The translations under genes were made by a program, and so were the position numbers. From positions 1 to 38,392 of the forward strand of contig JAHWKB010000005.1 of assembly GCA_019348115.1 (NCBI GenBank): a stretch of 38,392 nt of DNA. Reading direction: 5' to 3'. Shown one piece after another: positions 1 through 38,392 of the stretch (position 1 is its first letter; every line of letters starts with the position of its first letter). A model generated the notes under the pieces. The model was not told the DNA's origin, made no database searches, and saw only the letters and a program-made list of their open reading frames with translations. The DNA is from Actinomycetota bacterium (GTDB taxonomy: Bacteria; Actinomycetota; Nitriliruptoria; Nitriliruptorales; Nitriliruptoraceae).

Positions 1-487
1 AGCGCTCCGCGAGCTCCAGCAGTCGGATCGCGACCCGGCGGGAGGCGTCGTAGGCACCGTGCTCGACGACCATCCGGTCCGAGTTCCGCAGCCGCCCGAT
101 GACCAGGCGCAGCAGGCGCAGCGACAGCTCGGGGTCGGATGCCACGAGGTCGCGGTAGCGCGCCGCGGGCACCACCACGGCCTCGACGTCGTCGAGTGCC
201 GTCACCGTGGCGGACCGTGGTCCGCCGTCGAGGACGCCCAGCTCACCGATGACGTCCCCGGGTCCGCGCAGGGCGAGCACCACCTCACGCCCCTCCGGCG
301 CGAGGTAGGACACCTTGACCCGGCCGGCCTGCAGCAGGAACACCGCATCCGACGGCTGCTGCTCACGGCAGAGCACCGAGCCGCGGGGGTACCGATGCGT
401 GACCCCGCGGGACCGGAGCTGCGAGCTCGACGCCGCCGGGACCGCGGGCGCTCCGGCCCCGTCGGGCGGCGGGTCGGCATCGTCCAT
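1..487 (-). CDS. Crp/Fnr-family cNMP-binding regulator (C-terminus cut by window edge)
   Basis: Manual translation of minus strand from ATG at 487: MDDADPPPDGAG...YPRGSVLCREQQPSDAVFLLQAGRVKVSYLAPEGREVVLALRGPGDVIGELGVLDGGPRSATVTALDDVEAVVVP...; canonical phosphate-binding cassette GELG...PRSATV; ORF open at left edge. Confidence 0.85.
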   Translation of the reverse strand, partial: MDDADPPPDGAGAPAVPAASSSQLRSRGVTHRYPRGSVLCREQQPSDAVFLLQAGRVKVSYLAPEGREVVLALRGPGDVIGELGVLDGGPRSATVTALDDVEAVVVPAARYRDLVASDPELSLRLLRLVIGRLRNSDRMVVEHGAYDASRRVAIRLLELAER

Positions 488-550
488 GGGGCTCCCTCCG
501 GTGTGGAGAGAGCCTCCGAGATGCGGGGCCCCGGCGCAAGCGCCGAGACG

Positions 551-973
551 TCAGGACGCCTCGCGCGCCGGAGCCCGTCGGGCCGCGGCATCCTCCTCGA
601 TCCGGGCGGCCATCGCGGGGAACTCGTACAGCAGGGCCTGGAAGTCACGGACGCTCAGGACGAGCAGCCGGACCGGCGTCAGCGTCGTGACCGTGGCGTT
701 GCGGCGGGCGCGGTCGAGGAGGGCGATCTCGCCCAGCACGGTGCCGGCGCCGACGACGGCGATCTCGTGACCGTCGCGTTCGATCGAGATCATCCCGTCG
801 AGCACGACGAGCGCCTCGCGGCCGTGCGCGCCCTGGCGGGCGAGCTCGGTCCCCGCTGGCCGCTCGATCTCGTCGGCGAGCATCCCGAGGCGCCTCAGCT
901 GGCGGCGTGAGAGACCGTCGACGAGCTCCAGGCGTGCGATGCCGTCGATCTTCGGGTCGTGGAAGGTGCGCAT
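551..973 (-). CDS. Small stand-alone cyclic nucleotide-binding domain protein
   Basis: MRTFHDPKIDGIARLELVDGLSRRQLRRL...GTVLGEIALLDRARRNATVTTLTPVRLLVLSVRDFQALL; about 140 aa, no room for an HTH domain. Internal Met at 973 preferred over the ORF-track start. Confidence 0.8.
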   Translation of the reverse strand: MRTFHDPKIDGIARLELVDGLSRRQLRRLGMLADEIERPAGTELARQGAHGREALVVLDGMISIERDGHEIAVVGAGTVLGEIALLDRARRNATVTTLTPVRLLVLSVRDFQALLYEFPAMAARIEEDAAARRAPAREAS

Positions 974-1065
974 GCGGAACTCCTGGCTGGGTGGAGCTCG
1001 ACCCTGGCGCGGGCGGTCACGTCCGTCCAGGTACTCCTTCACACAACTCCCACACGCCGCCACAG

Positions 1066-1078
1066 CACGTGCCACGTG
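1066..1078. promoter_or_regulatory. Candidate operator: two CACGTG palindromes separated by 1 bp
   Basis: CACGTGCCACGTG in the divergent intergenic region between the cNMP-binding gene and the cyclase gene. Confidence 0.3.
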
Positions 1079-1110
1079 ACAGGACGATGCCGGGGTGACA
1101 CCCTCCGGTC

Positions 1111-2472
1111 ATGGGGCCGATCCGGTACGTGGAGATCGACGGGGTCCACCTCGCCTACCGCGTCGTGGGCGACGGTGACACCGACATCGTCTGGGTCCCC
1201 GGGTGGGTCTCCGACATCGACGAGTCCTTGAACATCCCCGGGGTGGGGGCGTTCCTCGACGAGCTCGCCGGCCTCGGACGGCTGATCCTGTTCGACAAGC
1301 GTGGGATGGGGCAGTCCGACCGCGTCCCGGACAGCCGCTACCCGTCCTTCGAGGAGCGGGTGGGTGACCTGCTCGCCGTGATGGACGCTGCCGGATCCGA
1401 TCGCGCGGCACTGATCGGCGTCTCCGAAGGCGCCGCCCAGTCGCTGCTGGCGGCGGCACAGCACCCCGACCGCGTGACGTCGGTGGTGTCGATCGGGGGC
1501 TGGGCCCGACTCCTGGCCCCGGCTGACGACCCGGGTCTCGGTCTCCCCGAGGAGTCGTTGCGGGCGTTCACCTCGAAGGCCCTGGCGTACTGGGGGACGG
1601 GCCGAGGCATCGGCGCCATGGCCCCGAGCGTCACCGACGACGCGCTGTTCCGGGAACGCTGGGCCACCTTCGAGCGACGGGCGGCCTCGCCGGGAGCGTT
1701 CCGCGCGTACAGCCGGATGCTGGGTGACGTCGACGTGCGCGGCATCCTCGAGGACGTGGCGGTCCCCGTCCTGCTGATCCACTCGCAGGACGACCGGATG
1801 GTCTCCGTCGAGCAGAGCCGCTACATGGCCGACCGGCTGCCCGACGCGCGCCTCGTCGAGATCGCGAGCTCGGACCACATCACCTACATCAGCGACCCCG
1901 AGCTCGTGCTCGAGGAGATCGAGCAGCACCTCACCGGTCGGTCCGACCGCTCGACGGCGCCCCGGCGGTTCGCCACCGTGCTGTTCGTCGACATCGTGGG
2001 GTCCACCGACCGCGTCGCCGATGCCGGGGACCGGTCGTGGACATCGCTGCTGCGCAGCTTCGAGGCGATCGTGGACAAGGAGGTCACCGGTCACGCCGGG
2101 CAGGTGGTCAAGTCGCTCGGTGACGGGAGCCTCGCGGTCTTCGACGATCCGCAGGCCGCCGTCCTGACGGCCCGCGCCCTCCACCGCGAGGTCGCCTCCC
2201 TCGGCGTCGAGCTGCGCGCTGGCGTGCACTGCGGCCAGGTGGAGGTGCTCGGGACCGACATCGGTGGCATCGCCGTCCACATCGCCTCCCGCGTGATGGA
2301 GGCGGCCCCGCCGCGAGGCACGTTCGTCTCGTCCACGGTCCGGGACGTGCTGCTCGGGTCCGGGCTCGTGTTCGCCCCCGCCGGCACCCACGTGCTCAAG
2401 GGCGTACCCGGCGAGTGGACGCTCTTCGAGCTGCCGACCGAACGGGCACGCAACCACTTCGGCCGCGCGTGA
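1111..2472 (+). CDS. Alpha/beta hydrolase fused to class III adenylate/guanylate cyclase domain
   Basis: N-terminal hydrolase (LILFDKRGMGQSDR, IGVSEGAAQS, GHxSxG-like nucleophile elbow, SSDH); C-terminal cyclase (ATVLFVDIVGSTDR, VVKSLGDGSLAVF, GIAVHIASRVM). Confidence 0.88.
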   Translation: MGPIRYVEIDGVHLAYRVVGDGDTDIVWVPGWVSDIDESLNIPGVGAFLDELAGLGRLILFDKRGMGQSDRVPDSRYPSFEERVGDLLAVMDAAGSDRAALIGVSEGAAQSLLAAAQHPDRVTSVVSIGGWARLLAPADDPGLGLPEESLRAFTSKALAYWGTGRGIGAMAPSVTDDALFRERWATFERRAASPGAFRAYSRMLGDVDVRGILEDVAVPVLLIHSQDDRMVSVEQSRYMADRLPDARLVEIASSDHITYISDPELVLEEIEQHLTGRSDRSTAPRRFATVLFVDIVGSTDRVADAGDRSWTSLLRSFEAIVDKEVTGHAGQVVKSLGDGSLAVFDDPQAAVLTARALHREVASLGVELRAGVHCGQVEVLGTDIGGIAVHIASRVMEAAPPRGTFVSSTVRDVLLGSGLVFAPAGTHVLKGVPGEWTLFELPTERARNHFGRA

Positions 2473-2600
2473 CGGGCCGCACGACGGCGTGAGGGTCGGC
2501 CAGGTGTCGCCTCACGGCCCGCGTCGTTCCGCGGCATGGGCGTGGACGGCGGCAGCGCCGCCCACCTCTCGACGGCGAGCACCCTGGCCGGGCTGACGGC

Positions 2601-2798
2601 TCAGACGGCCGAGCGGTCGCGCGGGTCGTCCTCGGCGTCGCGCCTCCACAGGTAGACCCACATCAGGCCGTGCGCCACGATCGCGACGGTCAGTACGCCG
2701 GTGGCGAGCCACTGGCCGTTGACCGCGAGGATGATCGCGGCGACCACGGCGAGGCCGACCAGGATGGCGCGGAGGGTGTTGAGGCCGTTGTCGAGCAC
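2601..2798 (-). CDS. Small membrane protein, function unknown
   Basis: GTG start at 2798: VLDNGLNTLRAILVGLAVVAAIILAVNGQWLATGVLTVAIVAHGLMWVYLWRRDAEDDPRDRSAV; two predicted hydrophobic helices. Confidence 0.6.
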   Translation of the reverse strand: MLDNGLNTLRAILVGLAVVAAIILAVNGQWLATGVLTVAIVAHGLMWVYLWRRDAEDDPRDRSAV

Positions 2799-2844
2799 GG
2801 CTGCTCCTCGGGGAGGGGTCGACCGCCGAGGGTACCCGCGGTCG

Positions 2845-3261
2845 TCAGGAGCTCCGCACGGCGTAGGTGGCACGCCCCAGGGTGACGACCCGCCCGCGGC
2901 GGTCGCGGACCTCGCAGCTCGCGACCGCCACGGTCCGGCCGACGTGGTCGACCACGGCGGTCGCCGTGAGGGTGCCGGCATCGAGCGGGATGGGGCGCGT
3001 GTAGGTGATGTTGAGGTCCACGGTCGCGATCGTCGCGCCGGCCTCCACGGCGGTCAGGATGGCGCTGCCGGTCGCCGAGTCGATGAGCGCGGCGGCGAGC
3101 CCCCCGTGCGTGACGCCGCCGCCGTTCTCGTGCGCCGGCGTCGTCGTGCCCTGCAGCACGGCACGGCCGCTGCCGGATTCGACCAGCTCGAAGCCGAGGG
3201 TCTCCCACATCGCCGGCGGCCCGCCGCGCAGGAGGGGGTGGACGGCGTCCTCGTCGCTCAT
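2845..3261 (-). CDS. PaaI-family hotdog-fold thioesterase
   Basis: ENGGGVTHGGLAAALIDSATGSAI and TVDLNITYTRPI motifs of the PaaI/4HBT family. Confidence 0.85.
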   Translation of the reverse strand: MSDEDAVHPLLRGGPPAMWETLGFELVESGSGRAVLQGTTTPAHENGGGVTHGGLAAALIDSATGSAILTAVEAGATIATVDLNITYTRPIPLDAGTLTATAVVDHVGRTVAVASCEVRDRRGRVVTLGRATYAVRSS

Positions 3262-3262
3262 C

Positions 3263-4216
3263 TCAGTACCCGAACCGGCCGAGCTTGCGCGGGTCCCGCT
3301 GCCAGTCCTTGGCGACCTTCACGTGCGTGCGGAGGAACACCTTCGCGCCGAGCAGCGTCTCGAGCTCGGTCCGCGCCTCGGTCGCCGCCCGCTTGAGGTT
3401 GTCCCCCCCCTTGCCGAGGACGATGCCCTTCTGCGAGTCGCGCTCCACGTGGACCACCGCGTCGATCTCGAGCAGGTCGTCGCGGTGCTGGGCGAGCGCG
3501 ACCTCGTCGACGGTGACCATGATCGAGTGCGGGACCTCCTGCGCCATGGTCGCGATCAGCTTCTCGCGCAGGATCTCGGCGGCGAGCTGGCGCTCGGGCT
3601 GGTCGGTCACGTAGCCGTCGGCGAAGAACCGGGGGGCCTCCGGGAGGTAGCCGACGAGCACGTCCACGAGGTGGTCGACGTTGGAGCCCGTCGCCGCCGA
3701 GACCGGGACCACCTCGGCGAACTCGCGCAGCCCCGAGAGCTTGCTGAGCTCGGGGAGCATGCGCTCCTTGTGCGTGACCAGGTCCTCCTTGTTCGCCACC
3801 GCGACGACGGGCGTGCGGACGTCGGCGAGCATCTCGGCGAGCAGGCGGTCGCCTGGGCCGATCCCGCCGGCGACGTCGACGAGGAAGCAGACCACGTCCA
3901 TCCCGGACCACGAGTCCCGCACGAGCTCGTTGAGCCGCCGGGTCAGGAGCGTCTTCGGCTTCGCGATCCCCGGCGTGTCGATGAAGACCAGCTGGGCGTC
4001 CTCGCGCGTGACCACGCCGCGGATGGTGTTGCGGGTCGTGCCCGGGACGGGGGTCACGATCGCGACCTTCTGGCCCACCATCGCGTTCAGCAGCGTGGAC
4101 TTGCCGACGTTGGGCCGACCGACGAGGCCGACCATGCCGGCGCGGTGTCCCTCCGGCACGTCGCCGAGGTCGCCCCCGCCGAGGATGGCCTCGAGGTCGA
4201 GCTCGCGTCCCTCCAT
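3263..4216 (-). CDS. era: GTPase Era
   Basis: GLVGRPNVGKSTLLNAMVGQKVAIVTPVPGTTRNTIRG, FIDTPGI, NKED, C-terminal KH-like region (GIVLGKGGDNLKRAATEARTELETLLGAKVFL). Confidence 0.95.
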   Translation of the reverse strand: MEGRELDLEAILGGGDLGDVPEGHRAGMVGLVGRPNVGKSTLLNAMVGQKVAIVTPVPGTTRNTIRGVVTREDAQLVFIDTPGIAKPKTLLTRRLNELVRDSWSGMDVVCFLVDVAGGIGPGDRLLAEMLADVRTPVVAVANKEDLVTHKERMLPELSKLSGLREFAEVVPVSAATGSNVDHLVDVLVGYLPEAPRFFADGYVTDQPERQLAAEILREKLIATMAQEVPHSIMVTVDEVALAQHRDDLLEIDAVVHVERDSQKGIVLGKGGDNLKRAATEARTELETLLGAKVFLRTHVKVAKDWQRDPRKLGRFGY

Positions 4217-4665
4217 CAGTCGAGCTCCGCCCGGCCCTGGTTCAGGCGCTTGGGCCCGAACGCGTGCGGGAGGAGCTCGGTGATCGATGTGACGAGCGGC
4301 CGGCCCCCGTCACCGGAGGAGTAGACCATCGCGTTGGGGCCGAACTCGAAGATGACCTGCCGGCACGCCCCGCACGGGGTGACCGGGTCCTCCCCGTCGC
4401 CGACCACGGCCACGGCCACGATCTCCCCGCGGTAGCCGGAGGCCGCCATCGACCGGATCGCCGTCGTCTCGGCGCATCCCGTGACCGCGTAGGACGCGTT
4501 CTCGACGTTGGTGCCCTCGAACAGCCGACCGTCCTCGGTCAGCACGACGCAGCCGACGTGGAAGCCGGAGTACGGCGCGTAGGCGCGCCCCTTCGCGGCG
4601 CGGGCGCGTCGCAGCAGGTCCGCCTCGTCGTAGGACGGTCCGTCCCCACGGTGCTTCGGTCTCAC
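4216..4665 (-). CDS. cdd: Cytidine deaminase
   Basis: YAPYSGFHVGCVVLTEDGRLFEGTNVENASY...CAETTAI...TPCGACRQVIFEF. Confidence 0.93.
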   Translation of the reverse strand: MRPKHRGDGPSYDEADLLRRARAAKGRAYAPYSGFHVGCVVLTEDGRLFEGTNVENASYAVTGCAETTAIRSMAASGYRGEIVAVAVVGDGEDPVTPCGACRQVIFEFGPNAMVYSSGDGGRPLVTSITELLPHAFGPKRLNQGRAELD

Positions 4666-5954
4666 GGCTCGCTCCGATCGTCGTGCCCGTCCGGCTCGTT
4701 GGTGGACGGGCGGCGCGTGACGAGCACCTGGCTCACCCGCCTGCCCTGCACCCGCTCGGTGAGGAGCGAGACCCCGTCGATGTCGATCTGCTCGCCCGTC
4801 TCCGGCACGCGGCCGAGCGTGCCCACGACGAGGCCGCCCACGGTGTCCCAGCCCTCGTCGGGGAGGTCGGCGTCCAGGAGCTCGTTGAGCTCGTCGACGG
4901 GCAGCCGCGCATCGATGCGCAGGCGCTCGTCGTCGACGACCTCGACGAGTGGTGCCTCGTGGTCGTGCTCGTCGACGATCTCGCCCACGATCTCCTCGAG
5001 GATGTCCTCGATCGTGACGAGGCCCGTCACGGCGCCGTACTCGTCGACGACGATCGCCTGGTGGACGGTCGACGCCTGCAGCTCGCGCAGCAGCAGGTCG
5101 ATGCGCTGGGTCTCGGGCACGAACGTCGGTGGCCGGACGAGGTCGTCCCAGGCCTCGACGCCCGGGCGGTACGACAACCGCTTCAGGACGTCCTTCGCGA
5201 ACACCACACCGACGATCTCGTCACGGGTGTCGCGGTGCACGGGGATGCGGGAGTGGCCGTGCTCGATGATCGTGTTGACGAGCTCGCGGAGCGACGCGGA
5301 CTCCTCGACGGTCACCATGTCCGGCCGCGGGACCATGATCTCGCGGACGAGGGTGTCCCCGAGCTCGAAGATCGAGTGGATCATCGCCCGCTCGTCGTCC
5401 TCGATCTCGTCGTCCTCCTCCTCGGCGGCGACGAGGTCGCGCACCTCGTCGTCGGCGGCGAACGGGCCGGAGACGTCGGTGCGCACGCGCACGAGGCCAC
5501 GGCCGGTCGCGACGAACGCGCCGGCGAGCGGGGCGAGCAGCCGCGTCACCGCTCGGAACGACCGGGCGAGGCGGAGGCCGGTCGCCTCGAGGTGGCGCAG
5601 CGTCAGGGTCCGCGGGGCCACCTCGACCACGACGAGCGAGAGGACGACGAGCGCCGCGAGGACGGCGACCACGCCGGCGACGCCACCGAGGTGGCGGAGC
5701 CCGGTCCAGGTGGCGATCGCCGCCGACGCGATGCGGGACGTGACGGTGAGGAGCAGGACCACGTTCAGCGTCGTGGCGCGGTGCTCGAGGATCCAGAGCA
5801 GCGACTCGGAGCCCTTCGCCTCCTCCTCGCGGAGGCGCAGCGCCCGGACCAACGGCAGGCGCACGACGATGGTCTCGATCGCGCTCAGGTACGCGGTGCC
5901 GGCGAGGAGGACCACGAGGCCCCCCACCGCCCAGAGCAAGCTGCCGTCGCTCAC
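4662..5954 (-). CDS. CNNM/CBS-domain membrane protein (CorC/hemolysin C family)
   Basis: GTG start VSDGSLLWAVGGLVVLLAGTAYLSAIETIVV; REIMVPRPDMVTVEESASLRELV; CBS pair; C-terminal transporter-associated domain. Confidence 0.88.
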   Translation of the reverse strand: MSDGSLLWAVGGLVVLLAGTAYLSAIETIVVRLPLVRALRLREEEAKGSESLLWILEHRATTLNVVLLLTVTSRIASAAIATWTGLRHLGGVAGVVAVLAALVVLSLVVVEVAPRTLTLRHLEATGLRLARSFRAVTRLLAPLAGAFVATGRGLVRVRTDVSGPFAADDEVRDLVAAEEEDDEIEDDERAMIHSIFELGDTLVREIMVPRPDMVTVEESASLRELVNTIIEHGHSRIPVHRDTRDEIVGVVFAKDVLKRLSYRPGVEAWDDLVRPPTFVPETQRIDLLLRELQASTVHQAIVVDEYGAVTGLVTIEDILEEIVGEIVDEHDHEAPLVEVVDDERLRIDARLPVDELNELLDADLPDEGWDTVGGLVVGTLGRVPETGEQIDIDGVSLLTERVQGRRVSQVLVTRRPSTNEPDGHDDRSEP

Positions 5955-6406
5955 GAGCCGCTCCCGCTGGAGGTCGCGTACGACGCGAGGAGCTCGTCGG
6001 TCAGCCCGAACATCTCGCGCTCGTCCTCCGGCTCGGCGTGGTCCATGCCGAGGAGGTGCAGGATCCCGTGCACGGTGAGGAGGCGGAGCTCCTCGTGCTC
6101 CGTGCGGCCGAGCCCGGCGGCCTGCTCGGCCGCGACGGCCGGGCAGAGGACGACGTCGCCGAGGATGGCCGGACCCGCCGGCGCGGACTCGCCCGGCTCG
6201 TCGATCGGGAAGGCCAGCACATCGGTCGGCCCCTCCTTGCCCATGTGCTGCGCGTTGAGCGCGGACATGGTGTCGCGGTCGACGAGGAGGACCGACACCT
6301 CCATGTCCTGTGGGACCGAGCGCTCGCGGACGACGTGCTGCACGAGCGCGACGAGGTCCTCCGCGTCGACCTCGCGGTCCTGCTCGTCGGAGAGGAAGAC
6401 GGGCAC
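5951..6406 (-). CDS. ybeY: Endoribonuclease YbeY / rRNA maturation factor
   Basis: LLTVHGILHLLGMDHAEPEDEREMF, the H3XH5XH metal motif; position next to phoH. Confidence 0.93.
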   Translation of the reverse strand: MPVFLSDEQDREVDAEDLVALVQHVVRERSVPQDMEVSVLLVDRDTMSALNAQHMGKEGPTDVLAFPIDEPGESAPAGPAILGDVVLCPAVAAEQAAGLGRTEHEELRLLTVHGILHLLGMDHAEPEDEREMFGLTDELLASYATSSGSGS

Positions 6407-8613
6407 TAGCGGTCGTCCCGGTCACTGCCCTCGGCGGGCTCGTTGGCGAGCGCGTGGGCCTCGTACGCCTCCACGATCCGCTGGACGATGTGGTGGCGGA
6501 CCACGTCGCCGGCGGACAGGTGCGCGAACGCGACGCCCTCGATGTCCAGCAGGATGTCCCGGACGACGCGCAGGCCCGACTTCCTCCCGCTCGGGAGGTC
6601 GACCTGGCTGATGTCGCCGGTCACGACCGCCTTGGAGTTGAACCCGATGCGCGTCAGGAACATCTTCATCTGTTCCGCGGTCGTGTTCTGCGCCTCGTCC
6701 AGCACGATGAACGCGTCGTTCAGCGTGTTGTGCGTGACGAGGAAGTCCTCGGTCACGTACAGCGAGTCCGCGGCAGCCACCTGGATGCAGACCGTCTCCG
6801 CCTCGCCGGCCGGCTCGATCGCGTCGATGAACCGCATCGGCCGACCGCCGCCGTGGGCGCGGTAGGTGGCGCGCTTCCGCTCCAACCGGAACGGCTCCAG
6901 CTGCTGCGGCAGGCGGATGTCGAGCACGAACGCGTCCGAGCGGTACGGCACCGACCGACCGTGGGCGCGGCCGGGCGTCCGTCCCTCCGCGTGGCGCGTC
7001 CGCCAGTAGGCGACCCCGCCGAGCGATCGGACGAGGAAGACGACGTCGTCGCGGAGCTGCGGCGAGACCGTGGTGTACTGGATCCGGCAGGTCCGGCCGC
7101 GCTGGGAGACCGGGCCGCCGTCGGTGTCGAGCAGTCCCTGCAGGACCCCGAGCCGGACCTCGACGGTGTTCTGGAGGTAGGCGGTCGGGACGAACTTGGT
7201 CCTGGAGCTCGTCCCCCAGAGCTCGAGCTCACGGAGGGCACGGGTCACCGGGTTCTCCACGATGATGCCGCCGCGCGGACGGCCGGCCCGGTCGAGGACG
7301 TAGTCCGGACCGCCCTTCCAGCGGACCTCGACGTCGTCGAACGCCTCTTCCAGCGCGTCGGCGAGCTCGGTGTCCTCGGTCGAGAACGTCGGGGTGGTGC
7401 TGCCGGTGATGCAGCCGTTCCCGAGCACGAGGCCGAGCGCGTACGGGTCCATCGGCACGTCCTGCGCCGGGAACGCGACCGGAGCGACCACCGGCAGCTC
7501 GTACCGCCGCGCGTGGGCGGCGCGGAGGTTCCCGATCATCTCCCGGGTCTCGAGGGTGCGACCAGCCTTGCTGCGCCGGCGGTCCGCGCGGGTCCAGACC
7601 GTCCAGAGGTGCTCCCCGCACGCGAGCGTCGAGGCGCCGTCCTGGGCGGTCACGCGGTAGACGTCCTTGCGTCCCTGAGGGAAGACGCCCAGGACGTGGG
7701 TCGGCGTCCCGTCGGATCCGAAGACGAGGTCCCCGACACGGAGCTCACCGATGGGGCGGAAGCCGTCCGGGGTGAGGACCGGCGTGCCCACCGGCTGTGC
7801 CCGGCCACGCATGTATGCGAGGGGGGCGACCTCGATGGTGCCGCGGTCGACGTGGGCGGCGAGCTCCTCGGCCTCCATCATGTCCATCAACGCGTCCCAC
7901 AGCGGCTTCAGGTACGGGTCGATCTTCTCGGTGAGCGTCCCGGGGAGGAAGCCGAGCCGCTCCCCCGCCTCGACCGCGGGGCGGGTGAGGATCAGGCGGT
8001 TGACCTGCTTCGCGCGGAGGGCCTGCACGGCCGCGCCCATCGCGAGGTAGGTCTTGCCGGTGCCGGCGGGACCGATGCCGAACGTGACGGTGTTCGTGCG
8101 GATCGCGTCCAGGTAGCGCTTCTGCCCCAGCGTCTTCGGCCGGATCGTGCGACCACGGTGGGTGAGGAGCGCCTCGGACAGGACCTGCGACGGTCGCTCG
8201 CCGGCGTCGTCCTTCAGCATGCGCACGGTCTGGCGGACGAGGCCGGCGTCGAGCGACTGGCCGCGCTCGAGGATGATCACGAGCTCCTCGAAGAGCTTCG
8301 CCGCCCGCTCGACCTCGGCGGCCTCACCGGAGATCGTGATCTCGTTGCCGCGGACGTGGATCTCGGCGTCGAACGCCTTCTCGATCTGCTTCAGGAGCTC
8401 GTCGCGCGCACCGAGCAGCGCCACCATCGAGTGGTCCCCCGGGACGAGCACCTTCACGGAACTCAGTGGCGCGTCGACGCTCCTGCCCTGCCGGTCGACC
8501 GCGGACGGCACGTCGGGATCGTCGTGCGGTGCGGATGAGGTGCTGGACAAGGGGGTGTTCGTGCTCCTGACGGGGGCCACGCGGGGTCGCGCAGTGTACC
8601 CCGCGGCACCCAC
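6406..8613 (-). CDS. phoH: PhoH family ATPase precursor interrupted by an intein (735 aa; about 377 aa after splicing)
   Basis: Walker A GPAGTGKTYLAMG; Walker B FIVLDEAQNTT; extein join PLAYMRGR|TLNDAFIVLDEAQN restored by removing residues 272-629. Exact start codon uncertain. Confidence 0.93.
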   Translation of the reverse strand: MGAAGYTARPRVAPVRSTNTPLSSTSSAPHDDPDVPSAVDRQGRSVDAPLSSVKVLVPGDHSMVALLGARDELLKQIEKAFDAEIHVRGNEITISGEAAEVERAAKLFEELVIILERGQSLDAGLVRQTVRMLKDDAGERPSQVLSEALLTHRGRTIRPKTLGQKRYLDAIRTNTVTFGIGPAGTGKTYLAMGAAVQALRAKQVNRLILTRPAVEAGERLGFLPGTLTEKIDPYLKPLWDALMDMMEAEELAAHVDRGTIEVAPLAYMRGRAQPVGTPVLTPDGFRPIGELRVGDLVFGSDGTPTHVLGVFPQGRKDVYRVTAQDGASTLACGEHLWTVWTRADRRRSKAGRTLETREMIGNLRAAHARRYELPVVAPVAFPAQDVPMDPYALGLVLGNGCITGSTTPTFSTEDTELADALEEAFDDVEVRWKGGPDYVLDRAGRPRGGIIVENPVTRALRELELWGTSSRTKFVPTAYLQNTVEVRLGVLQGLLDTDGGPVSQRGRTCRIQYTTVSPQLRDDVVFLVRSLGGVAYWRTRHAEGRTPGRAHGRSVPYRSDAFVLDIRLPQQLEPFRLERKRATYRAHGGGRPMRFIDAIEPAGEAETVCIQVAAADSLYVTEDFLVTHNTLNDAFIVLDEAQNTTAEQMKMFLTRIGFNSKAVVTGDISQVDLPSGRKSGLRVVRDILLDIEGVAFAHLSAGDVVRHHIVQRIVEAYEAHALANEPAEGSDRDDR
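6727..7800 (-). mobile_element. Class 3-type intein in PhoH (358 aa) with LAGLIDADG homing endonuclease domain
   Basis: Begins AQPVGTPVLTPDGFRPIGELRVGDLVFG (Ala1); block B ACGEHLW; LAGLIDADG-like YALGLVLGNG and LQGLLDTDGG; block F VCIQV; ends FLVTHN with +1 Thr. Confidence 0.92.
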
Positions 8614-8629
8614 CCGGCGGCCGGTGACC

Positions 8630-9004
8630 TCAGCCGGGCGGCCACAGCATCGGACGGCCGCCGAGCACGTGCAGGTGCAGGTGGAAGACCGACTGGCCGG
8701 CCTTCTCGCCCGTGTTCGCCACCACCCGGTAGTGCCCGAGGTCGAGGCTCTCGGCGACGTCCGCCACCCCGCGCAGCAGCGCCGGACCGAGGTCGGGGGC
8801 GTTGCGCGCCGCGTCGGACCAGTCGCGGACGTGCCGGCGCGGGACGACGAGCACGTGCGTCGGCGCCTTCGGCTGGATGTCCTTGAAGGCGACGACGTCG
8901 TCGTCCTCGTGCACGATCGCGGCGTCGATCTCGCCGGCGACGATGCGACAGAACAGGCAGTCCCCGCGCTCGTCCGGGGTCTGCTGGTCGTCGTGCTCGC
9001 TCAC
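8630..9004 (-). CDS. HIT family nucleotide-binding protein
   Basis: GTG start VSEHDDQQTPDERGDCLFCRIVAGEI...GQSVFHLHLHVLGGRPM; histidine triad HLHLH. Confidence 0.92.
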   Translation of the reverse strand: MSEHDDQQTPDERGDCLFCRIVAGEIDAAIVHEDDDVVAFKDIQPKAPTHVLVVPRRHVRDWSDAARNAPDLGPALLRGVADVAESLDLGHYRVVANTGEKAGQSVFHLHLHVLGGRPMLWPPG

Positions 9005-9053
9005 GCTCGGCTCCTGGCGTCGGGACGCCGGGAGCCTAGGAGAGGAACCGCGG

Positions 9054-9554
9054 TCAGGCCGGGGACAGGGTCGCGATGCCGGCGTCGACCAGTCGGTCGC
9101 GGAGCTCGTCCGCGGCGGTGTCCAGGACGGCCGCGAGCGTCTGGAGGTCGCCGCCCCGCATGGTGAGCACCCGACCGTTGTAGTCCCCGCGGCGGGACTG
9201 GATCGAGCGCAGGTAGCGGTCGATGACCGCCAGCTCGCCGTCGTCCGGTGACAGCCGGGTGAGGTCGATGCGGAGGCCGTGGCCGTGACCGGCGTCCAGC
9301 GGCAGCGTCGCCGGCTCCGGCAGGAGACGGGCGATGGGCACGCGGTAGAAGTCCGCCAGGGTGCGCAGTCGCGCGACCGACACGGCACGCTCCCCCCGCT
9401 CGTAGGCTCCGACGACGCTCGCCTTCATGCGGCCGCCGGAGCTCGCCTCGACGTCGTGGAGCGACAGACCCTGCTGCTGCCGCACGTTGCGGAGCCGCTC
9501 ACCGAGCCGCACCGCGTACGGCGTCCCGCGCTCCTCGTCCACCGTGTCCTCCAC
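9054..9554 (-). CDS. bldD: BldD-like XRE-family c-di-GMP-responsive transcriptional regulator
   Basis: N-terminal HTH LGERLRNVRQQQGLSLHDVEASSGGRMKASVVGAYERGERAVSVARLRTLADFYRVPIARLLPEP; C-terminal IQSRRGDYNGRVLTMRGGDLQTLA = RxD-X8-RxxD. Confidence 0.88.
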   Translation of the reverse strand: MEDTVDEERGTPYAVRLGERLRNVRQQQGLSLHDVEASSGGRMKASVVGAYERGERAVSVARLRTLADFYRVPIARLLPEPATLPLDAGHGHGLRIDLTRLSPDDGELAVIDRYLRSIQSRRGDYNGRVLTMRGGDLQTLAAVLDTAADELRDRLVDAGIATLSPA

Positions 9555-9674
9555 CTCGTGCCCCGGGACGGCGCGCGACCGGGAGCGTGCCGCTGTCGGC
9601 GCGGGACGGTACAGCGGGTGTCACGCAGCGGAGCCGCACCGCCACGGGTTCGGTCGTGTTACCACCCGATGGAG

Positions 9675-10424
9675 CTAGCCCATCCTGCCCAGCCGGAACG
9701 ACACGACCGCGACGAGCGCCGCGGCGGCGTGCTCGGTCCGCAGCACGGACGCTCCGAGGTGCGCCACGGCGGTGCCGGCGCGCACGAACGCCGCGACCTC
9801 GGCGTCCGTCCAGCCGCCCTCGGGACCGACCGCCAGCACGACCTCGTCGGCGTCCCGCAGCCCGTCGGTCAGGGCGACGGCGAGGCCGGCCTCGGCGCCG
9901 ACGTGGGCGACCACGACGGTGCTGGTCCCGCCGGCGGCGTCGAGCCGGGCGAGGATCTCCGGGACCGTGCCGGGCTCGTCGATCGTCGGCACGTGCGGCC
10001 GACGTGCCTGCTCGGCGGCGGCGGTCGCGACCGCCCGCCACCGCGCGAGGGTCTTCTCGCGCTTCGGCCCGGCGAGCTCCTTCACCGAGCGCTCGCCGGC
10101 GACGGGGGTGATCGTGTCGACGCCCAGCTCGGTGAGGACCCGCACGACCTCGTCGACCTTGCGTCCCTTGGCGAGCCCCTGCAGGACGTGGAGCGCGGGG
10201 CGCGGGGCCGGCGTCACGGCGGGCTCGCCGGCGAGCCTCGCCCCGTCGGCGACGAGCGACGCGACGGCGGTGGTCCCCGCGCCGTCGGCGAGGACGACGC
10301 CGGAGCCGTCGGGGCGTCGCAGCACGGTCCGCAGGTGCTTCTCCGTCCCCGCGGGGAGCGGGACGACGTCGCCCGGGACCCGGCCGTCGAGCGCGCCGGC
10401 GTCGAGCACCACGAAGGGGTCCAC
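9675..10424 (-). CDS. rsmE: 16S rRNA (uracil1498-N3)-methyltransferase RsmE
   Basis: LQGLAKGRKVDEVVRVLTELGVDTITPV...ERSVKEL...AVGPEGGWTDAEVAAF; downstream of dnaJ. Confidence 0.92.
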   Translation of the reverse strand: MDPFVVLDAGALDGRVPGDVVPLPAGTEKHLRTVLRRPDGSGVVLADGAGTTAVASLVADGARLAGEPAVTPAPRPALHVLQGLAKGRKVDEVVRVLTELGVDTITPVAGERSVKELAGPKREKTLARWRAVATAAAEQARRPHVPTIDEPGTVPEILARLDAAGGTSTVVVAHVGAEAGLAVALTDGLRDADEVVLAVGPEGGWTDAEVAAFVRAGTAVAHLGASVLRTEHAAAALVAVVSFRLGRMG

Positions 10425-11554
10425 TACCGGAACGCCTCGCGGAGGCGGTTGAACAGCCCGCGCCCCTCCTCCGGGACGTCCTCGCCGCGCAGCTCGGCGA
10501 AGCGGTGCAGGAGCTCGCGCTGCTCGCTGTCGAGCTCCTTCGGGACCTCGACCTGGATGCGGAGGTGGAGGTCCCCGCGGTTGCCGCCACCACGGGGCGG
10601 CAGGCCGGCCCGGCGGACCCGGATCACGTCACCCGGCTGCGAGCCTCCGGGGATGTCGACCGGCTCGGTGCCGCCGTCGACGAGCGGCACCTTGAGGGTC
10701 GTGCCGAGGGCGGCCTGCACGAACGGCACCGACACCTCCGCCCACAGGTCGCGCCCGTCGCGCTTGAAGATCTCGTGCTCGGCGACCTGGACCTCGACGT
10801 AGAGGTCGCCGGCGGGCGCGCCGTGGCGACCGGCCTCGCCGGCGCCGGAGACCCGCAGACGGTCGCCCTCGGCGACGCCGGCCGGGATCTCGACGGTGAT
10901 GGTGCGCTTGGACACGCGCCGGCCCTCGCCGGCGCAGCCGCGGCACGGGTCCTCGACCACCGATCCCGTGCCGCCGCAGTCCGGGCAGCCGGACGCCGTC
11001 GCGAGCTGTCCGAAGGCGGTCCGCACGATCCGCTGCACCTGGCCCGAGCCGCCGCACGTGCGGCAGCGCGTCGAGCCGCCACCGGTGCTGGAGCCGGAGC
11101 CGCCGCAGAGGTCGCACGTCGTCGCGACCTCGACCTCGACGGGGCGCCGCACGCCGGAGGCGACCTCCTCCAGCGTCAGCTCGGTCGGGACGAGCACGTC
11201 ACGTCCCGGCGGGGTGCGGCCCTGCCGGGCGCCTCCGCCCTGTCCGCCGCCGAACGCGGTGCCGAAGAACGCGTCGATGACGTCGCCGATGCCGCCGAAC
11301 CCGGCGCCGCCGCTGAACCCGCCGAACGGGTCGCCGCCGCGCGTGCCGGGGGTGCCGTCGTCGCCGAAGCGGTCGTAGCGGGCGCGCTTCTGCGGGTCGG
11401 AGAGCACCTGGTAGGCGTGGGTGACCTGCTTGAAGGTGTCCTCGTCGCCCCCCGCGTCGGGGTGGCTCTCGCGGGCCTTCTTGCGGTACGCGCGCTTCAC
11501 CTCGTCGGGCGAGGCGTCACGGGACACGCCGAGGATGTCGTACAGGTCTGGCAC
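10424..11554 (-). CDS. dnaJ: Type I DnaJ chaperone
   Basis: J domain DLYDILGVSRDASPDEVKRAYRKKARESHPD; G/F region; four CxxCxGxG-type zinc motifs (CDLCGGSG, CRTCGGSG, CPDCGGTG, CRGCAGEG). Confidence 0.96.
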   Translation of the reverse strand: MPDLYDILGVSRDASPDEVKRAYRKKARESHPDAGGDEDTFKQVTHAYQVLSDPQKRARYDRFGDDGTPGTRGGDPFGGFSGGAGFGGIGDVIDAFFGTAFGGGQGGGARQGRTPPGRDVLVPTELTLEEVASGVRRPVEVEVATTCDLCGGSGSSTGGGSTRCRTCGGSGQVQRIVRTAFGQLATASGCPDCGGTGSVVEDPCRGCAGEGRRVSKRTITVEIPAGVAEGDRLRVSGAGEAGRHGAPAGDLYVEVQVAEHEIFKRDGRDLWAEVSVPFVQAALGTTLKVPLVDGGTEPVDIPGGSQPGDVIRVRRAGLPPRGGGNRGDLHLRIQVEVPKELDSEQRELLHRFAELRGEDVPEEGRGLFNRLREAFR

Positions 11555-11566
11555 GCGGGGTCCTCG

Positions 11567-12664
11567 CTACTCGCTGAGGTCGGTGAGGGTCTCCTGCAGC
11601 TGCCCGGCCACGGCACGGACCGTCGCGAGGACGGACGCGTAGTCCATCCGCGTCGGGCCGAGCACGCCGAGCGACCCGCTCGTGACGAGCCGGTAGCGCT
11701 GCGACACGAGCGACGTGGTCCGGAGCCCCTCGACGGGGTTCTCCTCGCCGATCCGCACGGTCGGCTGGTCGTCGTCGCCGGTCTCGGACAAGAGGCGCGC
11801 CAGCGTCATCCGCTCCTCGAGGAGCTCGAGGACCTGCGACAGCTGGTCACGCTCGAACGTCGGCTCGCCGGCGAGCGACGCCTGGCCACCGACGTAGACG
11901 TGCGAGATGGTCTCCTCGGTGAGGTTGCCGGCCGTGGCACCGGCGATGGCGCCGAGGAGGACGCGGAGCTCGCTCGGGGCGTTCTCGGCGAGACCGGCGA
12001 TGAGGTCGTGGACCTCGCCCATCCGGCGGTCGCGGACCTGCTCGTTGAGGACCGTGCGGACGCGCTCGAGGTCGGCGTCGGCGATGGGCTCGCGCAGCTC
12101 GACGACGCGTTTCTCGACGCGGCCGGTGTCGGCCACCAGCAGCAGGAGGGCGGTCTGCGGGGTGAGGCTCACGAGCTCGATGAGCTTGAGCCGTGCCGCG
12201 TCCATCGCCGGCGCGATCACCAGCGACACCAGGCGTGTGAGCTGGCTCAGCACGGTGCTCGTGCGGAAGAGGAGGTCCTCGACGTCGCGCGCTCCGCCGA
12301 GGAGCTCCTGGACGAGCTCGGCCCGCGGGCCGTTCGGCATCTTCGTCATCTCCGACAGCTCGTCGACGAAGTAGCGGTAACCGCGGTCGGTCGGGATCCG
12401 GCCGGCGGAGGTGTGGGGCTGGTGGATGTAGCCGAGCTCCTCGAGCGCAGCCATCTCGTTGCGGACCGTCGCGGCGGAGACGTCCAGCTGCGCGACCTCG
12501 ACGACCCGCTTCGAGCCGATGGGCTCGCCGGTGGCGACGTACTCGCTGACGATCGCGCGGAGGATCTTGACCTTGCGGTCGTCGAGGAGGTCCCGGGCGT
12601 CGTCGCGCACGGGCTCGGGACCCGGCGCGGCGCCGGACGACGGGTTGGACGACAGGCTCGACAT
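11567..12664 (-). CDS. hrcA: Heat-inducible transcription repressor HrcA
   Basis: RKVKILRAIVSEYVATGEPIGSKRVVEVAQLDVSAATVRNEMAALEELGYIHQPHTSAGRIPTDRGYRYFVDEL. Confidence 0.96.
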   Translation of the reverse strand: MSSLSSNPSSGAAPGPEPVRDDARDLLDDRKVKILRAIVSEYVATGEPIGSKRVVEVAQLDVSAATVRNEMAALEELGYIHQPHTSAGRIPTDRGYRYFVDELSEMTKMPNGPRAELVQELLGGARDVEDLLFRTSTVLSQLTRLVSLVIAPAMDAARLKLIELVSLTPQTALLLLVADTGRVEKRVVELREPIADADLERVRTVLNEQVRDRRMGEVHDLIAGLAENAPSELRVLLGAIAGATAGNLTEETISHVYVGGQASLAGEPTFERDQLSQVLELLEERMTLARLLSETGDDDQPTVRIGEENPVEGLRTTSLVSQRYRLVTSGSLGVLGPTRMDYASVLATVRAVAGQLQETLTDLSE

Positions 12665-12712
12665 GGGACACCTCCTCCCGGGGACGGACGCGGTGGGAGG
12701 AGCGTACCGGCG

Positions 12713-12739
12713 CTGGCACTCGCCCCCGAGGTCTGCTAA
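12713..12739. promoter_or_regulatory. Degenerate CIRCE element (HrcA operator)
   Basis: CTGGCACTC-N9-GTCTGCTAA; 14 of 18 arm positions match TTAGCACTC-N9-GAGTGCTAA with exact 9-nt spacer; 49 bp upstream of hrcA ATG. Confidence 0.7.
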
Positions 12740-12799
12740 CGGCCCTCCACTGCGCCCCGGTGTCCGTTCGGAGGGACCATCACGCTGCGCTCGCCTACG

Positions 12800-13315
12800 G
12801 TGACCACGACGATGACGGAGCGGCAGGTCACGACGCCGATCGCCCCGCCACCTCCCATCGACCGCCAGGAGCGCCCCGTGGAGCCCAACCCGCCCGGCCA
12901 TGCCTCCCCGCCCGCCGTGGCGCCAGCGGTCGGCGACCCGCGCTCGACGTCGGAGATCATCAAGGACGTGGTCGGCGAGGTGCAGACGCTGTTCCGCGCC
13001 GAGATCGAGCTCGCGAAGCACGAGATCACCGCCGGCATCACCGCACGCGTGCAGGCCCTGGTGTTCGCCGTGGTCGGGGCGGTCTTCGGGCTGTTCGCCC
13101 TCGGCTTCCTCGGCGTCACCGTCGCCGTCGCGCTCGCGAACGTCCTGCCGGCGTGGGCCGCCTGGCTGATCGTCTTCGGCGTCTACCTCCTGATCGCGGG
13201 CATCGCGCTGTTCGCCGCGATGAAGAAGGCGACCTCCACCCCGATGGCCCCGGAACAGACCAAGCGCTCGATCGAGGAGACGAAGACGTGGGCGACAACC
13301 CAGCTCAGACGCTGA
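12800..13315 (+). CDS. Phage-holin-family/DUF1469 (YqjE-type) membrane protein
   Basis: SEIIKDVVGEVQTLFRAEIELAKHEITAGITARVQALVFAVVGAVFGLFALGFLGVTVAVALANVLPAWAAWLIVFGVYLLIAGIAL. Confidence 0.8.
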   Translation: MTTTMTERQVTTPIAPPPPIDRQERPVEPNPPGHASPPAVAPAVGDPRSTSEIIKDVVGEVQTLFRAEIELAKHEITAGITARVQALVFAVVGAVFGLFALGFLGVTVAVALANVLPAWAAWLIVFGVYLLIAGIALFAAMKKATSTPMAPEQTKRSIEETKTWATTQLRR

Positions 13316-13668
13316 GCGAGATCGAGGCGTCGCGCCAGCGGCTGGAGTCGGACATCGACGCCCTCGCCGCCCGCGTCCCCGACAAGGCCGAGCTCGTCGA
13401 CCAGGCGAAGCTCTACGGCGGCGCGGCCGCCGGCGCCGGCGTCGGCCTGCTCGCGCTCGTCGTCGCGCTCAGGAAGCGGTCCGCCAAGAAGGAGCGCCAG
13501 CAGCACGCCCGCGAGACCGCCGAGGCGCTCGCCGAGATCATGGACGTCATCCCCGTCGAGGCGCACGCCCGCATCGAGCACACGTCGTCGAAGAGCGGTC
13601 CCATCGCGCTCGTCGCAGCCCTCGCCGGCTTCGCCCTCGCCGTCGCGAACGCCCTCCGCAACCGCTGA
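13288..13668 (+). CDS. DUF3618-type protein
   Basis: GTG start VGDNPAQTLSEIEASRQRLESDIDALAARV...; overlaps upstream gene; typical partner of DUF1469 genes. Confidence 0.7.
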   Translation: MGDNPAQTLSEIEASRQRLESDIDALAARVPDKAELVDQAKLYGGAAAGAGVGLLALVVALRKRSAKKERQQHARETAEALAEIMDVIPVEAHARIEHTSSKSGPIALVAALAGFALAVANALRNR

Positions 13669-13756
13669 CCCCGCCCGGCCGGCCCTCCTCGGATCCGTGC
13701 ACGGTTCCTCGGACCCGTTCCGCAGAAGCGTGGACAGCTCCGGACGGCCGCGGCGG

Positions 13757-15874
13757 TCAGCCGGGGTAGCAGACGATGATGAGGGTCTGGGTCGCGCGTT
13801 CGAGGAGGTACTCGACGCCGTGGCCGAGGAACGGCTTGCCGCCGATCGAGGCGATCTGGCACCCGATCACGATGGTGTCGGCGCGGCGCTCCTCGGCGGC
13901 CTCGAGGAGCTGCTCGTGGGCCGAGCTGCCCACGCGGGTGTAGCCGGTCGCGACCGAGCCGAACCGCCCCGCGAGCGCCACCGACCGTGACAGGAGCGTG
14001 CGGGCCGTGGAGTGCTGGTCGGCGCGTCCCGACCACACCGCGTGCAGCATCCGGTCGGCGCGCGAGATGACGTGGACGATGTCGACCTCGGCGCCGGTCC
14101 GGGTCGAGAGGACGAACGCGACCTCCTCGGCGGCGCGCCCGTCGCGGGTCCCGGTCGCCGCCGTCAGGATCCTCCGGAAGACGAGGCCCTCGCCGGCGTC
14201 GCGTGCCGACCGGACGAGCAGCACCGGCAGCGAGGTGGCGACGAGCAGCTGGCCGAGCTGGTCGGACAGCTCCGCCGGCGTCTGCACGTCCTCGCTCGCG
14301 CCGAGGCAGAGGAGGTCGTAGCCGAACCGGGATTCGTCGGCGACGACGCGCGCTGGCGAGGTGCCCGCGCGGACCACGCGGTCGACGCGCCGGAGGCCGA
14401 AGAGCTCGCTCACCTCGTCGACGACGCGGTCGGCCGCGGCCACGCCGTCCGGCTGGACCGACAGGACGGTCACGCCCGCCTCCGCGTCGAGCGAGAGATC
14501 CACGATGCGCGCGGCGAGCCGCGAGTGCGGGCCGCCCCGCGTCGGGAGGAGCACCCGCCGGGCGTTCACGAGCAGACTCTCGCCGAGGAGCGTCTCGCGC
14601 TGGATGCGATCGGTCTCGGGAGCGTTGTCCGGCACCCGGGCGAGCGCCCAGTCGAGCAGGGGCGGGGTGATCGCGGAGCTGACGAGCGCGACGGCCACCA
14701 GCGCGGTGTACGCGATCTCGCTGAAGACGCCGGCGTCGAGCGCCACGGCGGCGATGACCACACCCAGCGCGCCGCGGGCGGTGAGGCCGGCGCCGATCGC
14801 GACCGCGCTGTGCCGGTCGAGGCGGGAGACGGTGGCGCCGAGCGCCGCCCCGCCGATCTTCGCGAGCACGGCCACCACGAGCAGCACGGCGGTCCAACCG
14901 AGGATCGCCGGTGAGGCGAGGAGCCGCGCGTCGAGCGCCATGCCGGCGGTCGCGAAGAACAGCGGTCCGAGGAACCCCGTCGTGAGGAGCTCGATGCCGT
15001 GGGCCACCTCGCGCCGGCGCAGCGGCGAGCGGCGGAGGGCGACGCCGGCGAGGAACGCCCCGACGAGGGCGTCGATGCCGGCTGCGGCCGAGGCGGCCGC
15101 GAAGCCGAGCGCGACCAGGAGGGTGATCGTGAAGGCGCCGGCGATGCCCTCGGTCAGCTCGTAGGACGCACGGAGGAGGCGGTCGACGATGCGCTGCCCG
15201 ACGACGAGCACGGCGGCGGCGAAGAGCACCACGGCGGCGACCGTGGCCACGGTGTCGACGAGCTCGAACCCGCCCACCTGCGCGGCCGCGGTGAGCACCC
15301 CGAGCACGAGCCACCCGACGGTGTCGTCGGCCATGGCCGACACCATCGTGATCTGGCCGATGTCACGCCGCAGGACGCCCATCTCCGCGAGGATCCGGGC
15401 GATGACCGGCAGCGCCGACAGCGCCATCGCGAGGCCCACGAAGGCGGCGAACAGCGGACGGTCGGCGAGCTCGCCGAGGAAGCCGTCGGGCGCCAGCCAC
15501 GCGACGGCCGCCCCGGCGCCCAGCGGGAGCACGAACGCGGCGATGGGGATGGCCGCGGTCGAACGCAACAGGCGGCGCACCAGCGGGACGTCGACCTCGT
15601 AGCCGGCGGTGAGGACGATGAGCACGAGCCCGATGGCGGCCAGGCCCAGCACGGGCCCGTTGACCACGGCGTTGCTCGGGAAGAGCTGCTCGGAGACACC
15701 GGGCGCGAGGGAGCCGAGGACCGACGGGCCGAGGACGAGCCCGGCGAGGAGCTCGCCGACGACCGACGGCTGACCGATCCGGCGGGCCGCGAACCCCAGC
15801 GCCCGTGCGGTCACGAGCAGCACGAGGACCTGGAGGAGGAAGCGGACGACCGCGTCGTCGGCCAGTGCAACCAC
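13757..15874 (-). CDS. Cation:proton antiporter (CPA2/Kef type) with two C-terminal universal-stress-like domains
   Basis: Multi-TM N-terminus (ARRIGQPSVVGELLAGLVLGPSVLG); C-terminal RRVLLPTRGGPHSRLAARIVDLS...LPVLLVRS and RRILTAATGTRDGRAAEEVAF...ADTIVIGCQ. Confidence 0.85.
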   Translation of the reverse strand: MVALADDAVVRFLLQVLVLLVTARALGFAARRIGQPSVVGELLAGLVLGPSVLGSLAPGVSEQLFPSNAVVNGPVLGLAAIGLVLIVLTAGYEVDVPLVRRLLRSTAAIPIAAFVLPLGAGAAVAWLAPDGFLGELADRPLFAAFVGLAMALSALPVIARILAEMGVLRRDIGQITMVSAMADDTVGWLVLGVLTAAAQVGGFELVDTVATVAAVVLFAAAVLVVGQRIVDRLLRASYELTEGIAGAFTITLLVALGFAAASAAAGIDALVGAFLAGVALRRSPLRRREVAHGIELLTTGFLGPLFFATAGMALDARLLASPAILGWTAVLLVVAVLAKIGGAALGATVSRLDRHSAVAIGAGLTARGALGVVIAAVALDAGVFSEIAYTALVAVALVSSAITPPLLDWALARVPDNAPETDRIQRETLLGESLLVNARRVLLPTRGGPHSRLAARIVDLSLDAEAGVTVLSVQPDGVAAADRVVDEVSELFGLRRVDRVVRAGTSPARVVADESRFGYDLLCLGASEDVQTPAELSDQLGQLLVATSLPVLLVRSARDAGEGLVFRRILTAATGTRDGRAAEEVAFVLSTRTGAEVDIVHVISRADRMLHAVWSGRADQHSTARTLLSRSVALAGRFGSVATGYTRVGSSAHEQLLEAAEERRADTIVIGCQIASIGGKPFLGHGVEYLLERATQTLIIVCYPG

Positions 15875-15965
15875 GGGCCCCCCTCGCGGTCGTCGGATGG
15901 CGGACGCGGAGCCTACGGGACCGACGGTGCGCCCCGTCGGCGGCCCCGGTGGAACCGTGCCAGCG

Positions 15966-17204
15966 TCACATCAGCCGGCGGACCGCCTCGTCGAGCAGGA
16001 ACCAGCCGCGTGCGGTCGCCTGGAGCCGGCCGCACGACGTCGTGACGAGCCCGAGCCGCATCGCGTCCTCGAGCGCCTCCGCATCGAGCGGCGGCACGTC
16101 GTGCGGATGCAGCCCCTCGCGGACGCGGAGGCCCAGCATCAGCCGCTCCTCGGCGCGCTCCGCCTCGGACAGGACCTCGTCCATGGCGACCGGCGACCCG
16201 CCGTCCTCGATGGCGGTCACGTAGCGCGGGATCGAGCGGTGGGACCACCAGCGTCGCCCCGCGACGTGCGCGTGCGCCCCGACCCCGAAGGCGAGGTAGT
16301 CGCCGTGCCGCCAGTAGAGGAGGTTGTGGTCGCTCCGCAGGGCCGGCGAGCGAGCCCAGTTCGAGACCTCGTAGTGCTGGAAGCCGGCGGCGCCGAGGAC
16401 GTCGTCCGCGACGTCGAAGCGGTCGGCCTGCAGGTCCTCGTCCGGCGCCGGCATGGTGCCGTCCCGGACCGCCGACCCGAACGGCGTGTTGTCGTGGATC
16501 GTGAGCGCGTAGGCGGAGACGTGGTCGGTCCCGACCGCCACGACCCGACGCAGCGTCTCGGCCCAGTCCTCGTCGCGCTCCCCGGGCGTGCCGTAGATGA
16601 GGTCGAGGTTGATGCTGCCGATCCCGGCCGCGCGGGCCTCCGCGACCGCCGCGACGGGCCGCTCGGGTCCGTGCTGCCGCTCGAGCGTCGCGAGGACGTG
16701 CGGCGCGAACGACTGGGCCCCCATCGACACACGGGTCACGCCGGCGGCGACGAGGCGCTCGAACAGCGCGACGCTGGCGGTCTCGGGGTTGCACTCGACC
16801 GTGACCTCCGCGTCGCCGGCGAGGTCGAGCTCGGCGACCACGCGCTCGACCAGGCCGGCGAGGTCGTCCGGAGGGAGGAGCGTCGGCGTGCCACCGCCCA
16901 CGAAGATCGAGGTCACCTCGGGCCAGTGATCGTCGAGCTCGGCGCTGGCGGGTGCGACCGCACGGCGTCCACCGGCGACGGTGCGGGCGATGTCGGCGTG
17001 GACGGCGGCGACGTAGCGGTGCATCCAGCCGGCCTTGTCGTCCCACGTCGCGAAGTCGCAGTACCCGCACCGGTGGGCGCAGAACGGCACGTGGAGGTAG
17101 ACCCCGAAGCCGGCCGCGGGGCCGCTCTCGACGGGGTCGTCGAGCCACCGCTCGCTCCCATGGCCGAGCCAGCGGCTCGTGGGCGGGGCGTCGGGCGTGG
17201 ACAT
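15966..17204 (-). CDS. hemW: HemW-like radical SAM protein (coproporphyrinogen III oxidase family)
   Basis: GVYLHVPFCAHRCGYCDFATW (CX3CX2C); SIFVGGGTPTLL; SINLDLIYGTPGE. Confidence 0.92.
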   Translation of the reverse strand: MSTPDAPPTSRWLGHGSERWLDDPVESGPAAGFGVYLHVPFCAHRCGYCDFATWDDKAGWMHRYVAAVHADIARTVAGGRRAVAPASAELDDHWPEVTSIFVGGGTPTLLPPDDLAGLVERVVAELDLAGDAEVTVECNPETASVALFERLVAAGVTRVSMGAQSFAPHVLATLERQHGPERPVAAVAEARAAGIGSINLDLIYGTPGERDEDWAETLRRVVAVGTDHVSAYALTIHDNTPFGSAVRDGTMPAPDEDLQADRFDVADDVLGAAGFQHYEVSNWARSPALRSDHNLLYWRHGDYLAFGVGAHAHVAGRRWWSHRSIPRYVTAIEDGGSPVAMDEVLSEAERAEERLMLGLRVREGLHPHDVPPLDAEALEDAMRLGLVTTSCGRLQATARGWFLLDEAVRRLM

Positions 17205-17227
17205 GGCCCCCGACGGTACCGCCGGGG

Positions 17228-17650
17228 TCAGTCGCCGAGCGTCCGGCGCATCCCGCTCGCGGCGATCTTCCCGATGACCTCGAAGACCGGCGTGCCGAGC
17301 TTCTCGAGCACGTCCGGCGCCGTCGTGTCGACGTTCGCGCTCCAGACGACCTCGGTGCCGTCGGGCGTGGCGGCGAACGTGATGTCGTCGATGGACGTGA
17401 CGCCGCCGCCGTGCCCCTCGAGGACGACGTGGCGTCCGGGCTCGAACGTCGTGATCTCGTAGGTCAGCTCGAAGCCGGTCACGCTGCGGACCAGGAAGCG
17501 GCTCCCCTCCCCCAGCTCGCCCTCGTCGAGGCGCACCGAGCGCTCGAAGCTGGGGTCCCACTCGGAGAGGTTGGAGAAGTCCGCGACGAAGCGGAACGCC
17601 TCCGCCGGCGGCACATCGAGCTGGATGTGCTCCTGGATCCGCATGGTCAT
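17228..17650 (-). CDS. SRPBCC family (polyketide cyclase/dehydrase-like) protein
   Basis: MTMRIQEHIQLDVPPAEAFRFVADFSNLSEWDPSFERSVRL... Confidence 0.8.
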   Translation of the reverse strand: MTMRIQEHIQLDVPPAEAFRFVADFSNLSEWDPSFERSVRLDEGELGEGSRFLVRSVTGFELTYEITTFEPGRHVVLEGHGGGVTSIDDITFAATPDGTEVVWSANVDTTAPDVLEKLGTPVFEVIGKIAASGMRRTLGD

Positions 17651-17703
17651 GGGCCTGCTCCGATGGGTGGGCGGGTCGGTGAGCGCCCGGATCAGCGGCC
17701 GGA

Positions 17704-18489
17704 TCAGCGGCCGGAGAAACGGGCCTCGCGCCGCTCGATGAAGCTCATCACGCCTTCCTGGGCGTCCTCGCTCTGCATGACCTCGTCGACGAGCCCCCGC
17801 AGGTGACGCTTGGCGGGCTCGGGTCCCTCGTCGCGCGTGAGCCGGGCGTTCGCGAGCGTGCCGCGGACCCCGATGGGCGCCTGCGCCGCGATGCGGTGGG
17901 CGATGGCGGCCGCACGGTCGACGTGCGCGCCGGCGGGGACGACCTCCTGGACCAACCCGATGCGGAACGCCTCCTCGGCACCGAACTCCTCGGCGGTGAG
18001 GAGCCAGCGCATCGCGTTCCCCCAGCCGAGCTGCGCGTGGGCCCGGAGGGTCGCGCCGCCGAACGGCAGGATCCCGCGGCCGATCTCGAGCTGGTTGAAG
18101 CGCACGTCGTCGGCCGCGACCACGACGTCGCTCGCGAGCGCGAGCTCGATCGACAGCGTGAACGCGATGCCGTTGACGGCCATCACGACCGGCTTCGGGA
18201 CCTGCGGACCCCACACGCCGAACGGGTCGTACGCACGCCCCCCGGACAGGGCCTCCGGCCCGCGCTCGGCCACGGCCTGGCCGACCTCGGCGAGGTCGAG
18301 CCCGGCCGAGAAGTGGTCGCCCGTCGCGTAGACCATCCCGACCCGGATCCCCTCGTCCTCCCCGAGCCGCTCGTACGCGGCCGCGAACTCGTCGATCATC
18401 GCGAGGTCGAAGGCGTTGCGCTTCTCGGGACGGTCGATGCCGATGCGGAGCACGTGCCCGTCGACCTCGGTGACCACACGCTCGCCCAC
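17704..18489 (-). CDS. Enoyl-CoA hydratase/isomerase (crotonase) family protein
   Basis: IGIDRPEKRNAFDLAMIDEF...GDHFSAGLDLAEVG...NGIAFTLSIELALASDVVVAADDVRFNQLEIGRGILPFGGAT. Confidence 0.9.
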   Translation of the reverse strand: MGERVVTEVDGHVLRIGIDRPEKRNAFDLAMIDEFAAAYERLGEDEGIRVGMVYATGDHFSAGLDLAEVGQAVAERGPEALSGGRAYDPFGVWGPQVPKPVVMAVNGIAFTLSIELALASDVVVAADDVRFNQLEIGRGILPFGGATLRAHAQLGWGNAMRWLLTAEEFGAEEAFRIGLVQEVVPAGAHVDRAAAIAHRIAAQAPIGVRGTLANARLTRDEGPEPAKRHLRGLVDEVMQSEDAQEGVMSFIERREARFSGR

Positions 18490-18566
18490 GATCTCGTCCT
18501 CCCGACCCGACAGGGGGTGTCACCGTAGTCTCGCGAGCCGGAGCGACCGGGACGGCGGAGGACGAG

Positions 18567-19691
18567 GTGGGCGACGGCGGACGCGTGATCGTGGTGGGCG
18601 CCGGCGTGTTCGGTGCCGCCACCGCCAGCGAGCTCGCCGGCCGCGGCTGGGACGTCGTGCTCGTCGAGCGCTACCACCCGGGGCACGTCCGGGCGTCGTC
18701 GGGCGGCCTGTCGCGCGTCCTCCGCTTCGGCCACGGCGACGACGTCTGGCACACCTCCTCCGCCTACCGGTCGCTCGCCGCGTGGGGTGAGCTGGAACAG
18801 GACGTCGGCGAGGAGCTCGTCGTCCGCACCGGGATGATGTGGTTCGCCCACGCCGAGGACGGCTGGGAGGCGACGACCGAGCGGACGCTGCGGGCCGCGG
18901 GCATCCCCGTCGAGCGCCTGACGCCCGAGGACGCCGCACGCGCCTTCCCGAGCCTCGCGACCGACGACCTCGCGTTCGTCCTCCACGAGCCCGAGGCCGG
19001 CGCGATCCGTGCCGACCGCGCCACGCGGGCCCTGGTCCGCCAGGCCGAGCGACGGGGCGCCGAGGTCGTCGTCGGCCACGCCCAGCGCGCCGGCGACGGC
19101 GTGAGCGTCGATGGGGCGCGTCTCGAGGCCGACGCCGTCGTGTGGGCCTGCGGCCCGTGGCTCCCCGGCCTCTTCCCCGGGCTCGTCCACCTCCGGATCA
19201 CGCGTCAGGAGGCGGTGTACTTCGGGGCGCCGGCGGCCTGGCGCGCGTCGCAGGTCCCCACCTGGGTCGACTACGACGGCGCCGCGTACGGCACCGGCGA
19301 CATCGACGGCCACGGGTTCAAGTGCGCCCCGGACGTCGAGGGCGACGAACTCGACCCCGACACCGAGGACCGGCGCCCGTCGCCCTTCTCCGTCGAACGC
19401 GCGCGCGAGCTCATCGGGCACCGGTTCCCCGCGCTCGCCCAGGCCCCGGTCGTGCAGACGCGCGTGTGCCAGTACAGCCTCACCGCCGACACCCGCTTCG
19501 TCCTCGCGCCCGTGCCCGAGGCACCGGGGGTGTTCGTCGCCGGCGGCGGCTCCGGCCACGGCTTCAAGCACGGTCCGACGATCGGCCGCGTCATGGCCGA
19601 CCTCGTCGAGGGCCACGCCGCGCCGGACCCCGCGTTCGGACTCGGACCGCGCCACGCCGGCACCAAGCTCCGCACCGCCGGCGCCCGGTGA
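18567..19691 (+). CDS. FAD-dependent oxidoreductase, monomeric sarcosine oxidase/N-methyl amino acid oxidase-like
   Basis: VIVVGAGVFGAATASELAGRGWDVVLVERYHPGHVRASSGGLSRVLRFGHGDD; C-terminal GVFVAGGGSGHGFKHGPTIGRVMADLV. Confidence 0.88.
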   Translation: MGDGGRVIVVGAGVFGAATASELAGRGWDVVLVERYHPGHVRASSGGLSRVLRFGHGDDVWHTSSAYRSLAAWGELEQDVGEELVVRTGMMWFAHAEDGWEATTERTLRAAGIPVERLTPEDAARAFPSLATDDLAFVLHEPEAGAIRADRATRALVRQAERRGAEVVVGHAQRAGDGVSVDGARLEADAVVWACGPWLPGLFPGLVHLRITRQEAVYFGAPAAWRASQVPTWVDYDGAAYGTGDIDGHGFKCAPDVEGDELDPDTEDRRPSPFSVERARELIGHRFPALAQAPVVQTRVCQYSLTADTRFVLAPVPEAPGVFVAGGGSGHGFKHGPTIGRVMADLVEGHAAPDPAFGLGPRHAGTKLRTAGAR

Positions 19692-20509
19692 GGCGAACCC
19701 GACCGTTACCGCCGTCTCACCGCTCGCTCCCGCGCCAACGGCGGGTTCTGGCTCCGTCGCGACGCCATCGCTGCCGCCGGCTTCCGTGATGGCACGGTCA
19801 GCGAGCACGTCGCATCCGGACGCTGGATGGTGTGGTTCGACCACGTGTACCCGCCGGCGGGGATGCCGGACACGTGGGACCATCGCATCCGGGCGGCGTA
19901 CCTCCGCGCGGGTCCGGATGCCGTGGTCACCTGGCGCAGCGCCGCGAGGCTGGTGGATCTCGCCGGCTTCGACGACACCGAGTCGCTCGAGTTCCTCGTC
20001 CCACGGCTCCACACGCCGCGCATCCCCGGTATCACGGTCGCTCGGGACCCCGACCTGGTCGACGAGGAGATCGTCGCCTTCACGACCGTCCCTCGCGTCG
20101 CCGACGTGACCCGGCGGACCTCCAGCCGGCGATCCTCGACAACCCCGGCACGACGGGGAACCCGAAGCCCACGCGTGTCCTCCAGAGGCTCGACCCGAGG
20201 ATGGCCCGGGCACGTGCGGTCTCCGAGACCGACGTCATCGAGACGCTCGTCGCCATCGGAGACGAGCGGTTCGAGGTGAACGCGCGCCGGGTCCTCGACT
20301 GCGGACGCCCGGTCGAGTTCGACGTGCTCCTCCTGGCGGACGACGAGCGCGACGTCGAGCGCCGACGGCGATCGAGGCGAGCGGTCACCCCCGTCGAAAT
20401 CATCCCCGCCACGCACGCGCGGGACAACGCCGCGGTCGCCGCGGCGGTGAAGAAGCTGCCAGAACGGTCGCGCCGAACGGGATCCGAGCAGAAGAGCTCA
20501 GCGTGCTGA
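19692..20509 (+). pseudogene. Apparent remnant of an AbiEi-type/DUF559-associated protein plus unassigned out-of-frame coding-like tail
   Basis: Frame starting 19692 reads GEPDRYRRLTARSRANGGFWLRRDAIAAAGFRDGTVSEHVASGRWMVWFDHVYPPAGMP...AVVTWRSAARLVDLAGFDD...LEFLVPR...GITVARDPDL; no ATG/GTG/TTG before 19827; after RVADVTR the coding-like signal continues in another frame to 20509. Confidence 0.5.
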
Positions 20510-20539
20510 GGGGTCCTGCTCCGATCGCGGCAGCGAGGG

Positions 20540-22435
<1,896 letters not shown>

Positions 22436-22794
22436 GGAGTCCGGGCCGAGAGGTGGGTCCGAGGGTACCGGCGTCACCTCGGCGCCCCGCCCCAGCGGGC
22501 GGGGTCCGTCCAGCGGGAGGAAGCCGTCGCGGAGCACATCCGTCCAGTGGCGCCACGGGTTCACCGATCTCGGCAGCGCGACCCTGACGCCCGTGCACGC
22601 CCTCACGCGGGGTCGGCGCCCCTGGAACGGGGCACCGGCAGGCGGTTGCCCGTCGCGCCGGGCCGCTGGTACCCTCCGCGTCCGGCTCGCCACGCGTGCC
22701 CGGTCTGCGCTCTCCTCCTCACTCCAGGCGCGCTCGGCCGTGCGGTGACGTCCGCTCCCTCCTCAACGTGCTCCAGACCCGAACGGGATCGACC

Positions 22795-23055
22795 GTGGCA
22801 AACATCAAGTCGCAGATCAAGCGGAACCGCCAGAACGAGAAGGCGCGTCAGCGCAACCAGGCGGTCAGGTCGCGCCTCAAGACCGAGCTGAAGAAGTTCC
22901 GCACGGCCGTCGAGGCGGGCGAGCGCGAGGCCGCCGAGGCCGCGTTCAGGACCGCCACCCGCGAGCTCGACAAGGCCGCGACCAAGGGCGTCATCCACGG
23001 AAACAACGCGGCGAACAAGAAGTCGCGCATGGCCAAGAAGCTGCAGGCGCTCTAG
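22795..23055 (+). CDS. rpsT: 30S ribosomal protein S20
   Basis: GTG start [35 protein letters not shown]...[19 protein letters not shown]; divergent from lepA. Confidence 0.95.
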
Positions 23056-23071
23056 GGACCTCCGCACGCAG

Positions 23072-23101
23072 ACGACGGGCGCCCTCGGGGGCGCCCGTCG
23101 T
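23072..23101 (+). terminator. Hairpin terminator after rpsT
   Basis: Perfect 13-bp stem ACGACGGGCGCCC / GGGCGCCCGTCGT with TCGG loop, starting 17 nt after the rpsT stop; no U-tract. Confidence 0.75.
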
Positions 23102-23167
23102 GCGTCCGGGGCAGACGCGTTCCGGCGGACGTCGACCACTAGGCTCGGCGCGAGCCCGACCGCCACC

Positions 23168-26100
23168 GTGAGGGACCGAGTGCCCGACCACCCGACGCCC
23201 AACGGAACGTCGTCGACCGCCTCCGGCGCGATGGACGAGGTGCTCGCCGAGGTCGCGGCGATCGCCCCGGACGGGCGCGGCCAGGTCGTCGTGGACTTCG
23301 CAGAGGCGGCCCTGCGCCGGGTCCCCGCCAACCAGCTGCGACAGGCGGACCGACGCCTGACCGCCCGCCAGCTCGTCGACGCGTTCACGGTCGCCGACGA
23401 GCGCCGGGCCGACGAGCTCGCGATCCGCGTCTTCACGCCCGAGGTCGCGCTCGACGGCTGGAGCAACCCGGGCACGGTCATCCAGATCGCCTCCGAGGAC
23501 CGCCCGTTCCTGCTCTCGACGGTCACCGAGGAACTGGAGCTGCGGGGCCTCGAGCTCGTGCGCTCGCTCCACCCCATCGTCGGGGTCCGGCGCGACGGGG
23601 ACGGGCGCATCCAGGAGGTGCTGCCCGCGCGGACCGCGGAGGAGCGGGAGTCGTTCCTCCACATCGAGCTCGACGCCGTGCTCGGTGCCGACGACGCCCT
23701 CGAGCTCTCCTCCACCCTCGAGCGGCTCCTCTCGGACGTGACCGCCGCCACCCGCGACTACGAGGCGATGTGCGCGCAGGTGCGCGCCGTCGCCGACCGG
23801 CTGCGCCGCGAGCCGCCGCCCGGGGTCGACCCGGAGCAGTCGGTCGAGACCGCGGCGCTCCTGAGCTGGCTCCTCGACGAGAACTTCGTCCTCCTCGGCA
23901 CGCGCGAGTACGAGGTGATCCCGGGCAACGACGGCCGCGACGCGGTCCGCGTCAAGCCCGGCTCCGGCCTCGGCGTCTTGACCCACGAGGCGTCCTCGCG
24001 CTTCGCGACGCCCGTCGCGATCGAGGACCTCGAACCGGACTTCCGCCGTCGCGTCACCGACACCGCGCTCCTCACGATGTCGCGGACCAACCGGCTGTCC
24101 ACGGTCCACCGACGGGCCCGGATGGACTACGTCGGCATCAAGCGCATCGGTCCGGACGGCACCGCCCGCGGCGAGTTCCGCGTCGTCGGCCTGTTCACGC
24201 GCAAGGGCTACACCGAACCGGCGCGGACCACCCCCGTCCTCCGGCGCAAGCTCTCGAGCATCCTCGAGCGCGAGGACGTCGTCCCCGGCTCCTACGACGA
24301 GATCACGCTCATCTCGCTCTTCCAGGCACTCCCGAAGGACGAGCTGTTCCAGGCGTCCGAGGACGACCTCCACGAGCTCCTCCTCGGTCTCTTCCACGCC
24401 GAGGAGCACCGCGAGACGCGCGTCATGACACGCGTCGACCACGTGACCCGCACCGTGAGCGTGCTCGTCGCCGTACCCCGTGACCGTTACAACCCGCAGC
24501 TGCGCCAGGACCTCCAGACGCTGTTCCTGGAGCGCTTCGGCGGCGACCGCGTGGACGTCGACCTGTCGCTCGGGGACCGCGCCGAGGCGCTCGTCCGCTT
24601 CAACGTCCAGATCGCGGGCGACACCATGCCCGACGTGCGCCCTGCCGCGCTCGAGCGGGAGGTGCGGGCGCTGGCGCGCTCGTGGATCGACGACGTCATG
24701 GTGGCGCTCACGCGCCGGTACGGCGACGCCGACGGCAAGCGCCTGGCGCGCCGCTTCGCGGAGCGGTTGCCCCGCTCCTACCGCGACGCGACGCCCCCCG
24801 GTCGGGCGCTCGACGACATCGCGCTCCTCGACCAGGTCGACCGCGAGGACCTCGAGCTCGCCGTCGTCCTGCAGCCCGCCGAGCCGGGCAAGCTCGTGCG
24901 GCTCAAGGCCGCGCAGCACGGGGACACGCTCGAGCTGTCGAGCTTCATCCCCATCCTCGAGTCGCTCGGGCTCACGGTGGTGGAGGAGATCCCGTACGTC
25001 CTCGAGGGCGACGGACCCGCCGTGTCGATCAGCGACTTCGGTGTCCGCGCGAGCGCCGGCGGCTCCATCGACGTGGCGACCGACGGCCCGCGGCTCGCCG
25101 AGGCGACCATCGCGGCGTGGCGCGGACAGGTCGAGGTCGACTCGATGAACCGGGTCATCCTGACCGGTGGGTTGACGTGGCAGCAGGTGTCGGTCCTGCG
25201 GGCCTACCGTCGCTACCGGCGTCAGGTCGGGACCGCGTACACGGCCGAGTACGTCAACGAGACCCTCGCGTCGCACCCGGCGGTCGTCGCGGCGCTGCTG
25301 GCGTACTTCGACGCGAGGTTCTCGCCGGCGGTCGACGTCACCGAGGAGGAGCTGGCCGTCCACCGCCAGCGCGTGATCGACCGCTGCGACGAGGTCGAGC
25401 GGCTCGACCACGACCGCATCATGCGCTCCTTCCTGTCGCTGATGGACGCGACGCTGCGCACCAACGCGTTCCGGGACGACGCGACGGCCGAGCGCCCCGA
25501 CGGCCGGCACATCCCGTACCTGTCGTTCAAGATCGACCCGTGGGCCGTGCCGGACATCCCGCGCCCCGTCCCCTACCGCGAGATCTTCGTCTACTCCCCC
25601 CTCGTCGAGGGCATCCACCTCCGCGGTGGCCCCGTGGCCCGCGGCGGGCTGCGCTGGTCGGACCGGCAGGACGACGTCCGCACCGAGGTCCTGGGCCTCC
25701 TCAAGGCGCAGATCCTCAAGAACGCGGTGATCGTCCCGACCGGCGCCAAGGGCGGGTTCGTCGTGAAGCGTCCGCCGGCCGATCGCGGCGAGCTCCGCGC
25801 CGAGGTCGAGCGCCAGTACGTGACCTTCGTCCGCGGCCTCCTCGACCTCACCGACAACCTGGCCGGCGGGGATGTCGTGCCGCCGCCGGACGTCCGCCGG
25901 CACGACGGTGACGACCCCTACCTCGTCGTCGCGGCCGACAAGGGCACGGCGACGTTCTCCGACCTCGCCAACTCGGTCGCGGCCGACTACGACTTCTGGC
26001 TCGGCGACGCCTTCGCGTCCGGCGGGTCCCGCGGGTACGACCACAAGGCGCTCGGCATCACCGCGCGCGGGGCGTGGCTGGCGGTCCGCCGCCACTTCCG

Positions 26101-28042
26101 CGAGCTCGGCATCGACACCCAGACCGAGCCCATCAGCGTCGTCGGCATCGGCGACATGTCCGGCGACGTGTTCGGCAACGGCATGCTCGCCTCGCGGACC
26201 ATCCGCCTCGTCGCCGCGTTCGACCACCGCGACATCCTCATCGACCCGGACCCCGACGCGGCCGCGATGTTCGAGGAGCGCAAGCGCCTCTACGACACCG
26301 CCGGCTCGACCTGGCAGGACATCGACCGCGCGCTCCTCTCCGAGGGCGGCGGCGTGTGGTCGCGGGACACGAAGATGATCGAGCTCAACGGCCGCATCCG
26401 GGAGCTCCTCCGGATCGAGGACACCGAGCTCCCGCCGGACGAGCTCATCCAGGCGATCCTCCGCGCGCCGGTCGACCTGCTGTGGGCGGGCGGCATCGGC
26501 ACCTACGTGAAGGCTTCGGAGGAGACCCACGACGACATCGGCGACCGCGCGAACGACGAGCTGCGGGTGGACGCCGACGAGCTCCGCGCGCGGGTGATCG
26601 GCGAGGGCGCCAACCTCTCGATCACCCAGCGGGCCCGCGTGCAGTACGCCCGCCGTGGCGGACGTCTGAACCAGGACGCGGTCGACAACGCGGCCGGCGT
26701 CGACATCTCCGACCACGAGGTCAACGTCAAGATCCTGCTGGGCGTCGCCCTCGAGGACGGGCTCATCGACGTCGAGGAGCGCGACCGCCTCCTCGCTGCC
26801 GTCACCGACGACATCGTCGAGCACGTCCTCACCGACGTCGACCGCCAGACGTGGGTGCTGTCGCAGGAGGTGCGCACGAGCGTGCGCGCGCTCGACCAGT
26901 ACGAGGCCGTGATGCGCACGCTCGAGGACGAGGTGGGCCTCGACCGCGAGATCGAGGCGTTGCCGGACCCGGCCGAGATGGCCCAGCGCGCCGAGGCCGG
27001 GGCGGGGCTCGGTCGTCCCGAGCTCGCGACCCTCGTGGCCTCGGTGAAGCGCGTCCTCGCCGCCGACCTCCTCGCCTCCGACCTCCCCGACCAGCCGGCC
27101 TTCCAGCCGACGTTGCGGACCTACTTCCCGCCGCTCCTGGTCGAGCGCTTCGAGGCGCTCCTCCCCCGGCACCGGCTGCGGCGTGAGCTGATCGCGATGG
27201 CCGTCGCGAACGACATCGTGAACCGGCTCGGCGTCACGTTCGTGTTCCGCCTCGCCGGCGAGACCGGCGTTCCCCGTGCCCGCGTCGTGGCGGCGTACTG
27301 GGCGGCCCGGGCCGTCGCGGACGCCGACCGCGCCTGGCGCGGGCTGGAGTCCCTCGCGACCATCCTCGACCCCGACCGGCAGCTGAGCCTCAAGCAGGGT
27401 GTGGACGAGACCGTCGCCGAGCTGACGCGCGCCTACCTCGGCGATGCCACCGGCGCCGACGTCGAGGCGGTCATCGACCGCGACGCCCCGGTCGTCGAGG
27501 CGTTCCGTGGCGATCTGATGCAGGTCGGCACCGACGACCAGCGCCGGCGACGGGTCGACCGCGCCAACACGCTCATGGACGACCTCGTCGACCCGGACCT
27601 CGCGGCCTACCTCGCCACGAGCCGGGACCTCACCCTCGGACCCGACGTCGCGGCCGTCTTCCGCGGCCTCGGTCCCGACAGCGCGCTCGGTCCCAGCGCC
27701 ATCACCGACGCGTTCCTGCGGCTCGCGAGCGCGCTCGGGGTCGACCGGCTCCGGCGGGTGCTCGACCGCATCGAGCCCGAGGGTCGCTGGTCGCGCTGGC
27801 AGCACGGTGGCCTGCTCGGCGACCTCCGCGAGGTCCAGCGCGCGGCCGTGGCGCGGACCCTGCGCGAGGAGCCGTCCCTCGCCGGGCCGGACGCCGTCCA
27901 GCGCTTCCTCACCCGCCGTGACGCCGCCCTCCGGCACGCCATCGACCTCATCCGCGACGTCGAGTCGGACGAAGAGCCCACCCTCGACGCCGTCAGCGTC
28001 GCCGTGCGCGCGATCCGGACCGCCCTCGACGAGCAGGGGTGA
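23168..28042 (+). CDS. NAD-specific glutamate dehydrogenase, large (180-kDa class)
   Basis: 1624 aa; RGGPVARGGLRWSDRQDDVRTEVLGLLKAQILKNAVIVPTGAKGGFVVKR; DKGTATFSDLANSVAADYDFWLGDAFASGGSRGYDHKALGITARGAW; GIGDMSGDVFGNGML. Start codon uncertain. Confidence 0.95.
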   Translation: MRDRVPDHPTPNGTSSTASGAMDEVLAEVAAIAPDGRGQVVVDFAEAALRRVPANQLRQADRRLTARQLVDAFTVADERRADELAIRVFTPEVALDGWSNPGTVIQIASEDRPFLLSTVTEELELRGLELVRSLHPIVGVRRDGDGRIQEVLPARTAEERESFLHIELDAVLGADDALELSSTLERLLSDVTAATRDYEAMCAQVRAVADRLRREPPPGVDPEQSVETAALLSWLLDENFVLLGTREYEVIPGNDGRDAVRVKPGSGLGVLTHEASSRFATPVAIEDLEPDFRRRVTDTALLTMSRTNRLSTVHRRARMDYVGIKRIGPDGTARGEFRVVGLFTRKGYTEPARTTPVLRRKLSSILEREDVVPGSYDEITLISLFQALPKDELFQASEDDLHELLLGLFHAEEHRETRVMTRVDHVTRTVSVLVAVPRDRYNPQLRQDLQTLFLERFGGDRVDVDLSLGDRAEALVRFNVQIAGDTMPDVRPAALEREVRALARSWIDDVMVALTRRYGDADGKRLARRFAERLPRSYRDATPPGRALDDIALLDQVDREDLELAVVLQPAEPGKLVRLKAAQHGDTLELSSFIPILESLGLTVVEEIPYVLEGDGPAVSISDFGVRASAGGSIDVATDGPRLAEATIAAWRGQVEVDSMNRVILTGGLTWQQVSVLRAYRRYRRQVGTAYTAEYVNETLASHPAVVAALLAYFDARFSPAVDVTEEELAVHRQRVIDRCDEVERLDHDRIMRSFLSLMDATLRTNAFRDDATAERPDGRHIPYLSFKIDPWAVPDIPRPVPYREIFVYSPLVEGIHLRGGPVARGGLRWSDRQDDVRTEVLGLLKAQILKNAVIVPTGAKGGFVVKRPPADRGELRAEVERQYVTFVRGLLDLTDNLAGGDVVPPPDVRRHDGDDPYLVVAADKGTATFSDLANSVAADYDFWLGDAFASGGSRGYDHKALGITARGAWLAVRRHFRELGIDTQTEPISVVGIGDMSGDVFGNGMLASRTIRLVAAFDHRDILIDPDPDAAAMFEERKRLYDTAGSTWQDIDRALLSEGGGVWSRDTKMIELNGRIRELLRIEDTELPPDELIQAILRAPVDLLWAGGIGTYVKASEETHDDIGDRANDELRVDADELRARVIGEGANLSITQRARVQYARRGGRLNQDAVDNAAGVDISDHEVNVKILLGVALEDGLIDVEERDRLLAAVTDDIVEHVLTDVDRQTWVLSQEVRTSVRALDQYEAVMRTLEDEVGLDREIEALPDPAEMAQRAEAGAGLGRPELATLVASVKRVLAADLLASDLPDQPAFQPTLRTYFPPLLVERFEALLPRHRLRRELIAMAVANDIVNRLGVTFVFRLAGETGVPRARVVAAYWAARAVADADRAWRGLESLATILDPDRQLSLKQGVDETVAELTRAYLGDATGADVEAVIDRDAPVVEAFRGDLMQVGTDDQRRRRVDRANTLMDDLVDPDLAAYLATSRDLTLGPDVAAVFRGLGPDSALGPSAITDAFLRLASALGVDRLRRVLDRIEPEGRWSRWQHGGLLGDLREVQRAAVARTLREEPSLAGPDAVQRFLTRRDAALRHAIDLIRDVESDEEPTLDAVSVAVRAIRTALDEQG

Positions 28043-28728
28043 GCCCGGGCTCCCGGCCCTACCTCCGCCCCGCGATCGCGCTCGGCGCGGCCGTCGGCGT
28101 GTTCGGGATGACCTTCGGGGTCCTGTCGAGCGCCGCCGGCATCGGCGTGGCGAAGACCGTCGCGATGTCGCTCCTCACGTTCACGGGCGCGTCGCAGTTC
28201 GCGGTGGTGGGCGTGCTCGCCAGCGGTGGGACGGTGACGGCGGCGATCGGTTCCGCGCTCCTCCTCGCGGCACGGAACGGCGCGTACGGGCTCGCGCTGT
28301 CGCCCACCCTCGGCGGCCGCCCCGCCCGTCGGCTCCTCGCGTCCCACCTCGTGATCGACGAGTCGACGGCAATGGCCGTCGGGCAGCACGATCCGGCGCA
28401 CGCCGAGGGGGCGTTCTGGGCGACGGGGTTGTCCGTGTTCGTGTTCTGGAACCTCGGCACCGTCATCGGCGCGCTCGGCGGGCAGGTGATCGGCGACCCG
28501 GCCGCCCTCGGACTCGACATCGCCTTCCCCGCGGGGTTCCTCGCGCTCCTGGTGCCGCTGCTGCGGGGACGGGGCGGGCGCATCGCGGCGGCGACGGGCG
28601 CGGTCATCGCGGCGGTCGCGCTCCCCTTCGTGCCGCCCGGCGTGCCGATCCTGCTGGCCGCCCTCGGGGTGGTGCCGGGGCTGCTCCTCGCCGACGCCCA
28701 CACGACCGACACGGGCGACGCGCCATGA
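28039..28728 (+). CDS. azlC: AzlC family branched-chain amino acid permease
   Basis: AIALGAAVGVFGMTFGVLSSAAGIGVAKTVAMSLLTFTGASQFAVVGVLASGGTVTAAIGSALLLAARNGAYGLALSPTL. Confidence 0.9.
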   Translation: MSPGSRPYLRPAIALGAAVGVFGMTFGVLSSAAGIGVAKTVAMSLLTFTGASQFAVVGVLASGGTVTAAIGSALLLAARNGAYGLALSPTLGGRPARRLLASHLVIDESTAMAVGQHDPAHAEGAFWATGLSVFVFWNLGTVIGALGGQVIGDPAALGLDIAFPAGFLALLVPLLRGRGGRIAAATGAVIAAVALPFVPPGVPILLAALGVVPGLLLADAHTTDTGDAP

Positions 28729-29024
28729 GCTGGACGGCCGTGCTCCTGCTGTCCGCGGGGGCCTACCTCCTCAAGGTCGCCGGGGTGCTCGGCGGCCGCT
28801 ACGCGGTCCGTCCGGTGGCGCTGCGGACCGTGGCGCTGCTGCCGCCCGCGCTCCTCGCGGCGCTGGTGGTGGTGCAGACCTTCGGCGGCGAAGGCGGCGT
28901 GGTGCTGGACGAGCGCGCGGCGGGACTCGCGGTCGCCGGCGTCGCCGTCTGGCGGCGGGCGCCGTTCGTCGTGGTGGTCGTCCTCGCCGCCGCCGTCACG
29001 GCCGGACTCCGGGCGCTCGCCTGA
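28725..29024 (+). CDS. azlD: AzlD family transporter subunit
   Basis: 99-aa hydrophobic protein MSWTAVLLLSAGAYLLKVAGVLGGRYAVRPVALRTVALLPPALLAALVVVQTF immediately downstream of azlC, overlapping by 4 nt. Confidence 0.85.
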   Translation: MSWTAVLLLSAGAYLLKVAGVLGGRYAVRPVALRTVALLPPALLAALVVVQTFGGEGGVVLDERAAGLAVAGVAVWRRAPFVVVVVLAAAVTAGLRALA

Positions 29025-29040
29025 GTACGCGAACGCGCCC

Positions 29041-29487
29041 TCAGCCGCTGGCCTTGATCGCCTGGCGCAGGTCGTCGAGGAGCACGTCGACGCCCCCGAG
29101 GCCGATGGCGAGCCGCAACATCCCCGGGAGGATGCCGGCGTCGATCCGCTCCTCGGGCGACATGTTGAAATGCGACGAGTTGAACGGCAGGCTCGCGAGC
29201 GTCTCGACGCCGCCGAGGCTCGTGGCCTCGACCGCTACGCGCAGGCTCCGGACGGCGCGCAGCGCCCGCTCGTCGCCACCCTCCGGCACGAGGATCAGCA
29301 TGGCGCCGCGGCGCTCGGGCATGACTCGGTCGACGACCGCGCCGGCGTCGGGGTGGTCGGCCTCGTGCCCTTCGGGACCGAGGCCGGGCTGTCGCCGGAG
29401 CAGATCGACCGCTGCCTCGATCTGATGGAGCGCCTGACGACCACCTCTCGACGCCCGCGGACGACGGACGCCTGACGGCGCGGCCAC
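29041..29487 (-). pseudogene. C-terminal fragment of a Cys/Met metabolism PLP-dependent enzyme (MetB/MetC/MdeA family)
   Basis: GAMLILVPEGGDERALRAVRSLRVAVEATSLGGVETLASLPFNSSHFNMSPEERIDAGILPGMLRLAIGLGGVDVLLDDLRQAI matches the family C-terminus; 148-aa ORF lacks the N-terminal PLP-binding region. Confidence 0.65.
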
Positions 29488-29498
29488 CGGGTCCGCCG

Positions 29499-29786
29499 TC
29501 AGCGCTGGGCCGCCTCAGCCGTGTTGACGGTCGCGGTCGGGGATGCGGCGGTCTCCGCCTCGCCGGCGCCCTCGGGCTCCGTCCCGCCCCGCTCGACGGT
29601 GGAGGCGATGGCGTGCACGCCCCAGCTGGCCAGTCGGCCCAGGACCAGGAGTCCGATGAGCGTCACGAGCGAACGTTTCGCGGCGTCCACGGGGTCGAGC
29701 GTCCCCACGACGAGCATGGCGGCGACCGGCACCAACGCGAGCAGTCCGAGGGCGCCGATCGAACGACGGAGGGGACCGACGGACAT
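29499..29786 (-). CDS. Small membrane protein, function unknown
   Basis: MSVGPLRRSIGALGLLALVPVAAMLVVGTLDPVDAAKRSLVTLIGLLVLGRLASWGVHAIAS...; two hydrophobic segments; closely spaced behind the flhF-like gene. Confidence 0.55.
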   Translation of the reverse strand: MSVGPLRRSIGALGLLALVPVAAMLVVGTLDPVDAAKRSLVTLIGLLVLGRLASWGVHAIASTVERGGTEPEGAGEAETAASPTATVNTAEAAQR

Positions 29787-29796
29787 GTGCGACTCC

Positions 29797-30963
29797 TCAG
29801 GCGTGTCGGGGCAGGAGCGACCGGATGGTCAGGGCGACGTCGACCGGTGTCGCCCGGACGGCACGGTTCCCGGTCGCGGCGCCGGAGCCGTAGCCGAGGA
29901 TGAGCCCCAGTCGGCCGGCCGCCGTGAGCGCCGAGGGCAGGGATTCGTCGCCGACCCACGAGACCGCCGTCACGTCGTCGAGGAGGAAGCCCTCCCAGCG
30001 GGCGCCGCCCACCACCAGGTGCAGCCACCGGCGCGCACGCACGTCCGCGACGAACCGGCGACCCGTCGGCCCGTCTGTGACGCGCAGTCCCGCCGAACGG
30101 TCCTCGGCCACGAGCTCACCCGGACGGGCGACGTCGAGCCCGAGGCCGGACGCGAGGCGGTGTGCACGGGGACCGACCAGGACGAAGTCGCGGGTCGGGA
30201 GCGGACGGCACCAGCTGCTGACGGCGCCGGCGAGCGCCATCACCCAGGCGGCGTCGTCCGCCGGGTCGAGGTCCTCGCAGGCCCCGACGACGACGTCCGG
30301 GAGGCCGAGTCCGCGCAGTCGGTCCAGGCTCCACGCCACGCCTGTGGGGACACGGGCGGCGACGTCGTCCGCACCGCCCGGGTCCTGGGGCGCCGCGGGT
30401 GCCGCCGAGGTGACCGTGGTCGGCCCGACGGCCGGCGGCGGCGCCGTCCCGGCCGCAGGCGGTGCGACGACGGGCGTCTCGACGGCGGACGCAGCGGCCG
30501 GCGGCGTCTCCACAGGCGGCACCTGGGCCGGCGGCGGCGTGTCCACGGGGGGGGCGCCGGCGGCCGGGGCCGACATCGTCGCCGGCCCGGCCCCCGCCAG
30601 GGCCAGCTCCCGGACGAGCACCTCCTGGAACGCCGACTCCTGGTGGTCCTCCTGCTGCATGAGCCGTGCCAGCACGGCGTCGAGGCCCGCGGCATGCGGG
30701 TCCTCCGCCGGCTCCTCGGTCGGCTCCTCCCTCGGCGTCGAGCCCGACGTCGCCGCGACCGGGGACACGCGGGGCCGGGCGACGAGCTGGACCTGCTCGC
30801 GGGCGAAGAACCCCTTCCATCCGCCGCGGTGCACCTTCTCGGCGCTCACGATCTCGGCGTCGGACCCGAGTCGGGCGCCGACCTCTGCGAGGGCCTCGGC
30901 GGCCGTGTCGGCCTCGATCACCAGGGCGCCGTCAGGGCGCGTGTCAAGCGTGGGCATGGACAT
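29797..30963 (-). CDS. FlhF-like protein with degenerate GTPase domain
   Basis: N-terminus EADTAAEALAEVGARLGSDAEIVSAEKVHRGGWKGFFAREQVQLVARP resembles the FlhF N-domain; position directly after flhA; no GxxGxGKT motif. Confidence 0.65.
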   Translation of the reverse strand: MSMPTLDTRPDGALVIEADTAAEALAEVGARLGSDAEIVSAEKVHRGGWKGFFAREQVQLVARPRVSPVAATSGSTPREEPTEEPAEDPHAAGLDAVLARLMQQEDHQESAFQEVLVRELALAGAGPATMSAPAAGAPPVDTPPPAQVPPVETPPAAASAVETPVVAPPAAGTAPPPAVGPTTVTSAAPAAPQDPGGADDVAARVPTGVAWSLDRLRGLGLPDVVVGACEDLDPADDAAWVMALAGAVSSWCRPLPTRDFVLVGPRAHRLASGLGLDVARPGELVAEDRSAGLRVTDGPTGRRFVADVRARRWLHLVVGGARWEGFLLDDVTAVSWVGDESLPSALTAAGRLGLILGYGSGAATGNRAVRATPVDVALTIRSLLPRHA

Positions 30964-32998
30964 CGTCGATCACTCCGATGGCGTCGATACGGACGTGGGC
31001 GGGCAGTTCGGGGTAGGCCAGCATGGGGAGCTCGAGCCCCAGGCTGGCGAAGGAGCGTGCGAGCGGGGCTCGCAGCGGCTGACCGGTGACGACCGCGACC
31101 GGTGCCGGGTCGGCCAGTGGACGCTCGAGGTGGTGCTGGATCTGCAGGCCGATCCGCTGGAGGCGGGCCGGATCGATCACCAGGTGGACGGTGCCGTCGA
31201 CCTCCTGGAGGCACTCGTGGAGGGACGCCTCGAGCGCCGGGTCGATCGTCAGCACGGCGAGCTTCCCCTCCGGCGCAACCCGGGCCACGATCGCCGGTCC
31301 GAGCGCCACACGGGCCGCCGCGGCGAGGTGCTCCACCGCACGGGTCTCCGCGGCCCGGGCGGCGACCGCCTCGGCGATGCGTCCGAGGTCCCGGATCGGC
31401 ACGCGGTCGGCGAGCAGCCGGCGCAGCACCGCCTGGAACAGCGGCAACGGCAACATCTCGCTCCCGATCTCGCCGGCGAGGAGGGGTTCGTCGTAGCGGA
31501 GGCCCTCGACGAGCAGCTGGACCTGCTGGCGGGTCAGGAGCTCGGCGGCGTTGGCACGCACGACCTCCGCCAGGTGCGTGACCACGACGGAGGACCGGTC
31601 GACGACCGTGGCGCCCGCGGCACCCGCGGCGGAGCGTGCCTCGACCGGTACCCAGTAGGCGGGGAGGTTGAACACCGGCTCGACGGTCTCCTCGGCGCCG
31701 AGCGAGGCGAGCTCGCGACCGTCGCCCGACGGCAGCGCGAGGACCCGGTCGCGGGGCGCGGCGCCGCGGGCGATCTCGACGCCGTGGAGCAGGATCCGGT
31801 AGGTGGCCGTCGGCAGGGACACGTCGTCGCGGGTGCGGACGTAGGGCATCACGATGCCGAGGTCCGTGGCGACCTGTTGACGCAGCGCCCGGACGCGGTC
31901 GAGGAGGTCGCCGCCGCGGGCGGGGTCGGTCAGGTCGAGGATGTCGTAGGCGAGGTGGAGCTCGAGGGCCTCCACCTTCATCTGGCCGATGAGGCTCTCC
32001 GGGTCGTCGGCACCGGCGACCACGACCGAGGATGCCTCGTCGCCGGCTGCCTCGGCCCCCGCCGCCTCGGTCCGCCGCTTGGTGGCGACCGCGTAGAGCG
32101 CGACGGCCATCACGAGGAACGGCACCTTCGGCAGGCCCGGGACGAGCATGAACGCGCCGGCGATGATGGCCGCGACCCGGAGGGCCTCGGGGTTGGCGAA
32201 GAGCTGGTGGCCGACCTGGGGGCCGAGATCGTCGTCGTCGCCGACGCGGGTCACGAGCAGGCCGGTGGCGATGGAGATCATCAGCGCCGGGATCTGGCTG
32301 ACGAGGCCGTCGCCGACCGTCAGGAGGGCGTACGTGGCGGCGGCCTCGCTGACATCCATGCCGAGGGACACGATCCCGATCGTGAGTCCGCCGATGAGGT
32401 TGATGACCACGATGATGATCCCGGCCATCGCGTCGCCCTTGACGAACTTCGACGCACCGTCCATCGCGCCGTGGAAGTCGGCCTCCTTGGCGACCCGTTC
32501 GCGACGCGCTCGTGCCTGGTCCTCGTCGATGAGGCCGGCAGCGAGGTCGGCATCGATCGCCATCTGCTTGCCGGGCATGGCGTCGAGGGTGAACCGCGCG
32601 GCCACCTCGGCGACGCGCCCGGCGCCGTTGGTGATCACGGCGAACTGGATCACGATCAGGATCAGGAAGACCACGAGCCCGACGACGACCGAGCCGCCGA
32701 TCACGAAGTTGCCGAAGGTCTCGATGACCTTCCCGGCGTAGCCGTCGAGCAGGACGAGCCGCGTCGACGACACGTTCAGTGCCAGCCGGACGAGCGTCGT
32801 CATCAGCAGGAGCGACGGGAACACCGACAGCTGCAGCGTGTCCTTGAGGTTCATCACGGTCAGGAGGATCACGATCGCGACCGTGATGTTGACGGCGAGG
32901 AGAACGTCGAGCAGCACCGCCGGCAGCGGGATGACCATCATCAGGACGGCACCCACGAGCAGGGCGGGCATGGCGCCCTGGACCAGACGGTTGTTCAC
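30944..32998 (-). CDS. flhA: Flagellar biosynthesis protein FlhA
   Basis: LVVLLDVLLAVNITVAIVILLTVMNLKDTLQLSVFPSLLLMTTLVRLALNVSSTRLVL; DAMPGKQMAIDADLAAGLIDEDQARARRERVAKEADFHGAMDGASKFVKGDAMAGIII. Confidence 0.97.
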   Translation of the reverse strand: MNNRLVQGAMPALLVGAVLMMVIPLPAVLLDVLLAVNITVAIVILLTVMNLKDTLQLSVFPSLLLMTTLVRLALNVSSTRLVLLDGYAGKVIETFGNFVIGGSVVVGLVVFLILIVIQFAVITNGAGRVAEVAARFTLDAMPGKQMAIDADLAAGLIDEDQARARRERVAKEADFHGAMDGASKFVKGDAMAGIIIVVINLIGGLTIGIVSLGMDVSEAAATYALLTVGDGLVSQIPALMISIATGLLVTRVGDDDDLGPQVGHQLFANPEALRVAAIIAGAFMLVPGLPKVPFLVMAVALYAVATKRRTEAAGAEAAGDEASSVVVAGADDPESLIGQMKVEALELHLAYDILDLTDPARGGDLLDRVRALRQQVATDLGIVMPYVRTRDDVSLPTATYRILLHGVEIARGAAPRDRVLALPSGDGRELASLGAEETVEPVFNLPAYWVPVEARSAAGAAGATVVDRSSVVVTHLAEVVRANAAELLTRQQVQLLVEGLRYDEPLLAGEIGSEMLPLPLFQAVLRRLLADRVPIRDLGRIAEAVAARAAETRAVEHLAAAARVALGPAIVARVAPEGKLAVLTIDPALEASLHECLQEVDGTVHLVIDPARLQRIGLQIQHHLERPLADPAPVAVVTGQPLRAPLARSFASLGLELPMLAYPELPAHVRIDAIGVIDDVHAHA

Positions 32999-34038
32999 GC
33001 GAGCCTCCGGCCGCGACGGCGGTATGCGGTGGCGAGCACGACCGCCACGGCCTCGTACAGGGCGGCGGGGACGAACTGCCCCACCTTGCAGGTCCGGTAG
33101 AGCGATCGCGCCAGCGGCTTGTGCTCGGTCACGAGGACGCCGTGCTTGTGGGCGGCGGCGCGGATCTTGGCCGCGACGTGGTCCGCGCCCTTGGCGACGA
33201 CACGGGGTGCGGCGTCACCGTCGGCGTAGCGCAGTGCCACCGCGAAGTGGGTCGGGTTGGTCACCACCACGTCGGCGGTCATGACGTCCCGGAGCATGCG
33301 GTTCCGGGAGAGCTCCTGGGCGCGTCGCCGGCGCTGTGCCTTGATGAGGGGGTCGCCGTCGCTGTCCTTGTGCTCCTTCTTGACGTCCTCCTTGCTCATC
33401 TTCATCTCGCGGTCGTTCTTGCGCCGGTTCCAGGCGTAGTCGGCCCCCGCCAGGACGATCGCCAGGCCGGTCGCGCGCCACAGGATGGTGGTGGTCTGCG
33501 CGAGCGTGCGCTCCAGCCCGCTGCCGAGGTCGCGGGCGGAGGCGAGGTGGGCCGCGACCTGGCTGATCGGCGCCCACAGGAGCAGCACCAGCGCGCCCAG
33601 CTTGATGGTGGTGCGCACGAGCTCCCAGCCGGCCGTCGACGGCTTGAACCGCTGGAGTCCCTTCTTGACGCTGAGGTTGGAGATCTTGGGCTTGACGGCT
33701 TCCGGCGACAGCCGCCCTCCGGTCTGGGCCACGCCGGCGACGAGCGCGCCCACGACGGCGATCGCCGCGGTGGGGACGACCATGGCGAGCAGCACCGTCG
33801 TCATGGATCCGATGAGCATCGTCGTCGGCAGCTCACCGGTCGTGACGTGCCCGAACAGCAGCCGCGACTCGGTCGCGAGCGTCGCGGACCCACCACGGAG
33901 GACCGCGATCCCGGCCATGAGGGCGAGCAGGGACAGGGCGACGCCGACCTCAGCGCTCTTGGCCACCTGTCCTTTGCGGCGGGAGTCGCGCTTCTTGCGC
34001 GGCGTCGCCTTCTCGGTCTTGCCGTCGAACCGTCCCAC
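32995..34038 (-). CDS. flhB: Flagellar biosynthesis protein FlhB
   Basis: KTEKATPRKKRDSRRKGQVAKSAEV; SKEDVKKEHKDSDGDPLIKAQRRRRAQELSRNRML; autocleavage motif NPTHFAVALRY. Confidence 0.96.
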   Translation of the reverse strand: MGRFDGKTEKATPRKKRDSRRKGQVAKSAEVGVALSLLALMAGIAVLRGGSATLATESRLLFGHVTTGELPTTMLIGSMTTVLLAMVVPTAAIAVVGALVAGVAQTGGRLSPEAVKPKISNLSVKKGLQRFKPSTAGWELVRTTIKLGALVLLLWAPISQVAAHLASARDLGSGLERTLAQTTTILWRATGLAIVLAGADYAWNRRKNDREMKMSKEDVKKEHKDSDGDPLIKAQRRRRAQELSRNRMLRDVMTADVVVTNPTHFAVALRYADGDAAPRVVAKGADHVAAKIRAAAHKHGVLVTEHKPLARSLYRTCKVGQFVPAALYEAVAVVLATAYRRRGRRLA

Positions 34039-34208
34039 AGTCGCTCCGGGGGCAGCGGCGACCGCAGTCGCCGTGTCGTCGAACGTGATCCCCGGGCCGA
34101 TCCGTGGCCCACCGTGCTCGCGCGGTTCCGTGCGCTCGCGTGTCCCTGGTCGACGGGTCGGGGCCCGTCTTTAGCGCTGCGCGCCGGCCAGGACCCGGCG
34201 GGGGACGA

Positions 34209-35087
34209 TCACGCCGTGACGGCGCGCGCGTCCTGCCAGATCGGCTGATCGGCGGCGTCGAGACGCTGCCGCCAGGTGCTGTTCTCGGTCACGCGGGCGA
34301 CGAACGCGGCCCGCTGGCGCTTGCCGGGCGCGTCGTCGTCGACGTCGACGGTGCCGTACTCGGCGGTCTGCAGGTAGGTCTGGAGGGCACGTACGGCCTC
34401 GGCGCGGAGCTGCGAGACCCGTGCCTCGGTGACACCCATCTCCTCGGCGACGTCGCGGAGCCGTTCCCCCTTGAGGTAGTAGCGCTCGATCACGTCGCGC
34501 TGGACATCGGTGAGGTGACGGACGGCGGTCCGCAGGGCACCGAGGAGCTCACGCTGCTCGAGGCTGGCCTCCGGCGACACGTCGACGTCCTCCGTGGCGA
34601 TGGTGTCCGCGAGCGATGCGGTCCCGGCGTCCGCTCCCGTGGTGAGGGGCTGATCGAGGTGCAGCACGGTGCCGCGGTGTGCGGCGGCCCGGCGCCGGGC
34701 GATCTCCTCGTGGTCGACGCCGAGCTGGTGGGCCAGCTCCTCGTCGGTGGCGACGCGCTGGTGCCGCTGCTCGAAGCTCGATGCGGCGTTGGTCAACGTC
34801 CGCTGGTCACGACGGACGCCGCGCGTGGCCCAGTCGCGTTGCCGCGTGCTGTCGAGGATGGCGCCCCGGATGCGCCGGCGGGCGTAGTGCGCGAAGGGCA
34901 CCTCGCTGCCGACGTCGAACCGGCGGGCGGCCTCGACGAGCCCCGTCGCGCCGGCGCTCCACAGCTCCTGGCGGTCGACGTGGCGCGGGTACCGGACCGC
35001 GAGCTCGTGGACGATGTGCTGGACCAGGTAGAGGTGCTCGGAGACGAGCTGTTCGACCTGTGCGTCGTTGTCGGGGTTCCGGGTCAC
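34209..35087 (-). CDS. fliA: FliA/WhiG-type RNA polymerase sigma factor
   Basis: VRYPRHVDRQELWSAGATGLVEAARRFDVGSEVPFAHYARRRIRGAILDSTRQRDWATRGVRR; region 4 LTDVQRDVIERYYLKGERLRDVAEEMGVTEARVSQLRAEAVRALQ. Confidence 0.88.
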   Translation of the reverse strand: MTRNPDNDAQVEQLVSEHLYLVQHIVHELAVRYPRHVDRQELWSAGATGLVEAARRFDVGSEVPFAHYARRRIRGAILDSTRQRDWATRGVRRDQRTLTNAASSFEQRHQRVATDEELAHQLGVDHEEIARRRAAAHRGTVLHLDQPLTTGADAGTASLADTIATEDVDVSPEASLEQRELLGALRTAVRHLTDVQRDVIERYYLKGERLRDVAEEMGVTEARVSQLRAEAVRALQTYLQTAEYGTVDVDDDAPGKRQRAAFVARVTENSTWRQRLDAADQPIWQDARAVTA

Positions 35088-35104
35088 GTTCCGCCCTCAC
35101 GGTT

Positions 35105-35137
35105 CGTCGGGTGACGTCGTCACGCCGTGACCCGACG
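35105..35137. promoter_or_regulatory. Nested inverted repeat upstream of the sigma factor gene
   Basis: CGTCGGGT...ACCCGACG outer arms (8 bp) enclosing two overlapping odd palindromes GTGACGTCGTCAC and GTCACGCCGTGAC; 17 nt upstream of the predicted start codon. Confidence 0.4.
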
Positions 35138-35261
35138 TTCGTCTAGGCGACCGTGCGACTTGACCGTCGGGAACCTGATGGGCGACAAGATGATGCGTTC
35201 TGACTAGACGCTCCGGACCATCCGCATCGCCGTCGCGGTCATGGCCCGGCCCGTGGGGCGT

Positions 35262-36770
35262 TCAGCCTGCAGCAGCGTCACTCGGACGCTGGAGCGGTCG
35301 GTCCTCGGCGAAGAGGGTACGGGCGGCCGACACCACGGTCGGGTCGAAGCGCTCGCCGGCCGCTTCCGCGAGTCCCGCCAGGCCGGCGACCAGGCGCGCT
35401 GGCTCCGGATCCGCCTGGCGGAGCGCGTCCACGGCGATCGCGACGGCGATGATGCGCGCGCCGATGGGGATGTCCTCGGCGGCGAGGCCGTCCGGGTAGC
35501 CACCGCCGTCCCACCGTTCCTGGTGGTGGCGGACCGCCAGCGAGACCTCCGCACCTCCCGAGACGCGCAGGTACTCGGCACCGAGCTCGGGGTAGCGCCG
35601 GTAGACCGCGAGCTGTTCGTCGGTGAGCTGGCCCGGGGCCGTGACGACGTCCTCCGCGAGGGAGACCTTGCCGATCTCGTGCAGGTGGGCCGCCAGCCGG
35701 ATCCGTGAGCGCTCCAGCCCCTCGAAGCCGAGGTGCTGTGCGAGCCGGCCGGCGATGTCGGCCACCCGCTCCCCCCGACCGGAGCCGTGTGGACGGTGCT
35801 GCTCCACGGCCCCGACGAGTCGCAGCAGCACCTCGAGCTCGGTCGTGGCCGCGAGGGTCCTGGAGAGGTCGTCGGCGCTCAGCACGACGCTGTCGGCACC
35901 GGAGCTCGCCAGCTCCAGCGCCCGCTGCGCGAGCTCACGCACGGCGCTGACCTCCGACGTGACCTCCGGTCCGGCGTGGCCGACCGCGAGGCTCAGGTGG
36001 CGACCACCGGAGGGGGCGAACGCCTCGGTGGACCGGGCCAGCAGGAGGCCCATCGCCCTGGCATCGACGGACGCCAGTTCCGGCGCGACGTACGCGTACA
36101 GGTTGGGCGCGCACCAGAACAGCCGCGCCCCGTACAGCCGGCAGATCTCGCGGAGCTGGGACGACAGACGCCGGCGCAGCAGGTCGCCGGCCTCGGCGGA
36201 CAGCCGACGGACGGCCTCGTCGTGGTTCAGCACCCGCAGGAACCCGACCCGGGGGACCTCGCCGCTCTGCGTCGCCTCCGCCAGGACGGCGTCGAACGCA
36301 CCACGGCTGGGCAGGCCGGTGACCGGATCTCGGCCGGGCGAACCGAGGTCGCTGGGACGGACGCGGCCGAGCCGCTGGTCGTAGGTCTCGACCAGGCTCG
36401 CGTCACCGTCGCCACCGTTGACGTACGCCGCGACGGCGGCCTCGTTGCCCTCGGCGACGAGGCCCACGGCGCCGGCGCGCACGAGCTCCGTCGCGAGCTC
36501 CTCCCCACCGGCGTGGACGATCGCCACGACCGGCACGGTGTCCATGCGCCGGAACCGCGCCAGCGCGCCCGACACCTGCCCGAGCGGCATCCGGGTGGAC
36601 ACCACGATCATGTCCACCGGATCCGACTCGACCAGCTCGCACGGGAACGCATCCAGGAGGCGCTGCCGGGAGGACCCCGTCACGCGGTGGGTGAACAGGC
36701 GCAGCGGCGCGGGGGCATCCGCCTCCACGGCCGTCACCTCCCCGACCGGGTCGTCGATGTCGGTCGTCAC
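35262..36770 (-). CDS. REC-like/GGDEF-like/HD-GYP-like regulatory protein, apparently degenerate
   Basis: C-terminal LAAHLHEIGKVSLAEDVVTAPGQLTDEQLAVYRRYPELGAEYL...VRHHQERWDGGGYPDGLAAEDIPIGARIIAVA; middle DPVTGLPSRGAFDAVLAEA; N-terminal receiver-like VDMIVVSTRMPLGQVSGALARFRRMDTVPVVAIV. Confidence 0.85.
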   Translation of the reverse strand: MTTDIDDPVGEVTAVEADAPAPLRLFTHRVTGSSRQRLLDAFPCELVESDPVDMIVVSTRMPLGQVSGALARFRRMDTVPVVAIVHAGGEELATELVRAGAVGLVAEGNEAAVAAYVNGGDGDASLVETYDQRLGRVRPSDLGSPGRDPVTGLPSRGAFDAVLAEATQSGEVPRVGFLRVLNHDEAVRRLSAEAGDLLRRRLSSQLREICRLYGARLFWCAPNLYAYVAPELASVDARAMGLLLARSTEAFAPSGGRHLSLAVGHAGPEVTSEVSAVRELAQRALELASSGADSVVLSADDLSRTLAATTELEVLLRLVGAVEQHRPHGSGRGERVADIAGRLAQHLGFEGLERSRIRLAAHLHEIGKVSLAEDVVTAPGQLTDEQLAVYRRYPELGAEYLRVSGGAEVSLAVRHHQERWDGGGYPDGLAAEDIPIGARIIAVAIAVDALRQADPEPARLVAGLAGLAEAAGERFDPTVVSAARTLFAEDRPLQRPSDAAAG

Positions 36771-36811
36771 GCGCTCTCCAGGGTCGTCCCACCGTCGCGG
36801 GCGGGGCTCCC

Positions 36812-36838
36812 CTGTCGGCGTCGGTGCGCGAGGCTTAA
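36812..36838 (-). promoter_or_regulatory. Candidate sigma-28-type promoter for the HD-GYP-like gene
   Basis: Minus strand TTAA-N15-GCCGACAG versus TAAA-N15-GCCGATAA; -10 lies about 42 nt upstream of the ATG at 36770. Confidence 0.4.
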
Positions 36839-36866
36839 CCGCAGCGGACGCGTCGGGGCGACGCGG

Positions 36867-37631
36867 CTACCCGACACGCAGGCCGTTGATCCCGTCGACG
36901 AACATGCGCTCGGTCATCTCCATCATGCCCGCCATCGCCTCCGGGAAGAGCAGCAGCACCAGCGGGACGGTCGTGAGCAGCACGATGATCTTCAACGGCA
37001 GCCCGAGCATCAGGACGTTCGCCTGTGGCGCGAAGCGCGACGCGAGCCCGAGCACGACCTCGCTGAGGAACAGGGCGGCCACGGCCGGCAGGGCCAGCTC
37101 GACGCCGGCGACGAGCAGCCGCCCGGTGACGCCGATGGCCACGTCGATGAGGCCGACATCCAGCCGGATGGCACCATCGAGCGGTATGACGGCGACGCTC
37201 GCAGCGAGGCCCTGGACCAGCGCTCCGAGCCCGCCGACCGCGAGGAAGATGGTGACGGCTGTGAGCGGCAGCATCCGTCCGAGGACGGCGGCCCGATCCC
37301 CCGTCAGCGGGTCGAAGACGGCCGCGACGCTGAGTCCGGAGGTGACGTCGAGCACGTCGCCGGCGACGGCGAACAGGTGCAGCACGACGCCGGTGAGGAA
37401 GCCGAGGACGAGACCGATGCCCACGTTGACCGTGGCGGCTGCGAGGAGTGCTGCGACGCTCGTGTCCGGCATCGGCGAGGTGAGGGCGAACCCAAGCACG
37501 ACCACGACGCCGGCCCGCCCGACCACCGGGATGGACCGCGGCAGCATCGGGGTCGCGACCACGAAGGACGCCACCCGCGTGATCGCCAGCAGGAGGCCGG
37601 CGATCCATTCCGCGTCGAGGGCGAGGTCCAC
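36867..37631 (-). CDS. fliR: Flagellar biosynthetic protein FliR
   Basis: AGLLLAITRVASFVVATPMLPRSIPVVGRAGVVVVLGFAL...PALFLSEVVLGLASRFAPQANVLMLGLPLKIIVLL (family pattern near the C-terminus). Confidence 0.93.
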   Translation of the reverse strand: MDLALDAEWIAGLLLAITRVASFVVATPMLPRSIPVVGRAGVVVVLGFALTSPMPDTSVAALLAAATVNVGIGLVLGFLTGVVLHLFAVAGDVLDVTSGLSVAAVFDPLTGDRAAVLGRMLPLTAVTIFLAVGGLGALVQGLAASVAVIPLDGAIRLDVGLIDVAIGVTGRLLVAGVELALPAVAALFLSEVVLGLASRFAPQANVLMLGLPLKIIVLLTTVPLVLLLFPEAMAGMMEMTERMFVDGINGLRVG

Positions 37632-37632
37632 G

Positions 37633-37899
37633 TCAGACGAGGCCGGGGATGGTCCGCCAGAGGGCGGTCACCCAGCTCGTCAGCTCGCGCATCATCCACG
37701 AGCCACCGACCACGATGATGAGGGCGACCCCGATCAGCTTGGGGACGAAGGTGAGGCTCATCTCCTGGATCTGCGTCACCGTCTGGATGACGGAGATCAC
37801 CACGCCGATCACGAGGCTCGCCATCAGCATGGGGCCGGCGAGCTTCGTCCCGATGACGAGCGCGCCGGTGATGATCTCGAGGACCTGGGCATCGTTCAT
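37633..37899 (-). CDS. fliQ: Flagellar biosynthetic protein FliQ
   Basis: 88 aa; LMASLVIGVVISVIQTVTQIQEMSLTFVPKLIGVALIIVVGGSWMMRELTSW. Confidence 0.95.
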   Translation of the reverse strand: MNDAQVLEIITGALVIGTKLAGPMLMASLVIGVVISVIQTVTQIQEMSLTFVPKLIGVALIIVVGGSWMMRELTSWVTALWRTIPGLV

Positions 37900-37908
37900 G
37901 ATGGCTCC

Positions 37909-38391
37909 TCAGCCCACACCGTTGACGGAGGCGACGAGGGACCCCACGACCAGGGCCCAGCCGTCCACGAGCACGAAGAGGAGCAGCTTCAGCGGCATCG
38001 AGATGAAGACCGGCGGCAGCATCATCATGCCCATGGACATGAGCACCGCCGACACGACGAGGTCGATGACGAGGAAGGGCACGAAGATCACGAACCCGAT
38101 GATGAACGCGGTCCGCAGCTCCGAGATCACGAACGCGGGGATCAGCGTGGTGGCGCCGATGTCCTCGCGGCTGGCCGGCTGCTCGGCGACGGCGAGGTCG
38201 ATGAACAGCTGCAGGTCGTCCTCGCGGGTCTGGGCGAGCATGAAGTCGCGGAGTGGCTCGTAGCCGAGCGCGAACGCCTCGTTCTGCTCGATCTCGCCGG
38301 CGAGCAGCGGCTGGATGGCGTCCTCGTTGACCTGGCCCAGGATCGGCGACATCACGAAGAAGGTCAGGAACAACGCCAGTCCGACGAGCAC
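37909..38391 (-). CDS. fliP: Flagellar biosynthetic protein FliP (5' end beyond window)
   Basis: TTLIPAFVISELRTAFIIGFVIFVPFLVIDLVVSAVLMSMGMMMLPPVFISMPLKLLLFVLVDGW; reaches right edge of the window. Confidence 0.95.
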   Translation of the reverse strand: MLVGLALFLTFFVMSPILGQVNEDAIQPLLAGEIEQNEAFALGYEPLRDFMLAQTREDDLQLFIDLAVAEQPASREDIGATTLIPAFVISELRTAFIIGFVIFVPFLVIDLVVSAVLMSMGMMMLPPVFISMPLKLLLFVLVDGWALVVGSLVASVNGVG

Positions 38392-38392
38392 C

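Follow-up and report, generated by a model that had tools for sequence, protein, structure and literature searches.

The window analysed here, a 38,392-nucleotide contig stretch from a Nitriliruptoraceae genome (Actinomycetota), contains the gene order era, cdd, corC, ybeY, phoH, a HIT gene, a BldD-like regulator, an rsmE-type methyltransferase, dnaJ and hrcA, with a long in-frame insert in phoH (Table 1). The insert-bearing gene is the only PhoH-domain gene found in this 92%-complete genome, which is assembled in 422 contigs. The PF02562 core is present on both sides of the insert and ybeY adjoins the gene, as expected of a YbeZ-type PhoH, and the neighbourhood era-cdd-corC-ybeY-phoH identifies it as the housekeeping copy. 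Further along the same strand, lepA (20540-22693, minus strand) lies upstream of the hrcA-dnaJ genes.

Table 1 Features of the phoH locus, in window positions
Feature	Position	Strand	Details
ybeY, downstream neighbour of phoH/ybeZ	5951..6406	-	PF02130 E 4.5e-36
phoH/ybeZ ORF with in-frame intein	6406..8613	-	735 aa + stop; PF02562 E 3.4e-87
phoH/ybeZ true start		-	may be ~45 codons downstream of 8613
N-extein of PhoH, KH-like domain	7801..8613	-	Walker A 8050-8073
Class 3 intein (supported assignment), PhoH R/T site	6727..7800	-	358 aa; ORF residues 272-629
N-terminal Hint part, blocks A and B	7489..7800	-	
Ala1	7798-7800	-	codon GCA
Cys61 (B:7)	7618-7620	-	
His64 (B:10)	7609-7611	-	
Trp66 (B:12)	7603-7605	-	
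LAGLIDADG endonuclease domain	6838..7488	-	intein residues 105-321, 217 aa
Asn128 in place of first catalytic Asp	7417-7419	-	codon AAC
Asp227, second catalytic Asp, kept	7120-7122	-	
C-terminal Hint part, blocks F and G	6727..6837	-	
Cys338 (F:4)	6787-6789	-	
Thr356 (G:5)	6733-6735	-	
His357	6730-6732	-	
Asn358	6727-6729	-	
C-extein of PhoH	6409..6726	-	Thr+1 first, 6724-6726; Walker B FIVLDE 6694-6711
HIT-family protein gene, upstream of phoH	8630..9040	-	PF01230 E 8.8e-26

A first-pass annotation of this DNA had proposed that PhoH is split by a 358-residue intein between Walker A and Walker B, and its account of the insert holds: the boundaries stand, excision rejoins YMRGR/TLND (the slash marks the insertion point), a same-genus PhoH has exactly this empty site, and the motifs AQPVGTP, GEHLW, VCIQV and THN/T are all found in the translation. 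Its spacing of six residues between the junction and Walker B needs correction, since the strand (F635-IVLDE) begins after five residues and its Asp lies nine away. In a Pfam search, the PhoH model matched in two pieces, one on each side of the insert. In the HMM comparison that the first-pass annotation had suggested, LAGLIDADG_3 matched within the insert (E 1.2e-8) and the Hint models matched more weakly, at scores under their curated cut-offs. The endonuclease domain and its altered active site, described below, are additions to that annotation. PhoH itself was found in 60 of the 61 genomes searched, and the insert in seven relatives besides the window copy. Both sides of a seamless empty MRGRTLND site were seen in 21 fetched relatives, including same-genus genome G001 (locus L010), whose intein-free PhoH is 89% identical to the window exteins; in a 22nd (L011) the empty junction is visible and the contig ends just past it. 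These empty-site relatives give the picture expected of an element inserted precisely into coding sequence and, together with the Pfam matches, place the pattern far beyond chance. With the insertion at this position, PhoH would be inactive before splicing.

Class 3 inteins are marked by Trp at B:12, Cys at F:4 and Thr at G:5, without Cys at position 1 (PMC7891396, PMC7664689, PMC6195587). The window copy lacks a nucleophile at position 1 (Ala1) and carries Trp66, two residues after His64, Cys338, and Thr356 followed by His357-Asn358. We compiled 104 PhoH loci yielding 96 distinct inteins, every one at the R/T site. Across all 96, H64, L65, W66, C338, I339, T356, H357 and N358 are invariant, and the +1 residue is Thr at 104 of 104 loci. 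The first-pass annotation had rightly named Trp66 and Cys338 as members of the class 3 triplet; its third member is Thr356, with Thr+1 being a separate requirement. Aligned by hhalign to an actinobacterial DnaB P-loop class 3 intein, the PhoH intein profile matched over its full length (probability 99.8, E 9e-28), placing A1, H64, W66, C338 and T356-H357-N358 in register, with Cys338 opposite the Cys of RCIQV in the DnaB-type intein. The AlphaFold model of the precursor (mean pLDDT 81.8) matches PhoH 3b85 over the exteins (TM 0.82 by target), and its best Foldseek match is PI-SceI (E 2e-19), followed by further matches to the class 3 DnaB inteins 6rix, 6riy and 6bs8 (E ~2e-5 for 6riy and 6rix); the insert is thus predicted to adopt the Hint fold of known inteins. 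Register, invariance and fold matches support the assignment of the window intein to class 3, and neither of the contrary outcomes named beforehand at the sequence level, a failure to match Hint profiles or an alignment indicating a Cys1 or Ser1 mechanism, was observed.

Anatomy, conservation, empty sites, fold similarity and patchy distribution are all direct observations, and on this basis we are confident that a class 3 intein occupies the MRGR/TLND site of PhoH, one that would splice via Cys338 and was spread by its LAGLIDADG domain, with homing now probably lost or reduced. After translation, Cys338 in block F would attack the peptide bond between Arg(-1) and Ala1; the N-extein would then move to Thr+1, and cyclisation of Asn358 would release joined PhoH.

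One possible addition to class 3 splicing, rather than an alternative to it, concerns block B position 7. A reversible disulfide between Cys61 (B:7) and Cys338 (F:4) could pause PhoH maturation under oxidative stress, an idea that we regard as unlikely. It draws on the frequency of Cys at B:7, which occupies this position in 79 of the 96 PhoH inteins, whereas Asp predominates among the class 3 relatives examined in other hosts (DnaB, RecG and phage proteins), class 3 inteins generally having no conserved residue there (PMC7891396). The geometry is also favourable, since in AceL NrdHF the B:7 and F:4 side chains lie 2.9 and 3.0 Å from the N-scissile bond and hence at most ~7 Å apart (PMC7891396), and a reversible Cys48-Cys118 disulfide in Mycobacterium smegmatis DnaBi1 provides a precedent (PMC6195587). 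However, the other 17 PhoH inteins have Ser (10/96) or Thr (7/96) at B:7, including five of the eight host-family copies, and this range of Cys, Ser and Thr fits a plain hydrogen-bonding role at the N-junction, like that of the TxxH motif. It is doubtful that the conserved active-site Cys pair acts as a redox switch in PhoH-site class 3 inteins, tying PhoH/YbeZ maturation to oxidative state across Actinomycetota.

Splicing in the style of class 1 or class 2, in which a position-1 nucleophile acts, or Thr+1 attacks the N-junction directly without a block F branch, is very improbable. Class 2 inteins also lack a position-1 nucleophile, and some relatives could conceivably splice through Ser1, since residue 1 is Ser in 9 of the 96 PhoH inteins and Ala in 87. 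However, the window copy begins with Ala, and Trp66, Cys338 and Thr356, the class 3 mark (PMC7891396), are present in 96/96, the Ser1 members included. These nine Ser1 inteins with the full triplet (L041, L075, L085, L090, L124, L125, L133, L137 and L140) may use a dual or transitional mechanism.

While the splicing residues are complete, the endonuclease of the class 3 intein is altered. Asn128 aligns with Asp218 of PI-SceI and Asp227 with its Asp326, so that the window copy retains a catalytic Asp in the second LAGLIDADG motif and has lost that of the first. LAGLIDADG enzymes generally show abolished or impaired cleavage on losing either Asp. Position 128 is Asp in 92 of the 96 PhoH inteins. 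The window copy has probably lost homing or is left with nicking activity, and would still splice. The D128N change comes down to one base, GAC having become AAC, in a contig assembled from a metagenome, and could be an error of sequencing or assembly. General decay of the window endonuclease finds no support beyond this residue, its endonuclease-versus-Hint conservation ranking 17 of 96, and since the rest of the domain is not unusually diverged, D128N would be either recent or an error. Of the 8 host-family copies, 4 have no intact Asp pair, compared with 4 of the 88 others (Fisher p 0.001); that second set was selected on similarity and on conserved patterns, which biases it towards intact copies. 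Two host-family inteins, L008 (303 aa) and L009 (296 aa), are missing ~55-62 aa of the endonuclease and could be described as intermediates towards mini-inteins. It is extremely unlikely that the window intein is a decaying, non-splicing element that leaves the cell without PhoH: the lost endonuclease Asp and the precedent of a class 3 intein within a pseudogene (PMC3196547) are outweighed by complete splicing residues, two intact in-frame exteins, the absence of a second PhoH gene among those found in the genome and the 89% extein identity to the intein-free relative.

In a sample of 397 genomes from across the phylum, 30 have an intein match at E 1e-8 or better, some of these matches being class 3 inteins that sit in host genes other than phoH. 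A search of genome contigs returned 293 candidate stretches encoding an intein relative, the best 80 of which were taken further; the relatives include copies from Calidithermus chliarophilus, an isolate of the Deinococcota whose contig measures 3 Mb, and from a Myxococcales MAG. A Frankiales copy shares 74% identity with the window copy in the intein and 69% in the exteins; for the copy at the same PhoH site in C. chliarophilus (L114) the values are 66.5% and 55%, suggesting that this intein likely arose by cross-phylum transfer. Within the host family the relationship is reversed, with intein identity below extein identity, and the extein tree requires at least five changes of intein state. 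The patchy distribution and the excess of intein over extein identity across classes and phyla indicate that the element is mobile, and point to a history of horizontal movement with losses, in which the tree does not tell gains from losses. The LAGLIDADG domain would be what spread the intein among empty phoH alleles. A single clade of host-family inteins was considered as well; the tree sets the window copy apart, yet an AU test (p 0.22) leaves one clade unrejected, and we therefore claim no separate transfer into the host genus. Phages were also considered as vectors of PhoH inteins and set aside: two phage "PhoH" records (L141:2219-3838, Eggerthella phage LE2-3; L142:1517-4339, Caudovirales GX15bay) contain class 3 inteins that interrupt other proteins, and neither shows PhoH-like exteins; their names look like misannotation driven by the similarity of these inteins to those of bacterial PhoH.

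These results extend class 3 PhoH inteins from the published mycobacterial examples to Nitriliruptoria, other actinobacterial classes and a single isolate of the Deinococcota, the insertion site being the same throughout. Empty, full and decaying phoH alleles form a clear set for study of the homing cycle, and the conserved B:7 Cys offers a direct handle on redox sensitivity; should both fail in experiments, the intein would be an ordinary mobile element, tidily annotated.

Among known systems, PI-SceI (the VMA1 intein), the best fold match, shares with the window copy a Hint domain and a two-motif LAGLIDADG endonuclease, and differs in being class 1 (Cys1), in its yeast host and in having both catalytic Asp residues. 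The class 3 DnaB P-loop inteins (MsmDnaBi1 6bs8 and MchDnaB1 6rix) resemble it in Hint fold, class 3 triplet, Ala1, THN end and ATPase host. However, MsmDnaBi1 lacks an endonuclease, interrupts Walker A, is followed by Ser+1 and has Asp as its B:7 residue (PMC6195587), whereas the window copy combines an endonuclease domain with Thr+1, a Cys at B:7 and a site just before Walker B. In many class 3 relatives the insertion follows G-K and precedes T or S, which the RGR/T of PhoH resembles; two of these (L047 and L054) lie in Walker A of a RecG-like helicase (GSGK/...THN/T). A further comparison is with mycobacterial PhoH inteins, which share both host protein and class with the window copy, the class 3 motif having been published for those of M. 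fortuitum and M. xenopi (PMC6195587) and a further intein for M. smegmatis PhoH (PMC7360933). The PhoH inteins of Mycolicibacterium wolinskyi and M. brisbanense, copies other than those named in these papers, occupy the identical R/T site, and that of M. wolinskyi shares 66% identity with the window copy. What sets the window copy apart is its Nitriliruptoria-type host and the Asn128 of its endonuclease, and it is a further member of the known class 3 PhoH inteins, with an endonuclease that is probably disabled.
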